Assembly: GCA_030123565.1 (NCBI GenBank)
Contig: CP126122.1
Span: forward strand, 1,189,001-1,253,000
Source: Nitrospira sp.
GTDB lineage: Bacteria; Nitrospirota; Nitrospiria; Nitrospirales; Nitrospiraceae
DNA length: 64,000 bases
Reading direction: 5' to 3'
Part shown: one piece after another, positions 1-64,000 of the stretch
Layout of the letters: every line of letters starts with the position of its first letter
Numbering within the stretch: the first letter of the stretch is position 1
Program-made: the position numbers and the translations under genes
Notes under the pieces: generated by a model
Seen by the model: only the letters and a program-made list of their open reading frames with translations
Databases searched by the model: none
What the model was told of the DNA's origin: nothing

Positions 1-657
1 GAAGACGGCCCGACCCATCAGGCTGTGGAGCAGGTCGCCAGTCTGCGGGCAATCCCGCAACTCATGGTCATCCGTCCCGGCGACGCCAACGAGACGGCGG
101 TGGCCTGGCAGGTCGCGATTGAAACGCGGGACCGTCCGGTGGCCTTGATCCTGACGCGGCAATCGGTGCCGACGCTCGACCGGTCGCAATTTGCCGCGGC
201 GGACGGTCTCCGTCGCGGAGCATACATCCTGGCTGATCCGCCGCAAGGGGATCCCCACATGATCTTGATCGCCAGCGGATCGGAGGTTGACCTCATCGTG
301 GCGGCGCGGCAGCTGTTGCAAGAGCGGAACATCGCGGTGCGCCTCGTCTCCATGCCCTGTTGGGAATTGTTCGAAGCCCAACCCCAGGACTATCGCGACT
401 CCGTGTTGCTTCCGTCGGTCCATGCCCGGCTCGCGGTCGAAGCGGGCGTGACGCAAGGGTGGCACCGATACGTGGGTGACCAGGGAGACGCGATCGGGGT
501 GGACCGGTTTGGCGCGTCAGCTCCAGGACCGGTGGTCATGCGCGAGTACGGTTTTACCGTAGACCACGTTTACGAACGTGCCATGAAGTTACTGGACCGA
601 AAACGTCGAGGCCCGTCGTCGGATGCTCGTGGAGAAAGCCACGAAGGTGTGACGTAA
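1..657 (+). CDS. tkt: Transketolase, C-terminal part (5' end outside window)
   Basis: The reading frame is open from the first base and ends at TAA 655-657, giving 218 residues of a protein normally near 670. The opening EDGPTHQ and the following SLRAIP and RPGDANE segments match the pyrimidine-binding domain of transketolase. The remainder, about residues 85-195, is the C-terminal transketolase domain with the ASGSEV stretch. Transketolase moves two-carbon units between ketose and aldose phosphates in the cytosolic pentose phosphate or Calvin-type pathways, using thiamine diphosphate. Transaldolase and glycogen genes lie within 12 kb downstream, so this end of the window is sugar-phosphate metabolism. 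The thiamine-binding N-terminal domain is not visible here, so only the family call is certain. Confidence 0.93.
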   Translation, partial: EDGPTHQAVEQVASLRAIPQLMVIRPGDANETAVAWQVAIETRDRPVALILTRQSVPTLDRSQFAAADGLRRGAYILADPPQGDPHMILIASGSEVDLIVAARQLLQERNIAVRLVSMPCWELFEAQPQDYRDSVLLPSVHARLAVEAGVTQGWHRYVGDQGDAIGVDRFGASAPGPVVMREYGFTVDHVYERAMKLLDRKRRGPSSDARGESHEGVT

Positions 658-769
658 CGAGGGAGATGCGTATGGATGCGTGATGGGATTGCAGCGAATC
701 ATGCGGGGGGCCGTGAAGAAACAATTGACTCAGGCGCGACGCGAGTCCGGACACTTCCGGAAGGCGTGA

Positions 770-1984
770 GTGAAAGATGAAAGGCAATACACCGTGACGA
801 ACTACCAGTATCTGATCATCGGCGGCGGGATGACCGCAGCCGCCGCGGTGAATGGCATCCGCGAAGTCGATTCGACCGGAGGGATCGGGCTGATCAGCGC
901 GGAACCAGATGCTCCGTACGACCGTCCTCCTCTCTCGAAGGCGCTATGGAAGGGCACACCCTTGGACAACATCTGGCGCAAGACGGAGAGCAACGGGGTG
1001 ACACTTCACCTGGGCCGTACCGTCAAAGAGATTCTTCCCAAGCAGAAACGTGTCGTGGACGACAAGGGAGACGTGTGTACCTACCACAAGCTCTTGTTGG
1101 CTACGGGTGGCCGGTCACGGCATCTTGCATTCGGCGACGACCAGATCATCTACTTCCGTACCTTGGCGGATTATCGGCGTCTTCGTGCCCTTACCGAAAC
1201 GGGTCAGCGGTTTGCCGTGATCGGTGGCGGGTTTATCGGTTCGGAGATTGCTGCGGCGCTGGCTCTGAACGGGAAGGAAGTGGTGATGATCTTCCCCGGC
1301 AAGGATATTGGGGATCGCGTCTTCCCGCGTGCGCTCGCCCAGTTTGTGTCCAACTTCTACATGCAAAAAGGCGTTGAGCTGTTGGCCGGCGAAAACATTG
1401 TCGGCATGGACACACGCGGGCATCAGCGTGTGTTGAAAACAAGTACGAATCGGGAAATCGTGATCGACGGCGTGGTGGCGGGAGTCGGCATCGAGCCCAA
1501 CGTTGAGCTTGCCAAAGCAGCCGGGCTTGCGGTTGAAAATGGAATCATTGTGGACGAGTTCCTCCGCTCCAGTCATTCCGATGTGTATGCAGCAGGAGAC
1601 GTGGCTGAGTTTTACAACCCTGCATTGGGGAAACGCCTCCGAGTCGAACACGAGGACAACGCCAACTCGATGGGACGACTGGTAGGCCGGAACATGGCAG
1701 GCAAGTCTGAACCCTACCATCACCTACCGTTCTTTTACTCCGATCTGTTCGAGTTGGGATACGAAGCCGTGGGCGAAGTGGACTCACGTTTGGAGACGTA
1801 TGCCGACTGGAAGCGCCCCAACGAAGAAGGCGTCGTCTACTACTTACAGAACGATCGCGTGCGAGGTGTGTTGCTGTGGAATGTGTGGGAGCAGGTGGAG
1901 GCCGCCCGCCGACTGATCGCCGAGCCCGGTCCGTTTACACCCAAAGACCTTACAGGACGGTTACCGGCTAAGATTCAAGCCTGA
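770..1984 (+). CDS. FAD/NAD(P)-dependent oxidoreductase, ferredoxin-reductase/AIF-like
   Basis: This is a 404-residue pyridine-nucleotide-disulfide-oxidoreductase fold protein. An FAD dinucleotide-binding GGGMTA motif lies near residues 16-21. A second, NAD-binding GGGFIGSE motif lies near 150. The FAD-closing motif VYAAGDVAEF lies near 270. The C-terminal portion resembles the apoptosis-inducing-factor and rubredoxin/ferredoxin reductase type and has no redox CxxxxC pair. It is expected to pass electrons between NAD(P)H and a small carrier protein; the partner cannot be named from sequence. The start is GTG 770; a second in-frame GTG at 794, just before the first beta strand, is also possible. 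It ends 10 bases before the glycosylase gene, so the two may be cotranscribed. Confidence 0.85.
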   Translation: MKDERQYTVTNYQYLIIGGGMTAAAAVNGIREVDSTGGIGLISAEPDAPYDRPPLSKALWKGTPLDNIWRKTESNGVTLHLGRTVKEILPKQKRVVDDKGDVCTYHKLLLATGGRSRHLAFGDDQIIYFRTLADYRRLRALTETGQRFAVIGGGFIGSEIAAALALNGKEVVMIFPGKDIGDRVFPRALAQFVSNFYMQKGVELLAGENIVGMDTRGHQRVLKTSTNREIVIDGVVAGVGIEPNVELAKAAGLAVENGIIVDEFLRSSHSDVYAAGDVAEFYNPALGKRLRVEHEDNANSMGRLVGRNMAGKSEPYHHLPFFYSDLFELGYEAVGEVDSRLETYADWKRPNEEGVVYYLQNDRVRGVLLWNVWEQVEAARRLIAEPGPFTPKDLTGRLPAKIQA

Positions 1985-1994
1985 AACAGGACTC

Positions 1995-3263
1995 ATGAGA
2001 CCAGACTCGTTTGTGCTGGAGCCCGTATCGCCGTTTCGACTTGACCTCACAGTCTGGACGTTGCGTCGCCGTCCGGACAACGTCGTGGATCGCTGGGACG
2101 GGCAAACCTATCGCCGAGTGTTGCCTGTTCGGGCCGGACTCGTGGAAGTGGCGGTCACACAGGCTGGACCGCCGGAAACGCCTCGGTTGTGCGTGACCGT
2201 AAACCATGCTGCGCTCTGTCCAGAGGTGCAGCAGGAGGTGACGAACACCATAGAACGACTCCTCGGGCTCAGAACCGATGTGACGGCCTTTTATCCCCTC
2301 GCTGCCCGCGATGTCGCGCTTGGTCCATTGGCGCAGCGCTTCCAGGGGATGAAACCGCCGCGGTTCGCCACCGTGTTCGAGAGCGTGATCACGGCGATTG
2401 CCAGCCAGCAAGTGACCAGGACAGTGGGCGTGCTTCTCCTCAACCGTTTGGCTGTGAGCTACGGCACCGCAGTGCAAGTGGGAGAATCTCCTGCATACGC
2501 GTTCCCCAGGGCGGAAGATTTGGCCAGGCTGTATCCGGCCGATCTGCGCCGGCTCGGTTTCAGCCTGCAGAAGGACTGCGCGATCATCGAATTGGCCAGG
2601 TCGATCGCCGCGAAGGCTTTGGACCTGGAGGGACTGGCGGAGCTGCAGGATGAAGAGGCCATTGAGCGTCTCTGCGGCTTGCGAGGCGTGGGCCGCTGGT
2701 CGGCAGAGTATGTGCTCTTGCGCGGTCTGGGAAGGACGCATGTTTTTCCGGGTGATGATGTGGGGGCCCGCAAGAATCTGGAGCGGTGGCTGCACCTCGC
2801 GAAACCGCTCGATTACGCATCCGTTCACCGCACCCTTGAGCGCTGGCGCCCGTACGGCGGGCTGGTCTACTTTCACCTGCTGTTGGATCGACTGGACGAA
2901 GCAGGATTTCTGACGGCAGGAACATTTCAGCCAGACCGGCCGCAGAACCGCGTCGACACAAGGTATTTACAGGAGAACACACCGATGAAGCCTGAATTCA
3001 ACGTGGGAGATCATGTGGAGTGGAACTCGGAAGCAGGCCGCGTTCGCGGAACGGTCAAGGAAAAGGTGGTCTCTGCCATGAAGTTCAAGACCTACACCGT
3101 CCACGCCTCCAAGGAGGAGCCGCAATATTTGATCAAGAGCGACAAGACCGACCACCTGGCCATGCATAAAGGTTGGGCACTCACCAAGATCGGCACAAGC
3201 CAACGCTCGCCTCTCAAGGGGGGAGAAGCCGAAAAGGAAATGAAGCGCCGGAGATTACGATGA
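1995..3263 (+). CDS. AlkA-like DNA glycosylase fused to an HVA1/TUDOR-type (DUF2945) domain
   Basis: The 422-residue frame has two unrelated parts. Residues about 60-310 are a 3-methyladenine-DNA-glycosylase II (HhH-GPD) domain. It has the hairpin GLRGVGRWSAEY near 230 and the PGDDVGARK segment, with the probable catalytic aspartate D255. Residues 331-400 match small stand-alone DUF2945/HVA1 proteins (VGDHVEWNSEAGRVRG, then YLIKSDKTDH). The glycosylase would remove alkylated bases in base-excision repair. The HVA1 domain's role is unknown, though its TUDOR-like fold suggests binding. At residue 331 there is an ATG (2985) with a good Shine-Dalgarno 9 bases upstream, so the second domain may also, or instead, be made separately. 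The arrangement looks like a stop-codon loss between two adjacent genes. Confidence 0.82.
   Translation: MRPDSFVLEPVSPFRLDLTVWTLRRRPDNVVDRWDGQTYRRVLPVRAGLVEVAVTQAGPPETPRLCVTVNHAALCPEVQQEVTNTIERLLGLRTDVTAFYPLAARDVALGPLAQRFQGMKPPRFATVFESVITAIASQQVTRTVGVLLLNRLAVSYGTAVQVGESPAYAFPRAEDLARLYPADLRRLGFSLQKDCAIIELARSIAAKALDLEGLAELQDEEAIERLCGLRGVGRWSAEYVLLRGLGRTHVFPGDDVGARKNLERWLHLAKPLDYASVHRTLERWRPYGGLVYFHLLLDRLDEAGFLTAGTFQPDRPQNRVDTRYLQENTPMKPEFNVGDHVEWNSEAGRVRGTVKEKVVSAMKFKTYTVHASKEEPQYLIKSDKTDHLAMHKGWALTKIGTSQRSPLKGGEAEKEMKRRRLR
2971..2987 (+). promoter_or_regulatory. Internal ribosome binding site and ATG inside the glycosylase-HVA1 frame
   Basis: AGGAG at 2971-2975 stands nine bases before ATG 2985-2987. 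Translation from here would give a 92-residue HVA1-type protein, close to the size of the stand-alone family. It decides whether the upstream frame is a true fusion or two genes that lost the stop between them. Confidence 0.55.
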
Positions 3264-3289
3264 AGAGGTCTGCCGGAGGAGGAGAATAG

Positions 3290-3940
3290 ATGCCGAAAGT
3301 AGCCCCTTCGACGATCGTCCTGACGATCGGTCATTCCACCCGGACGATTGAGGAATTCATTGCAATCCTCCAGGCACACGGTGCCACTGGTGTCGTGGAC
3401 GTGCGCACGGTGCCGCGGTCCCGGCACAATCCTCAGTTCAACAAGGCGTCGTTGCCACGCGCATTGAAGAAAGCCGGTTTGAGCTATGTTCACCTGCCTG
3501 GCCTCGGCGGGCTGCGTTACGCTCGGCGCGATTCGGTCAACCTCGGTTGGCGAAACGCATCGTTTCGAGGGTATGCGGATTACATGCAAACGCCTGAATT
3601 TCAAGAGAGCCTCGACGAGCTCATCCAGTTGGTAGAGCACCATCGGCTCGCATTGATGTGCGCCGAAGCGGTTCCCTGGCGCTGTCATCGCTCGCTTATT
3701 GGAGATGCCTTACTGATTCGTGGAATCCGCACGGAGGACATCATGAGCCCTGCAAGGCGCCAGGCTCACATTCTCACCTCCTTTGCAAAGGTCCGCGGGA
3801 CCACGATCACCTATCCGGCTGAAGACGCACAGAGTGCTCAAGCGAACTCGAAGCGAACGCGTTCCGGGTCGCAGTCGGCCAAGGGAACCCGGTCGATCCA
3901 AAAACCGAAGGCGGCCGGTCAGTTGACCAGTCCCTCATGA
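3290..3940 (+). CDS. DUF488 family protein
   Basis: The protein has 216 residues. It starts at ATG 3290 behind a strong GGAGGAGGAG site, 26 bases after the preceding gene. The N-terminus carries the LTIGHSTR strand, then VVDVRTVPRSRHNPQFN, LPGLGG and the cysteine-containing MCAEAVPWRCHR segment near residues 122-135. Together these define the DUF488 fold. The conserved Cys/Glu and Cys-His-Arg suggest a metal or nucleotide site, but no reaction is established for the family. After residue 180 the protein has a Ser/Thr/Lys-rich, low-complexity tail not needed for the fold. DUF488 genes often sit near DNA-repair genes, which agrees with the glycosylase next door; a repair role is inference only. 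Confidence 0.85.
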   Translation: MPKVAPSTIVLTIGHSTRTIEEFIAILQAHGATGVVDVRTVPRSRHNPQFNKASLPRALKKAGLSYVHLPGLGGLRYARRDSVNLGWRNASFRGYADYMQTPEFQESLDELIQLVEHHRLALMCAEAVPWRCHRSLIGDALLIRGIRTEDIMSPARRQAHILTSFAKVRGTTITYPAEDAQSAQANSKRTRSGSQSAKGTRSIQKPKAAGQLTSPS

Positions 3941-4027
3941 CGATTGCCGTCCGGTCGGCCGGGGCGAGTCGAGGATATCCGACGACGAGTCGATGGATGT
4001 TTCATCGGATCCGACAAGGAGAACAGG

Positions 4028-5509
4028 ATGGATCAGGAGACGTTGGGATTTCCGCTTTGGCTTCGCATCAACCATGTCATCAATCTGTTTTGCATTTTTC
4101 TGTTGATGCGGAGCGGTGTGCAGATTCTTGCGGACCATCCGAAGCTCTATTGGAACGATGACACCACGCCGGGGAGCGAATGGATCAAATTCGGAAAGAA
4201 AGTCATGCCGAAGGATCGCCTCTGGACCTCAATGGACGAGGCCGAACACGTCAACTCCGTCGTTGCCCTCCCTGGAGGACATCACAACCTCGGAGCGGCC
4301 AGGAACTGGCATTTCTTGATCGTTCCATTATGGATCATGAACGGCCTCAGTTATGTGACCATGCTCGGTGCGACCGGCGAATGGCGACGACTCATTCCCG
4401 TCAGCTGGACGATTGTCCCTCAAGCCTGGGAGAGTGTCGTGACCTATGCCAGTTTTCAGATCCCGCCGGACAGCGCGTTTCACCCCTATGATCCGCTGCA
4501 ACAGCTCACTTATGCGGCGGTGGTTTTTCTCGTCGCCCCGTTGATGATCCTGACCGGGGTGTGCATGTCTCCGGCGTTCATCGCGCGTTTCCCCTGGTAT
4601 CCGAAACTCTTCGGCGGGCGGCAAGCCGCGCGCAGCCTCCATTTTATCGGATTGATGACTTTAGTGGTCTACACGTTGGTGCACCTCACGCTGGTCGTGG
4701 TGGTGCACTTCCCAGAAGACATCGGCGACATGGTGCTGGGTTCAACCAACCAGAATGTGGCGCTCGCGCTCTGGATCGCCTCGATCGTGTTGATCGGGGT
4801 CGTGCTCTTTCATATCTGGGCCACGGTCTATACGCTGCGCCATCAACGACGATTTCAGGTTCACGCCACTGCGTTCGTCGAACCGCTCATGCGGTTCCTG
4901 TTCGGAGGCCTGCGGTCCCGCCAGCAATACGGCAAAGATCAGATTTCGCCATACTTTCATGTGAATGGGTACCCGCCGGAATCGGAGACCTATACGAAGC
5001 AGGCTGAAGCCCAGTTTACGGAATGGCGAATGACCATCGGCGGGCTGGTGGAACGGCCGCTGGTGTTGTCTCTGGCGGACCTTCGTGCGCTCCCCAAGCA
5101 GGAGCAAATCACGAAGCACAATTGTATTCAGGGATGGTCGGCCGTGGCGGAATGGGGAGGGGTCAGGATGAGCACTATCCTGGACATGTGCAGGCCCCTG
5201 CCGCAGGTGCGGTATGTGGTCTTCCATGCGTTTCCGCAGGCGGAATATGCGCCGCTCACCTATTACGAAATCGTGACGTTGGATGAAGTCCGCGACCCGC
5301 ACACTATTCTGGCCTATGAAATGAATTGGAAACCGCTGCCGATTCCGCATGGAGCCCCCTGCCGCCTGCGCATCGAAATAAAGACGGGATACAAGATGGT
5401 GAAATATCTTCGTGCCATCGAGCTGGTGGACACATTTGCCGGTATCGGGGAAGGACGTGGAGGCTACAGGGAAGACCATCAGTACTATGACAAGGTGGCG
5501 GCGATCTGA
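4028..5509 (+). CDS. Membrane cytochrome b-type domain fused to a sulfite-oxidase-fold molybdopterin domain
   Basis: The protein has 493 residues. The start is ATG 4028 because AAGGAG lies just upstream; an upstream in-frame ATG at 3944 lacks such a site. Residues about 5-290 are a multi-helix membrane domain with several histidines placed as heme ligands (LRINHVINLF near the N-terminus, LHFIGLM and LVHLTLVVVVHF in the middle). This resembles a cytochrome b561/thiosulfate-reductase-type anchor. Residues about 330-480 match the molybdopterin domain of sulfite oxidase/MsrP enzymes (TKHNCIQGWSAVAEWGG, with a cysteine in the position that would coordinate Mo). It probably links quinone-pool electrons to a Mo-catalysed oxidation or reduction; the substrate is unknown. 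No separate maturation gene is nearby. Confidence 0.82.
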   Translation: MDQETLGFPLWLRINHVINLFCIFLLMRSGVQILADHPKLYWNDDTTPGSEWIKFGKKVMPKDRLWTSMDEAEHVNSVVALPGGHHNLGAARNWHFLIVPLWIMNGLSYVTMLGATGEWRRLIPVSWTIVPQAWESVVTYASFQIPPDSAFHPYDPLQQLTYAAVVFLVAPLMILTGVCMSPAFIARFPWYPKLFGGRQAARSLHFIGLMTLVVYTLVHLTLVVVVHFPEDIGDMVLGSTNQNVALALWIASIVLIGVVLFHIWATVYTLRHQRRFQVHATAFVEPLMRFLFGGLRSRQQYGKDQISPYFHVNGYPPESETYTKQAEAQFTEWRMTIGGLVERPLVLSLADLRALPKQEQITKHNCIQGWSAVAEWGGVRMSTILDMCRPLPQVRYVVFHAFPQAEYAPLTYYEIVTLDEVRDPHTILAYEMNWKPLPIPHGAPCRLRIEIKTGYKMVKYLRAIELVDTFAGIGEGRGGYREDHQYYDKVAAI

Positions 5510-5601
5510 TGCCCTGTCTCGCGTTGGTGTGAGGCCGGACCAGACCCGCTGATCGAATATATGGTGAACGTCACAACAGAAGACACGAAGGAGAGACGAG
5601 A

Positions 5602-6723
5602 ATGAAGGCCAATCCCTTGAAGACATTGGAGACATTCGGTCAATCAGTCTGGTTGGACTACATCCGACGCGATTTGATCACCGGCGGGCAGCTGCGGCGG
5701 CTGATTGAGGAAGACGGCCTGCGGGGAATGACCTCGAATCCTGCTATTTTCGAGAAGGCGATCGTGGGGAGCCATGAGTATGACGAGGACATTCGCGCCA
5801 TGGCCCGTCAGGGGCGAAAGGTGGACGCCATCTATGAAGCGCTCAGCCAGCGAGATGTGCAGGGCGCCGCAGATGTGTTCCGACCGGTATACGACGAGAC
5901 CGACGGGAAGGACGGCTATGTCAGCTTGGAGGTAAGTCCCCATCTGGCGCATGACACCAAAGGCACGGTGGAAGAGGCGCGCCGACTGTGGAAGGCGCTG
6001 GCCCGGCCCAACGTCTTCATCAAGGTTCCTGCCACGAGCGAGGGGCTGCCTGCCATCCAAGAACTCATCAGCGAAGGCATCAACGTCAACGTGACATTGC
6101 TGTTTGGGTTGCCGCGGTATCGCCAGGTGGCGGAGGCGTACCTCGCCGGTCTCGCCGCGCGGGCCGCGCGCGGGAAGCCCCTGAAGCCGGTGGCCTCGGT
6201 GGCCAGTTTCTTTGTCAGCCGTATCGACAGCTTGGTGGATCCCGTGCTGGATCACATCATCCAACAAGGCGGTGGGCAGGCGGCGCTTGCGAAGGCCCTG
6301 CGCGGGCAGGTCGCCGTCGCTAATGCGAAGGCGGCGTACCAACTCTACAAGGAGATCTTCGGCAGCGGTCGGTTTAGAACATTGGCCGATCAGGGGGCTC
6401 GTGTCCAGCGTCTGCTCTGGGCCAGCACCAGTACGAAGAGCCAGGGTGAGAGCGATGTGAAATACGTGGAGGCCCTCATCGGCCCGGACACGGTCAATAC
6501 AGTGCCCCTTCAGACGCTTGAGGCCTATCGCGACCACGGCGATCCGAAGGCTCGCCTCGAACAACATGTCCAGGAAGCCCGCCTTCTATTGGAGCGGTTG
6601 CCCGAAGTCGGCATCAACCTCGACCAGGTGACACAGCAACTAGAGGACGACGGTGTTGAGAAGTTCAACAAGCTCTTCGACAAACTGTTGCAGACCTTGG
6701 CAAGCACGTCGTCTCACAGGTGA
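5602..6723 (+). CDS. tal: Transaldolase
   Basis: The protein has 373 residues, the long form found in actinobacteria, cyanobacteria and Nitrospira. The start is ATG 5602 behind GGAGAG. The N-terminus reads LETFGQSVWLDYIRRD, followed by the GMTSNPAIFEKAI motif near residues 47-59. The Schiff-base lysine lies in NVFIKVPATSEG (about K141). SVASFFVSRID near residue 200 and LLWASTSTKS near 275 complete the active-site barrel. It exchanges a dihydroxyacetone unit between sedoheptulose-7-phosphate and glyceraldehyde-3-phosphate in the cytosol, complementing the transketolase at the start of the window. The gap upstream is about 90 bases, so it may have its own promoter. Confidence 0.95.
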   Translation: MKANPLKTLETFGQSVWLDYIRRDLITGGQLRRLIEEDGLRGMTSNPAIFEKAIVGSHEYDEDIRAMARQGRKVDAIYEALSQRDVQGAADVFRPVYDETDGKDGYVSLEVSPHLAHDTKGTVEEARRLWKALARPNVFIKVPATSEGLPAIQELISEGINVNVTLLFGLPRYRQVAEAYLAGLAARAARGKPLKPVASVASFFVSRIDSLVDPVLDHIIQQGGGQAALAKALRGQVAVANAKAAYQLYKEIFGSGRFRTLADQGARVQRLLWASTSTKSQGESDVKYVEALIGPDTVNTVPLQTLEAYRDHGDPKARLEQHVQEARLLLERLPEVGINLDQVTQQLEDDGVEKFNKLFDKLLQTLASTSSHR

Positions 6724-6980
6724 GGAGCTGTGAACATACGTCACCGCGAAGTGAGTCGGACACCCTACGAGGGGCTGAGCAGCTTCAACACCACGGATCA
6801 AAAGGCACTACGGGCGAAACTCTCACCGCAACAGGTTCCGCGTACCGAGCAGGGACGAGCCGATCGATAAGATTTATGCGGAGAGCTTTTGTGGCACGGA
6901 CCATCTATGCCACGTTCTGAAAGAAGCAGAAGCGATGGTCAACGTGGCGATGGAGGGATCGCACAACTGAAGGAGAAATC

Positions 6981-9527
6981 GTGAGTATAGACAGGGCTGA
7001 CGACAACCCCCTCTCCAGGCATGCACAGAGGGAGGTCGAAGGATTCGAGTGCCTGGCTGAGTTGGCCTTGGATCTGCGTTCGTGCTGGAACCATGGCGCC
7101 GATGACGTATGGCGGCAGCTGGATCCCATGTTGTGGGAATGTACACACAACCCCTGGGTCGTCCTGCAAGCGGTGTCCCGAGACCGGTTGCGGCGGATGT
7201 CGGCCGATCCCGCCTTCCGCAAGCAGGTCGAGACGCTCGTGCAAGCGAGGCGACACGCGGCGAACGCTTCTGCGTGGTTTCAGGCCGCCCACCCACAATC
7301 GCCTCTGACCTGCGTGGCCTATTTCAGCATGGAATTCATGTTGAGCGAAGCGTTACCCATTTATTCTGGCGGACTGGGCAATGTGGCTGGTGATCAGCTC
7401 AAAGCCGCCAGCGATCTGGGCGTGCCCGTGGTCGGCGTGGGGCTGCTCTACCAGCAAGGCTATTTTCGGCAGATGATCGATAAGGACGGCGCGCAACAGG
7501 CGCTCTTTCCTTACAACGATCCCGGGCAATTGCCGATCTCGCCGTTGCGCCAGGCGAACGGCGAGTGGTTGCGATTGGAGATCGCGCTGCCCGGTTACTC
7601 GATTTGGCTGCGCGCCTGGGAGGTCCAGGTCGGTCGAGTACGGCTGTATCTGCTGGACAGCAATGATGCGGCGAATTTCCCGGCTCACCGAGGCATTACC
7701 AGCGAGCTGTACGGAGGCGGGCCGGAGTTGCGGCTGAAACAAGAATTGCTGCTCGGCCTCGGGGGCTGGCGGCTGCTGGAGGCACTGAATCTCCGACCGG
7801 AAGTCTGCCATCTGAATGAGGGTCATGCCGCCTTTGCCATATTGGAACGCGCCCGCAGTTTCATGGAGGCCTCCGGGCACCCCTTCGACGTCGCATTGGC
7901 CGCCACGCGAGCAGGGAACCTCTTCACCACGCATACGGCGGTGGCCGCCGGTTTTGATCGGTTCGCTCCGGCGCTCATCGAGCAATACCTCGGTCGGTAT
8001 GCCAAGAACCAGCTCGCCATTCCCCTGCGCGACTTGCTGGCACTGGGCCGCCAGAATCCGAACGACGCGTCGGAACCATTCAACATGGCCTATTTGGCGA
8101 TCCGAGGGAGCGGGGCGGTCAATGGTGTGAGTCGTGTGCATGGACAGGTGAGCCGCCGTCTCTTTCGCGCTCTTTTTCGCCGCTGGCCGGAAGCCGCCGT
8201 GCCTGTCCGGCATGTGACCAACGGAGTCCATATGCCGAGCTGGGACTCTGCAGCAGCCGACGCACTGTGGACGGAATTCTGCGGAAAGAACCGCTGGCTG
8301 GGCACGATGGAATGTCTGGAGGCGGCGATTCGCGGAATCCCGGAGGCTCGACTGTGGCAATTCCGCAATGCCGCCCGCAATGCCCTCATCAGCTATGCCC
8401 GCGAACGATTGTCTCGCCAATTGGCGGCCTCCGGGGCGTCGCCTGCGGACTTGGAGAGGGTTAGGCAGATGTTTGATCCCGACGCGTTGACGCTGGGTTT
8501 TGCTCGTCGCTTCGCCACCTATAAGCGTCCCAATCTGTTGCTGCACCAGCCGGAGCGGCTCCATCGTTTGTTGACAGATTCCCAGCGCCCGGTACAGCTC
8601 ATCATGGCTGGCAAGGCCCACCCCGCAGACCAGGCCGGGCAGGCCTTGATTCAAGAATGGATCCAGTTTATCCGGCGGCCCGAGACGCGTCCCCATGTGA
8701 TCTACCTCAGTGACTACGACATGGTGCTGGCCGAACAGCTGGTGCAGGGGGTGGATGTCTGGATCAACACGCCACGGCGACCGTGGGAGGCCAGCGGCAC
8801 AAGCGGCATGAAAGTGTTGGTCAATGGCGGTCTCAATCTGTCGGAGTTGGATGGGTGGTGGGCCGAAGCCTATCACCCCGATGTGGGGTGGGCATTAGGC
8901 GATGGCCGGGACCATGGGGACGATCTCGCATGGGACGCGATCGAAGCCGATGCCCTCTACGACCTGCTCGAACGCGAGGTGATCCCGGAATTTTATCGCC
9001 GCGACGAGCACGGCGTTCCCACCGGTTGGGTCAACCGAATACGGGAGAGCATGGCACGGTTGACACCCAGGTTTTCGACGAACCGTGTCGTGCGGGAATA
9101 TACCGAGCAACATTACCTTCCGGCTGCAGCCGCCTACCGTGAGCGCACGGCCGAGAAGGGGGGCGTGGGCAAGCGCCTTGCCGAGTGGAAGCAGATCTTG
9201 AACGAGAAATGGCTCGGGCTGCGCTTCGGCGACGTGAAGGTACAGACCACTGTCGCACAGCATATCTTTGAGGCAGAAGTGTATTTCAATAACCTCGATC
9301 CGGACGCCGTGCGGGTTGAGTTGTATGCCGATGGGATCAACGGCAGCAGTCCGATCCGGGAGGAGATGACGCGTGTTCGCCGACTGGCCAGCGAATCAGG
9401 GGGGGCGATCTATCGCGCATCGGTCTCGGCAGCCCGTTTCGCAACGGACTATACGGTGCGCGTCATCCCGTACCATGCCGGTGTGGCGGTGCCCCTCGAA
9501 GTCGATCTCATTCTCTGGCAGCGGTGA
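6981..9527 (+). CDS. glgP: Glycogen/alpha-glucan phosphorylase
   Basis: The protein has 848 residues and starts at GTG 6981 with AAGGAG 6-11 bases upstream. It is of the bacterial/archaeal alpha-glucan phosphorylase type (glycosyltransferase family 35), with an N-terminal DUF3417-like region. Visible landmarks are YFSMEFMLSEALPIYSGGLG near residue 115, CHLNEGHAAFA near 277, GFARRFATYKR near 510 and the PLP-lysine region EASGTSGMKVLVNGG near 605. It releases glucose-1-phosphate from alpha-1,4-glucan using phosphate. Its stop overlaps an in-frame GTG of the debranching gene by four bases, so the pair is translationally close and acts in one pathway. The last 130 residues are a beta-rich extension commonly seen in this subgroup. 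Confidence 0.94.
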   Translation: MSIDRADDNPLSRHAQREVEGFECLAELALDLRSCWNHGADDVWRQLDPMLWECTHNPWVVLQAVSRDRLRRMSADPAFRKQVETLVQARRHAANASAWFQAAHPQSPLTCVAYFSMEFMLSEALPIYSGGLGNVAGDQLKAASDLGVPVVGVGLLYQQGYFRQMIDKDGAQQALFPYNDPGQLPISPLRQANGEWLRLEIALPGYSIWLRAWEVQVGRVRLYLLDSNDAANFPAHRGITSELYGGGPELRLKQELLLGLGGWRLLEALNLRPEVCHLNEGHAAFAILERARSFMEASGHPFDVALAATRAGNLFTTHTAVAAGFDRFAPALIEQYLGRYAKNQLAIPLRDLLALGRQNPNDASEPFNMAYLAIRGSGAVNGVSRVHGQVSRRLFRALFRRWPEAAVPVRHVTNGVHMPSWDSAAADALWTEFCGKNRWLGTMECLEAAIRGIPEARLWQFRNAARNALISYARERLSRQLAASGASPADLERVRQMFDPDALTLGFARRFATYKRPNLLLHQPERLHRLLTDSQRPVQLIMAGKAHPADQAGQALIQEWIQFIRRPETRPHVIYLSDYDMVLAEQLVQGVDVWINTPRRPWEASGTSGMKVLVNGGLNLSELDGWWAEAYHPDVGWALGDGRDHGDDLAWDAIEADALYDLLEREVIPEFYRRDEHGVPTGWVNRIRESMARLTPRFSTNRVVREYTEQHYLPAAAAYRERTAEKGGVGKRLAEWKQILNEKWLGLRFGDVKVQTTVAQHIFEAEVYFNNLDPDAVRVELYADGINGSSPIREEMTRVRRLASESGGAIYRASVSAARFATDYTVRVIPYHAGVAVPLEVDLILWQR

Positions 9528-9658
9528 ATCCAGCTCGAGCGGGAGAAGGACGACAAAAGATCACCTGTGAAGGAGTCAGCAAAGTTGAACGACCTGCGGC
9601 CACCGAGGGATCGACGCGGTCCGGATCAGGCTTGGCCGCTATACAGTCGCACGTAGCC

Positions 9659-11854
9659 ATGAGTGAGACGACGCCTGAACGCCCTCTGCGTGAGTATGCG
9701 ACAGAGGTCTGCGAGCGCACCGGTGTTCGGGTGGGTGTGCCGTTGCCTCTAGGAACCTATGCACGCGGCGACGGAGTGAACTTTGCGTTCTTCAGTCGAC
9801 ATGCCAGCCGCGTCCGACTGGAGTTGTTTGATCACCCCGAAGACGCTACGGCCGCCAGGCTGATCGAGCTGGATCCTGCGCGCAACCGCACCGGTGACGT
9901 GTGGCACGTCTGGATTGAGGGAATTTGCGCCGGTCAACTCTATGCCTACCGGGTGGACGGTCCGTATCAGCCCAAGGACGGCCACCGGTTCAATTTCAAC
10001 AAACTGCTCCTGGACCCATTTGCGACGGCGATCTCGCCGTTGCTTGATTGGGATTTTGGCCCGGCCCGCGGAGATGATCCCTCGGCGCCAGAAGGAGACA
10101 TGGTCTGTTCGACAGTCGATGATGCCGGCGCCATGCCAAAATGCCTGTTCACGCAGGAGCACTTCGATTGGCAGGACGATCGGCCGCCAAGATATCCTTG
10201 GTCGAAGACGGTTATTTATGAAACCCATGTGCGTGGCTTCACCATCCATTCCAGTTCCGGTGTGGCGCATCCCGGTACGTACCGAGGCCTCATGGAAAAG
10301 ATTCCCTATTTCACAGCGCTGGGGATAACGGCGGTGGAACTGATGCCTGTGCAGGAATTCAACGAGCACCAGGTGATCGGCTTCAATCCATGCACCGGGG
10401 CGCCGCTCAGCAACTACTGGGGCTACGATCCCGTCTCCTTCTGTGCGCCGAAAGGCTCCTATAGCAGTTCGGGAGGGCTCGGTCAGCAAACGCTGGAATT
10501 TAAGGAGATGGTCCGGGCTTTCCACGAGGCGGGCATCGAGGTGATCTTGGACGTAGTGTTCAATCATACGGCTGAGAGGGACGAACGAGGGCCTACGCTT
10601 TGTTTCCGCGGAATCGATAATACGATCTACTACATGCTGGAAGACGATAGACGCTTCTACAAAAACTACACCGGTACCGGCAACACCATCAACGCCAACC
10701 ATCCCGTGGTGCGAGAGCAGATCTTGACCGCATTGCGCCATTGGGTAGTGGACATGCATGTGGATGGGTTTCGTTTCGACCTGGCCTCCGTGCTCGGTCG
10801 GGGCCGCGACGGCAGCTTGCTGGCCAATCCTCCGCTTCTCGAACGAATTGCCGAAGATCCGATCTTGCGAGACGTGAAGATCATTGCCGAGGCCTGGGAT
10901 GCCGCCGGAGCGTATGAGGTCGGGAGCTTCTCCGAACGCCGCTGGGCGGAGTGGAACGGTCGGTACCGTGATGATGTGCGACGGTTCTGGCGAGGCGATG
11001 AGGGATGCCTGGGTCTCTTCGCCCAACGTCTCTGCGGGAGTGCCGACGTCTATGCCGCATCCGGCAAAGGCCCCGAATGCAGCATCAATTTCATCACCTG
11101 TCACGATGGCTTTACGCTGAACGACCTCGTCAGCTATCGGCAGAAGCACAATGAGGCCAACGGGCAGAATAATCACGATGGGACGAACGAGAATTTCAGC
11201 GAGAATTACGGCGCGGAGGGTGAGACAGCGGATGGCCGAATCGAGTCCATCAGGAAATGCCAGGTCAAGAACTTTTTGTTGACGCTCTTCATCTCGCGCG
11301 GCGTGCCGATGTTGTCGGGCGGGGATGAATTTCGGCGTACGCAACGGGGCAACAATAATGCCTACTGCCAAGACAACGAGACCAACTGGTACGAGTGGGC
11401 ACACCTGGAACAACACCGCGAGATATACCGCTTCACCCGTGGCCTGATCGCCTTTCGTCGCGCACATCCGGTGCTGAGTGCCGAGCACTTTTATACGGAT
11501 GCCGAGATCCACTGGTTCAGCCCGCACGGGGATTTGCCCAGCTGGACTGACCCGAAAGAACAGCGGTTTGCCTGCCTCGTTCACGAAAGCGAAAACAAGG
11601 CTCTATACCTGATGTTCAATGCCGGCGCTGAGGCGGCAGCGTTTCATGTGCCGCCCATGTCAAATGGTGCCCGGTGGCACCTCGCAGTCGATACGAGCCA
11701 CGAAGCGCCGCACGACGTCTTTCACGCAGGCGACGAGCCGCTGCTGGACCAGTCTCAGGCCTATCAGCTAGGCCCGCGCTCCAGCGCCATTCTCGTGGGA
11801 CGTCCGCCTACAGCTCATGGCAGAGAACTTGAGAAGGCAGAGTCTCAAGGATGA
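9659..11854 (+). CDS. glgX: Glycogen debranching enzyme (isoamylase-type)
   Basis: The protein has 731 residues from ATG 9659. A GTG at 9524 overlapping the glgP stop would add 45 poorly conserved residues, so the exact start is uncertain. An N-terminal carbohydrate-binding (CBM48) domain (VPLPLGTYARGDGVNFAFFS) precedes a GH13 barrel. The catalytic-barrel motifs are DVVFNHTAE, GFRFDLASVLGR with the nucleophile aspartate, IIAEAWDAAG with the acid/base glutamate, and ITCHDGFTLNDL. It hydrolyses alpha-1,6 branch points of glycogen left by the phosphorylase. With glgP just upstream and glgC at 23-24 kb, the window carries parts of both breakdown and synthesis of glycogen. Confidence 0.93.
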   Translation: MSETTPERPLREYATEVCERTGVRVGVPLPLGTYARGDGVNFAFFSRHASRVRLELFDHPEDATAARLIELDPARNRTGDVWHVWIEGICAGQLYAYRVDGPYQPKDGHRFNFNKLLLDPFATAISPLLDWDFGPARGDDPSAPEGDMVCSTVDDAGAMPKCLFTQEHFDWQDDRPPRYPWSKTVIYETHVRGFTIHSSSGVAHPGTYRGLMEKIPYFTALGITAVELMPVQEFNEHQVIGFNPCTGAPLSNYWGYDPVSFCAPKGSYSSSGGLGQQTLEFKEMVRAFHEAGIEVILDVVFNHTAERDERGPTLCFRGIDNTIYYMLEDDRRFYKNYTGTGNTINANHPVVREQILTALRHWVVDMHVDGFRFDLASVLGRGRDGSLLANPPLLERIAEDPILRDVKIIAEAWDAAGAYEVGSFSERRWAEWNGRYRDDVRRFWRGDEGCLGLFAQRLCGSADVYAASGKGPECSINFITCHDGFTLNDLVSYRQKHNEANGQNNHDGTNENFSENYGAEGETADGRIESIRKCQVKNFLLTLFISRGVPMLSGGDEFRRTQRGNNNAYCQDNETNWYEWAHLEQHREIYRFTRGLIAFRRAHPVLSAEHFYTDAEIHWFSPHGDLPSWTDPKEQRFACLVHESENKALYLMFNAGAEAAAFHVPPMSNGARWHLAVDTSHEAPHDVFHAGDEPLLDQSQAYQLGPRSSAILVGRPPTAHGRELEKAESQG

Positions 11855-11950
11855 GGATTCTTCATGATTACCGGCAGCATGGAGAGGTGGATCAAACGGT
11901 GGTATTTCCGTGGGCTGGGGTGAGACCTGGACCTCACTTGTGTCATAGCT

Positions 11951-12983
11951 TGTCAAGCAGTGGCCCCCGTGTGCGTGCATGGTGCGGGTGGTGATGGTGG
12001 TGCCGGTGGCGAGAGCAATGTCGCCAATTTCTCGGCAGGTGTGAGGCCGTGGAGGGCCATGGAAAATCGGTCGTGGTTGTACCGATGCTCCCAGGCGCGC
12101 AGCGCCTGAGCCGCGGATGTGAACTCGTCAAACGTCGAGCGACTCCAAAATTCTTCCTCGTCGATGCGATGACTGCGCTCCACCTTCCCATTCTGTTCGG
12201 GCCGGCGCGGCTTGATATACCGCAGGCGGATGCCGGCTTCTTGCACGGCCAGAGCAAAGGCCAGCGGGAATTCGGTCCCGTTGTCGACCTGACCTTTCCG
12301 AATGGGGAACGGCAGGGTTTGTCGTACGGTGGCCAAGAAGTCGAGACTGGTGCCGTGATACTTGCGCGGATACAGGCGCAAGACGCGATACCGCGTGCAG
12401 TCATCGAGGGCCGTGTATTGAAAACATTTCTGGCCGGCGACCTTCACTTCCTTGACATCGACCTGCACACACTCGCCGGGGTGCTCTTTCCTGAAGAGGA
12501 TCGGGTGGCGGGAGCGCCGCGGCTCGGTCCGCCGAACCGGGGGATAGCCGAGGTCCCGGCAAATCCGGCGGATCGTCGCGGTCGCTACCCGAATGCGATG
12601 CACCCGATCAAGCCAGATGCGCGTCCGCATCGCCCCAAACTGCAAGATCGCGGCGGGCTTGCGTGATGCGTCGTACGGTCTCTTCGGAAAGCCGCCGGCG
12701 GCGCTTCAGCGGATGGCGCGGCACCAATCCGGCGGGCCCACTGGCCACCCAACGGCGGTGCCAGGTCCGGACGGTCTTGCGGTCCAGTCCGAATCGCCGG
12801 GCGGCGCCTTTGAAGCCCCATGCTCCTCAGCAGAGCGTAAGATCGCCAGCCGGCTGTGGATGGTGTGGTGATGCCGTGTGGCAATGCGCAAGGTGCTCAG
12901 TTCCTTCGTCGTGATCAATCGCGTTCGATCCTCCCTTGTCATGGCGCGTGACTGTAGCCCATGCGGGGGGCCAACTCTCAACA
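11951..12983 (-). mobile_element. IS481-family insertion sequence, decayed
   Basis: The element is about 1033 bases long, bounded by imperfect inverted ends. The left end starts TGTCAAGCAGTGGCCCCC. The right end, read on the - strand, starts TGTTGAGAGTTGGCCCCC. The two agree at most positions, and TGT at the tips suits IS481. No clear target duplication is visible. The transposase inside is broken by two frameshifts, so the copy should be immobile. It is the first of three insertion sequences in the 12-17 kb stretch. Confidence 0.75.
11953..12942 (-). pseudogene. IS481-type transposase, two frameshifts
   Basis: Three reading frames must be joined to make one protein. The first, from about 12942 to 12815, gives the N-terminal helix-turn-helix region (ITTKELSTLRI, ILRSAEEHG). 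The second, about 12815 to 12650, gives FGLDRKTVRTWHRRW, LVPRHPLKRR and LSEETVRRITQARRDL. The third, 12645 to 11953, gives the integrase-core domain. That core has QVDVKEV, ALDDCTRYRVLRLY, VDNGTEFP and EQNGKVERSHR, which contain the DDE residues. IS481 transposases are single-frame proteins of 320-350 residues, so this copy is inactivated or carries sequencing indels. The catalytic core itself is complete. Confidence 0.85.
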
Positions 12984-12985
12984 AG

Positions 12986-13138
12986 ATATTTCACCGGCAG
13001 GATGTGCGCGGTGGCGACAACTTGAACGTGCTCCCAGCTCAGGTCTGCAGTGGGATGGCGCAGGTCGTTAGCCTTCCATTTCTGAAGTTTGGAGCGCAGA
13101 TAGAGAAAGGAATTGAAGGCATCAGTAGTGGACTTCAT
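12986..13138 (-). other. Possible 5' remnant of a gene cut by the IS481-type element
   Basis: On the - strand an ATG at 13138 opens a frame reading MKSTTDAFNSFLYLRSKLQ and KANDLRHPTADLSWEHVQ. It has a protein-like residue balance up to the IS end at 12983. No matching continuation is seen on the other side of the element. It could be the start of a gene whose rest was deleted. I do not recognise the family, and chance is possible. Confidence 0.2.
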
Positions 13139-13692
13139 AGAAAACCTCCAGTGTTGGGTTGGTACGGCGCGGGCAGTCGGGGCTCGTCATGGCCGGACGA
13201 TCTGTTCGTCCGACCGATTCAGGAGGTCATCTTTGGTGGCTCTTCTCCGGCTTCGAGCCCATACCGAATCGTCAGCAATCCATGGTCAGAGCTGTGAGAC
13301 GACAGAACGGTGTGTAGAAGTCAGCACCTTGCGACGGTAAAGGCCTGAATGTGCAAGCTCGGCCAACGCGAAGAGTTGGGTGGCTCCAGACAGCTGAGAA
13401 GGAATGAGGTCCTGAGGGGAGAGGGTGAATCTACTGATGCCCGGGCACTCAGAAAAATAGTGGAAGGGACGAACGATCCAGTCATGAGTCACGTGTCTGT
13501 CGGTACACAAAATGGGAATTAGGATAGGGAGATCCTACCTGGGGAACGGGAGCGTTGCACCATTCTACAGAAGTGTCTGTAGCGCTGCCGTAAGTGGTAT
13601 GTCGGGCGGCCAGTTCCTGGGCCCGGCAGAAGGCGCCAGGGGCCAACCTGGAGGGAACAAAGCTCGCCGAAGGGAAGGTCATACCTATAAAG
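13139..13692. other. Gap between two insertion sequences, no gene seen
   Basis: These 554 bases contain only short overlapping frames on both strands without ribosome binding sites or recognisable motifs. I see no RNA gene. It is probably remnant sequence left between successive insertions. Confidence 0.5.
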
Positions 13693-15006
13693 GGCTCTTC
13701 AGGAAACCGTGTGGGTAGTTAACGTCTCTTGCGCTATGCTCGGAGCCTCACAAGGAGGAGCCGAGCCATGCGCGACTTTGAACTCTATCAGGCCGTCTTG
13801 GGGTTGCGGGCCCCCTGGACCGTCGTCAACGTGGAGCTGGATGTGAAGGGGAAACAGGTGACCGTGACCGTAGAGGCCGGACCGGGGCCCTATCCCTGTC
13901 CTGAGTGTCAGGAGCCGGTCCCGGGCTATGATCGCAAGCGCCGACGGTGGCGGCATCTGGATACCTGCCAGTTCACGACGTGGATCCAGGCGGACCTCCC
14001 CCGCGTGAGCTGTCCGACCCATGGGGTTAAGCAGATCGCGGTGCCCTGGGCGGAGCCCGGCTGTCAGTTCACTGCCTGGTTCGAGCGCCTGGCCATTGAT
14101 GTGCTCCGGGAGTGTTCGGTGACGGGGGCTGCGGGGCTGCTGCGCATCACGTGGGACGAGGCCTGGGGGATCAAGGCTCGGGCGGTCGCTCGGGGGCTGA
14201 GCCGCCGGACCCAGGACATCATGCCGCACCTCGGCGTCGATGAGAAAGCCATCGCCAAGCGGCACCGCTACCTCACGGTCGTTGCCGCCCTGGATCGCAG
14301 CCGCGTCCTCTACCTGGCGGAGGATCGCAAGCAGGAGAGTCTGGACGGATTCTGGACGATGCTGACGTCCGCTCAGCGCGAGGGGATTGAGGCGATCGCC
14401 ATGGATATGTGGAGCCCTCTGTGCAATCCACGCGGGCGCATGTGGAGGGCGCCGAGACCAAGATCGTCTTCGACAAGTTCCACGTCGTCAAGCATCTCCA
14501 CGACGCGGTCGACCACGTCCGCCGCGCCGAGCACCGAGCGTTGAAGCAGGCTGACGACGCTCGTCTCACCGGCACGAAATATCTCTGGCTCATGCGCCCC
14601 AAGGAGATGACCCCCGAGCAGCGGACCACGTTCCGCACATTGCAGTGCTCGGACCTCAAGGTGGCACGGGCCTGGACCCTCAAGGAGCGCTTCCGCCAGT
14701 TCTGGGACTACACGTACTGCGGCGCGGCCCAGAAGTTCTTCGCCCGCTGGTTCTGGCGCGCCACCCATAGCCGCCTGGTCCCGATGGCCGAGGTGGCTAA
14801 ACTGATCCAGCGCCACCTCCCCAACGTGCTCACCTATCTGCAGCATGGCATCACCAATGCGGGCCTGGAAGCCGTCAACGCGACGATCCAGTGGGTGAAG
14901 AAGACCGCCCGCGGCTTCCGGAACGTCGAGCATTTCAAGACTGCGATCTATTTCCACTGCGGAGGACTGGATCTCTATCCAACCCACACGAAAGCCTGAA
15001 GAGCCC
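13693..15006 (+). mobile_element. ISL3-family insertion sequence
   Basis: The element is 1314 bases long with perfect 12-base terminal inverted repeats: GGGCTCTTCAGG at 13693-13704 and its complement at 14995-15006. It is flanked on both sides by the direct repeat TATAAA (13687-13692 and 15007-15012). On the left the match lies within CCTATAAA, so the target duplication could be 6-8 bases, against the 8 usual for ISL3. Clean ends and a visible target repeat indicate a recent insertion. The single transposase frameshift is therefore either young or a sequencing artefact. Confidence 0.88.
13768..14999 (+). pseudogene. ISL3-type transposase interrupted by one frameshift
   Basis: The start is ATG 13768 behind AAGGAGG. 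The first frame gives the N-terminal zinc-finger region (CPECQEPVPGYDRKRRRWRH, CPTHGVKQ) and the first half of the catalytic domain (GVDEKAIAKRHRYLTVV, AIAMDMW). The second frame, one base back, resumes at about 14412 with EPSVQSTRAHV, KIVFDKFHVVKHL and the C-terminal NAGLEAVNATIQWVKK. Restoring one G after ATGTGG at 14407-14412 would rejoin the frames into about 411 residues, the normal ISL3 length. There is no obvious slippery heptamer, so programmed frameshifting is not supported. Confidence 0.88.
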
Positions 15007-15262
15007 TATAAAGAGGACAATGTCAGGTGTCTGTACTGATGTTATGCGTGCGGTTTCTGCTTTCTCGTCTCGGCAGCATGGTTAAAATAAAAATCATTCT
15101 CAAGATGACGTGCATTTTTCGTGCACCTAGGTGGATTTCAAGCCAAATTGTCGGCTCTAACAGGTAACAATCGCTAAGGTGAACAGGACCTGGAGCGGAG
15201 GCGCCATGGCCATAACTGAGCGAAAAATAGAATGAACTCAATAGTGATGCGGTCTTGCGAGA

Positions 15263-15338
15263 TGGTGCGCCCGACAGGACTTGAACCTGTAACCCCCAGA
15301 TCCGTAGTCTGGTGCTCTATCCATTGAGCTACGGGCGC
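15263..15338 (-). tRNA. tRNA-Arg (anticodon ACG)
   Basis: The - strand folds as a complete cloverleaf: acceptor GCGCCCG paired with CGGGCGC, D arm, anticodon stem CCAGA/TCTGG with loop CTACGGA (anticodon ACG), and T arm with GGTTCAAGTCC. The 3' CCA appears to be encoded at 15263-15265. It is flanked by an ISL3-type element on one side and an IS5-type element on the other, so this locus looks like an insertion hotspot. No integrase lies beside it. Confidence 0.95.
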
Positions 15339-15354
15339 GTTTCATGCGTACAGT

Positions 15355-15439
15355 GCCCGCTCGAAGAACGGTTTCTTCGAAGCGGGCTCCAGGAAGCAGC
15401 GCCCGTTATACAGGCTTGAGGGAAGATCGGTCAAGCCTG
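15355..15439. other. Two hairpins upstream of tRNA-Arg
   Basis: The first is GCCCGCT-CGAAGAA pairing with TTCTTCG-A-AGCGGGC (15355-15387, one bulged base). The second is CAGGCTTGA pairing with TCAAGCCTG (15411-15439) with an 11-base loop. Neither has a long T run, so they are weak terminator candidates. They lie between the tRNA 5' end and the IS5-type element and may be the original downstream region of the secreted-protein gene. Confidence 0.4.
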
Positions 15440-15461
15440 TCGGCGGTTCCCCAATTCCTAG

Positions 15462-16778
15462 CAGGCTGCGGAAAAACCCGGGTCGAATGAGACAACTGGG
15501 CCCCAACTTCGATCCTGAGCATCGGCGAAGCCCGTCTGCGCCGGGATGGTCGCCCACGGTGGAGGGCCCATGCGGGCCGATGCGAGGCCCCCAGAGCCAT
15601 GGGGACTCATGACGCAACCGCCACGAGGTTGCGGATCCGCACCAGGTTGTACGCCGCCACTACGAAGGTGAACAGCCAACCAACTCGTTGCACCCCGCGC
15701 AGTTTGACCTTCCGTAACAGGCCCACCGTCTTCAACCAGCCGAAGACCTCTTCCACGCGTTTGCGCTTCTGTTGACTGATGGTATAGCCGGGATGTCGGG
15801 TGGTTCGTCCGTCAATGGCACTCGCCCGCCGCGTCGTGTGCTGGGCGACATGGGGGGTGACCTGTCGTTTCCGCAAGGCGTCTACGAACGCGGCCGTGTC
15901 GTAATGTTTATCGCCACCCAGCGTGATCCGTCGGGTGGGAGCCTGGGCGTCCACCAAAGCGAGCGCCGCTTCCCGTTCCGCGGTCCCTGTCGCCGGGGTG
16001 ACCGTGGCGTTGACCACCAAGCCATGCCGGTTCTCCATCAAGACATGGCCCAGGAAACACCGCTTGGCTTCCTGCCCCGCCGCCTTCTTGTACAGCCGAG
16101 CCTCCGGGTCGGTCGTCGAGGCATGGGTGGCATTGGTCCGCCGCTCGCCCCGGAAGTCCACACTGGGGTTGCCCGGATCATCCGATGGCGGGACTGGCGC
16201 GGGCTCAGCCGTCTTCTTGAAACTTTTCTGCCCCGCCCAGGCCTCGATCAGTGTGCCATCGACCGTGAAATGTTCATCGGACAAGAGGCGCTGGGCCTTG
16301 GCTTGGGCCAGGACCTGCTCGAAGAACGCGGTGGCCACTTCGCCCTCCAACAAACGGTCCCGGTTCTTCGTGAAGACCGTCACGTCCCACACCGGCGCGT
16401 CCAGATCCAGACCGACAAACCAGCGGAACAGCAGGTTGTACTGCAACTCCTCCATCAACAGCCGCTCACTACGGAGGCTGTAGAGCACCTGCAGCAACAG
16501 GGCCCGCAGGAGCTTCTCCGGGGCAATCGAGGGCCGACCGGTCCGGGCATAGAGCTTCGTCAACTGAGGCGATAAGGCGGTCAGGGCCGTGTCCACGTAC
16601 TGCCGAATGGGCCGCAGCGGGTGCGTCGCCGGGACACGCTGCTCCGGCGACAGATAACTGAACATCCCGGCTTGCTGAGTATCCGAACCACGCATCATGA
16701 CCCTCCTGGAGAGATGGAAAGTAGTTTCACCTATCTACTCTAAGTAGGGGGACAGCACAAGAGTTTTTCCGCAGCCTG
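15462..16778 (-). mobile_element. IS5-family insertion sequence, intact
   Basis: The element is 1317 bases long with perfect terminal inverted repeats (CAGGCTGCGGAAAAAC at the left end, its complement at the right). A 4-base target duplication CTAG lies at 15458-15461 and 16779-16782, as expected for the IS5 group (YTAR targets). The transposase is full length, so the copy may be active. The right-hand CTAG supplies the TAG stop codon of the neighbouring repeat-protein gene. Confidence 0.9.
15607..16698 (-). CDS. IS5-family transposase
   Basis: The protein has 363 residues and fills the IS5-type element. The N-terminus (SYLSPEQRVPATHPLRPIRQ, GRPSIAPEKLLRALLLQVLY) is the DUF772-type domain common in this group. 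The DDE catalytic region follows with SDEHFTVDGTLIEAWAG and TLGGDKHYD. It ends with a basic KRKRVEEVFGWLKTVG helix that carries the glutamate. No frameshift is seen. The start ATG 16698 is followed by a second ATG; a GGAGG-like site lies a few bases before it. Confidence 0.93.
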   Translation of the reverse strand: MMRGSDTQQAGMFSYLSPEQRVPATHPLRPIRQYVDTALTALSPQLTKLYARTGRPSIAPEKLLRALLLQVLYSLRSERLLMEELQYNLLFRWFVGLDLDAPVWDVTVFTKNRDRLLEGEVATAFFEQVLAQAKAQRLLSDEHFTVDGTLIEAWAGQKSFKKTAEPAPVPPSDDPGNPSVDFRGERRTNATHASTTDPEARLYKKAAGQEAKRCFLGHVLMENRHGLVVNATVTPATGTAEREAALALVDAQAPTRRITLGGDKHYDTAAFVDALRKRQVTPHVAQHTTRRASAIDGRTTRHPGYTISQQKRKRVEEVFGWLKTVGLLRKVKLRGVQRVGWLFTFVVAAYNLVRIRNLVAVAS

Positions 16779-18434
16779 CTAGAAGACACTCCTGCTCAGT
16801 TCTGCGGACGGAGAACTTTCATTGCCGCTGGTGTCGTAGGCCGTCACGACGAAGAAATAGGTGGAACCTAACGGCAACGTCAATCGAGTCGAGGTCACAT
16901 TGCCGACGTCGAACACCTGAGAGCGTGCGCCCGATGATGTCCCGACATAGACACGATAGCCCTTGAGGTCCGCTTCACTGTTGGCGTTCCACATGACCGT
17001 GACCGTGCCGGTTCCTGTTCCGGACGGTGGCGGGGGCGGTGGTGTGGTACCACCAATGGGCGACGGCGGCGGGGGAGGCGGCGTAGTGCCGGTGGCGGTG
17101 ACGGTGAGATACACGGGGACGCGCAGGTTTTGAGACCCGTTGGGACCGCTCTCGACGATGTAGACGAGGCCCGAATAGGAGCCGACGTTCATGGTCGAGG
17201 TGTTCACCGTCACCGTGATGGGATCGATTTCAGTCGCAATCGTCTGGGTACTGCCATAGGGCGGATTGAGCTGGGTCCAGCCCTGGTTGGCGCTGATGCT
17301 GTAGACACTCTGTTGGGTGCTGGATTTTTGGAGATTGAAGATGCCGGAGACGGTCGCGCCTTTCGCTGCTGAGAGGGAGAGGGCGGCCGGAAATGCTTGG
17401 AGCAACGGCGTCAACGAACCGCTCGGAGGCGGTGGCGGAGGGGTGGCCGGTGGAGGCGGTGTCATCGAAGGTGGTGGAGGCGGCGGCGTGGTCGATGGGG
17501 GCGGTGGAGGTGTGGTGGCGGGCGGCGGGGGCGGAGGTGTGGTGCCGGTGGCGGTGACGGTGAGATAGACGGGAACGCGCAGGTTTTGGGATCCGTTGGG
17601 GCCGCTCTCGACGATGTAGACGACGCCCGAATAGGTGCCGACATTCATGGTCGAGGTGTTCACCGTCACCGTGATGGAATCGATTTCAGTCGCAATCGTC
17701 TGGGTGCTGCCATAGGGCGGATTGAGCTGGGTCCAGCCTTGGTTGGCGCTGATGCTGTAGACACTCTGTTGGGTGCTGGATTTTTGGAGATTGAAGATGC
17801 CGGAGACGGTCGCGCCTTTCGCTGCTGAGAGGGAGAGGGCGGCCGGAAATGCTTGGAGCAACGGCGTTAACGAACCGCTTGGAGGCGGTGGCGGAGGTGT
17901 CGTCGAAGGTGGCGGAGGCGGCGGCGTGGTCGACGGCGGCGGCGGAGGTGTCGTCGAAGGTGGCGTGGGCGGAGGCGTGGTACCGGCGGCGGTCACGGTG
18001 AGATACACGGGAAGGCGTAAGGTAATCGGCCCGGTAGGACTGTTCTCGACGATATAGACGAGGCCCGAATAGGTGCCGACATTCATGGTCGAGGCGTTGA
18101 CCGTCACCGTGAGGGGATCGATTTCAGTCGCAATCGTCTGGGTGCTGCCGTAAGGCGGATTGAGCTGAGTCCAGCCCTGGTTGGCGCTGATGCTGTAGGA
18201 GGTCTGTTGCGAGCTGGAATTTCGGAGATTGAATGTCCCCGAGGTGGTGCCCCCTTGAGCCACGCTTAACGAGAGGGCGCTGGGGGTAGATTGAAGACTT
18301 TGTGCGAAAACCTGTGTGGTTCCCGTGACAAGTTCAATCAGGACGAGCGCCAACAGCACCGTCAGGATATTTCCCGCATGGCGTTGAGACTGTCGAGGTC
18401 GATTCGGATTCGATGTGGTGAGCGAGAAACTCAT
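16779..18434 (-). CDS. Secreted protein with three BACON-like repeats, proline-rich linkers and a fibronectin III domain
   Basis: The protein has 551 residues. The N-terminus has a basic stretch and a hydrophobic segment (ILTVLLALVLIELV) ending near a QSL cleavage region, so export is likely. Three beta-sandwich repeats follow, each about 95 residues, with the shared YSISANQGWTQLNPPYGSTQ segment; they look like BACON-type domains. They are joined by long runs of Thr/Pro/Ser (TTPPPPPPS). The last 90 residues are a fibronectin type III domain (VTVMWNANSEADLKGYRVYV). Repeats two and three are nearly identical in DNA. Such proteins usually bind carbohydrate or other cell-surface partners; the ligand is unknown. 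The stop codon lies in the target duplication of the adjacent IS5-type element. Confidence 0.82.
   Translation of the reverse strand: MSFSLTTSNPNRPRQSQRHAGNILTVLLALVLIELVTGTTQVFAQSLQSTPSALSLSVAQGGTTSGTFNLRNSSSQQTSYSISANQGWTQLNPPYGSTQTIATEIDPLTVTVNASTMNVGTYSGLVYIVENSPTGPITLRLPVYLTVTAAGTTPPPTPPSTTPPPPPSTTPPPPPPSTTPPPPPPSGSLTPLLQAFPAALSLSAAKGATVSGIFNLQKSSTQQSVYSISANQGWTQLNPPYGSTQTIATEIDSITVTVNTSTMNVGTYSGVVYIVESGPNGSQNLRVPVYLTVTATGTTPPPPPPATTPPPPPSTTPPPPPPSMTPPPPATPPPPPPSGSLTPLLQAFPAALSLSAAKGATVSGIFNLQKSSTQQSVYSISANQGWTQLNPPYGSTQTIATEIDPITVTVNTSTMNVGSYSGLVYIVESGPNGSQNLRVPVYLTVTATGTTPPPPPPSPIGGTTPPPPPPSGTGTGTVTVMWNANSEADLKGYRVYVGTSSGARSQVFDVGNVTSTRLTLPLGSTYFFVVTAYDTSGNESSPSAELSRSVF
17086..18230. 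repeat. Internal repeats of the BACON/proline-rich gene
   Basis: A unit of about 456 bases starting at 17086 recurs almost identically at 17542, and a more diverged copy begins near 17980. Each covers one domain plus a proline-rich linker made of repeated GGCGGAGGT-type triplets. Recombination or polymerase slippage could change copy number here, and assembly collapse is possible. Confidence 0.75.
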
Positions 18435-18965
18435 GGCGCGTGCTCCCTTAGGTGTTTTTCATGAAAAGGAAAACAGGAAACATTCGTTGGCCAGCAACAG
18501 TTGTGCCACAACAAATCGTTCCGAGGTTATTCTTAATTATTTGTCGGGAATCGCTCAGCGGAGTTCGGTGAGAATCCCGGCAGGATAAACGTCAGAGCGA
18601 CCCTAACGGATCAAAATGAAATAGGCAAGTAAAAATTTCACTCCGCCCACGTAAATCGACCGGAAAATATCTCGTACAAAAATTTGATGGATGCATTTCG
18701 ACTGTAGGGTGTCGGCACTCTACTGTACAGAACTGGAATGGATCCTGTTCGGGGAGACAGAGGCATCTCCCTAGGGACGCATAGGGATGGATGCACATGT
18801 TCACCCGGATGAATCTCGAGCCGAGTCGAGAAAGTTGTTGACCGTGATCGACGGGTAGGGTATCTGTGGGCGCGCTGTTTCGACTGAGATACACCGGGAT
18901 ACGTAGTCCTGTGACGCGCGTCGTAGGCGACGCCGGACCGGGCGGCCGAAGGGAGTCATGACGAC
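18435..18965. other. Divergent intergenic region, no gene seen
   Basis: These 531 bases separate two genes read outward, the secreted repeat protein (-) and the barrel protein (+), so promoters for both must lie here. It is richer in A/T than the flanks around 18480-18700. I found no convincing -35/-10 pair, riboswitch or small RNA. Confidence 0.5.
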
Positions 18966-19997
18966 ATGATCGCATTGCGATGGCTGCTGTGGCTGCTCTG
19001 CGCCGGTATGACCTGTTACGAGGCGGCACCGGCCGTGGCCGAGGTCGCACCGGCCCGGTCCTCCGGGATTGCCCGTGTGGATGTTGGGGTCACCGGTTGG
19101 TTCAGCCAAGGCGAAACGGTGTGGAGTCACAATGCGTCCGGCTTGGATCCCAATCTCGGGAATCCCAGTTCCAAACTGAAATATAAGGATACCGGGACCA
19201 ACGTCACCGAAATCAGCGGACGGGTGCAATTGAAGAACAAGATTTTCTTCCGCGGAGCCTTCGGCTACGGGACGATCGGCGGGGGACGTTTGACGGACGA
19301 CGATTTTCTGAGCGCACAGGGAGCGGTGGCGGCCGGATCGACGGTCAGCGGCGCACAGCGGTTTTCACGCACCTTCAGCGACATCGGCGGCGACAATCTG
19401 TGGTACCTCAGTACCGATCTCGGTGCGACGGCCTATACCTTCCGCGAAAACAAGGGGACCCTCGGCGTGTTCGGGGGGTTCCAGTACTGGCGGGAGCGAT
19501 TGGAGGCCACTGGTGTGACGCAGGCGGAATGTACCACGCCGAATTCTCCGATTTCGGCCTACCGTTGTGCTCCGGCCGGGACGGTCCAGTTCCGCAATCA
19601 AACGGTGGTGACCAACACGATGACATTGGTCTCCGGACGGCTCGGCGGCGAAATCGAATATAAAATCGATCCGCGTGTCAGCATCGATGCCAGGATCGCG
19701 ATGCTCTTCTCCTATCTGAACAATGAAGACATCCACCATCTCAGGACCGACCTGGCCCAGGACCCGAGCTTCCGGATGACGGGCCTCGGCATCGGAACCA
19801 ACTCGGATGTGAACCTTCGTGTCTGGATTTGGGACCGGCTCTATCTGTCGGGCGGCTATCGCGTCTTTTGGAACCGTGTGCTCTTCGCCGACCAGTGGAA
19901 ACTCTACGGCTCTGACGGTTCCACGGCGACGGCTCCCCTGACGCTGTTCCAAACCCTCAGGCATGGACCTACCGTCGGGCTGACGTATATTTTTTAA
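18966..19997 (+). CDS. Probable outer-membrane beta-barrel protein
   Basis: The protein has 343 residues. A signal peptide is visible (hydrophobic LRWLLWLLCAGMTC, then APAVAEVA). The mature part alternates short amphipathic strands with polar turns (VDVGVTGWFSQGE, ISGRVQLKNKIFFRGAFGYG, SIDARIAMLFSYL, LYLSGGYRVFW). It ends in a C-terminal aromatic residue (GLTYIF), the outer-membrane insertion signal. Two cysteines (AECTTP, YRCAP) could form a loop disulfide. It resembles omptin-like or generic 12-14-strand barrels but lacks recognisable protease residues. Its function is not known. It is followed directly by a palindromic intergenic repeat. Confidence 0.72.
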   Translation: MIALRWLLWLLCAGMTCYEAAPAVAEVAPARSSGIARVDVGVTGWFSQGETVWSHNASGLDPNLGNPSSKLKYKDTGTNVTEISGRVQLKNKIFFRGAFGYGTIGGGRLTDDDFLSAQGAVAAGSTVSGAQRFSRTFSDIGGDNLWYLSTDLGATAYTFRENKGTLGVFGGFQYWRERLEATGVTQAECTTPNSPISAYRCAPAGTVQFRNQTVVTNTMTLVSGRLGGEIEYKIDPRVSIDARIAMLFSYLNNEDIHHLRTDLAQDPSFRMTGLGIGTNSDVNLRVWIWDRLYLSGGYRVFWNRVLFADQWKLYGSDGSTATAPLTLFQTLRHGPTVGLTYIF

Positions 19998-20000
19998 TAG

Positions 20001-20128
20001 GATGTTGAAAACGTCCGCCAGCGGCGTTCTCGACACCCGTGAAGCATGAATCGTGAAGTGGATCTCGCGAGCATGCCGCAGTCGGTTCCGCAACGAGAGA
20101 CGGACGATTCGCGAATGACGAATGAAGG
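20001..20128. repeat. Dispersed intergenic palindromic repeat, copy 1
   Basis: It begins AGGATGTTGAAAACGTCCGC just after the barrel gene. It continues with CGTGAAGCATGAATCGTGAAG and GAGAGACGGACGATTCGCGA. Its complement aligns along most of its length with the copy at 48693-48862, so the two belong to one subfamily in opposite orientation. The far terminal arm is missing or merged with the end of the helicase gene. Confidence 0.65.
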
Positions 20129-20144
20129 GGCCGGCCTCTCCTTA

Positions 20145-21215
20145 TCAGCGCGAGCGGGAAGGCCCGGTTTCTTCCTCGTACTCGGCGAAGAGCCGCTTGG
20201 CTTCGGGGTGGAGCAGGTGGGGCTGGCCGTAGGGAATGCCCGCGGTGCGAAACAGCGGCGTCAATTTTTCGTTCGGGTGAAGGTAGCCGGCGCGAAGCGG
20301 TACGGAGCGCTTCGTATGGCGGATGAGACTGCAGGGCGTAGGACGGATGGCGGTCAACCAGTCGGCGATATCCTGCGGATTGCCGATGGAGGCGGACAGG
20401 AGCAGCAGCCGGGCCTGCGACGGACAGAAGATCAAGGTCTCCTCCCATACTACGCCTCGTTCCGGATCCGCCAGGTACTGCGATTCGTCCATGATCACCA
20501 GCCCCAACGTGTCCAGGCGAATGTCGATCTCCCCTCCGGCCGCATCGTAGAGCAGATTCCGTAAAATTTCCGTGGTCATGATGAGCAGGGACGCCTGGGC
20601 GTTTTCGCGGCGGTCGCCGGTGAGGATTCCCACTTGTCCCGGTCCGAACAGGCGCGAGAACTCCGTAAATTTCGTGTTCGAGAGCGCCTTCAGCGGCGAC
20701 GTGTAAATGACGGTGCGGTTCTCGCGCATGGCGCGCGTCGCGGCCTCGATGGCCACATAGGTCTTTCCGCTTCCCGTCGGCACGCTCACGACGACGTCGG
20801 TCTCGGCGAGGTGCGCGAGGGCTTCCACCTGCCAAGTGTCCGGCACGAATGGTTGCGCCGGGGGCACGCCGATCCCAGACAGCCATTCATGGAGCGAGAC
20901 GGGCGGTTCGTGGTGATGGCCCTGTTCTTCGGCTTTATGAGGGCGCGGCGCACTGTGGGCAGACGCTCTTGGCGGTTGCGCTGGAGGCGGCGGGAGTTTT
21001 TCGGCCAGCGCCGGCCGGTGACGCGACTGATCTTCGATAAGGGTGGTCAGGTCGGACTCCAGGCCCGGGCGATTCTCCGGCGTTGCACGCAAGAGTTGTT
21101 CGACGAGCTTGCGTTTACCGGAACGGAAGTGGCGGCCGATCCGCCCTCGCGCCAGCCGGTGCAGGAGGGAAACCGGTTGTTGGAGTAACAGCCGCTCGAG
21201 TTCCTCGGTGGTCAT
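20145..21215 (-). CDS. Ski2-like helicase, N-terminal (DEAD) half as a separate gene
   Basis: The protein has 356 residues. After a 125-residue N-terminal region come the Q-motif-like DTWQVEALAHL, Walker A SVPTGSGKT (about residues 144-152), TSPLKALSN (Ia), TTEIL, Walker B MDESQYL near 240 (DESQ in place of DEVH) and motif III SASIGN near 273. It stops after the linker that normally leads into the second RecA domain. Motifs IV-VI are absent here but present in the gene just upstream on the same strand (21346-23208). The two products together would make one Ski2/Mtr4-like RNA or DNA helicase, with gene order reversed relative to the protein. Confidence 0.85.
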   Translation of the reverse strand: MTTEELERLLLQQPVSLLHRLARGRIGRHFRSGKRKLVEQLLRATPENRPGLESDLTTLIEDQSRHRPALAEKLPPPPAQPPRASAHSAPRPHKAEEQGHHHEPPVSLHEWLSGIGVPPAQPFVPDTWQVEALAHLAETDVVVSVPTGSGKTYVAIEAATRAMRENRTVIYTSPLKALSNTKFTEFSRLFGPGQVGILTGDRRENAQASLLIMTTEILRNLLYDAAGGEIDIRLDTLGLVIMDESQYLADPERGVVWEETLIFCPSQARLLLLSASIGNPQDIADWLTAIRPTPCSLIRHTKRSVPLRAGYLHPNEKLTPLFRTAGIPYGQPHLLHPEAKRLFAEYEEETGPSRSR

Positions 21216-21345
21216 AGAAGCCCCGTGACGCGTGAAGGGTGACGCGTGAAGCGCAGGAACGGAAAGAGGGTGCTGCGTTGATCTATCGAACTCGCGATGA
21301 CCTGATGTCTCGCGAACGACGCTTCACGATTCACGAACGATAAGT

Positions 21346-23208
21346 TCACGGCAGTTCCTCCAGCACGCCCCGTCTCATGGCGGTGATGGCCCGGTCGGCC
21401 GACTCCGCGAGGGAGGGGTGCGAATCTTTCAGGGTCTTGAGTTGCGAGAGAAACTCAATCGTGCGCGCGAACAGCCGGAACATGTCGCCTTCCGCCATCG
21501 TCGTGAGCCGGGCCAGCCCGATCCAGGTGAGCGTCTGGTCCGCCACCCACCGTTCCGTCAAGGCGGCCACGTCGGCCCGAAGCATCGGAGGCTCCTCATG
21601 CGGCGTGAGGCTCTCCGCCAGCTTGCGGACCTGAAACAACAGCGTGACGAGGCCGGCGCTGCCGCGCGGAAAGGAGCCGGGACGATCATCGTCGTGGGCG
21701 ATGCTGGCCATGACGGCCGCGAGCAGGGGAGGATCGATCGCGCCGAAGGCCTCGGCGCGGATCAATTCCGTGATCAGGAGCGAGTGATCGATGCGAATCA
21801 GTCTCGCCCACTCGCCGTCGGCGGTCAGGTGCGCCGTCGCGTTGAGATAACCGAATTTTTCCAACACGTCGATCCGTTCTTGAAATCGGTGCCACAAACT
21901 GGTCTGGAGGGCTTGGATCGACTTCGTGTGCCGGTGGATCTCCTGGCGGACGCGCGAGGCCCGCGGGAAATCTCTCTGGCAGGCTTGGCGGGAAGGGCAG
22001 GTGGGGCAGGGGAAGTCGCCGAGCGTGTGAATGATGGAACCGTCCAGCGGGATGTCCTCTTCCGGATGAACCAAGATCGGGAGGATCGGCAGCCGTGGCG
22101 GGAGATCCGCCAGCTGGTGAGTCAGCTGGTCCAGCGTTTGCCTGGTACACCAGGGATAGGCGGTGGTTTCCTCGCATTCATAGGTGCGGTCGAACACCTG
22201 GGTGACGATCGAGGCCGGGCATTCATTGAGGGCTCCACCTTCCCGCAAGAGCGTGACCATCGGCGCATGTTGGCCCTTGCTCCGGTATTGGCGAAGGACG
22301 ATGCCGCGTCCCCGCACCAGCCCGACGACGCGCCCCGGCGTGAGGAAATGCAGGCGCGCGGCGACGTCGGGCGATTCCTGTCGGGCGACCGCTCCCCTGG
22401 GTTTTTTCCGTTTTCGTGCATGGTCGAACACCTGCCATTGCGTAATCCAATCGGAGCAGACCCGCGGTCCGAAGGGTTCCATCTCGGCCCGCAACTGGTC
22501 CAGTTTGGTTTCGAGGACGGCGGTGCGCTGGTTCAACTGAAACTGCGCAAAGCTCTTCGCAAGGATGGACTGGATCTGTTCACGCGGGTGGGCCTTGAGC
22601 AGGTTCAAGACCATCGGATAGGAAATGACGAACTGGCTGTGGATCGCCTCCGGTTGTCCCGTGAGTCCCTTCGTCAGGACGGTCAGGTCGATATAGGGAG
22701 ACGGCGTGATGACGGCGAATCCCACCAGATCCTTCCCCCGGCGGCCGGCGCGGCCGGCCAGCTGCTGGATTTCACTGACCGTCAGATCGGTAAAGTCCCG
22801 CGCCTTGCGGATGCTGGATTGCGTGATGACCACCGTGCGGGCAGGAAAGTCGACCCCGGCGGCGAGCGTCGTGGTGGCGAAGACGGCGTCCAGGCAGCCG
22901 CTGCGCATCAATTCTTCGACGGCGATCTTCCAGGAAGGCAGATGGCCGGCGTGGTGGGCCGCGACGCCGATGCGTTGAACCGTGCCGCTGAGCGGATGTT
23001 CCGCGATGCTGGGAAATTGTGCGGTGACCTGATCGAGTACGCCCGCGATTTGCTCCTGCCGGACCTTGGGGAGCGTGACCTGGCTGCGCTCGAACGATTG
23101 CATCGCTTCGTCGCAGGCCCGTCTCGAGGTCAGAAAAATGATCGCAGGGGTGAGATTTCTTTGGCGGAGGGTCGCAACCAGATCAACCGGATGAATCGAC
23201 GGCGGCAT
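21346..23208 (-). CDS. Ski2-like helicase, C-terminal half (HelicC and DSHCT-like) as a separate gene
   Basis: The protein has 620 residues. Near the N-terminus is AIIFLTSRRACDEA (motif IV), then GVAAHHAGHLPSWK, FATTTLAAGVDFPARTVVI (motif V) and IQQLAGRAGRRG (motif VI), which form the second RecA domain. The rest is a long helical region like the DSHCT/ratchet part of Ski2-type helicases. It includes CPTCPSRQACQRDFP, four cysteines that could hold a metal. There is no Walker A, so it cannot act alone; the ATP-binding half lies 130 bases downstream. The start overlaps the end of glgC by 26 bases, which suggests translational coupling with it. It probably forms a heterodimer with the product of 20145-21215. 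Confidence 0.85.
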   Translation of the reverse strand: MPPSIHPVDLVATLRQRNLTPAIIFLTSRRACDEAMQSFERSQVTLPKVRQEQIAGVLDQVTAQFPSIAEHPLSGTVQRIGVAAHHAGHLPSWKIAVEELMRSGCLDAVFATTTLAAGVDFPARTVVITQSSIRKARDFTDLTVSEIQQLAGRAGRRGKDLVGFAVITPSPYIDLTVLTKGLTGQPEAIHSQFVISYPMVLNLLKAHPREQIQSILAKSFAQFQLNQRTAVLETKLDQLRAEMEPFGPRVCSDWITQWQVFDHARKRKKPRGAVARQESPDVAARLHFLTPGRVVGLVRGRGIVLRQYRSKGQHAPMVTLLREGGALNECPASIVTQVFDRTYECEETTAYPWCTRQTLDQLTHQLADLPPRLPILPILVHPEEDIPLDGSIIHTLGDFPCPTCPSRQACQRDFPRASRVRQEIHRHTKSIQALQTSLWHRFQERIDVLEKFGYLNATAHLTADGEWARLIRIDHSLLITELIRAEAFGAIDPPLLAAVMASIAHDDDRPGSFPRGSAGLVTLLFQVRKLAESLTPHEEPPMLRADVAALTERWVADQTLTWIGLARLTTMAEGDMFRLFARTIEFLSQLKTLKDSHPSLAESADRAITAMRRGVLEELP

Positions 23209-24421
23209 GCAGTTTCATTCCCTTTGAGATGACGACCAATCCGGAATCGGTGACTTTGAACCGTTGGCGGTCGGCGACTTGGTCGAAGCCGATCTCGGTC
23301 TTGGGCGGGATGATGACGTCCTTGTCGATGATCGCGCGCCGGATGCGGGCGTGCTCGCCGATCACCACGTTTTCCATCACGACGGATTCCCGCACATCGG
23401 CGTGGTCGTGGACGCGAACGTTCGGCGAAAGGACAGAATTCTGCACGCGGCCGCCGGAAATGATACAGCCGCCGCACACAACGGAGTCGAGCGCCACCCC
23501 CATGCGGCCGCCCTGGAAGTCTTGCGCAAAGACGAACTTGGCCGGAGGGAATTGCCCTTGATAGGTGCGGATGGGCCATTCCTGGTCATAGAGGTTGAAG
23601 AGGGGGTCGACTGCCACGAGGTCCATGTTGGCTTCCCAATAGGCGTCGAGCGTGCCGATGTCGCGCCAATATTTCACGGCCTTCTTGTTCTCGTCCTGGA
23701 ACTTGAAGGCATAGACCCGGTTTTCCTTGATCATGCGGGGAATGATGTTTTTCCCGAAATCGTGTTTCGTGCCCTCTTTGGCGTCGCGGATGAGCTGCTC
23801 TCGCACCACGTCCGTCCGAAACAGATAGATGCCCATCGAAACGAAGGCCTGCGACGGATCGCCGGGAATGTGCATCGGTTTGTCCGGTTTTTCGTCGAAG
23901 CTCAAGATCCGCCGGTCTTCATCCACCGCGATGACGCCGAACCGGTTGGCGTCCGCCAGCGGCGTTTCGATCGCGCCGACGACCGCATCCGCCTGCTTCT
24001 CCAGCAGGAGGTTGTACATGTCGGCGTAGTTCATCTTGTAGATATGGTCGCCCGCCAGGACCAAGAGGAATTCCGGTTGGTCGTTGTCGAGCAGGAACAG
24101 ATTCTGAAAGACCGCGTCGGCGGTGCCCCGATACCAGTCCTCGCTGATGCGCTGCTGCGGGGGAATGGAGACGATGTATTCACCCAACTCCGGGTTGAGA
24201 ATGTTCCAGCCCGTGCGGATATGGCGGTCGAGCGAATGGGACTTGTACTGGATCAGGACGGCGATCCGGCGCAGGCCGGAATTCAAGCAGTTGCTGAGGG
24301 TAAAGTCGATGATGCGATATTTTCCGCCGAATGGGACCGCCGGTTTCGCACGTTGGTCCGTGAGGGGATGCAGACGCTCGCCCTTGCCGCCGGCGAGAAC
24401 CATGGTGAAAATCTTGGCCAT
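23183..24421 (-). CDS. glgC: Glucose-1-phosphate adenylyltransferase
   Basis: The protein has 412 residues from ATG 24421 (MAKIFTMVLAGGKGERL); an in-frame extension to 24538 is not conserved. The nucleotidyltransferase domain shows LAGGKGERLHPLT, AKPAVPFGGKYRIIDF, LAGDHIYKMNY, and SFDEKPDKP with the sugar-phosphate lysine. The C-terminal 100 residues are a left-handed beta-helix (VVMENVVIGEHARIRRAIID). It makes ADP-glucose from glucose-1-phosphate and ATP, the committed step of glycogen synthesis, and is usually allosterically controlled by glycolytic intermediates. It is divergent from the coiled-coil gene at 24555 and overlaps the helicase C-half gene at its 3' end. Confidence 0.95.
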   Translation of the reverse strand: MAKIFTMVLAGGKGERLHPLTDQRAKPAVPFGGKYRIIDFTLSNCLNSGLRRIAVLIQYKSHSLDRHIRTGWNILNPELGEYIVSIPPQQRISEDWYRGTADAVFQNLFLLDNDQPEFLLVLAGDHIYKMNYADMYNLLLEKQADAVVGAIETPLADANRFGVIAVDEDRRILSFDEKPDKPMHIPGDPSQAFVSMGIYLFRTDVVREQLIRDAKEGTKHDFGKNIIPRMIKENRVYAFKFQDENKKAVKYWRDIGTLDAYWEANMDLVAVDPLFNLYDQEWPIRTYQGQFPPAKFVFAQDFQGGRMGVALDSVVCGGCIISGGRVQNSVLSPNVRVHDHADVRESVVMENVVIGEHARIRRAIIDKDVIIPPKTEIGFDQVADRQRFKVTDSGLVVISKGMKLHAAVDSSG

Positions 24422-24554
24422 AGACGAGTCGATTGTAACAGGACGAGGGGCGAATAGAAAGGACGCAGAATGATTGACTTCACCTTCGACTCGGACGATA
24501 CTACGACTCGACGCGTCTCCCACAGTCGTCGGATCCACTTCTTAAGGAGCGGAC

Positions 24555-24833
24555 ATGAAAAAACAGAATGCCCTGCCGGCGGTGATCAAGCCAGGATCGG
24601 CGGCCGCCAATCCGATGAAGGAGATGGTGTGGCGGCTCGAACGGTTGGAGCGACAAGTGCAGCGCCTGTCTGAGCTCGTGCGCACCCATGCCGAAGACAA
24701 CGACCGGCTGGTGCGGATCGTGGCGGAAGATCGTGACGTGATTCGCCGGGAACTGTTGCGGAAGCATGAGCATCGGGTGCGGGTGCGCAAGCACCTGCGC
24801 GATGTCAGTTCCAAAGTCGGCTTGGAGCGTTGA
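24555..24833 (+). CDS. Small coiled-coil protein, function unknown
   Basis: The protein has 92 residues. ATG 24555 follows a clean AAGGAG site. The sequence from about residue 22 to 80 is a charged heptad-like helix (MVWRLERLERQVQRLSELV, RLVRIVAEDRDVIRRELL), so it is probably a coiled coil. There is no signal peptide or membrane segment. It is the first gene in front of the polyamine transporter operon, 39 bases before potA, and divergent from glgC. I do not recognise the family. Confidence 0.7.
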   Translation: MKKQNALPAVIKPGSAAANPMKEMVWRLERLERQVQRLSELVRTHAEDNDRLVRIVAEDRDVIRRELLRKHEHRVRVRKHLRDVSSKVGLER

Positions 24834-24872
24834 TCCTTGTCCATCGGTTTTCCGACCTGAATCCAAGCCTCG

Positions 24873-26009
24873 ATGGCGATGCCGCCCATTCCGCCCTCCT
24901 CTTGTTCCGATGAACCTCTTTCTTCCCCTCCGACGATCGATGTCCGCGGGATCCTGCGCCGCCACGGGCTGGTCACGGCCGTCGATCGGGTCAGTTTCCA
25001 GGTTCGCCGGGGCGAATTTTTCTCCATCCTCGGTCCGAGCGGCGCGGGGAAAACCTCGGTGCTCCGCATGCTGGCCGGCTTCGAAGACCCGGACGAAGGC
25101 GAGATACTGATCGACGGGCAATCGATGGTCGGGATACCGCCCAATCGCCGGCCCGTGAACCTGGTGTTTCAATCCTACGCGCTGTTTCCCCATTTGACCG
25201 TTTTCGAGAACGTCGCCTTCGGCTTGAAGATGCGGCGCGTCTCCACACCCACCATCCACGAACAGGTGCGCCTGGCCTTGACCATGGTCAAGTTGCTCGG
25301 CAAGGAAGCGCGGATGCCCGCGCAATTGTCCGGCGGCGAACAGCAGCGGGTGGCGTTGGCCCGCGCCCTGGTGAATAAGCCGGCCGTGGTCTTGCTCGAC
25401 GAACCGTTGGCGGCGCTGGACCAGCAGCTGCGCCAAGAGATGCAGGTCGAGCTGAAATCCATTCAGGAGCAGGGGGGGCTGACCTGTGTCTGCGTTACGC
25501 ACCACCAAGAAGAGGCGATGGTGATGTCGGATCGGATCGCCGTGATGCATCAAGGCCGCATGTGGCAGGTCGGCAGTCCGCGCGAGGTCTATGAACGGCC
25601 CTGCAACCTGTTCGTATCGCGATTCCTCGGGGTTTCGAACGAACTTTCCGGCAGGGTCGGCGATCCGGTGGGGGAGGAACGCCTCTTTCACCCGACCGAC
25701 GATGGGCAGCCGCCGGTCTTGGTCCGCACCGATTCGGGTGACCAGGCCGGTCGCCCGGCGACCTTGTCCCTTCGTCCTGAGCAGCTTCGGATGGCGCGCG
25801 AGCGGCCGGCGACGTCCGATCCGGTGCTCTCCGGCCGGATCGAAAAAGCGTTCTTCGTCGGGAGTGAGATGAAATACCTGGTTCGAGTCGTCCACGATCG
25901 CTTATGGGAAACCAGGACGAGACCGGGAATACCTCGGCAATCCTTCGCGCCGGGAGAGCCTGTCTTTCTCCACTGGTCCACATCCGACGGACGGCTGTTC
26001 TTCGAGTGA
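24873..26009 (+). CDS. potA: Spermidine/putrescine ABC transporter, ATP-binding protein
   Basis: The protein has 378 residues. Walker A is GPSGAGKTS near residue 53. The Q-loop region is VFQSYALFPHLTVFENVAFG, the signature LSGGEQQRVALARAL, Walker B LLDEPLAALD, and the switch histidine lies in VTHHQEEAM. A TOBE-type C-terminal domain follows from about residue 270. It energises uptake through the two permeases encoded next. Start ATG 24873 follows the small coiled-coil gene, and the stop lies two bases before potB. The polyamine assignment rests on similarity of the whole four-gene set; related iron or thiamine importers have similar ATPases. Confidence 0.9.
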   Translation: MAMPPIPPSSCSDEPLSSPPTIDVRGILRRHGLVTAVDRVSFQVRRGEFFSILGPSGAGKTSVLRMLAGFEDPDEGEILIDGQSMVGIPPNRRPVNLVFQSYALFPHLTVFENVAFGLKMRRVSTPTIHEQVRLALTMVKLLGKEARMPAQLSGGEQQRVALARALVNKPAVVLLDEPLAALDQQLRQEMQVELKSIQEQGGLTCVCVTHHQEEAMVMSDRIAVMHQGRMWQVGSPREVYERPCNLFVSRFLGVSNELSGRVGDPVGEERLFHPTDDGQPPVLVRTDSGDQAGRPATLSLRPEQLRMARERPATSDPVLSGRIEKAFFVGSEMKYLVRVVHDRLWETRTRPGIPRQSFAPGEPVFLHWSTSDGRLFFE

Positions 26010-26011
26010 CC

Positions 26012-26902
26012 ATGCAGATCCAGGAACTGCCTCCCAGCCACGAGATTTCTCGCTCTTCCTGCCTTCCCTGTTGGCTGGCGGTTCCGGGTCTGATTTGGAT
26101 GGCGTTGTTCTTTCTGGTGCCGCTCGGGCTGGTGTTCGCGATCAGCTTCGCGTCGCGCGGCACCTATGGCGGTATCCTGTGGGAATTCACCTTTGCGAAC
26201 TACCTCGACCTTTTCCACCCGCTGTACGGCAAGATTCTCGGCCAGTCGATGTGGTATGCCGGTCTGACCACGGCCATCTGTTTCGTCCTGGGTTTTCCGC
26301 TCGCCTATGCCATTGCCCGGAGTCCTGCCCGCCTGCAGCCGTTCCTGCTGCTCCTCGTCATGCTCCCCTTCTGGACGAATTTCCTCGTGCGGACGTATGC
26401 CTGGATGGTCCTGCTGCGCCAGGACGGGCTCATCAACCGGTTCTTGACGGCGCTCGGGGCGGTGGATAGGCCGTTGGAATTGCTCTATACGCCGACGGCC
26501 GTCGTGATCGGATTGGTCTATGGCTACCTGCCCTTCATGGTCCTGCCGCTCTATGTGGCGGTCGAACGGCTGGACCCGTTGCTGGTGGAGGCGGCCTGGG
26601 ATCTGTATGCCTCGCGCTGGGCAGTCTTCACAAGGGTGGTCCTTCCGCTCACCAAGCCCGGCATCGTCGGGGGTTGCATGCTGGTGTTCATTCCGTCGGT
26701 CGGTTCGTTCATCACACCGGATCTGCTGGGCGGGGCCAGAAGCATGATGATCGGCAATCTCATCCAACATGAATACCTCGTGGTGCGGGACTGGCCGTTG
26801 GGATCGGCGGTCTCGTTTGTCTTGATGGCGGTGGTCATGGCGGCGGTGGTTCTCTATTACCGCCAGGCTTCTCGTGCCGACGGACCGTTGGAGGGGCGAT
26901 GA
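26012..26902 (+). CDS. potB: Spermidine/putrescine ABC transporter, permease
   Basis: The protein has 296 residues from ATG 26012, two bases after the potA stop. A longer frame from 25904 would overlap potA deeply and is less likely. It has six membrane helices, the first at LIWMALFFLVPLGLVFAIS. The EAA-type loop (VEAAWDLYASRWAVFTRVVL) that docks on the ATPase lies near residue 200. It overlaps potC by four bases (ATGA), so the operon is tightly coupled. Confidence 0.9.
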   Translation: MQIQELPPSHEISRSSCLPCWLAVPGLIWMALFFLVPLGLVFAISFASRGTYGGILWEFTFANYLDLFHPLYGKILGQSMWYAGLTTAICFVLGFPLAYAIARSPARLQPFLLLLVMLPFWTNFLVRTYAWMVLLRQDGLINRFLTALGAVDRPLELLYTPTAVVIGLVYGYLPFMVLPLYVAVERLDPLLVEAAWDLYASRWAVFTRVVLPLTKPGIVGGCMLVFIPSVGSFITPDLLGGARSMMIGNLIQHEYLVVRDWPLGSAVSFVLMAVVMAAVVLYYRQASRADGPLEGR

Positions 26903-27672
26903 GGCGCGGATCGGCAAGCCTGAACGCAGTCAGTACCTTGGCGCTACTGTTCCTCTACGGGCCGATCTTCGTGTTGGTGCTGTATTCGTTCAATGCCGCC
27001 CACCTGTCGATGGCCTGGAGCGGGGCGACGCTCAAATGGTACGGGGCGCTCTTGCACGACGAGGCGTTGCTGACCGCCACCGCGAACAGCCTGCTCATTG
27101 CGGCGGTCTCCACCCTCGGAGCCGTCTGCCTGGGTGGGCTGCTCGCGCTCGGCATGGAACGGATGCCGAGTCGCAGACAACAGGCCATCGAAGGCGGTCT
27201 GGTGTTGCCGCTCGTGATCCCGGAAGTGATGCTGGGGGTGGCACTGATGTTGTTCTTCGTGTCGCTCGCGATGCCGCTCGGTCTCATGACGGTCATCCTC
27301 GGTCACATTGTGTTCAATATTCCGCTCGTGACGATCATGCTCCGGACGAGGTTGCGCAAACTCGATCCGGCGCTGCGTGAGGCGGCAGCGGATCTGGGCG
27401 CCGATTCCTGGCAGGTGTTTCGCTACGTCACGCTGCCGTTGCTGCGGCCTGCTCTGTGGGGCTCGATCCTGGTGGCCTTCACCGTGTCGCTGGACGATTT
27501 TCTGGTGACTTTCTTTACTGCCGGCCCCGGGGCGACGACCTTGCCGCTGAAGGTCTATTCGATGATCAAATCCGGCGTCACGCCCGAGATCAACGCCCTG
27601 TCCGCGCTGCTGTTGGTGATCTCGATGGGCTGTATCGGCGTGGCTCTGCATCTGCAACGCCGCGAGGTCTGA
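26899..27672 (+). CDS. potC: Spermidine/putrescine ABC transporter, permease
   Basis: The protein has 257 residues, and its ATG overlaps the potB stop. It has six membrane helices beginning LALLFLYGPIFVLVLYSFNA, with the EAA-type loop REAAADLGADSWQVFRYVTL near residue 158. It pairs with PotB to form the channel. The stop TGA is followed at once by the GTG start of potD. Confidence 0.9.
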   Translation: MRRGSASLNAVSTLALLFLYGPIFVLVLYSFNAAHLSMAWSGATLKWYGALLHDEALLTATANSLLIAAVSTLGAVCLGGLLALGMERMPSRRQQAIEGGLVLPLVIPEVMLGVALMLFFVSLAMPLGLMTVILGHIVFNIPLVTIMLRTRLRKLDPALREAAADLGADSWQVFRYVTLPLLRPALWGSILVAFTVSLDDFLVTFFTAGPGATTLPLKVYSMIKSGVTPEINALSALLLVISMGCIGVALHLQRREV

Positions 27673-28743
27673 GTGCTGCTCCTGCTCAGACGCATGGGAG
27701 TGTCGTTTTTGGGCCTGCTCTGGCTCGGCGGCGCTCTTTCGTCTTGCGGGCAACAGCACGATGGTGATGCCGTTTCGGCGCGGCCGGTGCTGCATTACTT
27801 TACCTGGTCCGACTATGTGGGGCCCGAGATCATCCAGGAATTCGAGCGGCGCGAACGGGCCAAGGTGGTGGTCGATACCTTCAGCAGCAATGAAGAGCTG
27901 TTGGCGAAGTTGCAGAGCGGCGCGACCGGGTACGACGTGGCGGTGCCGTCGGATTTCATGGTGGCCATCATGATCCAACAAGGCCTGCTCAGCGAGTTGG
28001 ATCCGCGGGAATTGCCCCATGCCGCCATGTTGGAACCGCACCTGCAGGCCCTCCACTTCGACCCGGAGCATCGTTACTCAGTCCCCTACCTCTGGGGCAC
28101 GGTGGGCATCGGATACGATTCGGCCGTGATCCCTACGCCGCCGGAGAGCTGGTCGGTCTTGTGGGACCCCCGTTATCAAGGCCGCATCAGCATGTTGAAC
28201 GACCAGCGGGAGGTCTTTGGGGCGGTGTTGCGTGCGATGGGGCAGTCGATGAACAGCACGGACCCGCAGGTGATCGAGGCGGCGAAAGAGCGATTGCTGC
28301 AGCAGAAACCACTCGTAAAGACCTATACGAGCGACCATTACGACCAGTTGTTGACCTCGGGGGAAGTGGTCCTCGCCCACGGCTGGGGAGGGCCGGTGGC
28401 GCGGGCCATGGTAGAGCGGCCCTCCATCCGATACGTGGTGCCGAAGGAAGGGGCGACGGTCTGGGCCGATTGCCTGGTGGTGCTCCGGACCGCACCGCAG
28501 AAACGGCTGGCCATGCGCTTCATCGATTACTTGATGGAACCGGAAGTCGCGGCTCGTACCTCGGAGCGGTTGCGGTTCGCTGCCGCTTCCCGGCCGGCTC
28601 GGGAACTGGTGAGTGAGGCGACGAGACAGAATCCTGCGATCTACCCGCCGCCGGATCATCTGGACCGGGTGGAGTGGATGAGAGATGTTGGACGGGCCAT
28701 CCGTGCCTACGACCGGGCCTGGACGGAATTGAAGATGCAATGA
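27673..28743 (+). CDS. potD: Spermidine/putrescine-binding lipoprotein
   Basis: The protein has 356 residues and starts at GTG 27673, directly after the potC stop. The N-terminus is a lipoprotein signal with a LSSC lipobox near residue 25, so the mature protein is anchored by a lipid on the periplasmic face. The domain opens LHYFTWSDYVGPEIIQEFE and contains YDVAVPSDFMV, YSVPYLWGTVGIGYD and IDYLMEPEVAARTSE, typical of PotD/PotF solute-binding proteins. It delivers polyamine to PotBC. It completes a four-gene importer of one orientation from 24873 to 28743. Confidence 0.91.
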   Translation: MLLLLRRMGVSFLGLLWLGGALSSCGQQHDGDAVSARPVLHYFTWSDYVGPEIIQEFERRERAKVVVDTFSSNEELLAKLQSGATGYDVAVPSDFMVAIMIQQGLLSELDPRELPHAAMLEPHLQALHFDPEHRYSVPYLWGTVGIGYDSAVIPTPPESWSVLWDPRYQGRISMLNDQREVFGAVLRAMGQSMNSTDPQVIEAAKERLLQQKPLVKTYTSDHYDQLLTSGEVVLAHGWGGPVARAMVERPSIRYVVPKEGATVWADCLVVLRTAPQKRLAMRFIDYLMEPEVAARTSERLRFAAASRPARELVSEATRQNPAIYPPPDHLDRVEWMRDVGRAIRAYDRAWTELKMQ

Positions 28744-28758
28744 GCGTGGCGGACTTTA

Positions 28759-28787
28759 TTTCAAATGCGCTGAAGAATCAGTATAAT
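28759..28787 (+). promoter_or_regulatory. Candidate sigma-70 promoter for the efflux operon
   Basis: A perfect TATAAT (28782-28787) stands in the gap between potD and the TolC-type gene, in otherwise GC-rich sequence. The -35 side is weak (TTTCAA at 28759-28764 with a 17-base spacer). It lies about 95 bases before the chosen start at 28883. Confidence 0.4.
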
Positions 28788-28882
28788 AAGCTGTTTTGTC
28801 CTCGTCTATTCGATATTCCTGCACAGTGTGTGACGACATGCTCCATCACAGAGGCGGTTTGAGGGTAGGTGTGCGCACATCG

Positions 28883-30178
28883 ATGCGTATTGCGTTGGCC
28901 TGTGCGGCCTGTTGCTGCCTGTGCGTCCTCCTGGCCAGCGGCGGGACGGCGCAGGCCGCGGAACCGGTCTTGGCCGCCCCGGTTCCTCCTCCTGCAGTTC
29001 GCTTGAGTCTGACTGAAGCGATGGCCCTCTTCCTGAAGGAGAATCTCGACCTGCTCATCGCCAAATATGGAATCGATTCGAGCAAGGGGCAGCAGATCAC
29101 GGCTCGGCTCTTTCCGAATCCCGTGCTGCAGATCGGCAGCGTCGCCTCGTTTACCCAAGGCAATACCTTGGCCAATTCAGGTTCCTTCGCGACGCAGGTG
29201 CAGCAGTTGTTCGAATTGGCCGGCAAACGCGGTTATCGCATCGAGAGCGCCGGGTTCGGGGTCCAAACGGCGGAGGCGGATTTTGAAGACGCCGTCCGGC
29301 AGTTGGGCTTTACGATCAAGGATTCCTACTATCGCGTGCTGGTGGCGCAACGGCGGCTGGCGCTGGCGGAGGAAAATCGGGATCGTTTCGCGCGGATCCT
29401 GGACGTCAACACGATTCGCTTCAAGAAAGGCTATATCGCCGAGGTCGATCTGATCAGGATCAGGCTCCAGGTGGTCGACTTTCAGTCGCAAGTCATCGAG
29501 GCCATTCAAGAAGGCGAGTCTGCCAGGGCCGAGTTGCGTCAGTTGCTTCGCCTGTCGCCCGCCACGAAGCTGGAGCTGACGACGGAGATGGACTACCGGC
29601 GGGTCGATCCCGACATGGGAAAATTGAGATCAGTAGCGTTGGAAATCCGTCCCGACATCAAGGGCCGGCGGGCGGCGCTGTCGCAGCGCGAGGCGGATTT
29701 GAAGCTGGCCAAGGCCTATCGGATTCCGGATGTGACGATCGGCGCCGGGTACTCGGTACAGGGCCCACGGGGTCCCGACAACCAGCAGATGGGGATCTTG
29801 AACCTGGGGGTACCCCTGCCGCTGTTCAACCGCAACCAGGGCGGCATCCTCCAGGCCGAAGTCGGCGTACAATCGGCGCAGGCCGATTTGGACCGGACGG
29901 TCAACCGAGTGGAAAACCAGGTGGACGTGGCCTATCGCAACCTGCTCCAGAGCCGCCGGTTGGTGGAGGCCTATTTGGCCGGCGTGCTGGACGACGCCCG
30001 CTCGACCTTCACGATCGTCGAACGGGCCTATGAACGGGGAGGCGCCACGATTCTGGACCTGCTCGATGCAGCCCGCACGTCCCGCACCATTCAGCAGAAT
30101 TTCATCGAAGCGCTCTTTTCCTATCAGCACAACCTGTTCCAGCTGGAAAGTTCGGTCGGACAGGAGATTCCGTCATGA
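28883..30178 (+). CDS. TolC-family outer-membrane efflux protein
   Basis: The protein has 431 residues from ATG 28883, which starts directly at a signal peptide (cysteine-rich hydrophobic core, then GGTAQAAEP). In-frame starts at 28871 (GTG) and 28796 are possible. Two outer-membrane-efflux-protein repeats are seen, each with long amphipathic helices (LSLTEAMALFLKENLDLLIA at the start, GGATILDLLDAARTSRTIQ near the end). CzcC/CusC-type proteins of this length form the trimeric outer-membrane exit duct. The 3' end overlaps the adaptor gene by four bases (ATGA), so all three pump parts are one operon. Confidence 0.88.
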   Translation: MRIALACAACCCLCVLLASGGTAQAAEPVLAAPVPPPAVRLSLTEAMALFLKENLDLLIAKYGIDSSKGQQITARLFPNPVLQIGSVASFTQGNTLANSGSFATQVQQLFELAGKRGYRIESAGFGVQTAEADFEDAVRQLGFTIKDSYYRVLVAQRRLALAEENRDRFARILDVNTIRFKKGYIAEVDLIRIRLQVVDFQSQVIEAIQEGESARAELRQLLRLSPATKLELTTEMDYRRVDPDMGKLRSVALEIRPDIKGRRAALSQREADLKLAKAYRIPDVTIGAGYSVQGPRGPDNQQMGILNLGVPLPLFNRNQGGILQAEVGVQSAQADLDRTVNRVENQVDVAYRNLLQSRRLVEAYLAGVLDDARSTFTIVERAYERGGATILDLLDAARTSRTIQQNFIEALFSYQHNLFQLESSVGQEIPS

Positions 30179-31323
30179 TCGTGCGGACGAAGCCTCTCGT
30201 TTTGCTGGCCGGGAGCCTTGCGCTGTGGGCCTGCAGTCAAACGCAAGAACCGAATTCCGCTCCTGCTGCGACCTCGTCCGGGAGCGCCTCGTCCGAGACC
30301 GCCCCTCAGGCTTCCGGCCAAATTGAAACAGCCGTCGTGGATTTCAAGCCGGTCCAACCGGAACTGGTGCTGGTCGGGAAGATCGCCTATGGCGAGGACC
30401 GCTACTCGAAGATTTCCTCGCCGCTGCAGGGGCGGGTGGTGGAGGTGCGGGCTCGTTTGGGCGATCGCGTGGAGGCGGGCGCGACGCTTCTGGTGATCGA
30501 CAGTTCCGATATCACGGCGGCCTATTCCGAATTCGTGAAGGAGGCCTCGGAACTCGAATATGCTACGCGGGCGCAGGAATTGGCCAAGGAACTGTACGCC
30601 ACCAAGGCCTTGGCGCTGAAGGATCTCAAACTGGCCGAGAACGACTTGATCAAGGCGCGGGCAGAATTCCGGCGGGCGAAGGAACGGTTGCTGTCGTTGC
30701 GTATTCCCGCCGCTGAGTTGGAAAAGCCGCTGGCTCAACAGCGCATTACCTCACGTTTCGAGATGAAGAGTCCCTTGACCGGGACCGTGGTCGAGCGGGC
30801 GGTGACCCCTGGGCAATCCGTCGGCAGCGACGCCAGCCAGGTGTTGTTCACGGTCGCCGATCTGGATCGGCTGCAGGTCGTGGCGGATGTCTATGAACGG
30901 GACTTGGCGCTGGTCAAGGTCAGCCAGGTGGGACGCATCAACGTGGAGGCTTACCCCGGGACGGATTTTGCGTCCGTGGTGGCATCGATCGGGGATGTGG
31001 TCGATCCGAACACCCGCACGATCAAGGTCCGCGCCTGGGTGGATAACCGGGATCAACGGTTGAAGCCGGAAATGTTCGCGCGGCTCCGGCTGGATGTCGG
31101 CGATGCCAGTCCCTTCCTGACGATTCCCAAGGAGGCGGTGGTCGAGATCGACGGCAAACATTTCGTCTATCTGGTGGAGGCGCCCGACCGTTATGTGAAG
31201 CGCGAGGTGGTGGTCTCCAATGTCTCCAGCGATCAGGTCCGCATTCTTGAGGGCCTGACCTCCGGCCAACGCATCGTGACCAAGGGCGCGGTCCTCGTCA
31301 AGGGACAAGAGGTGAAGGGGTGA
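30175..31323 (+). CDS. Efflux RND transporter periplasmic adaptor (membrane fusion) lipoprotein
   Basis: The protein has 382 residues. The N-terminus carries a signal with a LWAC lipobox at about residues 18-21, so the protein is lipid-anchored in the periplasm. A lipoyl/barrel-sandwich half-motif (SPLQGRVVEVRARLGDRVEAG) and its partner (SPLTGTVVERAVTPGQSV) flank a helical hairpin. A beta-barrel and a membrane-proximal domain follow (FLTIPKEAVVEIDGKHFVYL). It links the RND pump to the TolC-type duct, as in CusB/CzcB. There is no obvious metal-binding Met cluster or His-rich tail. Confidence 0.9.
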   Translation: MIVRTKPLVLLAGSLALWACSQTQEPNSAPAATSSGSASSETAPQASGQIETAVVDFKPVQPELVLVGKIAYGEDRYSKISSPLQGRVVEVRARLGDRVEAGATLLVIDSSDITAAYSEFVKEASELEYATRAQELAKELYATKALALKDLKLAENDLIKARAEFRRAKERLLSLRIPAAELEKPLAQQRITSRFEMKSPLTGTVVERAVTPGQSVGSDASQVLFTVADLDRLQVVADVYERDLALVKVSQVGRINVEAYPGTDFASVVASIGDVVDPNTRTIKVRAWVDNRDQRLKPEMFARLRLDVGDASPFLTIPKEAVVEIDGKHFVYLVEAPDRYVKREVVVSNVSSDQVRILEGLTSGQRIVTKGAVLVKGQEVKG

Positions 31324-31381
31324 AGCGGACGACCGGGCCGGCGAATCCGTTACTCCCTAGCCGGTATAGGCCACCGGAACG

Positions 31382-34300
31382 ATGATCGTTCGAATCGTCG
31401 AGCTGTCCCTCGTTCAGCGGTTCCTCATCTGCGCACTCGGATTCAGTCTCCTCTTCGGGGGGCTCTACGCCTTCCAACAGCTCGACATCGTGGCCTATCC
31501 GGACCCCTCCCCTCCGATGGTCGAGGTGATCACCCAGTTTCCCGGCTGGTCTGCGGAAGAGATCGAACGGCAAATCACGATTCCCATCGAAGTGGCCTTG
31601 AACGGCGCCCCCGGTCTCACCGACATCCGGTCCCTGTCTATTTTCGGCTTGAGCGACATCAAGGTCTATTTCGACTTCGGGACGCAATATTTTTTCGACC
31701 GGCAGGAAGTCGTCAACCGTCTTGCGACCATCAGCCTTCCGCAAAACGTGCAGCCGGCCCTGTCCCCCTGGTGGGCGATTGCGGAGATCTACCGGTACCA
31801 GCTGGCGGGCGAAGGGAAGACGAGCCTGACCGACCTCAAGACGATTCAAGACTGGCAGCTGCGGCGGGAATTCCGGCGGGTGCCGGGGGTCATCGACGTG
31901 ACGGCCTTCGGGGGAACGACCAGGGAGTACCACGTCGATATCGATCCCGGGAAATTGATCAGTTACGGGGTCAGTCTCGCGCAGGTCATGGAAGCCTTGA
32001 CCAACAGTAACGCCAACGTCGGCGGCAACTACCTCACCGTGGGGGCGCAGAACTACAACATCCGCGGGCTCGGGCTCATCAACGGCCTGGAGGATATCGA
32101 AAACGTCATGGTGGCGGAGAAGGAAGGTACTCCCATTTTCGTGAAGACGCTCGGGACGGTGTCGGTGGGCCACCGGGTGCGGCTGGGCAAGGTCGGGATC
32201 GACGACAACGACGATGTGGTCGAAGGGGTGATTCTGTTGCAGCGCGGCTACAAGGCGCTCTCGGTGTTGGAGAGGGTGCGGGACAAGGTCGAGGAGTTGA
32301 ACAAGTGGAAGTTGCCGGAAGGGGTGAAGGTCAAGACCTTCTACGATCGGACTGCCTTGATCCATACGACGGTCGAAACGGTCACCGATATTCTGATCAG
32401 CGGCATGGTGCTGGTCTTCGTCATCCTGTTCGTCTTCCTCGGCCATTTGCGCGCCTCGATCATCGTCGCGCTGACGATTCCGATGTCCTTGCTGTTTACC
32501 TTCACGATGATGGTCTTGATCGGGCAGTCCGCCAACCTGATTTCTCTCGGCGCCATCGATTTCGGTATCATCGTGGATGCGACGCTGGTGATGGTGGAAA
32601 GCATCTTTTTCCACCTCGCACACGATCGGCGCCTGGGACTGACGGTGCCGCAACTGATCGTCAGGGCGTCACGCCAGGTGGGGCGGCCGATTTTCTTCTC
32701 CACGGCCATCATCGTGGTCGCCTTCATTCCCCTGTTCACGATGACCGGCGTGCCGGGGAAGATTTTCGCGCCCATGTCCATCACCTACGGCTTTGCGCTG
32801 TTCGGCGCATTGCTCATGGCCTTTACGCTGGCACCGGTCCTCTGCTCGCTGCTGTTGAACGGGGTGGTCAAGGAGCAGGATACGAAGTTCGTGCGCGTGA
32901 TTCGCCGGAGTTACCTCGCCGTGTTGCGATGGGCGTTGGCGAACAACGTGAAGGTGATCGGGGCGGCGCTGGTCCTGCTGGTGACGGCCTTCGGAGCCAT
33001 GCAGTTCGTCGGCGGGGAGTTCATGCCGGCGCTGGAGGAGGGGAACCTCTGGGTGCGCGCCACGATGCCGGTCGACATTTCCTTCGACGAGGCAGCCCGC
33101 TTGACCGGAGAAATCCGGCAGATGTTCCGGCGGTCGCCGGAAGTCGTCACGATCGTCTCTCAGCTCGGGAGGCCGGACGACGGGACCGACCCCACGAGCT
33201 TTTTCAATGCCGAGTTCCTGGCCAACCTCAAGCCTCGCAAGGACTGGCGGCCCGGGTTGGACAAGGACCGGCTGGTGGAGGAAATCGAAGCGCGACTCAG
33301 GACCATTCCCGGACTCATCTTCAATTTTTCGCAGGTGATTCAGGACAATGTGGAAGAGGCCATGTCCGGCGTGAAGGGCGAGAATTCGATCAAGTTGTTC
33401 GGCACCGACCTGAAGACCATGGAAGCGAAGGCGGTCGAGATCGAAGCGGTCATGAAGGGGGTGCGCGGGGTCAAGGACCTGGGGATCTTCCGGCTGGTGG
33501 GGCAGCCCAATCTCTTGATCCAAGTGGATCGGGAGGCCAGCGCCCGGTACGGCCTGCGCGTGTCGGACGTCAATGCTGTTGTCCAAGCGGCGGTGGGCGG
33601 GCAGGCGGTGACCCAGGTCTTCGAAGGGGAACGGCTGTTCGATCTCGTGGTCCGGTTCCTGCCGGAGTTTCGGCGGGACGCCGAGGCCATCGGCAACATT
33701 CTCGTCAATACGCCCAATGGAGCGCGGATTCCGTTGAAGCAGGTGGCGACGATCAAGACCCACACCGGCGCCTTCATCATCTATCGGGAGAACAACGAGC
33801 GGTATATCCCGATCAAGTTCAGCGTCCGCGACCGCGACCTTGAGAGCACGGTGAAGGAGGCCCAGGGCAAGATGGCCAAGGCCGTCACGCTTCCGGAGCG
33901 CTACCGCCTCGAATGGGCGGGCCAATACGATCAGCTCACCGACGAGCAAAAACGGCTGACGATGATCGTGCCGGTGAGCCTCGTGATCATTCTGTTCCTG
34001 CTCTATACGACCTTCAATTCGCTCAAGAACGCGCTGCTGGTGCTGGTCACGGTGCCGTTCGCGCTGATCGGGGGGATTTTTTCCCTCGTGTTGACCGGGA
34101 CCCATTTCAGCATTTCGGCAGCCGTGGGAGTCATTTCGACGCTGGGAGTAGCGATTCTCGGGGGAGTCCTGTTAATCTCTCGTATTGAGGATTTTCGATT
34201 GGGAGGCGTCGAATTGCGGGAAGCCATCTTGAAAGGCGCGGATGTTCAGATGCGTCCCATCCTCATGGCCACGCTGGCCGCCGCCATCGGATTGCTTCCG

Positions 34301-34486
34301 GCGGCCTTGGCCACCGGCATCGGGTCGCAGGCGCAACAACCGCTGGCCCGAGTGGTGGTGGGGGGGATGTTGACCGCAGCGGTGCTGATTTTGGTCGTCC
34401 TTCCGGTGTTGTATGAAGTCGTGCATCGACGCCGAGAGATCAGTCGTTCGGTGCACGAAGAGACGAGAACGAGGGGTTCACCATGA
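31382..34486 (+). CDS. RND-family efflux pump, heavy-metal (CusA/CzcA) type
   Basis: The protein has 1034 residues with the RND layout: one helix, a large periplasmic loop, six helices, a second loop and five helices. The transmembrane 4 motif is DFGIIVDATLVMVE with D393, D399 and E406. This is the Asp-Asp-Glu pattern of proton-driven metal pumps and differs from the drug-pump pattern. The N-terminus begins VRIVELSLVQRFLICALG and the family motif AYPDPSPPMVEVITQFPGWS follows near residue 40. It probably exports a divalent or monovalent metal ion from periplasm or cytoplasm; the metal cannot be read from the sequence. It starts 58 bases after the adaptor gene. Confidence 0.92.
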   Translation: MIVRIVELSLVQRFLICALGFSLLFGGLYAFQQLDIVAYPDPSPPMVEVITQFPGWSAEEIERQITIPIEVALNGAPGLTDIRSLSIFGLSDIKVYFDFGTQYFFDRQEVVNRLATISLPQNVQPALSPWWAIAEIYRYQLAGEGKTSLTDLKTIQDWQLRREFRRVPGVIDVTAFGGTTREYHVDIDPGKLISYGVSLAQVMEALTNSNANVGGNYLTVGAQNYNIRGLGLINGLEDIENVMVAEKEGTPIFVKTLGTVSVGHRVRLGKVGIDDNDDVVEGVILLQRGYKALSVLERVRDKVEELNKWKLPEGVKVKTFYDRTALIHTTVETVTDILISGMVLVFVILFVFLGHLRASIIVALTIPMSLLFTFTMMVLIGQSANLISLGAIDFGIIVDATLVMVESIFFHLAHDRRLGLTVPQLIVRASRQVGRPIFFSTAIIVVAFIPLFTMTGVPGKIFAPMSITYGFALFGALLMAFTLAPVLCSLLLNGVVKEQDTKFVRVIRRSYLAVLRWALANNVKVIGAALVLLVTAFGAMQFVGGEFMPALEEGNLWVRATMPVDISFDEAARLTGEIRQMFRRSPEVVTIVSQLGRPDDGTDPTSFFNAEFLANLKPRKDWRPGLDKDRLVEEIEARLRTIPGLIFNFSQVIQDNVEEAMSGVKGENSIKLFGTDLKTMEAKAVEIEAVMKGVRGVKDLGIFRLVGQPNLLIQVDREASARYGLRVSDVNAVVQAAVGGQAVTQVFEGERLFDLVVRFLPEFRRDAEAIGNILVNTPNGARIPLKQVATIKTHTGAFIIYRENNERYIPIKFSVRDRDLESTVKEAQGKMAKAVTLPERYRLEWAGQYDQLTDEQKRLTMIVPVSLVIILFLLYTTFNSLKNALLVLVTVPFALIGGIFSLVLTGTHFSISAAVGVISTLGVAILGGVLLISRIEDFRLGGVELREAILKGADVQMRPILMATLAAAIGLLPAALATGIGSQAQQPLARVVVGGMLTAAVLILVVLPVLYEVVHRRREISRSVHEETRTRGSP

Positions 34487-34511
34487 AGACAACGTGTTCA
34501 AGGGGTAAGTC

Positions 34512-35318
34512 ATGATGACGGCAGTCGGACAGCTACAGATGTTCCTTCGGTGGTCGATGGGCTGTGTCGCGTTGTTGGGAGCGGTATGGATGGTGCCGGG
34601 CGATGCGGGGGCCGCGACCCTCTGGCCGGTCCAGATGCCCTATGAGGCGCCGCCGAAATCCGAACCGGTGCCCGACGTTTCCGTGGCGCCCAACACGAAG
34701 GCCTTGACTCCGGAAGAACTGCAGCGGGCGGAAGCGCTGCTCCCGCTCCTGGAGGGGAAGCAGGAATTTTGGGCGATGGGCGAGTTCGTCCATCTGGGCG
34801 AGTCGGTGCTGCCGGTCGTGACCAAGGCCTTGACGATGCCAGGCCCGCGCATCCGGTACAATGCCATCGAAACCCTCTCGATGATGAAGTCTCCGGCCGC
34901 CGTGCCCGCCTTGCTCGAAACGGCGAAACAGAGCGGTGAACTCCCCCGTATCAGAGAACATGCGCTGAGGGTGGCCGTGCGCCTCGATCCGCTCCAAGCC
35001 CCGCCCGCCATCGAGGTCATGGCCAAGGATGCCAATTCGACGATCCGCAAGTCCGCCGCGTTTGAAGCGCGCTACGTCCGCCATAAGGACGTCATCCAGC
35101 CGCTCATCGACCTGGTGGGTGATGAGGAGCGCTATGTCGCCATGTCCGCCGTGCAGTCGTTGTGGATGTTGACCAGGCACGAGACGGAATTCCACGATTG
35201 GGACGCTTCCAGCAGGCAGGACCGGCAGGCCTGGGCACAGGAGTGGGTGGAATGGTGGAACGCGTCGAAAGACACGTTCGAACTGCCGGAGCCCAGGAGC
35301 CGCAAGCGAGCTGGTTGA
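34512..35318 (+). CDS. Exported HEAT-repeat protein
   Basis: The protein has 268 residues. A signal peptide is visible (WSMGCVALLGAVWMVPGDAGAA). The mature part has several HEAT/PBS-lyase-type helical repeats, for example IRYNAIETLSMMKSPAAVPALLE, IREHALRVAVRLD, TIRKSAAFEARYVRHKDVIQ and YVAMSAVQSLWMLTRH. These form a curved binding scaffold without a catalytic site. It lies 25 bases after the RND gene and is probably in that operon, perhaps as a periplasmic accessory; this is inference from position. Confidence 0.75.
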   Translation: MMTAVGQLQMFLRWSMGCVALLGAVWMVPGDAGAATLWPVQMPYEAPPKSEPVPDVSVAPNTKALTPEELQRAEALLPLLEGKQEFWAMGEFVHLGESVLPVVTKALTMPGPRIRYNAIETLSMMKSPAAVPALLETAKQSGELPRIREHALRVAVRLDPLQAPPAIEVMAKDANSTIRKSAAFEARYVRHKDVIQPLIDLVGDEERYVAMSAVQSLWMLTRHETEFHDWDASSRQDRQAWAQEWVEWWNASKDTFELPEPRSRKRAG

Positions 35319-35437
35319 CGGAAGTGAATCTTCTGTCCGGTTGCGGTGGTTCGAAAGGCGGTGGTAGGTAATGACAGGACCGGTTGTGCCGGCGAGACAG
35401 GTGGTGCAACGCGGAAAATCATCTAGAAGGGTGCAGC

Positions 35438-35968
35438 ATGGCGATACTGAAAATCAGCAAACTCGGGAATCCGATTCTCCGGCAGAAGGCCCTGCCGGTG
35501 AGCCCGAGCGACATCAAGAAACCGGCGTTTCAGCAACTCATCGACGACATGTTGGAAACCATGTACGACGAACCGGGGATCGGTCTGGCTGCTCCGCAGG
35601 TGGGACGCTCGCAACAACTCGTGGTCATGGATTGCCCCGGCGAGGGCGGGTTTCCCAAGACGGTGCTCATCAATCCGACGATCCTGTTTTATGGGCCGGA
35701 ACAGGTAGAAGGCTGGGAGGGCTGTTTGAGCGTCGATGGCCTGCGCGGCAAGGTGACCAGGCCCTCGACCGTGCGGGTCACGGGGCTGGATCGTGAGGCG
35801 AAGACGGTGGATCTTGAAGCCAGCGGGTTGTACGCCGTCTGTATTCAGCATGAGCTGGACCACCTCATCGGCAAGCTGTTCCTCGATCGCATGACCGACT
35901 TCTCCACACTGACGCAGATGGAAGAGTTTCAGAAGTACTGGCAAAAAGAACCGGCCAGTGTCATCTGA
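35438..35968 (+). CDS. def: Peptide deformylase
   Basis: The protein has 176 residues from ATG 35438 behind an AGAAGGG site; the frame is open to 35384 but the extension is not conserved. All three family motifs are present: GIGLAAPQVG (residues 47-56), EGCLS (94-98, metal cysteine) and HELDH (138-142, two metal histidines and the catalytic glutamate). It removes the formyl group from nascent N-terminal methionine in the cytosol. Formyltransferase is not adjacent. It is followed 24 bases later by an ABC exporter gene. Confidence 0.96.
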   Translation: MAILKISKLGNPILRQKALPVSPSDIKKPAFQQLIDDMLETMYDEPGIGLAAPQVGRSQQLVVMDCPGEGGFPKTVLINPTILFYGPEQVEGWEGCLSVDGLRGKVTRPSTVRVTGLDREAKTVDLEASGLYAVCIQHELDHLIGKLFLDRMTDFSTLTQMEEFQKYWQKEPASVI

Positions 35969-35992
35969 TCCCTCCCGGATCCCCGAGCCGTC

Positions 35993-37717
35993 GTGAACTC
36001 TCTCCTGCGCGTGCTGTCCTACCTGAAGCCGTTCCGCATGCTGGCGGTGGTGACCTTCGTCTGCGCGGGGCTCGCCACGGCGTTGGAACTCGTGCCGCCC
36101 TATCTCGTCAAGGTCGTCATCGACGATGTCATCCAGGCCAAGCGTCCCGAGTTGTTGACCTGGGTGCTGGGGGCGCTCCTGGGGTCGTACGTCTTGCGGA
36201 ACCTGGCGAGTTCGATGCGGGTGCGGTTCAACAATACGCTCGAACAGAAGGCCGTCCATGCGCTCCGCATGCAGGTGTTCGGCGCGTTGCAACGGTTGTC
36301 GCTGAGTTATTTCGAGAACCGGTCGACCGGTGAGATCATGACGCGGGTGACCAGCGACACCGAACATGTCGAACGGATCTTCGTGGACGGACTCGAAGGC
36401 CTGCTGACCGCTTCCCTGACGCTGATCGGCATCACGATCATGTTGTTCTCGTTGAACTGGAAGCTGGCGCTGTTGTCCCTTCTGCCCATTCCCATCCTGG
36501 CGGTCTGTGCCGCCTGGTTTACCAGGCGGGTCCACGGCTATTACTATGAGATGCGCAAGAGCGTGGCGGACCTCAACGCCTACCTTCAAGATGCACTGTC
36601 CGGCATCAAGGAAACGATCGGATTCAACCAACACGAGCATGAACGGAAGCGGTTCGAAACATTGAGCCAGGCCTACAGCAAGAGCAGCCTGCGCGCCATG
36701 TATCTGTGGTCCTGGTACTGGCCCGGCATGGTCTTCGTGGGCAGCACCGGCACGGTGTTGATCCTGTGGTACGGGGCGGGGGAAGTGCTGGCGGGGCACC
36801 TGACGGTCGGGCAGTTGGTTATGTTCCTCTCGTACCTGACGCTCTTCTATACGCCGATCAACGAGATCCATTCGCTCAATCACATGTTGCAACATGCGTT
36901 GGCGGCCAGCGAGCGAGTGTTTGAAATTCTCGATACGAAACCGGACGTGGAGGAACGGCCCGGTGCCGTCCGTCCCGTCGAACGGTTGAGGGGCCTGGTG
37001 GAGTATCGGGATGTGTCGTTCGGGTATCGGAAGGACGGCATCGTCCTGTCCGATGTGAACCTCACGGTCAGGCAGGGAGAGCGCATCGCGTTGGTGGGGC
37101 CGAGCGGCGCGGGAAAGACATCGCTCCTGAAGCTCTTGATGCGGTTCTATGATGTGCGCAGCGGAGCGGTCTTGCTGGATGGGTATGACGTGCGGGATCT
37201 GCCGGTGGCGTTCTTGAGAAGTCAGATCGGTTTGGTCCAGCAGGAGCCCTTTCTGTTCAACGGCACGGTGCGGCAAAATATCGTCTACAGCGACCTGTCG
37301 GCGGGACATGAGCGGGTCGAAGCGGCGGCGCGCGCGGCCCGCGCCCACGACTTTATCTGCCGCCTGCCGGATGGATATGATAGTTGGATCGGCGAACGGG
37401 GTGTGAAGTTATCGGTGGGGCAGAAGCAGCGGGTGTCGATCGCACGGGTGTTGCTGAAGGATCCGCCCATCGTGATCTTCGACGAAGCGACCTCCAATAT
37501 CGATACGGAAACCGAGGTCAAGATCCGCGAGGCGTTGAACGATTTGACTAAGGGACGCACGACGTTCATCATTGCGCACCGCTTGGCGACGCTGCATGAC
37601 GTGGACCGCATTATTGTGGTGGAGCACGGCACCATCGTCGAAGAGGGCGGGCATGAAGCACTCATGCGACGGGGCGGGGTCTATGCCGGCCTGTATGATG
37701 CCCAGTTCAAAATTTAG
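35993..37717 (+). CDS. MsbA-like ABC exporter (fused permease and ATPase)
   Basis: The protein has 574 residues from GTG 35993. Residues about 15-310 are a six-helix ABC type I exporter domain, with the MTRVTSDTEHVERIF coupling region. The nucleotide-binding domain follows: Walker A VGPSGAGKTS near 370, Q-loop LVQQEPFLFNGTVRQNI, signature LSVGQKQRVSIARVL (Val replacing the usual Gly), Walker B IVIFDEATSN and the switch IAHRLATL. Such half-transporters act as homodimers, flipping lipid A precursors, lipids or drugs across the inner membrane. The substrate is not known. Its TAG stop touches a palindromic repeat that could terminate transcription. Confidence 0.9.
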   Translation: MNSLLRVLSYLKPFRMLAVVTFVCAGLATALELVPPYLVKVVIDDVIQAKRPELLTWVLGALLGSYVLRNLASSMRVRFNNTLEQKAVHALRMQVFGALQRLSLSYFENRSTGEIMTRVTSDTEHVERIFVDGLEGLLTASLTLIGITIMLFSLNWKLALLSLLPIPILAVCAAWFTRRVHGYYYEMRKSVADLNAYLQDALSGIKETIGFNQHEHERKRFETLSQAYSKSSLRAMYLWSWYWPGMVFVGSTGTVLILWYGAGEVLAGHLTVGQLVMFLSYLTLFYTPINEIHSLNHMLQHALAASERVFEILDTKPDVEERPGAVRPVERLRGLVEYRDVSFGYRKDGIVLSDVNLTVRQGERIALVGPSGAGKTSLLKLLMRFYDVRSGAVLLDGYDVRDLPVAFLRSQIGLVQQEPFLFNGTVRQNIVYSDLSAGHERVEAAARAARAHDFICRLPDGYDSWIGERGVKLSVGQKQRVSIARVLLKDPPIVIFDEATSNIDTETEVKIREALNDLTKGRTTFIIAHRLATLHDVDRIIVVEHGTIVEEGGHEALMRRGGVYAGLYDAQFKI

Positions 37718-37885
37718 CAGGATGGTGAAAAAAACCGCCAGCTTTGTTCTCGCATCGCACATAGGCTCAACGTACCACGAGGGTACGCCTCGCCTCCGTG
37801 CTTGCTGCGGCCGCGCCTGGGAGAAGGCGTGTCTTGGCGCGCCGGGGTTGGGCGGGTAAGAAGGTGGCTTTTTTGACCATCCTGC
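37717..37885. repeat. Dispersed intergenic palindromic repeat, copy 2
   Basis: The ends are inverted copies: GCAGGATGGTGAAAAAAACC on the left and its near-complement GGCTTTTTTGACCATCCTGC on the right. The core contains CTCAACGTACC-ACGAGGGTACGCCT, itself a small palindrome shared with copy 3. It directly follows the stop of the ABC exporter, and the T runs at both ends would suit a bidirectional terminator. Confidence 0.8.
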
Positions 37886-38045
37886 AGACTGCCGGCGCAT
37901 CGTCTCCGACTTGGAGCCTTTGTGCATGCGGAGGGGACGAATGGCTTTTTAACAGGTTGCGACATTGTACGCCGTTCAGGCCTCGCATTGTACCGGCTAC
38001 TTATAGGGCATTGGCAACACTGGAAATAGAAGAGGTGAGGGATAT

Positions 38046-38240
38046 ATGGTGCTCGTGTATGAACATGATCCGTTGGATACGGAGGATGCGCGGGGTCGGT
38101 TTTATCACGTCTGTCGAGGCCGGCTGCTGCGGAGCGAGTTGACGATTCCACCGCCGGAAACGCCGTACGAATGTCCGGACTGCGGGATCGATTTGGAGAT
38201 GGAAGATTTCTGGGTGGCTCGGCAAAGGGGGTCGGTGTAG
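38046..38240 (+). CDS. Small zinc-ribbon-like protein, function unknown
   Basis: The protein has 64 residues. ATG 38046 follows GAGGTGAGGG. It contains one CPDC pair near residues 43-46 and an upstream HVC, so one metal may be bound by Cys/His ligands. There is no signal peptide. It is followed by a second small Cys-pair protein at 38287. I do not recognise the family. Confidence 0.65.
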   Translation: MVLVYEHDPLDTEDARGRFYHVCRGRLLRSELTIPPPETPYECPDCGIDLEMEDFWVARQRGSV

Positions 38241-38286
38241 CGAGGGTTGCGCTCACCGAATACATATACATGGAAGGGAGTGTGCC

Positions 38287-38496
38287 ATGGTTCGCAGTAC
38301 AGGCAGAAAAACGGTGTCCGTGTCACGCGGGTTGATGATGTTGTGCGAGACCTGCTACGAACAAGTTTTTCTCGAAAAACTGGTTGACCATCGGAACTTC
38401 GTATCCGATCACGAGTCGCTGTTCGACACGATCTGCCCGGGTTGCACCGACATCAACCGACCGTTGGTGGACGACATGCTGGGGAGTTCGGAGTAA
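38287..38496 (+). CDS. Small CxxC-CxxC protein, function unknown
   Basis: The protein has 69 residues. ATG 38287 stands behind GGAAGGGAG. Two cysteine pairs, CETC near residue 20 and CPGC near 50, are placed like a zinc ribbon or rubredoxin-type knuckle. The N-terminus is basic (RSTGRKTVSVSRG). Position and size suggest it accompanies the preceding small protein. Its function is unknown. Confidence 0.65.
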   Translation: MVRSTGRKTVSVSRGLMMLCETCYEQVFLEKLVDHRNFVSDHESLFDTICPGCTDINRPLVDDMLGSSE

Positions 38497-38752
38497 CGCT
38501 ACGTCATTCGTGAAACGTGCCGCGCCGGATGTGGCGCGGCGAATCACTCCTGCTATTGCGCCTCCGTGGCTTTTGTAGAGATGGTTCCGTCCGGCATCAC
38601 GTTCTTCTTTCTCACTCCATCGCATCGTGCTCTGTTGAAAGCGCTACAGTCTAGGAGACTTAGCTCTGGCGTATGGTTGCTCACGTCATAATGAAACCAT
38701 GTGCCGAGGCTACTACATGGGCCGCTTGACGGTATTAACGAATCGTTAGAAA

Positions 38753-39307
38753 ATGCGCCCATTTCAAGGGAAGGCAGGTCTGCCCGAATCTTCAGCCGGT
38801 GAGACAGTGCGAGATATCCTAATCAGAGCAACCGAAGACGCTATTCGCAGCGTTGACGCTGCGCGTTTCTTCCAGACAGAGCGCGGGTTCCACGGTCGTT
38901 TCTATTGCACACTTCAGCATCAGTTAGAGCGAGCAGGCCTAATAGCAAACAATGCCATACTGGAAATGGAGTATCAAAAAAGCCAGCGTCATGGCACATC
39001 GCAGCGTCCAGATATTGTATTTCATATACCGGCGGAGTATTCCCACGCGTTAGTGACTGAAAACAACTTTGCTGTTTGGGCACTAAAGAGGCGAGCCTCG
39101 GAATCTGATGCCAGGTCAGACTTTGATCGACTTGATGACATGTTTAAGACCCTCCACTATCAGTTGGGATTCTTTGTCAACGTCGACTCAGCAGACCCAA
39201 TGCTGCGGTGCTACACCGGTGCATACTCCAACTGTCTCGCTGCTGTGGCAGCGAGGCTCACTGACGCCCAGATTCTAGTCAAGTGGGCCCCAGATCCGGA
39301 GCCATAA
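38753..39307 (+). CDS. Hypothetical protein with a degenerate PD-(D/E)XK nuclease-like core
   Basis: The protein has 184 residues. It has a predicted order of helix, then strands, with RPDIVFH (D87) followed about 20 residues later by FAVWALKRR (K112). This looks like the D...ExK core of restriction-type nucleases, but the usual acidic residue before x-K is alanine (A110). The fold may be kept without activity, or the alignment may be wrong. Codon use is AT-richer than the flanks, which fits recent transfer. No methyltransferase or partner is adjacent. ATG 38753 lacks a strong ribosome site. Confidence 0.55.
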   Translation: MRPFQGKAGLPESSAGETVRDILIRATEDAIRSVDAARFFQTERGFHGRFYCTLQHQLERAGLIANNAILEMEYQKSQRHGTSQRPDIVFHIPAEYSHALVTENNFAVWALKRRASESDARSDFDRLDDMFKTLHYQLGFFVNVDSADPMLRCYTGAYSNCLAAVAARLTDAQILVKWAPDPEP

Positions 39308-39410
39308 AAATTCCTTCAAGCCGAAGATGCTTGGCAACTCGGCTTCGTTCCTACGCCGGATAGGGGCGAGTTAATCGGTACCTCAAAAGAGGAGTCGATG
39401 ATGGAAGTCC

Positions 39411-39654
39411 TAGGCTAGATTCTTCGGGCTTGTGGCCTGCTTCTCTGACGAGGAAGCGCGAAGGCACGTTCATGTGTATTGTGAACGTGGCGAAGAAAGT
39501 TCTGGCTCGATCCAATGGTCGAGTTGGCGCAAAACTTTAGTCTGGCCGCCCGACAGATCCGGGCAGCGAAAAATCTCATTGAGGAACATTACGATGAAAT
39601 CTGCAACGCTTGGCAAGAACATTTCGGAAGCTGAGGTCACAAACATCTCCCGGC
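39411..39654 (+). pseudogene. Broken DUF4160 gene
   Basis: A DUF4160 protein can be read only by changing frame. FSDEEARRHVHVYCERGE lies in one frame (from 39441). After a missing base near 39495 comes KFWLDPMVELAQNFSLAA, with RQIRAAKNLIEEHYDEI and NAWQEHFGS ending at TGA 39652-39654. The first 20-25 residues are also unclear, so more than one change is likely. DUF4160 genes normally precede and overlap DUF2442 genes, as here. Confidence 0.7.
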
Positions 39655-39905
39655 ATGGATTCTGGCTGTTCGTCGCAGACGAAGAGCTCTTTGTCGCCTT
39701 CAAAGAGTTCCCCTGGTTCAAGGATGCGTCCGTAGCAGAGCTTATAAACGTTCAATGGCCGCAGCCTCACCACCTGTATTGGCCGGATCTCGATGTGGAT
39801 CTAGCCGTCGAATCCATCAGGCACCCCAAGAAGTTCCCGCTCGTTTCGAAAACATCGCGACCAGCCAGGAATTCTAACCGACGAGCAAAGATTACGCGTG
39901 GCTGA
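39594..39905 (+). CDS. DUF2442 domain protein
   Basis: The protein has 103 residues from ATG 39594, inside the 3' end of the broken DUF4160 gene. The core VTNISRHGFWLFVADEELF, FPWFKDASVAELINVQWP and HHLYWPDLDVDLAVESI is typical of DUF2442. The DUF4160-DUF2442 pair is widespread and is suspected to be a toxin-antitoxin or DNA-binding pair, but this is not proven. Here the partner is frameshifted, so this gene may be an orphan. The Lys/Arg-rich tail after residue 85 is variable. Confidence 0.82.
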   Translation: MKSATLGKNISEAEVTNISRHGFWLFVADEELFVAFKEFPWFKDASVAELINVQWPQPHHLYWPDLDVDLAVESIRHPKKFPLVSKTSRPARNSNRRAKITRG

Positions 39906-39920
39906 AGTGAGGCACTAATC

Positions 39921-40355
39921 ATGCGACTCTACTTTGCATACGGCTCCAATATGTGGGACGCCCAGATGAAAATGCGATGCCCTCAAAGCAAGAAAGTCGG
40001 CGTTGCGCGTCTTCTTGGTTATCGTTGGATTATTTCGAAGCGCGGTTACGCGAACATCGTCAAATCAATGGAGGACGAAGTCGAAGGTATGCTTTTCGAG
40101 ATTTCTGCAACGGACGAAGTCTCTTTGGACAACTACGAAGGCGTTAGTTCAGGCTCGTATCACAAGGTCGATCTCCCTGTGTTACACGAGGAACAAGAGA
40201 AAGTGGCGTTGGTCTACGTTGATTCAGTGACAGTCGAAGGCTGCCCTCAACAGAAATACATTCAGCGTATCAATTCAGGGCTCGCAGATGCGAAGCTATC
40301 TGATGCGTACGTCACACGTTATGTGCGGAGATACATACCAGCCCAACCAAGTTAG
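39921..40355 (+). CDS. Gamma-glutamylcyclotransferase-like (AIG2/GGCT fold) protein
   Basis: The protein has 144 residues. The N-terminal strand ends in the YGSN loop (residues 7-10), and the catalytic glutamate is probably E73 in LDNYEGV. The small barrel VEGMLFEIS and the KVALVYVDSV strand complete the fold. Members release 5-oxoproline from gamma-glutamyl amines or peptides; the substrate is unknown here. It sits 15 bases after the DUF2442 gene in the AT-richer patch, so it was probably acquired with it. Confidence 0.8.
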   Translation: MRLYFAYGSNMWDAQMKMRCPQSKKVGVARLLGYRWIISKRGYANIVKSMEDEVEGMLFEISATDEVSLDNYEGVSSGSYHKVDLPVLHEEQEKVALVYVDSVTVEGCPQQKYIQRINSGLADAKLSDAYVTRYVRRYIPAQPS

Positions 40356-40376
40356 GGCTAAGCGCAACTCTTCTAC

Positions 40377-40706
40377 TTATTTGCAGGTTTTTCCGTCGAA
40401 GTTGAGGCAGGTCGATTCTCCGGACTTGATCTTCCAACTTTTCAACAGCGGCGGTTGGCCCTCGCGCGTTTCCACGACAATATCCGCCAGCCCGGACAGC
40501 GGCAATTTCTCCAGGTGAGGACGGGCCTCCGCTGGAACCTCCACCCAAAAGACCGATCCCAGCGTCGAAATCAGAATCCGGCTGTTTTCGATATCGACGT
40601 TGATGATCGGACTGTAGTAGCTCTTTTCAGCAGCAAACGTGTCAGCGGGTTTGAAAAGTCCGCTCAGGCACAGGATGAATGCGAAAATCGGCAGGATGAA
40701 TTGCAT
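40377..40706 (-). CDS. Small exported protein, function unknown
   Basis: The protein has 109 residues from ATG 40706 with GAAGGGAG upstream. A signal peptide (FILPIFAFILCLSGLF, cleavage near TFAAEK) precedes a short beta-rich domain (INVDIENSRILISTLGSVFWVEV). Two cysteines lie at the C-terminus (CLNFDGKTC). I do not recognise a family. It is convergent with the cyclotransferase-like gene and 100 bases from the sulfur-carrier cluster. Confidence 0.65.
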   Translation of the reverse strand: MQFILPIFAFILCLSGLFKPADTFAAEKSYYSPIINVDIENSRILISTLGSVFWVEVPAEARPHLEKLPLSGLADIVVETREGQPPLLKSWKIKSGESTCLNFDGKTCK

Positions 40707-40805
40707 CGAATGCTCCCTTCGATGACAGGTCAAGGCCGGATTATGGCATCGTTGACGGTCGATTGGTAGAGGGACCTGCGTCGAATCGCCTGAGCGGCGC
40801 ATGCG

Positions 40806-41318
40806 TCAAATGATACGGACATCGGCGGGCCGAACTTGGCCGCCGGTGATCCAATAGGTGCGGATGTCCGCTGCGGGGGAGTGCATGAGCGAAACCAGGA
40901 GATAGGCCGGGACGGGGAGGTTGATTCGTTCCCAGATTTCTTCGTAGTCGGTGGCGATCTTGATGTCTGTGTGCGAAGGCCTGGCCGGGTCCTTGGGATG
41001 GGAATGGTAGACGACCTGCAGGTCGAGGCCGTTCTTGCGGATGTCTTTCTTGGCGGCGGAAAAATCCTGCATATCCATCACGAAGGCGATTTCCGCGCGC
41101 TCTTCCGGCGAAAGCCGTTCGAGATGGGCGACCTTGTCTTCATCGAAGGTCGAGAGTTTCTCCGCTCCTTCGACGGCCACGATGTTGGTGATGCGATAGA
41201 GGTGCGTGACCGTTTTGTTCGTACCGGCGAGCAGGCCGCAACATTCGAACGGCGCCAACTCGCGCGCATGGGTCACGATCTGGTCCAGGATGTGCTGCGG
41301 AATCGAGAGATCAGGCAT
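40806..41318 (-). CDS. JAMM/M67 metallopeptidase (Mec-like)
   Basis: The protein has 170 residues. The JAMM zinc site is complete: upstream E25 in FECCG and HSHPKDPARPSHTD, which fits H-x-H-x7-S-x2-D exactly. Prokaryotic members clip the C-terminus of ubiquitin-like sulfur carriers or free an amino acid from them, as Mec does with CysO-cysteine in mycobacteria. Here it is the last gene of a cluster with two ubiquitin-like carriers, two E1-like enzymes and a cysteine synthase. Its likely substrate is therefore one of the carriers (42469-42741 or 45907-46107). It starts 1 base after the preceding E1-like gene. Confidence 0.88.
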   Translation of the reverse strand: MPDLSIPQHILDQIVTHARELAPFECCGLLAGTNKTVTHLYRITNIVAVEGAEKLSTFDEDKVAHLERLSPEERAEIAFVMDMQDFSAAKKDIRKNGLDLQVVYHSHPKDPARPSHTDIKIATDYEEIWERINLPVPAYLLVSLMHSPAADIRTYWITGGQVRPADVRII

Positions 41319-41319
41319 G

Positions 41320-42123
41320 TCAGATGGTGCAGACGACGCTGTAATCTCCGCCCAGGTCCTTGATGGTCGGTGTGGCGCTGCACAGGGGGCAACGAGGATC
41401 CTTGGGGCGTGACACCTTGCGGAACTTCATCTCCAGCGCGTCATAGATCACGAGCTTGTCCGCCAGTGTCTCGCCGATGCCGAGGATTTCCTTGATCGCT
41501 TCCGAGGCCTGCAGGATGCCCATGGTTCCGGCGAGCACACCCAACACGCCGGCTTCCTGACAGTTCGGGACCAATCCAGCCGGAGGCGGCTCCGGGTAGA
41601 GGCACCGATAGCAGGGATGCCCGGCATGGGGCTTGATGGTCGTGAGCTGTCCCTCGAAGCGGAACATGCTGGCCGAGATCAACGTTTTCTTGGCGAAGAA
41701 GCAGGCGTCGTTGACCAGAAATCTGGTCGTGAAATTGTCGGAGCCGTCCAGCACGATGTCATAGTCGGAGACCAGTCCGAGAATGTTTTCCGTATCGACG
41801 TTCAGCTGATAGGTCTTGATCGTGATGTCTGGGTTGATGGCCGACAACATCTTCCGCCCTGATTCGACTTTGGGAACCCCGATGGTCGCGGTGGTATGCA
41901 GGATCTGCCGCTGGAGGTTCGACAGGTCCACGACATCGCCGTCCACCAGGCCGATGGTGCCGATGCCTGCCGCGGCCAGGTAGAGGGCTGCCGGAGATCC
42001 CAGGCCTCCGGCGCCGATCAGGAGGACCTTGGCTTTCGACAGCTTGACCTGGCCCTTGCCGCCGACTTCATTCAGAATGATGTGCCGGCTATAACGTTGA
42101 ATCTGTTGGTCCGTAAAATCCAT
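41320..42123 (-). CDS. moeB: MoeB/ThiF-type E1-like adenylyltransferase, first copy
   Basis: The protein has 267 residues. The ATP-binding loop is GAGGLGSPAALYLAAAG near residue 37, followed by DGDVVDLSNLQRQ. Two Cys pairs (CYRC near 170, CPLC near 245) bind zinc. The NCQEAG segment is in the expected place for the thiol. It adenylates the C-terminal glycine of a ubiquitin-like sulfur carrier before sulfur transfer. A paralog lies at 44002-44826 in the same cluster; two copies suggest each serves its own carrier. There is no rhodanese domain. Confidence 0.9.
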   Translation of the reverse strand: MDFTDQQIQRYSRHIILNEVGGKGQVKLSKAKVLLIGAGGLGSPAALYLAAAGIGTIGLVDGDVVDLSNLQRQILHTTATIGVPKVESGRKMLSAINPDITIKTYQLNVDTENILGLVSDYDIVLDGSDNFTTRFLVNDACFFAKKTLISASMFRFEGQLTTIKPHAGHPCYRCLYPEPPPAGLVPNCQEAGVLGVLAGTMGILQASEAIKEILGIGETLADKLVIYDALEMKFRKVSRPKDPRCPLCSATPTIKDLGGDYSVVCTI

Positions 42124-42226
42124 CTGGTTCCGTCAGGCGTGAGGGGTGAAGTGTGAGGTGACCAACTCAAACACGACACGACCTGGTCGTCTCTCCTTAC
42201 CCCTTACGCTTTACTCCTTAAGTCTG

Positions 42227-42466
42227 TTACTCCACCACGTTCAGTTCAATGGGATCGACCATGCAACCCTTGGTACGGAACCCCTCGATGGCGCGTTCGA
42301 TCTCTTCCGTGTCGCCGGTCAGTTCGAGATCCATCCATCCGGTCGTCTCTCGCACGTCGGCGCGGCGCACGTTCGTCACCACCTTGAACTCATGGCCGAT
42401 CTGGTAAATGATCGGTTCCTTGATTTTGGTTTCGGGAAAGCGAATATGAAAACGTAGGCTGGTCAT
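42227..42466 (-). CDS. NIL-domain protein
   Basis: The protein has 79 residues and is a single NIL-type ferredoxin-like fold (LRFHIRFPETKIKEPIIYQ, VVTNVRRADVRETTGWMDLELTG). NIL domains occur in MetN transporters and in small proteins linked with homocysteine synthesis. The stop is about 100 bases before the first E1-like gene, and the start is 2 bases after the carrier gene at 42469. Context points to sulfur-amino-acid metabolism, perhaps binding a substrate or product. Confidence 0.83.
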   Translation of the reverse strand: MTSLRFHIRFPETKIKEPIIYQIGHEFKVVTNVRRADVRETTGWMDLELTGDTEEIERAIEGFRTKGCMVDPIELNVVE

Positions 42467-42468
42467 GG

Positions 42469-42741
42469 CTATCCTCCGGCGATCGCAGGGACGATCGACA
42501 CTTCGTCACCGTCTTTCAGCGAGGTTTCTTTCCCGTTGAGGAAACGGATGTCCTCCTCGTTGACGTAGATGTTGACGAAACGCCTCAAGTCACCATGTTC
42601 ATCGCAGAGCCGGTTCTTCAACCCGGGATAGGCGGCATCGAGCGACCCGATCATATCTGTAATAGTAGCTGCCGTAGATTCAACCTCGCCCTGGCCCTTC
42701 GTGAGCGGCCGGAGGGGAGTGGGAATGCGCACCTTAATCAT
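42469..42741 (-). CDS. MoaD/ThiS-type ubiquitin-like sulfur carrier (CysO-like)
   Basis: The protein has 90 residues. It has the beta-grasp pattern, ends in AIAGG with the free di-glycine needed for thiocarboxylation, and contains FVNIYVNEEDIRFLNGKET. Longer than ThiS (about 66), it matches the MoaD/CysO size. Its start overlaps the threonine-synthase stop by four bases, so the two are coupled. It would carry sulfide as a C-terminal thiocarboxylate to a PLP enzyme, as CysO does for CysM. Confidence 0.88.
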   Translation of the reverse strand: MIKVRIPTPLRPLTKGQGEVESTAATITDMIGSLDAAYPGLKNRLCDEHGDLRRFVNIYVNEEDIRFLNGKETSLKDGDEVSIVPAIAGG

Positions 42742-43988
42742 GAGTCACCACCACCGTTCTTTCCCATCTTGAATGTTTTCTGGAAACTGACCAGGCTGGG
42801 CTGGATGCGGAACGGACGCCCCACGGCATCCACGACGGCTTCCTGCGTCTTGAGCCCGTTGCCCGTAATGTAGGCGACCGTCACGTCACCCTTCTTGATC
42901 ACACCCTGTTTCACGAGTTTGCGCAGGACGCCGATGGTCACGCCGCCGGCCGTTTCCGCGAAGATGCCTTCGGTCTGGGCCAGGAGCTTGATTCCTTCCA
43001 CCACCTCCTCGTCTGTCACGGCGTCCATCGCGCCCTTGCTTTCCCCGGTGGCCTTCAGGGCGTAGTAGCCGTCAGCCGGGTTGCCGATGGCCAGCGACTT
43101 GGCGATGGTCTTCGGCTTGACCGGCTTGAAGAAGTCCCGGCCGGCCTTGTAGGCGGTTGCGATGGGGGAGCAGCCTTCGGCCTGGGCACCGTTGATCTTG
43201 GTGCGGACGGAATCGACCAACCCCAGTGCATGCATTTCGTTCAGCCCCTTCCAGATTTTCGTCAGCAGGGAGCCCGATGCCATGGGGATCACGACCTGGT
43301 CCGGCGTGCGCCAGCCGAGTTGTTCGACCGTCTCGAACGCCAGGGTCTTCGAGCCCTCGGCATAGTAGGGACGGATGTTGATGTTCACGAAGGCCCATCC
43401 ATGCTCGCCGGCGATTTCGCTGCAGAGCCGGTTCACATCGTCGTAGTTGCCTTCCACCTCCACCACGTTCGGCTTATAGATCAGATTGCCCAGCACCTTC
43501 GCGGCTTCCAGGTCGGCTGGAATGAACACATAACACTTCATCCCCGCCGCCGCCGCGTGGGCCGCGACGGAGTTGGCCAGGTTGCCGGTCGAGGCGCAGG
43601 CCACCGTTTCAAACCCGAGTTCGCGCGCCCGCGTCAGGGCGACCGACACGACGCGATCCTTGAACGACAGGGTCGGATGGTTGACGGTGTCGTTCTTGAT
43701 GTAGAGCTCGTCGATGCCGAGATGGGCGCCGAGATTCTTCGCCCGCACCATCGGTGTCAACCCGGCGTGCGGCCCGATGATCGCGCTGCTCTCCACCGGC
43801 AACAGGTCGATATAGCGCCACATGCTTTGCGGCCCCTGCTCGATCCTCTTCCGGGAGATCGTCCCCTTGATCTCGTCGTAGTTGTATTTCACTTCGAGCG
43901 GGCCGAAGCACATCTCGCAGACGTGGATGGCTTTGGGTGGATACTCTTTCCCACATTCCCGGCACACGAGCGCTTTCATTTTCGCCAT
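42738..43988 (-). CDS. thrC: Threonine synthase family PLP enzyme
   Basis: The protein has 416 residues from ATG 43988 (MAKMKALVCRECGKEYPP). The N-terminus is a zinc ribbon with two Cys pairs (CREC, CEMC) near residues 8-30. The PLP lysine is in LSFKDRVV near residue 105, and ASTGNLANSVAAHAA holds the phosphate-binding loop. It converts O-phosphohomoserine to threonine. Because it overlaps a sulfur-carrier gene and lies in a cluster with E1 and JAMM genes, a side or main role as a thiocarboxylate-dependent homocysteine synthase is possible; that is inference. The N-terminal ribbon form is common in archaea and Nitrospira. Confidence 0.88.
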   Translation of the reverse strand: MAKMKALVCRECGKEYPPKAIHVCEMCFGPLEVKYNYDEIKGTISRKRIEQGPQSMWRYIDLLPVESSAIIGPHAGLTPMVRAKNLGAHLGIDELYIKNDTVNHPTLSFKDRVVSVALTRARELGFETVACASTGNLANSVAAHAAAAGMKCYVFIPADLEAAKVLGNLIYKPNVVEVEGNYDDVNRLCSEIAGEHGWAFVNINIRPYYAEGSKTLAFETVEQLGWRTPDQVVIPMASGSLLTKIWKGLNEMHALGLVDSVRTKINGAQAEGCSPIATAYKAGRDFFKPVKPKTIAKSLAIGNPADGYYALKATGESKGAMDAVTDEEVVEGIKLLAQTEGIFAETAGGVTIGVLRKLVKQGVIKKGDVTVAYITGNGLKTQEAVVDAVGRPFRIQPSLVSFQKTFKMGKNGGGDS

Positions 43989-44001
43989 GGAGACACCTTC
44001 G

Positions 44002-44826
44002 CTACAAGTTACGTTGACTCGGAAGGGCACAGGTCGGCCCCACGTCGCCGTCTTCGATCAACTCCGTGATCGTGGGCCGCTCGCCGCAAAGCGGACAATC
44101 GGGATTCCGTTTGATGCGGATTTCTCTGAACTGGGTGCGCCGCGCATCGAAGTCCAGCAAACGATCGGTCAGCGGGCGGCCGATGCCCAGGATCAGCTTG
44201 AGGGCTTCGGTGGCTTGGATGGTCCCGATGATCCCTGCCAGCACGCCGATGACGCCCGCTTCCTGACAGGAGGCCACGAGGCCCTCGGGCGGCGGCTTCT
44301 TGAACACGCAGCGATAACAGGCGGACTTCTTGGGAATGATGGTGGTCACACGGCCGTCGAATCGGAGAATCCCGCCATGCACCAACGGCTTGCCGGCAAA
44401 GAAGCAGGCATCGTTGATGAGAAACTTCGTCGGAAAGTTGTCCACGCCGTCGATGACCACATCGTAGTCGTTGAAGATCTTGAGGGCATTACCGGCCGTG
44501 AGGCGCTCTTCGTACATCACCACATTGACGTCGGGATTGAGCGCCTGGATCTTTTCCTTACCGGACAGCACCTTGGGGCGGCCCACGTCGGGAGTCTGGT
44601 GAATCACCTGGCGCTGCAGGTTGCTCAAATCGACGACATCGCTGTCGATGAGTCCGATGGTGCCGACGCCGGCGGCGGCCAGATACAGTGCGGCAGGCGA
44701 ACCGAGCCCGCCGGCGCCGACCAGCAGCACCTTCGATTTCACGATCTTCTTCTGGCCCTTCCCCCCGACTTCCGGCAGGAGGATGTGGCGGCTGTAGCGG
44801 GTAATTTGTGAATCGGTAAATTCCAT
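44002..44826 (-). CDS. moeB: MoeB/ThiF-type E1-like adenylyltransferase, second copy
   Basis: The protein has 274 residues and is clearly paralogous to 41320-42123. It has GAGGLGSPAALYLAAAGVG, DSDVVDLSNLQRQ, zinc pairs CYRC and CPLC, and ASCQEAG near residue 195. It activates a sulfur carrier; the nearest is the 66-residue ThiS-like gene at 45907 with the cysteine synthase between. It ends 13 bases before the thrC start. A palindromic repeat lies upstream (44834-44957), so this gene may start a new transcript. Confidence 0.9.
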   Translation of the reverse strand: MEFTDSQITRYSRHILLPEVGGKGQKKIVKSKVLLVGAGGLGSPAALYLAAAGVGTIGLIDSDVVDLSNLQRQVIHQTPDVGRPKVLSGKEKIQALNPDVNVVMYEERLTAGNALKIFNDYDVVIDGVDNFPTKFLINDACFFAGKPLVHGGILRFDGRVTTIIPKKSACYRCVFKKPPPEGLVASCQEAGVIGVLAGIIGTIQATEALKLILGIGRPLTDRLLDFDARRTQFREIRIKRNPDCPLCGERPTITELIEDGDVGPTCALPSQRNL

Positions 44827-44833
44827 ATTTCAC

Positions 44834-44957
44834 GGGATGCTGAAAATGGGCCTCCAGCTGCGTTCTCGGCTCGACGAAATCCTCAACGTACCCCCGAGGG
44901 TACGCCTCCGGTTTCCTCTCGCCTGCGGCCTTGCTGAGAGACCATTTTGAGCATCCC
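44834..44957. repeat. Dispersed intergenic palindromic repeat, copy 3
   Basis: The inverted ends are GGGATGCTGAAAATGG and its complement CCATTTTGAGCATCCC. The core CTCAACGTACC-CCCGAGGGTACGCCT is shared with copy 2. It lies between the second E1-like gene and the cysteine synthase. Confidence 0.8.
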
Positions 44958-44980
44958 CCTCAATCATGCATCCCAAATGG

Positions 44981-45910
44981 TCAAATATTAAAATACTTTT
45001 CGATGCTGATATAGCGCTCGCCCGTGTCGCAGAGAATCGTGACGACGTTTTTTCCCGGGCCCAGTTCTTCGGCGACCTTCTGTGCGGCAAACACATTGGC
45101 GCCGGCGGAAATCCCGACCAGGAGTCCCTCTTTTTTCGCCAGCAGTTTCGCGGTCTGATAGGCCTCGTCGTCGGTCACGGTCATGACACGATCGAGCAAG
45201 GTCCGGTCCAATACTTTCGGGATGAAACCGGCGCCGATCCCTTGAATCTTGTGGGGTCCCGGGTCTCCGCCGGACAGCACCGGTGATCCGGTCGGTTCGA
45301 CCGCAATGACCTTGGCCGCCGGGTTGCGTTCCTTGATCACTCCGCCGCACCCGGTGATGGTGCCGCCGGTGCCCACGGCCGCGACGAATGCATCCACTCT
45401 GCCGTCGAGCGCATCCAGAATTTCAGGGCCGGTCGTCTTGCGATGCATGGCCGGATTCGCCGCGTTGGAGAATTGGTCGGGCATGTAGTACGACGGATTC
45501 TGCGCGACGATGCTCTCCGCTTCCTTGATGGACCCCTTCATACCTTCCCAGGCCGCCGTCAGCACGAGTTGCGCCCCATACGAGGACAGCAAACTGGCCC
45601 GTTCCATGCTCATGCTCTCCGGCATGACCAAAATGAGTTTATAGCCGCGCACCGCCGCGACCAGGGCCAAGCCGATGCCGGTATTGCCGCTGGTCGGTTC
45701 CACGATGGTGCCGCCGGGCTTCAGCTTGCCTTGGCGTTCGGCCTCGTTGATCATGTTCAAACAAATACGGTCCTTGACGCTGCCGCCCGGATTGAACGAC
45801 TCCACCTTGGCATAGATGGTGGCGGAGCCCGGTTTGGTCAACCGGTTGAGACGGACCAAGGGGGTTCGGCCGATCAACTCCGTGATGTCGGCGTGGGCCT
45901 TGAGGGTCAC
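44981..45910 (-). CDS. cysK: Cysteine synthase (PLP-dependent, CysK/CysM type)
   Basis: The protein has 309 residues. The PLP lysine lies in NPGGSVKDR near residue 45, with PTSGNTGIGLA binding the phosphate near residue 70. VGTGGTITG near 177 completes the site. It makes cysteine from O-acetylserine or O-phosphoserine. It overlaps the ThiS-like carrier by four bases, and E1 and JAMM genes are near, as in the mycobacterial mec-cysO-cysM operon. A thiocarboxylated carrier is therefore a plausible sulfur donor. Which acceptor it uses cannot be told by eye. Confidence 0.92.
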   Translation of the reverse strand: MTLKAHADITELIGRTPLVRLNRLTKPGSATIYAKVESFNPGGSVKDRICLNMINEAERQGKLKPGGTIVEPTSGNTGIGLALVAAVRGYKLILVMPESMSMERASLLSSYGAQLVLTAAWEGMKGSIKEAESIVAQNPSYYMPDQFSNAANPAMHRKTTGPEILDALDGRVDAFVAAVGTGGTITGCGGVIKERNPAAKVIAVEPTGSPVLSGGDPGPHKIQGIGAGFIPKVLDRTLLDRVMTVTDDEAYQTAKLLAKKEGLLVGISAGANVFAAQKVAEELGPGKNVVTILCDTGERYISIEKYFNI

Positions 45911-46107
45911 CGGCCACCGCCCATGTAGAAAAGAAATTCCACATGATCGCCGTCTTTCAACTGCGTTGTCTCCAGGTGTGTGCGCTCCAACATCGTGTCA
46001 TTGACCTCGACCGCCACCATCTGCGGTTCGATGCTCTTGGCTTTCAAGAGATCCAGCACGCTGCCCCCCGCGATCTCCTCGGACTTGCCGTTGATCATGA
46101 CCTGCAT
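45907..46107 (-). CDS. ThiS-like sulfur carrier with a C-terminal Arg after the di-glycine
   Basis: The protein has 66 residues in a beta-grasp pattern (MQVMINGKSEEIAGG, then VAVEVNDTMLERTHLETTQL). The end is FYMGGGR, so one arginine follows the glycines. A carrier in that state cannot be adenylated until the extra residue is removed, which suits the JAMM peptidase at the other end of the cluster. It is upstream of and overlapping the cysteine synthase and probably leads the operon. Confidence 0.88.
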   Translation of the reverse strand: MQVMINGKSEEIAGGSVLDLLKAKSIEPQMVAVEVNDTMLERTHLETTQLKDGDHVEFLFYMGGGR

Positions 46108-46298
46108 AGCCGCTCCTGAGAAGGTAAGAGTCTAAATAATTTCAAGACGTTAGCAAACGCATTCTCGATTTGTCAAGGCAACGGCCGGCCGAGAGACGAT
46201 GGAGCCGCCGCTGTCGCCGTGCGGAACGTGGGTGGGCGCCGCTTTCTTGACTTTCGCCATGCCTAGCTTACAGTATGCGCCGGTCTGGAGGGTAGGGA

Positions 46299-46676
46299 AT
46301 GTGGAAGAAAAATTTTCTGTTTCGCGCGCATGAGGCGACTCCGCTGAAGGAGTCGGAAAACGAACTGTTTCACGATACGGAACCGGCTTTGGACAGCGCC
46401 GGACTCCAGATGGAGAAGTTTCTGTCGGTCTGGGTGCAGGGAGAGGGCGAAGACGACCATCCTACTCTGTTTACCAATATCTATGTGCGGACCGCGACCC
46501 TGGATTTTCGGACCAGGGCAGGGTTTCTCCAACCGTTGCAAGGCCGCACGCACCAGATCAAACAGATGCTGACGCCGGAGCAGAAGGTGTTTTTGCGCGA
46601 GTGGTTGTCGAAGGCCTCGCCCCAAGCCTGGGAAGAGTCCGACGAACATTTTCGAGCCCTGTTCGACCTCGAGTGA
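46299..46676 (+). CDS. Conserved-looking protein, function unknown
   Basis: The protein has 125 residues from ATG 46299 behind GGTAGGG. It is soluble and mixed in charge (MWKKNFLFRAHEATPLKESEN, GRTHQIKQMLTPEQKVFLREWL), with the helical C-terminal half likely a small helical domain. There is no signal peptide or known motif. It ends just before a palindromic repeat. I do not recognise the family. Confidence 0.65.
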   Translation: MWKKNFLFRAHEATPLKESENELFHDTEPALDSAGLQMEKFLSVWVQGEGEDDHPTLFTNIYVRTATLDFRTRAGFLQPLQGRTHQIKQMLTPEQKVFLREWLSKASPQAWEESDEHFRALFDLE

Positions 46677-46684
46677 TCCCTGCG

Positions 46685-46855
46685 GCAGGATGTTGAAAAA
46701 GCCCGCCAGCTTTGTTTTCGCATCGTGGAGCGTACATTTCGCCCAAGACACGGCCGGCTCACCGTCTCGCCGGCGTCCACAAACGTGGCGCTCATTATGC
46801 TTCGCGCCGAGGACCTCGCTGCGGCCTCGCTGGACGGCTTTTTTGACCATCCTGC
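46685..46855. repeat. Dispersed intergenic palindromic repeat, copy 4
   Basis: The ends are GCAGGATGTTGAAAAAGCC on the left and GGCTTTTTTGACCATCCTGC on the right, the same arms as copy 2. The core differs and lacks the GTACC-GGGTACG palindrome. It runs into the 5' end of the PLD-type nuclease gene. Confidence 0.75.
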
Positions 46856-47364
46856 TCGTGCACCTAGTCTTACCCGTGACGCAGGTTCCGGTCTGTTCAG
46901 CCGCCACCGTTGATGTGTACTATGCGCCGGAGGATGAACCCATCGATCGGGTCGCCGGCCTCTATGCCCATGCGACCAAGTACATCTATGTGGCGGTATA
47001 TGGCTTGACGGCCCCCTCGGTGGTGAAGGCATTGGTGGAGGCCAAACGACGGGGGGTGGACGTGCGTGTCATCACCGATCGCGAACGATTGACCGATCCG
47101 AAGCAGCACAGCGCCGTGAACACCCTGCGGCTGGCCGGCGTGCCGATCAAGATCAACCGGCATGACGCACTGATGCATATGAAACAAGCGGTGATCGACG
47201 ATGTCGTCAATACCTCCGGCTCGGCCAACCACACGACCAGCGGCAACCGCTACAATGACGAACGGCTCGATGTCATCACCGATGCGAAGCTGACGACGAA
47301 GGCCCGCGAAAAATTTTTGGCCATGTGGAACGACCGGACGCGATTTGCCGCCTGGCCTGAATAG
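46690..47364 (+). CDS. Phospholipase D-superfamily nuclease (Nuc-like), exported
   Basis: The frame has 224 residues. The catalytic HxKxxxxD motif is complete in HMKQAVIDD near residue 162, followed by SGSANHTTSGNRYNDE. A single PLD domain is typical of Nuc-type endonucleases that dimerise. A hydrophobic segment (FLTILLVHLVLPVTQVPVCSAA) precedes the domain, so export is likely. The first 55 residues lie inside palindromic repeat copy 4, so the true start may be later (for example GTG 46858) or the repeat may have replaced the original start. It could degrade extracellular DNA. Confidence 0.78.
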   Translation: MLKKPASFVFASWSVHFAQDTAGSPSRRRPQTWRSLCFAPRTSLRPRWTAFLTILLVHLVLPVTQVPVCSAATVDVYYAPEDEPIDRVAGLYAHATKYIYVAVYGLTAPSVVKALVEAKRRGVDVRVITDRERLTDPKQHSAVNTLRLAGVPIKINRHDALMHMKQAVIDDVVNTSGSANHTTSGNRYNDERLDVITDAKLTTKAREKFLAMWNDRTRFAAWPE

Positions 47365-47376
47365 GATGGTCTGCAG

Positions 47377-48645
47377 ATGGGCCGTGCAATGATCGAAACC
47401 GATGTGGCGATTGTCGGCGCTGGCGGCGGGGGAGCCGTGTTGGCGTTGATGCTGGCCCAGCGGGGCATTCGTTCACTGGTGCTCGAGCGGGCCGCAGGGC
47501 CTCCGCAGGGGTTGCGGGGCGAAATTCTCCAGCCGAACGGCCAGCAGGTGCTGGATCGGCTCGGGTTACTCGACAAGTTGCCCGCCGAGGCGGTGCGGTC
47601 GGTCAGGCGATTCAACTTTTGCCGGGCGGGCGGCGAACGGCTCTGCACGGTGGACTACGGTGACCTGCCGGCGCCGTACAATAGAGCCCTGGTGACGTTG
47701 CCGAATGTGGCGCACCATGCCATTCTCGCATCGCTGGAGCGGCAGAATCCCGGCGGCCTCTGGTACGACGCAACCTTCACCGGACTCCGGTTCGAGGGTT
47801 CTCGTGTGGTCGGCCTGCAGGCGGAGCGTCGCGGCGAGCCGGTCGATATTTCCGCGCGATTGGTGGTCGGGGCCGACGGGGCCTTCTCGAAGGTACGGGA
47901 TTGCCTCGGCATTCCCACCCAGCTCCATCGCTATTCAGAAGGCTACCTCATCGCCATTCTGGATGCGCCACAGGCACTGGACGAGGGGCGGTATCTGGTG
48001 GGCAAACAGCAGATCCTGGGGCTCTTCCCCGCCGCCGGACAACAGGTCTACGTGTTCTACATGATTGAAGCAGGATCGTATGAGGCGATCAAGGCGCGGG
48101 GGATCGACGCATTGCGACAGGCCTGGGCTCGTATCGATCCGGCAATGGAGGCCATTGTGTCGGGTCTCGTCGATTGGAGCCAGACCGGCTACATGCCGAC
48201 CGGGCGTGTCAAAACGGATCGGTGGGTGGCGGACGGAGCTTTGCTGATCGGCGACGCGGCCCACGCCATGAATCCCCATGCGTCGCAGGGGCGCATGCAG
48301 GCGATGGTGGACGCCGTTACGGTGGCCGATTTCATTCCCGGATGGCTCAAGGAAAACGATTTCTCCGCTGCAGCGTTGCGCGCGTTTGAAGCGGCCCGCC
48401 GGCCTCAAGTGACCATGTTGCAAAAGTTGGCCGACGAGCAGGTCACATATTGGAATACCGGCAACCCCTTGCTGGCCTTTCTGCGGGATCGGGTTTTTCG
48501 TACCCTTGACCGTAATGCGCGTCTGCGCTATCGCGTGCTCTCGACCACGGCGGGGTTGCGGAGCCAACCGCCCTTTTCCCTGCTGGATCGGGTGATGGCC
48601 GCAGGGTTGTTGCCCGATCCGCATGCGGGTGAAGTCGGCGGATGA
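47377..48645 (+). CDS. FAD-dependent monooxygenase/dehydrogenase, UbiH/geranylgeranyl-reductase-like
   Basis: The protein has 422 residues. The N-terminal dinucleotide motif is DVAIVGAGGGGAVLALMLAQ. The second conserved region is ARLVVGADGAFSKVRDCLG near 170, and the FAD-binding GDAAHAMNPHASQGRMQAM lies near 290. This marks a class A flavin monooxygenase or lipid reductase. Members act on quinone precursors, isoprenoids or aromatics; no neighbour narrows it. ATG 47377 is 12 bases after the nuclease stop. Confidence 0.87.
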   Translation: MGRAMIETDVAIVGAGGGGAVLALMLAQRGIRSLVLERAAGPPQGLRGEILQPNGQQVLDRLGLLDKLPAEAVRSVRRFNFCRAGGERLCTVDYGDLPAPYNRALVTLPNVAHHAILASLERQNPGGLWYDATFTGLRFEGSRVVGLQAERRGEPVDISARLVVGADGAFSKVRDCLGIPTQLHRYSEGYLIAILDAPQALDEGRYLVGKQQILGLFPAAGQQVYVFYMIEAGSYEAIKARGIDALRQAWARIDPAMEAIVSGLVDWSQTGYMPTGRVKTDRWVADGALLIGDAAHAMNPHASQGRMQAMVDAVTVADFIPGWLKENDFSAAALRAFEAARRPQVTMLQKLADEQVTYWNTGNPLLAFLRDRVFRTLDRNARLRYRVLSTTAGLRSQPPFSLLDRVMAAGLLPDPHAGEVGG

Positions 48646-48692
48646 ACCATAGGACGATGACTTTCTTAGTAGATGACAAGAATTTCTTGCCC

Positions 48693-48862
48693 AGAGGATG
48701 CTCAAAAAGGCCGTTCACTTCGTTCGTCGTTCGTGAAGGGTCGTCCGTCTCTCGTTTCAGAACGGGCCGCGGTATATTCGCGAGATACGCTTCACGATTC
48801 ACGCTTCACGGATCGGTAAGCGATGCGAGAACGCAGCTGGCGGAATTTTTCAGTATCCTGAC
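48693..48862. repeat. Dispersed intergenic palindromic repeat, copy 5
   Basis: It opens AGAGGATGCTCAAAAAGGCC and closes CAGCTGGCGGAATTTTTCAGTATCCTGAC, so the ends are inverted copies. The middle (GTCCGTCTCTCG, CGCTTCACGATTCACGCTTCACG) matches the complement of copy 1. It fills the gap before the nucleotidyltransferase gene. Confidence 0.7.
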
Positions 48863-48883
48863 ACACTAACAGCAGAGGTATTT

Positions 48884-49642
48884 GTGACCCAACCTACCGC
48901 ACTTGATGTTCCATCGGAAGTCCAGCAGCTCTTGCAGCGGTTCGTCAAGGAGACGACCTCGTTGCTCGGTCAGCAATTGGAGGGCATCCTGCTCTACGGA
49001 AGCGCCGTGCGCGGGGAGTTTCTACCGGGCCGGTCCAACGTGAATCTCCTGCTCCTGGTCTCCGGGTACGGCCGCGAGGGCTTGAAACGGTATGCCAAGG
49101 CGCACCGGCGGTGGAGCCGCGAACAGTTCGTGGTGCCGCTCATGCTGACGGAGGCCGACCTCACGAAGCCCGACGCCGTCTTTCCCCTCGAATACCTCGA
49201 AATTCAAGAACAGCACCGGGTGCTCTGGGGGAGAGACCCCTTCATCGGCCTGCACATCGACCGGACCCATCTGGCTTATGAAGTTCGGCAGGGACTTGAG
49301 GGAAATCTGGTGCGGTTGCGACAACGGTTCATCGAGGGCGGCGGCACGGAAGAAGCGATCGCCATGTTGCTGCCTCTGTCGTTGACGGCCCTGCTGCCCT
49401 GCTTGCGAGGGCTGCAACGGCTGGCGGGCGAGCCGCCATTGTTTCAGTCCGAGGCGTTGCTGACTGGGATACAGACCATGGCGGGAATCGATCTCGCCGG
49501 GTTGACCGATGTGCTCTATCTGAAGCGAGGGATCATTAGTCCCGGTCCCGTGGAGGTGCCTCGGCTCTATGAACGGTATGCCGCGAACCTCGAAGCGTTG
49601 ATCGCGCTGGTCGGACCGGATGGAAAGCTGGGGAAACCATGA
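48884..49642 (+). CDS. Nucleotidyltransferase-fold protein
   Basis: The protein has 252 residues from GTG 48884. Residues 30-60 carry a Pol-beta-type core (LEGILLYGSAVRGEFLPGRSNVNLLLL). The GS pair is present, but the first metal-binding Asp of the usual GSxARGEADxxSDxD is replaced by SNVN, so catalysis is doubtful. The rest is helical, with LSLTALLPCLRGLQRLAG suggesting a HEPN-like or substrate-binding bundle. Its stop overlaps the TPM gene by four bases. Confidence 0.78.
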   Translation: MTQPTALDVPSEVQQLLQRFVKETTSLLGQQLEGILLYGSAVRGEFLPGRSNVNLLLLVSGYGREGLKRYAKAHRRWSREQFVVPLMLTEADLTKPDAVFPLEYLEIQEQHRVLWGRDPFIGLHIDRTHLAYEVRQGLEGNLVRLRQRFIEGGGTEEAIAMLLPLSLTALLPCLRGLQRLAGEPPLFQSEALLTGIQTMAGIDLAGLTDVLYLKRGIISPGPVEVPRLYERYAANLEALIALVGPDGKLGKP

Positions 49643-50376
49643 ACGGCCGATACGTCATGAGCCCGTGGTCTATTGCGGGATTCTGTATCGCGCTCCTGTT
49701 GTTTTCCGCTCCTATTGGTCACGCGCGAGAGATCGCGCCGACGTACGACCCCCTCGGTTACGTGAGCGACCATGCTGGGGTGATCGATGCGGATTGGCGC
49801 GAGCGAATTCGATCGGTCTGTCAGGACCTCGAACGGAAGACGGGCGTGGAGATGGTGGTGGTGACCGTACCCTCATTGAAACCCTACGGCTCGGCTAACG
49901 ACTACGCGACCGCCCTCTATCAGAAGTGGGGCATCGGCTCTGCTCAGGACGAACATGGAGTGCTGGTGTTGCTGTCCGTGCAGGAACGGCAGGCGGCCGT
50001 GACGATGGGTCGGCGGATGATCCCGGTCATGGGCGGCGAGGTGGTCGGGAGGGTCGGGCACGAATACCTCGATCCGGCCATCAAGAACGGACACTTCGGC
50101 GAAGGTCTCTATCGAACGGTCGTGGGGCTGGGCGCGATCTCGCAGGATATTCGCGTCGGCCCGCAGAAGAGGGCGCATTTTCGCGGGCTCGGGTTTTGGC
50201 TCACGCTCTTCACCGCCGGCGGGTCGCTCTGGTTCCTCTGGTGGCTCAGCCGTCCGGACCTGCGCCATCCCTATGCGCGCCTCCGGCGCGGCGAATATTG
50301 GGGGAGCGGCCAAGGGGGGTTCGGCGGGAACTTCGGCGGCATCGGAGGGGGGATGGGAGGGGAGGGGTGGAAATAG
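49639..50376 (+). CDS. TPM-domain membrane protein (YgcG-like)
   Basis: The protein has 245 residues. A signal peptide (IAGFCIALLLFSAPIGHA) is followed by a TPM/DUF477 domain (YVSDHAGVIDADWRERIRSV, VVVTVPSLKPYGSANDYA, GVLVLLSVQERQAAVTMGRR). A membrane helix follows near residue 195 (FWLTLFTAGGSLWFLWWL). The C-terminal tail is Gly-rich (GQGGFGGNFGGIGGG), as is common in the family. TPM proteins are linked with photosystem or membrane-protein repair or phosphatase activity, but the role in non-phototrophs is unclear. Confidence 0.87.
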   Translation: MNGRYVMSPWSIAGFCIALLLFSAPIGHAREIAPTYDPLGYVSDHAGVIDADWRERIRSVCQDLERKTGVEMVVVTVPSLKPYGSANDYATALYQKWGIGSAQDEHGVLVLLSVQERQAAVTMGRRMIPVMGGEVVGRVGHEYLDPAIKNGHFGEGLYRTVVGLGAISQDIRVGPQKRAHFRGLGFWLTLFTAGGSLWFLWWLSRPDLRHPYARLRRGEYWGSGQGGFGGNFGGIGGGMGGEGWK

Positions 50377-50718
50377 GAGGGGAGGGGCAGCCGGACTGGT
50401 TCCGTGCTCGCGCAACGCGCGGCCTAAGAAGGCCCTCGTTGGACGCGCGCAGTTGGAACCATCCCGGCTGCCCTCCTGAAGATAGAAAACGAACAAGTTT
50501 TGAAGGACCATTGTAGAAATGTGCTTGTTCGATGCGCGCAGTGAAGAACAACCCGACCGCGCCCTTGCAACCAAGAAAGCGCAGATCGTCGTGGGACGCG
50601 CACGGTGAGAGACCAATCGGGCCCCACTTGGCGAGAAACAAAATGCATCGGGTGCGAATAGTCCAGTTGGTCAAAGGGATCGATGGTACTTGATGTGATC
50701 GCAAGACCTGGCGCCAAG
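50377..50718. repeat. Degenerate GCGCGC-containing repeats and a long hairpin, no gene
   Basis: Three diverged direct copies are seen: CGTTGGACGCGCGCAGTTGG (near 50439), TGTTCGATGCGCGCAGTGAA (near 50525) and CGTGGGACGCGCACGGTGAG (near 50588). Between 50387 and 50470 CAGCCGG-TGGTTCC arms are inverted around GGCCTAAGAAGGCC, forming a long imperfect hairpin. Open frames across it on both strands are by-products of the repeats. Confidence 0.55.
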
Positions 50719-50941
50719 ATCGAATTCGTTAGACGCCGCATCGGCATCGCGAAACCGGTGGGGCCGCACACGTTGCGACACTGTTTCGCTACGCATCTGC
50801 TGGAAGCGGGCTACTACGACATGCGCACGGTCCAGGAGTTCTCGGGCACAGTGACGTGAGGACGACGATGATCTATACCCACCTGCTGAACTGTGGAGGC
50901 CGTGGTGTCCAGAGCCCAGCTGATTGGCTGCTCAGTGGAGT
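50719..50941 (+). pseudogene. C-terminal remnant of an integron-type tyrosine recombinase (IntI/XerC family)
   Basis: Two frames joined near 50843 read [20 protein letters not shown] with [17 protein letters not shown], then [16 protein letters not shown] with [12 protein letters not shown]. The HxxR motif, the GH pair and the tyrosine nucleophile (IYTH) are all visible, and LNxGGRGVxSP is the usual end of integron integrases. The N-terminal two thirds are missing and one frameshift is present, so the gene is dead. Confidence 0.82.
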
Positions 50942-51088
50942 CGGTGATTCATGTTGGGACGCACGAAACGGCGGCTAATACGCTGGCGGGCGCTCCTGGT
51001 AGTCTCGCCGAAAGCAATGTTGATTCAGCAGCTTCTGCAATCGCCTGTCCTCCGCATGGCCTGAGAGTAGTGGGCAGTTTCTGCTGGC

Positions 51089-51118
51089 TTGTGAATGATT
51101 CGGATATCAAATTATAGT
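51089..51118 (+). promoter_or_regulatory. Candidate promoter for the tandem-TIR gene
   Basis: TTGTGA (51089-51094) and TATAGT (51113-51118) are separated by 18 bases in an AT-rich patch 25 bases before ATG 51144. The leader would be short and shows no clear ribosome site. It is a pattern match only. Confidence 0.3.
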
Positions 51119-51143
51119 TAGCAGTTGCTCGCGCATACCTTCT

Positions 51144-51929
51144 ATGAACGATGTCAAAGGATGGATTTTCGTATCCCACTCCACCAAAGATTTAGAAGGC
51201 GTTCGCCGAGTCCGTGATTATCTTGAGACCAAGAGCCATCACCCGCTTCTCTTCTTCCTCAAGTGCATTCGAGATACAGACGAATTGGATTCTCTCATCA
51301 CCCGCGAAATCGAAGCTCGAACCATCTTCCTGCTATGCGACAGCCCCAATTCTCGTTCGGCCCGATGGGTTCAACGAGAGATTGAGTTTATTCGGAGTTT
51401 GGCAGACCGCCATTATGAGGTCGTTGACCTCCAATCACCCTGGCCGGAGCAGCAGGAGATTCTTGATCGTATCTCGCAGCGCGGAACGCTTTTTCTCTCT
51501 TACACTCCCTCTGACTCGCCGGAGGTTTCGGCGATTTACGATGTGTTGCAAGCATTCGACTACAGCATGTTTTTTGACCACACGCTTGCGGCGGGCGACG
51601 ACTGGCGAGGGCGCATCGAACACGCAATTGACGAGTCACTCTCCAAGGGCTTTTTCATCTTCTTCGTGAGCCCGGCGACACACCAGCGGCCGGAATCCTT
51701 TCAATTTTGGGAGCTTCACCGAGCGCTGGAACAGCGACGTCGCTTCGCACCCGAGGTCCGCAACTTCATCGTAGTCCTCGTTGGCGACCCGTCGGCGCAC
51801 ATCGAGTTGCCTTGGCCGGTTTCTGACTTTCTTGCACTCGATCTCAGGGGCCTGCATCCGCAAGAGCAGGCGCATCAACTTCACCATCACTTGTGCAAAG
51901 TCTCAAATGAATCCGGCCGCAACGGCTAA
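51144..51929 (+). CDS. Tandem TIR-domain protein
   Basis: The protein has 261 residues made of two TIR domains and little else. TIR 1 (about 5-97) opens GWIFVSHSTKD and has RSARWVQREIEF, with the probable NADase glutamate E79. TIR 2 (about 113-215) opens GTLFLSYTPSD and has SFQFWELHRA with E190 in the equivalent place. Bacterial TIR proteins act as NAD-cleaving effectors or signal makers in phage defence (Thoeris, Pycsar, CBASS, TIR-STING and others), or as virulence factors. No partner gene for any of those systems lies beside it. It stands between an integrase remnant and an attC-like half-site, in lower-GC sequence, so transfer is likely. Confidence 0.85.
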   Translation: MNDVKGWIFVSHSTKDLEGVRRVRDYLETKSHHPLLFFLKCIRDTDELDSLITREIEARTIFLLCDSPNSRSARWVQREIEFIRSLADRHYEVVDLQSPWPEQQEILDRISQRGTLFLSYTPSDSPEVSAIYDVLQAFDYSMFFDHTLAAGDDWRGRIEHAIDESLSKGFFIFFVSPATHQRPESFQFWELHRALEQRRRFAPEVRNFIVVLVGDPSAHIELPWPVSDFLALDLRGLHPQEQAHQLHHHLCKVSNESGRNG

Positions 51930-51975
51930 TCATGCGCTGCAGCGAACCCGGCCGGTGCGTTTCACCATATAGGGT
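51925..51975 (+). other. Possible truncated attC site
   Basis: Right at the TIR stop, GGCTAATCATGCGCTGCAGC followed by GAACCCGGCCGGTGC resembles the first half of integron attC sites (RYYYAAC core followed by GCGCTGCAGCGGACC). The first core box is not exact, and no GTTRRRY box follows in the next 100 bases. If real, the site is degraded. Confidence 0.3.
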
Positions 51976-52039
51976 CAGGTCTTGCAATTGAACATTTCGT
52001 GATTTTGCTTCAGGAGGAATCGACCGCGTTTCGGCCTGT

Positions 52040-52303
52040 TCACGCAGGGGTGTTTTTACGCGACCTGCGTTTGGCGCGAGTGGTGAAGCGCCGAGTTGTC
52101 TCGGCCAATTTGAGGAGTGAACGGAGGGCTGCATTGACCGAAGCCGAGTCTCGAAAGGCGTTGGCAACATCCGGCTCCAGGATGGCGACATTGGCGCCTT
52201 TCTTCAACAACCGTTGGAAGTACTTCCCCCGGACTGCTTTAGTGTAGTCAAAGGTATACTCCGATCGCATGTCAGCCGACGAAATTCGTCGCTTACGTTT
52301 CAT
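52040..52303 (-). CDS. Small antitoxin-like protein
   Basis: The protein has 87 residues. The N-terminus is basic (MKRKRRISSADMRSEYTFDY), followed by KAVRGKYFQRLLKKGANVAI and PDVANAFRDSASVNAALRSL. This layout is common in small proteins encoded next to PIN-type or RelE-type toxins, where it marks the antitoxin. No toxin gene is adjacent here, so the partner is lost or elsewhere. It could instead be a general small DNA-binding protein. Confidence 0.55.
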   Translation of the reverse strand: MKRKRRISSADMRSEYTFDYTKAVRGKYFQRLLKKGANVAILEPDVANAFRDSASVNAALRSLLKLAETTRRFTTRAKRRSRKNTPA

Positions 52304-52439
52304 GGCGTTTCCTCTCTTCCGCTGTCGCGGGACATCATAGCGTCGAAGCTCCTCGTAACACTACCTAAATGATCAAGATCCATGTGCACGCTCCATGGTA
52401 CCGAATGTATCGGCACCATGGAGTCGGCATGAGGGCTGG

Positions 52440-53036
52440 TTATTTCCTCTTGCTCGTGCGGCGGGATTTGGCACTCTTTGTCGATCTTCCACGCGACGGT
52501 GAGCCGACGGGCATGACTCGGTCCCGTACCAAATAGGATCCGATTTCAGGAAATCGTTTCCCGGCCGGCCCTGCCGGATTGGTGTCCGCGTATGAGCTGC
52601 CGGGATTGTTCTTGAAGAGCCATAGTTGCTGCACGCTCATGAGCGTGACCGGAGTCGGGACCCCCGGCCCCCTGAACCTCATCATCCCCTGTGTCTGGAC
52701 CAGGACTGAGCCGCTCGCGGTTGAAGAATTCAGCGAGGTGCCGTTCATCAATTGGATGAGCGTTTCCATGGCCACGTGGTTGCTCTGGGGAAATGGCACG
52801 ACCTGGGCGATGCCATACTTCGTGATTCCCGCGTGCTGCAACAGGAGGGCGATCTCCGCGCCGGTGGCGTAGCGGAAGCCATAGGTGGTGGTGTAGCCCC
52901 CGGCACCGCCCAGCACCTCCAAATAGGATAGGTTCGCGGTTGCGGTAAGGTTGAGCCATTCGAGGTTGGTTTGGGTATCGAGTGTAATGAGCTGGTCACC
53001 TGTCCCAGGTACCAGATTCTGTTGAACGAGAGCCAT
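52440..53036 (-). CDS. DUF1566/PEP-CTERM-like protein lacking signal and anchor
   Basis: The protein has 198 residues. The core LITLDTQTNLEWLNLTATAN, YLEVLGGAGGYTTTYGFRYAT and EIALLLQHAGITKYG matches exported proteins that often end in a PEP-CTERM sorting tag. Here there is no signal peptide, and the C-terminus is instead a basic tail (RSTKSAKSRRTSKRK). It may be cytosolic, start elsewhere or have recombined. Function unknown. Confidence 0.65.
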   Translation of the reverse strand: MALVQQNLVPGTGDQLITLDTQTNLEWLNLTATANLSYLEVLGGAGGYTTTYGFRYATGAEIALLLQHAGITKYGIAQVVPFPQSNHVAMETLIQLMNGTSLNSSTASGSVLVQTQGMMRFRGPGVPTPVTLMSVQQLWLFKNNPGSSYADTNPAGPAGKRFPEIGSYLVRDRVMPVGSPSRGRSTKSAKSRRTSKRK

Positions 53037-53515
53037 GTCTACACCTCCCTGCGATTGGTTGGCATCAAGCTGACGAGGTCGCCTCTAGGGATGTTCAGGC
53101 GAGTAATATGCCGAGTGCGGGGATGGACCCCATGCGACTCAAAACTCAAGGGAAAACGATCAAGAATTCCTGTGAATGTGAGGCAGATGATGGAAGGGAT
53201 CAGGGGATAAGCCCAATGCGAGTAGAAAAAGGTGCGAGAGAATCGTATCCGGACCGATACAGGAGAGAAACCGATCGGATACGGTTTTACGGATGACTCA
53301 AGGAGTTCTGGGTCGTTCAATTCAACCGGTGTTGTCGATAGCCTCTGTGATTCTTCGCGCCACTCTGCGTTAGAATTTATGTTGCTCCATGGAAATGGCG
53401 GTGAGGTCCTGCACCTTGTGGTGCGGTCAAATCGATCGCCTTCACCTTGCCGACGGGACACATTTCAGTCCGGCCTAGTTGAGCAATACATCTGCATTAA
53501 CCGAGAGGCCGTCCC
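53037..53515. other. Intergenic region, no gene seen
   Basis: These 479 bases between divergent genes have only short overlapping frames without ribosome sites. GC is slightly lower than in the flanks. No hairpin with a T run or RNA fold stands out. Confidence 0.45.
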
Positions 53516-53872
53516 ATGATCGTGGAAGTCGAAGCGAACGAGAATTGCGACAGCAGCTTCTTCGCGCGGTTCAAGGCAGTCGGTCCTGCGCGACCGGTCG
53601 CGCAAGTCCGGCTCTATGACCGAAACCCTGCCGGCGAGTGGTACTGGGTGACCGGCTGGAGCGACAACGAACAGGCGCCTGCCTGTCCGGCCTACGCTCA
53701 GGTGGTTGAAGACTCGGGGGCCGGCTTGGCCCACTTGGTCTACGGTGGAATCTACGGCCTACGGTTCAGGCCGGTGCAGTTCGACGAACCGTGGAGTCTC
53801 GCGAGTCCGCATCAGTGGGGAGAAGCCTACCTCTCGCTGGCCGATGCTCGCGACCTCCGCTACTCCGATTAG
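53516..53872 (+). CDS. Hypothetical protein
   Basis: The protein has 118 residues. Rich in Trp, Tyr and Gly (EWYWVTGWSDNEQ, LVYGGIYGLRFRPVQF), it looks like a compact beta-rich domain. There is no signal peptide, membrane segment or catalytic motif. ATG 53516 lacks a strong ribosome site, so the start is uncertain. I do not recognise the family. Confidence 0.55.
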   Translation: MIVEVEANENCDSSFFARFKAVGPARPVAQVRLYDRNPAGEWYWVTGWSDNEQAPACPAYAQVVEDSGAGLAHLVYGGIYGLRFRPVQFDEPWSLASPHQWGEAYLSLADARDLRYSD

Positions 53873-54002
53873 CCTTCTTGCCAGGTGGAGCCGGTCCTGT
53901 TTTCATGCAGTCCTCGGGTGTACAATTAAATAATGAAGGTCGTCACATTCACCGCACAACGATCAATCAACGACAGACCGGCTTCTGCCCGGAGGTGCGT
54001 GC

Positions 54003-54197
54003 ATGTTCTCCGCATGGGACTTCAACAGTTGGATCGCCAGCGTAGGGGTCTTGCTGGTCATCGTCAGTCTCCTCACGGGTTTTGGCGCGCTTGTGAATGC
54101 GCTCATGGCTCGGATCTGGAAAGATGAGAATGAGGCTGCTGCAACAACCCCCGCGAGCGAACACAAGAAGGACCATCCGATTCGCAAGGCTGCATGA
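54003..54197 (+). CDS. Small single-helix membrane protein
   Basis: The protein has 64 residues from ATG 54003 behind CGGAGGTG. One membrane helix (ASVGVLLVIVSLLTGFGALV) is followed by a charged tail (RIWKDENEAAATTPASEHKK). It has no known domain. Small proteins of this shape often tune a larger membrane partner; none can be named. Confidence 0.6.
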   Translation: MFSAWDFNSWIASVGVLLVIVSLLTGFGALVNALMARIWKDENEAAATTPASEHKKDHPIRKAA

Positions 54198-54341
54198 TCG
54201 GCGGTCCTGTGCGTATGTGCATTGCCGGTAGGTATGCCAACCGCGGTGCAGGGTGAGTTGGTGTACCGAAAAGGAAGGGCTGTTGCCTTTGCTGTACGCG
54301 GTGCGGTGGAGCTTAGTCGCTTGACGAGGTGGACGGATGCG

Positions 54342-54515
54342 CTATTGATCGAGTCGCTTGAGAATACTTTGAAGCACCGCCTTCCGCTCCTTCAGGTCCT
54401 GTCGGAACTCCATATTCTCGGTATCGGCAATCTCCGCCCCAAGGTCCGAGACGGCGCTCTTGAGCGCCCATGCCAGTATCTCCCGCTCCTTCGCTTCCAG
54501 TGAGATGTTCAACAT
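54342..54515 (-). CDS. 57-residue conserved-type helical protein
   Basis: The protein has 57 residues, ATG 54515 to TAG 54342. It is preceded by a GGGGGTG site. It is almost all helix (MLNISLEAKEREILAWALKS, AEIADTENMEFRQDLKERKA), with Ile/Leu spacing as in a helical hairpin. The pattern (residue start MLN-I-L-E and the ADT-x-x-x-(F/Y)R-x-x-LKERKAVL run) matches small proteins I have seen in Nitrospira and Deltaproteobacteria. The function is unknown. Confidence 0.6.
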   Translation of the reverse strand: MLNISLEAKEREILAWALKSAVSDLGAEIADTENMEFRQDLKERKAVLQSILKRLDQ

Positions 54516-54740
54516 TGGGCACCCCCAGGTTGTCGGTGTCTATTGGTCCCGTATTGTAACGACGGTGCCGTCTTCAACGGTAGTGGACGGCGGCAGCTTC
54601 CTTCTCGCGGTTGACCTGTATCGTCCGGTTGGGAGTATGATGACTCGTCCTGCGGCGTGCGGAGGTCGCTCCCAGCGGTCTGGTGTTTCGGCTGAGTAGG
54701 GGAGCGACGGCTGGCGAGCCTTTCCCTCAAGGGAGCTGCT

Positions 54741-55601
54741 ATGCGCACCGTCGTTGCCGTCGACTGGTCCGAGCAGTCCTTTCATGCCGTCAAGGTCGTC
54801 TGCCGCCTCTTCACGCATGAGGAGTTGACCTTCATCCATGCGGTGGACCTCCGCCCGTTCGAAAACCCGCTGTTCGCGCAACCCCTCGGCCGTAGAAGCG
54901 CCGAGGAATTTCGACAGGGGATGGTTGAGGCGGGAGAACGCCTGCTGGAGCAAACCGGAACCTTAGTCCCTTCAACGGTCCATTCCTCCCTCAAGCGAGT
55001 CTGCAAGATCGGGAACCCGGCTGCGGTGGTGCTGGAGCACGTCCGTTCGTCTCAAGCGGACTTGGTCGCGGTCGGGTCACGGGGGCGTGGACGACTCGCA
55101 GAGTTGATCTTGGGCAGCGTCTCACACCGGGTGGTGCTCCATGCCCCTTGCGCGGCCCTGCTCGTCAGAAACGATCCTGGCAACATTCGACAGGTCCTCC
55201 TGGCAATTGAAGGGCACGAAGATTCGCTCCGTCTGCACAGGTGGCTGAGCACCCATCGGTTCAATCAGCCGGTTGAGGTATCCCTCTTGACTGTGGTGCC
55301 GACCATTCCCGTCGGTGATGCGGCGACGGAAGGTTCATACGGCAAATGGGCGGCCGAGATGGAGCATTATGCGTGCGAACTCGTGCAGGACAGCGCGGCA
55401 GCCCTGCGAACCATCCATCCCACCGTCACGCCGCAGATCGAACATGGTGATCCGGCCCATTGCATTATGAAAGCGGCGCGCCATGCCGATCTGGTGATCG
55501 TAGGGTCGCATGGGTGGAAGGGCCTTGAACACTTCCTGCTCGGCAGCATCTCACACGCGGTCTTGCACAAGGTGGCCTGTCCCGTCCTGGTCATTCGGTG
55601 A
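54741..55601 (+). CDS. Universal stress protein, two UspA domains
   Basis: The protein has 286 residues from ATG 54741 with AAGGGAG upstream. Domain 1 (1-145) opens VVAVDWSEQSFHAVK and has VGSRGRGRLAELILGSVSHR. Domain 2 (150-286) ends VGSHGWKGLEHFLLGSISH. Both G-x2-G-x8-G(S) loops fit the ATP-binding form of UspA. Such proteins accumulate during starvation or oxidative stress. It is followed by a CBS gene and, on the other strand, a zinc-ribbon gene and a second Usp, so this is a stress block. Confidence 0.9.
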   Translation: MRTVVAVDWSEQSFHAVKVVCRLFTHEELTFIHAVDLRPFENPLFAQPLGRRSAEEFRQGMVEAGERLLEQTGTLVPSTVHSSLKRVCKIGNPAAVVLEHVRSSQADLVAVGSRGRGRLAELILGSVSHRVVLHAPCAALLVRNDPGNIRQVLLAIEGHEDSLRLHRWLSTHRFNQPVEVSLLTVVPTIPVGDAATEGSYGKWAAEMEHYACELVQDSAAALRTIHPTVTPQIEHGDPAHCIMKAARHADLVIVGSHGWKGLEHFLLGSISHAVLHKVACPVLVIR

Positions 55602-55658
55602 GGAAGGTTCGCGAGGAGGCGGATGGTGCCTGATGCATCCAACAGAAAGGAGGCGACG

Positions 55659-56081
55659 ATGGCTTGGAATATTGCTTCAAAGATCGTCCGCAGGGTAGTG
55701 ATGATCGACGAAAATCACTCCGTGCTCGATGCCTCGACGTTGATGGCCGAGGAGTTCGTCGGATCGGCTGTCATCACCAGTGCCTCAAAAATCACCGGCA
55801 TCTTTACCGAGCGGGATTTGATGATGCGGGTGGTCGGCAAGAAGCGGGATCCCGAGCGGGTCAAGATCAAAGATGTGATGACCAAAGACGTGGTCACCGT
55901 GAGTCCGAAAGACACGGCCAACTATTGTCTCAACCTGATGAAGGACCATCGCTGCCGCCACCTCCTGGTCTTCGACGGGGACGAGTTCGTCGGCATCGTC
56001 TCGCTCCGTGACATGGTGACGCTGCTGATGGAGGAAAAAGAGGACCTGATCGCCTACCTCCATCAATACATCAGCTCATGA
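55659..56081 (+). CDS. CBS-pair domain protein
   Basis: The protein has 140 residues from ATG 55659, preceded by AAAGGAGG; an in-frame ATG at 55623 is less likely. Two CBS motifs are seen, VLDASTLMAEEFVGSAVI with GIFTERDLMMRV, and TVSPKDTANYCLNLMKDHRC with GIVSLRDMVTLL. Stand-alone CBS pairs bind adenine nucleotides and report energy state. It lies 58 bases after the two-domain Usp gene and is probably cotranscribed with it. Confidence 0.88.
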   Translation: MAWNIASKIVRRVVMIDENHSVLDASTLMAEEFVGSAVITSASKITGIFTERDLMMRVVGKKRDPERVKIKDVMTKDVVTVSPKDTANYCLNLMKDHRCRHLLVFDGDEFVGIVSLRDMVTLLMEEKEDLIAYLHQYISS

Positions 56082-56098
56082 AGGTGGTCAGGCCCCCA

Positions 56099-56875
56099 TC
56101 ACAGGCCTGACGCCTTCCACCCAGTGGTCAACCCGGATCCCGTGGTCCTGTCGTTGAGTTCGTTCTGGAGCAGCGTGCCACGAGCTTCCTGCAGGAAACC
56201 GGGAATCAGGACCGCTATGAACGCGCTGCCGTGGCCGTGGATGCGGGGCCGATGGGCCTCTTGTTTGGCGAGGAACTCTCCGAGTTCGCTCCAGAGGTCG
56301 AGGTCATAGTCGTGCTTGAGATCGACCGCCCTCAGGATGGGCAGGAACGTGCCCATGATCAGTTGCCGCGCCTCCTCCGATTGAAGCTGGAGCCAGCCCT
56401 CGCTTGTCCCTACGACATGGTAGATTCTGGTGAGCAGGTCATCCTTGGTTCCACTGTTGTCGATGCCGAGCTGTTGGCAAATCTCCACGAGGACATTCTC
56501 GTCATACTGGTGTAAGTACCAGATGGTCTGGCGTGGCACACTCTCGGCCGGCAGCACCAGCCTGTTCGCCTGTTGTCGCAGGCGGGCGAGTTTCTCCTGC
56601 ATCGTTCCCGTCGCAGGAAGCCCGAGGTCTTGCAGCCAGTCGGAGAGCTCCTTGGACATGGAAAACTTCACATAGCAGTCGATCAGTCTTGCCTTCAGGG
56701 CTTCCTGGTCCTGGGTCGATGGAGGGGCCGGTCCGTCGCCTTTGCCTGTGCGCTCGGCAGTCCATGGAGAAGCCTCTCTGGATCGCAGTTCCTCCATCAC
56801 CCTCACCTGCCTACCACAGGAGGGACAAAAACGAGCCCGTAGCGGGAGTACCGCCGCACAACCTGTGCAGTCCAT
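56099..56875 (-). CDS. Zinc-ribbon protein with two SAP-like motifs
   Basis: The protein has 258 residues from ATG 56875 after GGGAGG. The N-terminus is a zinc ribbon, C3-x2-C6-x10-C17-x2-C20. Two later segments, SDWLQDLGLPATGTMQEKLA and VEICQQLGIDNSGTKDDLLT, look like SAP/HeH helical motifs, which often bind nucleic acid. The rest is helical. It is convergent with the CBS gene and about 116 bases before the second Usp gene on the same strand. A stress-linked nucleic-acid role is inference. Confidence 0.72.
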   Translation of the reverse strand: MDCTGCAAVLPLRARFCPSCGRQVRVMEELRSREASPWTAERTGKGDGPAPPSTQDQEALKARLIDCYVKFSMSKELSDWLQDLGLPATGTMQEKLARLRQQANRLVLPAESVPRQTIWYLHQYDENVLVEICQQLGIDNSGTKDDLLTRIYHVVGTSEGWLQLQSEEARQLIMGTFLPILRAVDLKHDYDLDLWSELGEFLAKQEAHRPRIHGHGSAFIAVLIPGFLQEARGTLLQNELNDRTTGSGLTTGWKASGL

Positions 56876-56990
56876 AACATCCTCCCTTCCTAGGTGGAAC
56901 GATCGCCTCGTCACCCTGGTTCCGGACCGTTCCGTCCCCACGCGCTCGGCGTGAATCATGGCGTCTCTGCTGTAGGCAGCCGTCGCGCCC

Positions 56991-57560
56991 TTATCCCAGG
57001 ATCCAGAGTGCGACTCCGGACAGGTCGCGCAACAGGCGATCGGTGACGCTGCTGCCGAAGAGTCGCTTACCTCCTGCCGGTCCGTGACGAGTCACCACGA
57101 TGGTGCCATACGATCCCGCTCGGGCTTCATCCACGATGGTGTCGGCGATATCGCGTTCATACCCGAACTTGAGCGTGACACGATCGATGGGGAACCCGGT
57201 CTGTCCGAGGCGCTCCAGCGCCTTCACCAGGATCGGATATTCAATGGCGCCCTCCGCCCGCAACCATTCCTCCTGGTCTTTGCGGAGCTGTTCTCCCAGG
57301 TGATTTTCAACCTCCGGGTCCTCGGACCCGCCATGCTCCATCAGTTCGCGCGGCATGGGGTTCAAGACATGAAACAGCGTTACGCTCACGTCATGGGTCT
57401 CCCGCAGCAGCGATCCAACATATTGCACGGCACGGATCGACTCCTCCGAGTCATCCACAGCGATAAGGATTTTCTTGGGGGAGGTTCTGCCTGTGGAGGC
57501 CTGTTCCGATTTGAGTAAGGGGGCGTTCCCCTTGGTTGAGGTCGTCATCTGGTTCACCAT
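56991..57560 (-). CDS. Universal stress protein
   Basis: The protein has 189 residues. After a 28-residue polar extension the UspA domain opens KKILIAVDDSEESIRAVQYV and ends near TIVVTRHGPAGGKRLFGSSV, with a TRHGPAG-x-x-x-x-FGSSV loop in the ATP-binding place. Single-domain Usp proteins usually dimerise. It is the first gene of the short - strand run that includes the zinc-ribbon gene downstream. Confidence 0.88.
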   Translation of the reverse strand: MVNQMTTSTKGNAPLLKSEQASTGRTSPKKILIAVDDSEESIRAVQYVGSLLRETHDVSVTLFHVLNPMPRELMEHGGSEDPEVENHLGEQLRKDQEEWLRAEGAIEYPILVKALERLGQTGFPIDRVTLKFGYERDIADTIVDEARAGSYGTIVVTRHGPAGGKRLFGSSVTDRLLRDLSGVALWILG

Positions 57561-57923
57561 GAAAAAGAAAAGATACAGGGTTCCGTGACGCGCTCAAGGA
57601 TGCATTGTGTAGAAAAGAAACCAGCCTCTGGGACAGCGGATCAACACCCGATCGAGGAAGAATCAGAGGGATTCTCCGATCTCGTCGGAGATCCAGGCTC
57701 GGATGGCGTTCAGGTCAGGAATCCGCCGTCACAGAGACGGGCCATGCTGGTATGGGGGATTCAGGTCATCCATGCCGACCCCTCCTGGTTAGAGAGACCG
57801 CGGATATGACGGGTCTGGCTCTTGTGGCCCCGTCACATCCTTCGATCGACGGCGACGGAACAGGCAGTAGCCTATGCCTGCCTTGGAGGCAAGTCAATGC
57901 TCTCGAAAGTGCCAGGGCGGGGG
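57561..57923. other. Intergenic region, no gene seen
   Basis: In these 363 bases frames longer than 60 codons exist on both strands but lack ribosome sites and protein-like composition. No RNA gene or terminator with a T run is evident. Confidence 0.45.
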
Positions 57924-58355
57924 TCATCCTCTGCGCGGCACGGTCCGTCCTTCTTCCAGATCCTGAAGATCGGCCCAGCTGGTGAGGTCGGTGCGGGAAG
58001 GATCGACGGCATCCCGGTATGTGTTGAACGAGGCCTGTTTCTCCGGTGTGCTGGGGCCGCGATTCAACATCATCCGGTTCCACTCGTCCAATTCAGCCTG
58101 GCTGTGGGGCTTGGCGGTTCGGCGGAACCATTCGACCACGCCTGCATCGGAGGCGTGGTCTTTCACCGTCGCGGTGAATTGCTCGGTCGTGATGCCGGCG
58201 AATTCCATGAGCCGCTCGTCCATCGGACAGGGATAGATATATTCTCCCTCGGTTCCCGCCAGCACTGCGCGGCACTTGTCGATCATGCGAGCCAGGTGCA
58301 CATGGCCTTCCAGCGTGACGCGCATGCTGCGCGGAAACCCCTTGCGCAAGTCCAT
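57924..58355 (-). CDS. DUF5069 domain protein
   Basis: The protein has 143 residues. It opens DLRKGFPRSMRVTLEGHVHL and has ARMIDKCRAVLAGTEGEYIY and CPMDERLMEFAGIT, the hallmark of DUF5069. It then has VVEWFRRTAKPHSQAELDEW. No reaction is known for the family. Its ATG overlaps the stop of the DUF3386 gene (TGATG), so the two are translationally coupled. Confidence 0.87.
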   Translation of the reverse strand: MDLRKGFPRSMRVTLEGHVHLARMIDKCRAVLAGTEGEYIYPCPMDERLMEFAGITTEQFTATVKDHASDAGVVEWFRRTAKPHSQAELDEWNRMMLNRGPSTPEKQASFNTYRDAVDPSRTDLTSWADLQDLEEGRTVPRRG

Positions 58356-59032
58356 CAGGCCAACAGCTTGTGGTTCTGGAATGTGAGGGTGCGGACAAGG
58401 ACCGCGCCGTTTTCATACGAAATGATGCGCCTTGTCGCCGGCAGATCGGAGCCGCCGACCCGTACATGCGTATCCGTAAAGCTTTCGACATTGCGGAGTT
58501 TCCCGTCCTGCGGGGCGAAATAATACACGGTGTACTTCGTGGTCAGGTGTTTATGCTCCCGCGTGACGGCGCTTTCTTCCACGTTGATCGTGAAGGCGAC
58601 CTGCGGCATTTTCCGATTGATCTGCGTAATGCGACCGTCCTTGATTCGATAGAAGGACTGCATGCCGTCGCCGTGAATGTCCAATCGTGGGCCGAAGGGA
58701 TGGTCGGTATCGGCGCCCAACGTGAGGCGATATTTGCCGTCCGATTCTTCGAATTTTCGCGGGGCGCGGTGCACGGCGATCATGCCGATCTGCTCCTGCG
58801 CCCATTTCTGGATACCTTCATCCGGCAACTGGACCGTCACCTCCCGCGGCCCCTTGACCAGGACCGTCCCGCGCACCTGCCGGCCGTCGGTATTGACCGT
58901 GAGGTCTGCTGAAAATCCCCGAAAATCCGGTTGCCACCGGGCGGTGTTTTCAAAGGCCTGCTGGAGGAGGGCCCGGGCTTGGGGGTCATCGGCCACGGTA
59001 TTCTCTGCATCGGTCGGTACAGGGGTATGCAT
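58355..59032 (-). CDS. DUF3386 domain protein
   Basis: The protein has 225 residues. It matches the DUF3386 family known mainly in cyanobacteria: ARALLQQAFENTARWQPDFR, FSADLTVNTDGRQVRGTVLV and RRIISYENGAVLVRTLTFQN near the end. There is no signal peptide. The lipocalin-like strand pattern suggests ligand binding; its biological role is unknown. It is coupled to DUF5069 downstream. Confidence 0.82.
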   Translation of the reverse strand: MHTPVPTDAENTVADDPQARALLQQAFENTARWQPDFRGFSADLTVNTDGRQVRGTVLVKGPREVTVQLPDEGIQKWAQEQIGMIAVHRAPRKFEESDGKYRLTLGADTDHPFGPRLDIHGDGMQSFYRIKDGRITQINRKMPQVAFTINVEESAVTREHKHLTTKYTVYYFAPQDGKLRNVESFTDTHVRVGGSDLPATRRIISYENGAVLVRTLTFQNHKLLA

Positions 59033-59290
59033 TGGTATGCTCCTTTGATTCGGTGTTGTGGATCATCATGCCATTATAGGAGGCGGGAAGACCGTTCTAC
59101 AACGGGAACGAGGGCGGTGCCGGAACGGAAGGAGCAGGAACAGCCGACTCATGGTTCGTGGAGGGGGCGTCATATATTTCGTTGTTCGGGCTTTAATTTA
59201 TGTGGTATAGCCTCCGTCGAATCTGGTACACTGCGGGGCATTTCGTCCGGCAATTTGCAGCGGGTCTTGGGCATCGGTGAAAGGAGCGCT

Positions 59291-59635
59291 ATGGAGCGGC
59301 GGGCAGCGTCTCACACAGAAGAAGAAGAAATGAATCAACGGCGGCGGCTTCTGGGTCTGGCCCGCAAGGGCGACCCCAAGGCCATCAGCAAGTTGTTCGA
59401 ACTGTATCAGGTGCGGGTGCTGAACGGCGAGATGCTCAGCAAGCTCAACAAGTCCTATTACAAGGCGGCGGCAGCGCAGGAACAAAAGGCGCAGGCCGCT
59501 ACCAAAGCGGCGAAACCTCAAAAGGCCGTCCATGGCAGCCAAAAAGGCAGCCAGAAAGTTTCCACTGCTTCTGCCACGCCGGCCGGTAAATCCAAAGCCA
59601 CAAAGGCGAAGGCTCCGAAAAAACGGACGAAGTAA
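59291..59635 (+). CDS. Small protein with a lysine/alanine-rich histone-H1-like tail
   Basis: The protein has 114 residues from ATG 59291 after AAAGGAG. Residues 14-60 form a helical head (RRRLLGLARKGDPKAISKLF, LYQVRVLNGEMLSKL). The last 50 residues are Lys, Ala and Thr (KAAKPQKAVHGSQKGSQK, KATKAKAPKKRTK), as in bacterial H1-like and nucleoid proteins. DNA or RNA binding is likely from charge alone. I do not recognise the head domain. Confidence 0.65.
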   Translation: MERRAASHTEEEEMNQRRRLLGLARKGDPKAISKLFELYQVRVLNGEMLSKLNKSYYKAAAAQEQKAQAATKAAKPQKAVHGSQKGSQKVSTASATPAGKSKATKAKAPKKRTK

Positions 59636-59686
59636 GTTTCATCTGCGCCGGCCAGGCTCGACGCAGACCTCCCTGCTGCAGGGCGT

Positions 59687-59980
59687 CTACTGCACGCCGA
59701 CGCGCAAGCCTCCTCCCGCCAGCTTCTTTCCGATCTCCTCCGCCAGCTTCCTGGCTCCCGTATAGACCGTCGCCTGTCCCTCATGGTCGATGCGCCATGC
59801 CAGTTCGAAGGCGCGGGATGAATTCATCCCCGGAATGAATTTGCAGAACAGGGCGATGACCTGCTGGTACGTATGGCAATCGCAATTGAACACGATGACC
59901 CGCGCTTCCAGGTCGTCGCCTGTCCCCACATCGCTCGTTTCAAGGGCTTCCGGGGTTATGACAGGAACGGCGGTGCTCAT
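59687..59980 (-). CDS. clpS: ATP-dependent Clp protease adaptor ClpS
   Basis: The protein has 97 residues from ATG 59980; ATG 60019 and 60055 are also in frame. The ClpS core is visible: ARVIVFNCDCHTYQQVIALF, AFELAWRIDHEGQATVYTGA and AEEIGKKLAGGGL. The N-end-rule pocket residues around the NDDxxTY segment read NCDCHTY here, with Asp kept. It hands substrates with destabilising N-termini to ClpA. No clpA lies beside it. Confidence 0.82.
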   Translation of the reverse strand: MSTAVPVITPEALETSDVGTGDDLEARVIVFNCDCHTYQQVIALFCKFIPGMNSSRAFELAWRIDHEGQATVYTGARKLAEEIGKKLAGGGLRVGVQ

Positions 59981-60071
59981 GGAGTGATCTCTTCCGGAAA
60001 AGAGTGTAGCAGGAGTCATGGGGCACGGCGCAACCGGAAGGGGAAACGCCGGCATGGGTGCTCCTTCGATT

Positions 60072-60782
60072 TCAAGACGACAATTGGATGCGCGGAGACT
60101 GCCGATCCGTCGAACTGCCGACCCACTCGTTGGCGAGGTCGAGCCCTTCGCGCGCCAGGGTGCGACTCAACAGCGCATGGTGGGGATAGGAGTCGGTCAC
60201 AGCCGTGAGGTGCTGTACCTGGGCAAGACGGATGGTATATACCTGCGCAGCGGCGGTTTTTACCAGCGCCAGACCGTATTCGAACAGATAGGCTTCGTCC
60301 AGCGTGGGGGTCGGTTTGGAGAGGCTCTGCACCAGGGTGAAGCTATAGGGCAGGGCGGCGCGCTCCGGTTCCACAAGGCGGAGCAAGGCGGCAGGGCCAG
60401 GCACGAGGGCAGGCCCGATCCGCATGGCATGGGTGAGATCGAAGAGCCCGCGTTGAAACCGCCGATCATTCCGGACGGCCTCATGGAACAGGCCGCGCCA
60501 GTGGGGATCTGCAAGGTCCCGGTCGACTGCGGCAACGGCGGCAGGGTCCAGCGGACCGCTGACATTGTACCCTTGCACCAGGCGACCGCTCATCACGAGG
60601 GTCGGGTGGTCGTCCCCCATGCGGTCTTGATAGGCCGTGGTGCCGGACAACGGTGTGAGGCGGAGGGCCATATAGTCACGAAAATGGATCGTGCGATAAC
60701 GCCCCAACAACAGCTTCAGCGTGCCGGGAGTGCAGAGGTGAAAGGGGTAAAACAGGGCGCTGGGCGAGAGAGGGGCATCCAT
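60072..60782 (-). CDS. Hypothetical protein, unknown family
   Basis: The protein has 236 residues. It opens ALFYPFHLCTPGTLKLLLGR with YRTIHFRDYMALRLTPLSGT, contains EAVRNDRRFQRGLFDL and LLRLVEPERAALPYSF, and ends in a polar tail (WVGSSTDRQSPRIQLSS). It is mostly helical. There is no signal peptide or metal motif. Codon use matches the neighbours, so it is likely a resident gene. I do not recognise it. Confidence 0.6.
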   Translation of the reverse strand: MDAPLSPSALFYPFHLCTPGTLKLLLGRYRTIHFRDYMALRLTPLSGTTAYQDRMGDDHPTLVMSGRLVQGYNVSGPLDPAAVAAVDRDLADPHWRGLFHEAVRNDRRFQRGLFDLTHAMRIGPALVPGPAALLRLVEPERAALPYSFTLVQSLSKPTPTLDEAYLFEYGLALVKTAAAQVYTIRLAQVQHLTAVTDSYPHHALLSRTLAREGLDLANEWVGSSTDRQSPRIQLSS

Positions 60783-60877
60783 CGATCGTTGTGATTGTCA
60801 GAGGGCAGGAGCGGATTGTTGCGCTGTAAAGTTGAACTCGAGCAGAAAGGACGACATCCTGTTCCTGACGGTTCTGC

Positions 60878-61075
60878 CTACCAGTTGTCCATGTCGATGA
60901 CTTCGGTCGCATCCCAAAGATTCTTCAGTTCGGCGTCCGCAATGGCCTTCTCACGATCCGCGTCGGTGTCTTCTCCAAATTGTTTCGATTGAACGGATTC
61001 TTGTTCGCCCGCCGCCGCGGCCTGTTCGATCGGCTGACGTCGGCGACGTTTGCTGGGGTCCATGTTGACAGGCAT
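60878..61075 (-). CDS. Small acidic protein, function unknown
   Basis: The protein has 65 residues from ATG 61075 with GGAGG 12 bases upstream. The first 14 residues are basic (DPSKRRRRQP), then come a low-complexity Gln/Glu/Ala stretch and an acidic C-terminal helix (EKAIADAELKNLWDATEVI). It is probably largely disordered. No family is recognised. Confidence 0.6.
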   Translation of the reverse strand: MPVNMDPSKRRRRQPIEQAAAAGEQESVQSKQFGEDTDADREKAIADAELKNLWDATEVIDMDNW

Positions 61076-61127
61076 CGGGCATTCCTCCTTGCTCCTCTCT
61101 TACTTTTCACTGTGCCGGACTTGGAAG

Positions 61128-62303
61128 TCAAGGGGAGGGCAACCTATCGGGCTGGTCGTCCAGGCTTGCCAGCAGGGTGACGGCGACGCTGTCTGCGTAT
61201 CGCCGGCCTCGTGCGGTGAGACGGATGCGTTCACCCTGTCGTTCCAGGAGGTCGTCGACGATCAGCTCATGGATCGTGCCGGTGAGCCCCGGGAATGTCA
61301 GGACCTTCTTGTCCTGCAGCGAGATCCCTTCGGTCATGCGCAGACCGAAGACCAGCCGTTCGCAGCTGTCCTCAGCCCTCGTGAGTTGTTCGGATTCCGC
61401 CACCGGAAGGTTGCCGTCACGCAGGGATCTGTTGTAGCCGATCAGATCGCTCACATTCCCGAAGCGGCGGCCTCCGACATAGGATTGCGCACTGGGTCCC
61501 AGGCCCAGGTATTGGCCGCCGGTCCAGTGGAGCTTGTTATGCCGGCTGGCAAACCCGGGCCGGCAATAGTTTGATATTTCATAGCGCCTATAGCCCGCCT
61601 GGTCGAGCAGGTGTTCGGCCAGGTCTTCCATCTCGTTTTGCAGCGCATCGTCGGGGGCGGGAGCGGTGCCCCGTTGAATGGCGGTCTGCAGACGTGTCCC
61701 CTCTTCGACCGTCAAGGCGTAACAGGAGAGGTGGGTCGGGGCAAGGTCGATGGTGCGTTGCAGTGAGGTCACCCAACTCTCGACGGTTTGCCCCGGCAGG
61801 CCATACATCAGATCGAGGTTGATATCGGTGAAGCCTGCCTCACGGGCGGCGGCCACGACGTGAGCGTTGTTCAGGACAGAGCCGGGGCGGCCGACCAAAT
61901 CCAACTCCTCTTGGTTCATGGACTCTGCCCCAAAGCTGATTCTTGTGAACCCGTCGTCGCGCAGTTGCCTGAGCCCATCAAGGGTGACCGACTCCGGATG
62001 GGCTTCGATGGTGACTTCCGCATCGTGGGCCAGGCCGAAGCTGTTCTTAGCCGCCGACAGGATGGTCGTGAGCTGCAGGGGAGAAAGGGTGGTCGGCGTT
62101 CCGCCGCCGAAATAGATGGAGTCCAACGGTTCCGGTCCAAATGGATGGCGATCACCGTACAGACGCATTTCCGTCAGCAGGGAAGAGAGGAACTCCTCGG
62201 CGGCGCGCGCCTGATGGATTTCGAGGTAGAAGGCGCAGAAGTGGCAGCGCTGGTGACAGAAGGGGATGTGGATATAGAGGCCGCGGCCGGTACGTTCAGA
62301 CAT
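61128..62303 (-). CDS. hemW: Radical SAM heme chaperone HemW
   Basis: The protein has 391 residues. The iron-sulfur motif CxxxCxxC is at C16, C20 and C23 (FCHQRCHFC), preceded by GLYIHIP. FGGGTPTTL and ISFGAESMNQEELDLVGR follow in the barrel, with the HemN_C domain at the end. The three-cysteine motif and the lack of the extra N-terminal residues of HemN favour HemW, which helps heme insertion; it is often mislabelled as coproporphyrinogen oxidase. It is followed downstream by a small acidic gene. Confidence 0.9.
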   Translation of the reverse strand: MSERTGRGLYIHIPFCHQRCHFCAFYLEIHQARAAEEFLSSLLTEMRLYGDRHPFGPEPLDSIYFGGGTPTTLSPLQLTTILSAAKNSFGLAHDAEVTIEAHPESVTLDGLRQLRDDGFTRISFGAESMNQEELDLVGRPGSVLNNAHVVAAAREAGFTDINLDLMYGLPGQTVESWVTSLQRTIDLAPTHLSCYALTVEEGTRLQTAIQRGTAPAPDDALQNEMEDLAEHLLDQAGYRRYEISNYCRPGFASRHNKLHWTGGQYLGLGPSAQSYVGGRRFGNVSDLIGYNRSLRDGNLPVAESEQLTRAEDSCERLVFGLRMTEGISLQDKKVLTFPGLTGTIHELIVDDLLERQGERIRLTARGRRYADSVAVTLLASLDDQPDRLPSP

Positions 62304-62309
62304 GGCCGT

Positions 62310-62594
62310 TCAGTCCGGTTGTTGCTCGGGTGAAAAATCGCGGATCAGGGCGACTTCAATTTCGTCCGTCGGAGACTTCCCGCGGTTGCGGACGTGCGCT
62401 TTCCAGGCCGGATATTGCCGCAGGGTTTCGAACAGGTTCTTGATCATTACCGGTTTCATATATAGTTCCCACTCTCGGAGCCAGGCCTGTTCGTCGTGGG
62501 GCCCTTCGTAGTCGTCGGGGAATCGGGCTTCGAGGCTGATGCGAAAGACGAATGTTTTCTCTTCCGACCACATGTGCGGACTCCCATCGGTCAT
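62310..62594 (-). CDS. Hypothetical protein upstream of hemW
   Basis: The protein has 94 residues. It is compact with many aromatic residues (EKTFVFRISLEARFPDDYEG, AWLREWELYMKPVMIKNLFE). It has no signal or cysteine motif. It lies six bases before hemW on the same strand, so the two are likely one transcript. I do not recognise it. Confidence 0.62.
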   Translation of the reverse strand: MTDGSPHMWSEEKTFVFRISLEARFPDDYEGPHDEQAWLREWELYMKPVMIKNLFETLRQYPAWKAHVRNRGKSPTDEIEVALIRDFSPEQQPD

Positions 62595-62652
62595 GATTGC
62601 GAAGTGGAACGGCCCTTACTTATAATGTTGCAAATTCCAAGGAGTAGAGACC

Positions 62653-62880
62653 ATGCCCATCTTCGAATACGTCTGTCAGGAATGCAACCATCGTTTCGAA
62701 CTCTTGCTGCAGGGGAACGTCGTGCCGGCCTGTCCGGCCTGTAAGGCGACGGCGTTGCACAAGCAATTTTCCGCCTTCGGTGTGGGGGCGACCGCCGGTT
62801 GGGCTGGTTCGTCCGACTCGGGCGGCGCCTGCGGCTCCTGTGGTGATCCGCGCGGTCCCGGCTCCTGTTCCATGAATTGA
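62653..62880 (+). CDS. FmdB-family zinc-ribbon protein
   Basis: The protein has 75 residues from ATG 62653 after AAGGAG. The FmdB zinc ribbon is MPIFEYVCQECNHRFELLLQ, then CPACKATALHKQFSAFGVG, giving two CxxC pairs. A Gly/Cys tail (CGSCGDPRGPGSC) follows. FmdB proteins are putative regulators whose targets are not established. It is divergent from hemW's upstream gene. Confidence 0.87.
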   Translation: MPIFEYVCQECNHRFELLLQGNVVPACPACKATALHKQFSAFGVGATAGWAGSSDSGGACGSCGDPRGPGSCSMN

Positions 62881-62897
62881 CTTCGCACGGGACGACG

Positions 62898-63218
62898 ATG
62901 GGCGAGTACGAAGAGAGCCTGCGCCGCGCGATCGGGACCATTTCACAGTCCGACCCGTTGATCAAATTGCTTCAAGAGGTCCGGTTGAGACGAATGAAGC
63001 CCGACGATCCGGGATTGCGGGCCGTCACCGAGTCTTGGCTGGGGGTCTATACCCAGATCTTGAAATCCCAGTCGTTCCCTCCCACGGCCCTCGCTCGGCT
63101 GGACCCCGTACCCCGTCTCGAAGTTCTTGTCGAGGCGGGCCTGTTGTCTTGGGACCATCCGGGAACCAGAGATCTCCGCGAGCTGTTCCAGCGCTTGATG
63201 GTTCCCGCCGCCCGTTAG
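62898..63218 (+). CDS. Hypothetical protein
   Basis: The protein has 106 residues from ATG 62898; a TTG at 62877 overlapping the FmdB-type stop would add seven residues. It is mostly helical (YEESLRRAIGTISQSDPLIK, DPGLRAVTESWLGVYTQILK). There is no membrane or metal motif. It is probably cotranscribed with the zinc-ribbon gene 17 bases upstream. Family not recognised. Confidence 0.58.
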   Translation: MGEYEESLRRAIGTISQSDPLIKLLQEVRLRRMKPDDPGLRAVTESWLGVYTQILKSQSFPPTALARLDPVPRLEVLVEAGLLSWDHPGTRDLRELFQRLMVPAAR

Positions 63219-63234
63219 CAGGACATTCTTCGGC

Positions 63235-63909
63235 ATGCGGCTGCGAAGCATCGTGGCGGTTGTATTGCTGGTCTGGTCGGTACCAACAACGGTGCCGGCT
63301 GGTGAGCCGCTCGGTGTCCGCCCCCTCCACATGGGGCTGGAGGCAGCGTTGACCACGCTTCCTCCCCATACCCATCTTCTCGTCGATCGATCGGCCATCG
63401 AACAGTTTCTCGTGGAATTGGACGGCCGGCCGCCGGACTGGGCCAAGGTCTACGGGCATGGGCACCATGATCCAGGTCACGATGATCGGCTGTTCGCGCT
63501 GAACCGCGAGCGCGATGCCGGGCGTGAGGGAAAGGCCCCGTTGCAGTGGCTGATCGCGTTTGTGTGGGCCGGTGAGTTGTCGGGGTTCGATGAACAGGAG
63601 GGAGGGTTCCGTGTGGCATTGGGGCCCAAGTTCAACCGGACCGGATGGGGTGAGGTGCGATTCAAACATGAGGACCTGCCGACGATGCTCATCGCCTTGG
63701 CGGGAGACCGGACGCTCGGGCTCAAGGCGCGACTTCAGCAGGGAGAACGTCTTGCTGTCGATGTGCTCATGGTCGGCCGGCTCATCCCGGAGGAATCGCT
63801 GGTCTACGACTTTTCACATGAAGAAGAGGGGCGGGGATTGATCATGCCCGTGGTGCGCATCGAAGCGGTGGAGTTCATATTGAAAGGAGAAGCGGGCGGA
63901 CGCGAGTGA
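63235..63909 (+). CDS. Exported protein, function unknown
   Basis: The protein has 224 residues from ATG 63235. A signal peptide is visible (LRSIVAVVLLVWSVPTTVPAG). The mature part has a His-rich loop (YGHGHHDPGHDDRLFALNRE) that could bind a metal, then a beta-rich half (GGFRVALGPKFNRTGWGEVR, LAVDVLMVGRLIPEESLVYD). It is probably periplasmic. I do not recognise the family. Confidence 0.65.
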   Translation: MRLRSIVAVVLLVWSVPTTVPAGEPLGVRPLHMGLEAALTTLPPHTHLLVDRSAIEQFLVELDGRPPDWAKVYGHGHHDPGHDDRLFALNRERDAGREGKAPLQWLIAFVWAGELSGFDEQEGGFRVALGPKFNRTGWGEVRFKHEDLPTMLIALAGDRTLGLKARLQQGERLAVDVLMVGRLIPEESLVYDFSHEEEGRGLIMPVVRIEAVEFILKGEAGGRE

Positions 63910-63939
63910 ACGCTGTCATGCGGGCAGGGATCGAGACTG

Positions 63940-64000
63940 TTACCGGGCTTGCTTCAGGTGCGGATAGGCCTGATGCAGGCAGGAGTCACACACGGCTTCC
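63940..64000 (-). CDS. C-terminal end of a gene running off the window
   Basis: On the - strand the window edge opens into a frame ending EAVCDSCLHQAYPHLKQAR and a TAA at 63940-63942. The CDSC pair hints at a zinc ribbon or heme/cysteine motif. Only 19 residues are visible, so no call can be made. Confidence 0.35.
   Translation of the reverse strand, partial: EAVCDSCLHQAYPHLKQAR

Follow-up and report, generated by a model that had tools for sequence, protein, structure and literature searches.

In the window, the 64,000-nt stretch of a Nitrospira sp. genome analysed here, a glycosylase gene and an Hva1_TUDOR gene share one reading frame. They probably represent a conserved operon pair that was brought into this common frame by a small change of length at the junction, and from which both a fusion protein and free Hva1 would be made. 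The proposed course of events starts from an operon of tightly packed and probably translationally coupled genes for an FAD oxidoreductase, the glycosylase, Hva1 and a DUF488 protein, in which the glycosylase and Hva1 cistrons would have been joined in frame via an indel or via exchange with a paralogous Hva1 gene. Ribosomes starting at 1995 would then yield a glycosylase-linker-Tudor fusion of 422 aa, and those starting at 2985 the free Hva1 of 92 aa; the glycosylase domain would remove damaged bases in the manner of AlkA, and Hva1 would act as a small Tudor-like adaptor. The features concerned are the following:

770..1984, +, AIF-like NAD(P)/FAD oxidoreductase, conserved neighbour on the 5' side of the glycosylase (Pfam Pyr_redox_2 and AIF_C)
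1995..2912, +, AlkA-type HhH-GPD glycosylase domain, residues 1-306 (Pfam, predicted model and structure alignment)
2913..2984, +, linker of 24 codons, predicted to be disordered (pLDDT <50 at residues 303-330; junction alignment)
2971..2975, +, AGGAG, candidate ribosome-binding site 9 nt upstream of the internal ATG at 2985
2985..2988, +, ATGA, the Hva1 start; read in another frame, its TGA is the glycosylase stop of the closest orthologue
2985..3263, +, Hva1_TUDOR cistron beginning at an ATG of its own and encoding a free 92-aa protein or the C-terminal domain of the fusion
3290..3940, +, DUF488 protein, downstream gene, which at other loci follows the glycosylase immediately or forms an in-frame fusion with Hva1

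Reading frame, domains and internal start

The first-pass annotation had described one open frame with a glycosylase followed by Hva1_TUDOR, and this description was borne out: 1995-3263 (+) is a single open frame of 422 aa devoid of internal stop codons, and both domains are recognized by Pfam. HhH-GPD (PF00730) was detected at residues 133-285 with 38.4 bits (cut-off 26.2), and Hva1_TUDOR (PF11160) at residues 338-393 with 62.1-65.9 bits (cut-off 24.1), spanning profile positions 1-57 of 59. AlkA_N stayed under its Pfam cut-off in the fused ORF (22.6 vs 26), and the two NCBIfam matches, PRK10308 (AlkA) and ogg, did not reach theirs, the PRK10308 AlkA equivalog profile scoring 86.4 bits vs a curated cut-off of 229. 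Judged from its sequence, the glycosylase domain is AlkA-like and not an AlkA equivalog.

Archaeal AlkA and E. coli AlkA are the solved structures closest in sequence to the glycosylase part. In the alignment to solved AlkA, residues D255 and W235 correspond to D238, the catalytic Asp, and W218 of the E. coli enzyme. The predicted model of the window protein consists of two domains with a disordered linker between them, and its best fold match in the PDB is A. fulgidus AlkA (2jhj, TM 0.82 by target length). The model was built on an alignment (A1) mixing glycosylase-only with Hva1-only rows, which are the probable cause of its low confidence at residues 252-271, 285-289 and nearby; because of the low confidence in these two segments, the active-site assignment rests on the structure-sequence alignment (D255/W235) and not on the model. 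AlkA (E. coli 1diz/1mpg; A. fulgidus 2jhj) and the window protein have the same fold, the HhH-GPD domain and the W218/D238 equivalents in common, whereas the latter adds a C-terminal linker and a Tudor domain and is only 24-27% identical to the AlkA entries in structure alignments. A sequence comparison of the Hva1 part with solved structures yielded no match at E 1.

The internal start reported for the junction is likewise present, with AGGAG at 2971-2975 and an in-frame ATG at 2985 from which a 92-aa product would be translated. Anti-SD pairing at this site amounts to -7.4 kcal/mol and is equalled or surpassed at 7 of 119 other in-frame internal ATGs of 18 window ORFs, which are mechanical ORFs and not curated genes. 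A correctly spaced AGGAG or GGAGG precedes 2 of these 119 internal ATGs vs 5 of the 18 ORF starts, and a looser SD motif 18 vs 10, respectively. By itself, the site is modestly informative, being a coincidence at 2-6%, and its SD strength alone is not exceptional. It exceeds chance because the start, usually together with an SD-like motif, is kept in orthologues across all three relative frames.

A similar leader is found at many Hva1 genes located at unrelated loci of several phyla (e.g., L073, L091, L084, L107 and L092). In many cases, an in-frame stop shortly 5' of the aligned start confines the Hva1 start to that ATG or its close surroundings. In the same leader comparison, several Hva1 loci had no SD-like motif and some had no ATG at the aligned position. 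The Hva1 start of the closest orthologue carries AGGGA instead of AGGAG, and a standalone Hva1 paralogue in the window genome has no evident SD.

Since the glycosylase has no other stop, the fusion should be made, and since the Hva1 start persists through all three relative frames, free Hva1 is very probably made as well. On these two grounds we infer, in agreement with the earlier suggestion that the same DNA yields a fusion and a free 92-residue protein, that both products are probably formed.

Dual-product genes are already known. Passages of PMC9123187 describe an internally translated small subunit for Cas10d/Cas11d and other CRISPR large subunits (McBride 2020), and such small subunits for about 23% of known CRISPR systems. 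As portrayed there, Cas10d/Cas11d resembles the window gene in being one in-frame gene whose C-terminal part is also obtained free by internal translation; the CRISPR small subunit is, however, built into the same complex, whereas Hva1 is not known to be part of one, and in most of the relatives examined the two genes stand apart or in different frames. In the titles and abstract beginnings of the papers listed for DUF2945/Hva1, DUF488, glycosylase-Tudor proteins and internal initiation with fusion, the present fusion architectures were not found described, and DUF2945 occurred in a single paper of the library searched, the Pfam renaming note.

The junction in relatives

Among the closest glycosylase-Hva1 pairs (glycosylase identity 66-82%), every arrangement of the two genes is represented. 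A spacer of 72 nt places glycosylase and Hva1 in frame in the window. In Nitrospira sp. palsa_1310 (genome G136; loci L037 and L055 on the same contig), which belongs to the family of the window's genome, the spacer of 71 nt is one base shorter and the genes are out of frame with a 4-nt ATGA overlap. The glycosylase terminates there at the TGA within ATGA. These four letters are also present in the window, where the TGA lies in a frame other than that of the glycosylase. L057 (labelled Phycisphaerales) has a spacer of 82 nt and an 11-nt overlap, while the two genes of L056 are separate (250 nt), its glycosylase containing one in-frame stop. L054, from a MAG labelled Bacteroidota, is again an in-frame fusion with a different spacer of 75 nt; organism labels of MAG contigs (e.g., L054 and L062) may be wrong. 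Altogether, the in-frame state occurs in two of five close members of the glycosylase branch, the window counted, and most close orthologues have an out-of-frame overlap or a spacer in place of the linker between the domains. Legionella and other proteobacterial loci (8 examples) possess separate genes 20-31 nt apart. The genes of L095 look damaged. The pair thus provides a natural series from separate genes via 4-nt and 11-nt overlaps to an in-frame fusion, which lets one ask how overlapping genes become fusions while the second start survives.

Loss of a stop codon, one of the two readings offered by the first-pass annotation, is not what the junctions suggest: relatives differ by spacer length and hence by frame, the closest orthologue being one base shorter, and loss by substitution was rejected as the main route. 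Overlapping, ATGA-coupled genes are a known class within operons. L055 conforms to it with ATGA at both junctions, the FAD oxidoreductase overlapping the glycosylase in this manner in L054 and L055; unlike such genes, the window's two frames coincide and termination of the first gene is lost. The flanks of L055 are those of the window (FAD oxidoreductase before, DUF488 after), and much of the operon is also common to L054. Two genes with identical flanks had been expected to speak against a fusion and do exist in L055, yet the fusion is not thereby unreal, as L054 is also fused. The fused state of the window appears to be lineage-specific or, less probably, a one-base error.

In the glycosylase tree, the window groups with L052 (= L037; 89/72), followed by L056, then L054 and then L057; the two fused copies (window and L054) are set apart by an overlapping and a separate copy. 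In the Hva1 tree, built on no more than 72 columns, the window clusters with its own paralogue, and L054 (row L151) clusters with L073 (row L168). Since the two fused copies stand apart in both trees, the genes probably came into frame on two occasions or have moved in and out of it. The Hva1 DNA of the window is 88% identical to this own-genome paralogue, which sits immediately behind a transketolase gene, and the similarity extends from 6 nt upstream of the ATG onward. Exchange of the Hva1 part between paralogues, and not an indel alone, may have set the junction, and the window's Hva1 need not be a simple orthologue of that in L037.

Two further arrangements were observed. On the L057 contig, Hva1 is flanked by two glycosylase copies of this branch, one on each side (the second at L177:511-1452). 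At L078:5001-5521, a glycosylase matching residues 1-88 only runs via ATGA directly into Hva1, which suggests that a deletion brought Hva1 up.

Fusions of Hva1 and competing readings

Hva1 genes were collected from a pattern-based scan of genome contigs (best 80 of 85), from whole groups or drawn genome samples, and from stretches by place. Matches beginning past query residue 10 were dropped, near-identical copies were merged, and an upstream partner was counted up to a distance of 400 nt. Overall, 101 non-redundant Hva1 genes were classified, a census of the gathered loci rather than of all existing genes, in which best matches are favoured. Ten are in-frame fusions, 2 to glycosylases and 8 to DUF488. 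A glycosylase lies directly upstream of 14 Hva1 genes (2 fused, 3 overlapping, 9 separate) and DUF488 upstream of another 14 (8 fused, 1 overlapping, 5 separate), while 73 have neither within 400 nt. The initial characterization of Hva1 as a domain normally encoded alone agrees with most copies examined, but not with the 8 further Hva1 genes fused in frame to DUF488. Four of the eight DUF488 fusions were scanned with Pfam (L100, L094, L103 and L109), and both domains were found in all four as well as in L054. An SD-like motif (in the loose sense of AGGAG, GGAGG, GGAG, AGGA or GAGG) combined with ATG or GTG stands at the junction of 9 of the 10 fusions; for comparison, the motif precedes 18 of the window's 119 other internal ATGs. 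The only fusion without it is L109 (DUF488-Hva1), which begins at the edge of its contig; the weakest member is L212, having ambiguous bases at two places and losing the Hva1 frame after the second. As a candidate fusion with another partner, L085 was rejected: Hva1 ends a 371-aa open frame there, the sole Pfam match is Hva1, and the frame is read as spurious.

Seven of the eight DUF488 fusions fall into one cross-phylum DUF488 clade of nine members (L109 belongs to another), labelled Planctomycetota (L094, L107), Vicinamibacteria (L103) and Aminicenantes (L100), the other three being of the class of L107. Of the remaining two clade members, L213 lacks Hva1 and L186 has it 291 nt away; wherever the distance to Hva1 is at most 60 nt, as in the seven, the two genes share one frame. 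Their linkers measure 15-17 codons, and upon linker shuffling all seven stay open in 1.7% of trials, a value that is partly circular since open linkers define a fusion. Substitutions in these linkers display no codon-position bias (0.62/0.55/0.57), conservation of the linker peptide was not seen, and the linker is disordered in the L107 model, too. Among the DUF488-Hva1 fusions, the reading frame seems to be retained but not the peptide of the linker, and the fusion looks maintained; among the glycosylase copies, selection on the frame itself is not apparent.

These data bear on a possible, albeit rather doubtful, alternative to the two-product operon pair, namely that the fusion is selected as such: the covalently attached Tudor domain would recruit the glycosylase to a partner, and the proportion of fused to free protein would be set by the internal start. 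It would agree with the in-frame counts (2 of 14 with glycosylases, 8 of 14 with DUF488, nearly always with an internal start) and with the DUF488 clade, seven out of seven in frame with linkers of similar length and 1.7% in the shuffle test; that test, however, is partly circular, the seven fusions share ancestry, linker bases lack codon-position bias, and only two of five close members of the glycosylase branch are in frame. Structure predictions point in a similar direction. The Hva1 part of the L107 model is nearest to Hva1 of Cryptococcus neoformans (4p5n; top fold match, E 0.021; no sequence match at E 1) and resembles the C-terminal Tudor domain of PcrA/UvrD (5dma; weak fold match, E 0.046; no sequence match to solved structures), a Tudor-like domain likewise situated at the C-terminus of a DNA-repair protein, but none of these weak matches attains E 0.001 or better. 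The PcrA/UvrD Tudor domain is described in PMC5397179 and PMC7585439 as binding RNA polymerase. Cryptococcus Hva1 is the source of the Pfam name (PMC6324024); it is a small protein of this fungus for which a link to NADPH metabolism is reported (PMC5008624). A more far-reaching version, in which Hva1 would be a mobile Tudor-like tag with its own ribosome site, repeatedly and adaptively fused to enzymes of a single neighbourhood (glycosylase and DUF488) and tethering them to a common partner (e.g., RNA polymerase) in competition with a free pool sustained by internal initiation, seems unlikely.

An indel error is an improbable explanation; the true spacer would differ by one base, with an ordinary ATGA overlap as in L055 and no fusion at this locus. 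The single base of spacer that separates the window from L037/L055, the same ATGA letters in both and the non-conserved frame of the glycosylase branch would accord with such an error. On the other hand, the longest single-base run in the spacer is 3, the independent assembly L054 is likewise fused with another spacer, and the window genome is one contig, 100% complete, that also contains a gapless 5,526-nt duplicate of nearby DNA at 99.77% identity, which does not extend to the junction itself. If one base were wrong here, the fusion at the window locus would disappear, but the recurrent pattern elsewhere would stand. Production of the fusion only, with the internal ATG and AGGAG as mere relics, is very improbable: the junction of L109 is indeed without any internal start, but 9 of 10 fusions retain the site, and the AGGAG kept in L107 does not share the codon register of that in L094, L103 and L210, which fits selection on a DNA signal and not on the peptide.

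Gene neighbourhood of Hva1

Adjacency of glycosylase and DUF488 genes without intervening Hva1 is common among the loci examined and also applies to the glycosylase paralogue of the window genome (54-55% identical). The DUF488 gene behind this paralogue (L036:5250-5636) has an early end and matches split over two frames, giving the appearance of a frameshifted or truncated gene. Other genes preceding Hva1 encode transketolase, acetate kinase, fructose-bisphosphate aldolase and ribose-5-phosphate isomerase B, as well as a relative of the FAD oxidoreductase, a HAD hydrolase, a QueC-like protein and a glycosyltransferase. At L080, L075, L082, L086, L091 and L092, representing several phyla, Hva1 is positioned behind mostly sugar-phosphate and related genes, in some cases at 9-20 nt or via ATGA. 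In these positions, Hva1 resembles a mobile 3' appendage. The shared neighbourhood of the uncharacterised bacterial Hva1 (formerly DUF2945) and DUF488 with a base-excision glycosylase offers a testable functional lead.

A phage origin was rejected, as no relative was detected in one scan of viral contigs, and so were plasmid copies, as no plasmid place covered 80% of the fusion. An Acidithiobacillus plasmid carries glycosylase and Hva1 genes about 850 nt apart on opposite strands.

The duplicate mentioned above comprises window positions 4002-9527, which match G000:C1 at about 1430487-1436012 without gaps and represent a recent segmental duplication. The segment harbours genes for a Mo-cytochrome b oxidoreductase, a transaldolase and a phosphorylase, and begins just after DUF488 here and after a standalone Hva1 there. 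At L213, where DUF488 of the fused clade is present without Hva1, the gene immediately behind it is related to the Mo-cytochrome b oxidoreductase of the window (43% identity).
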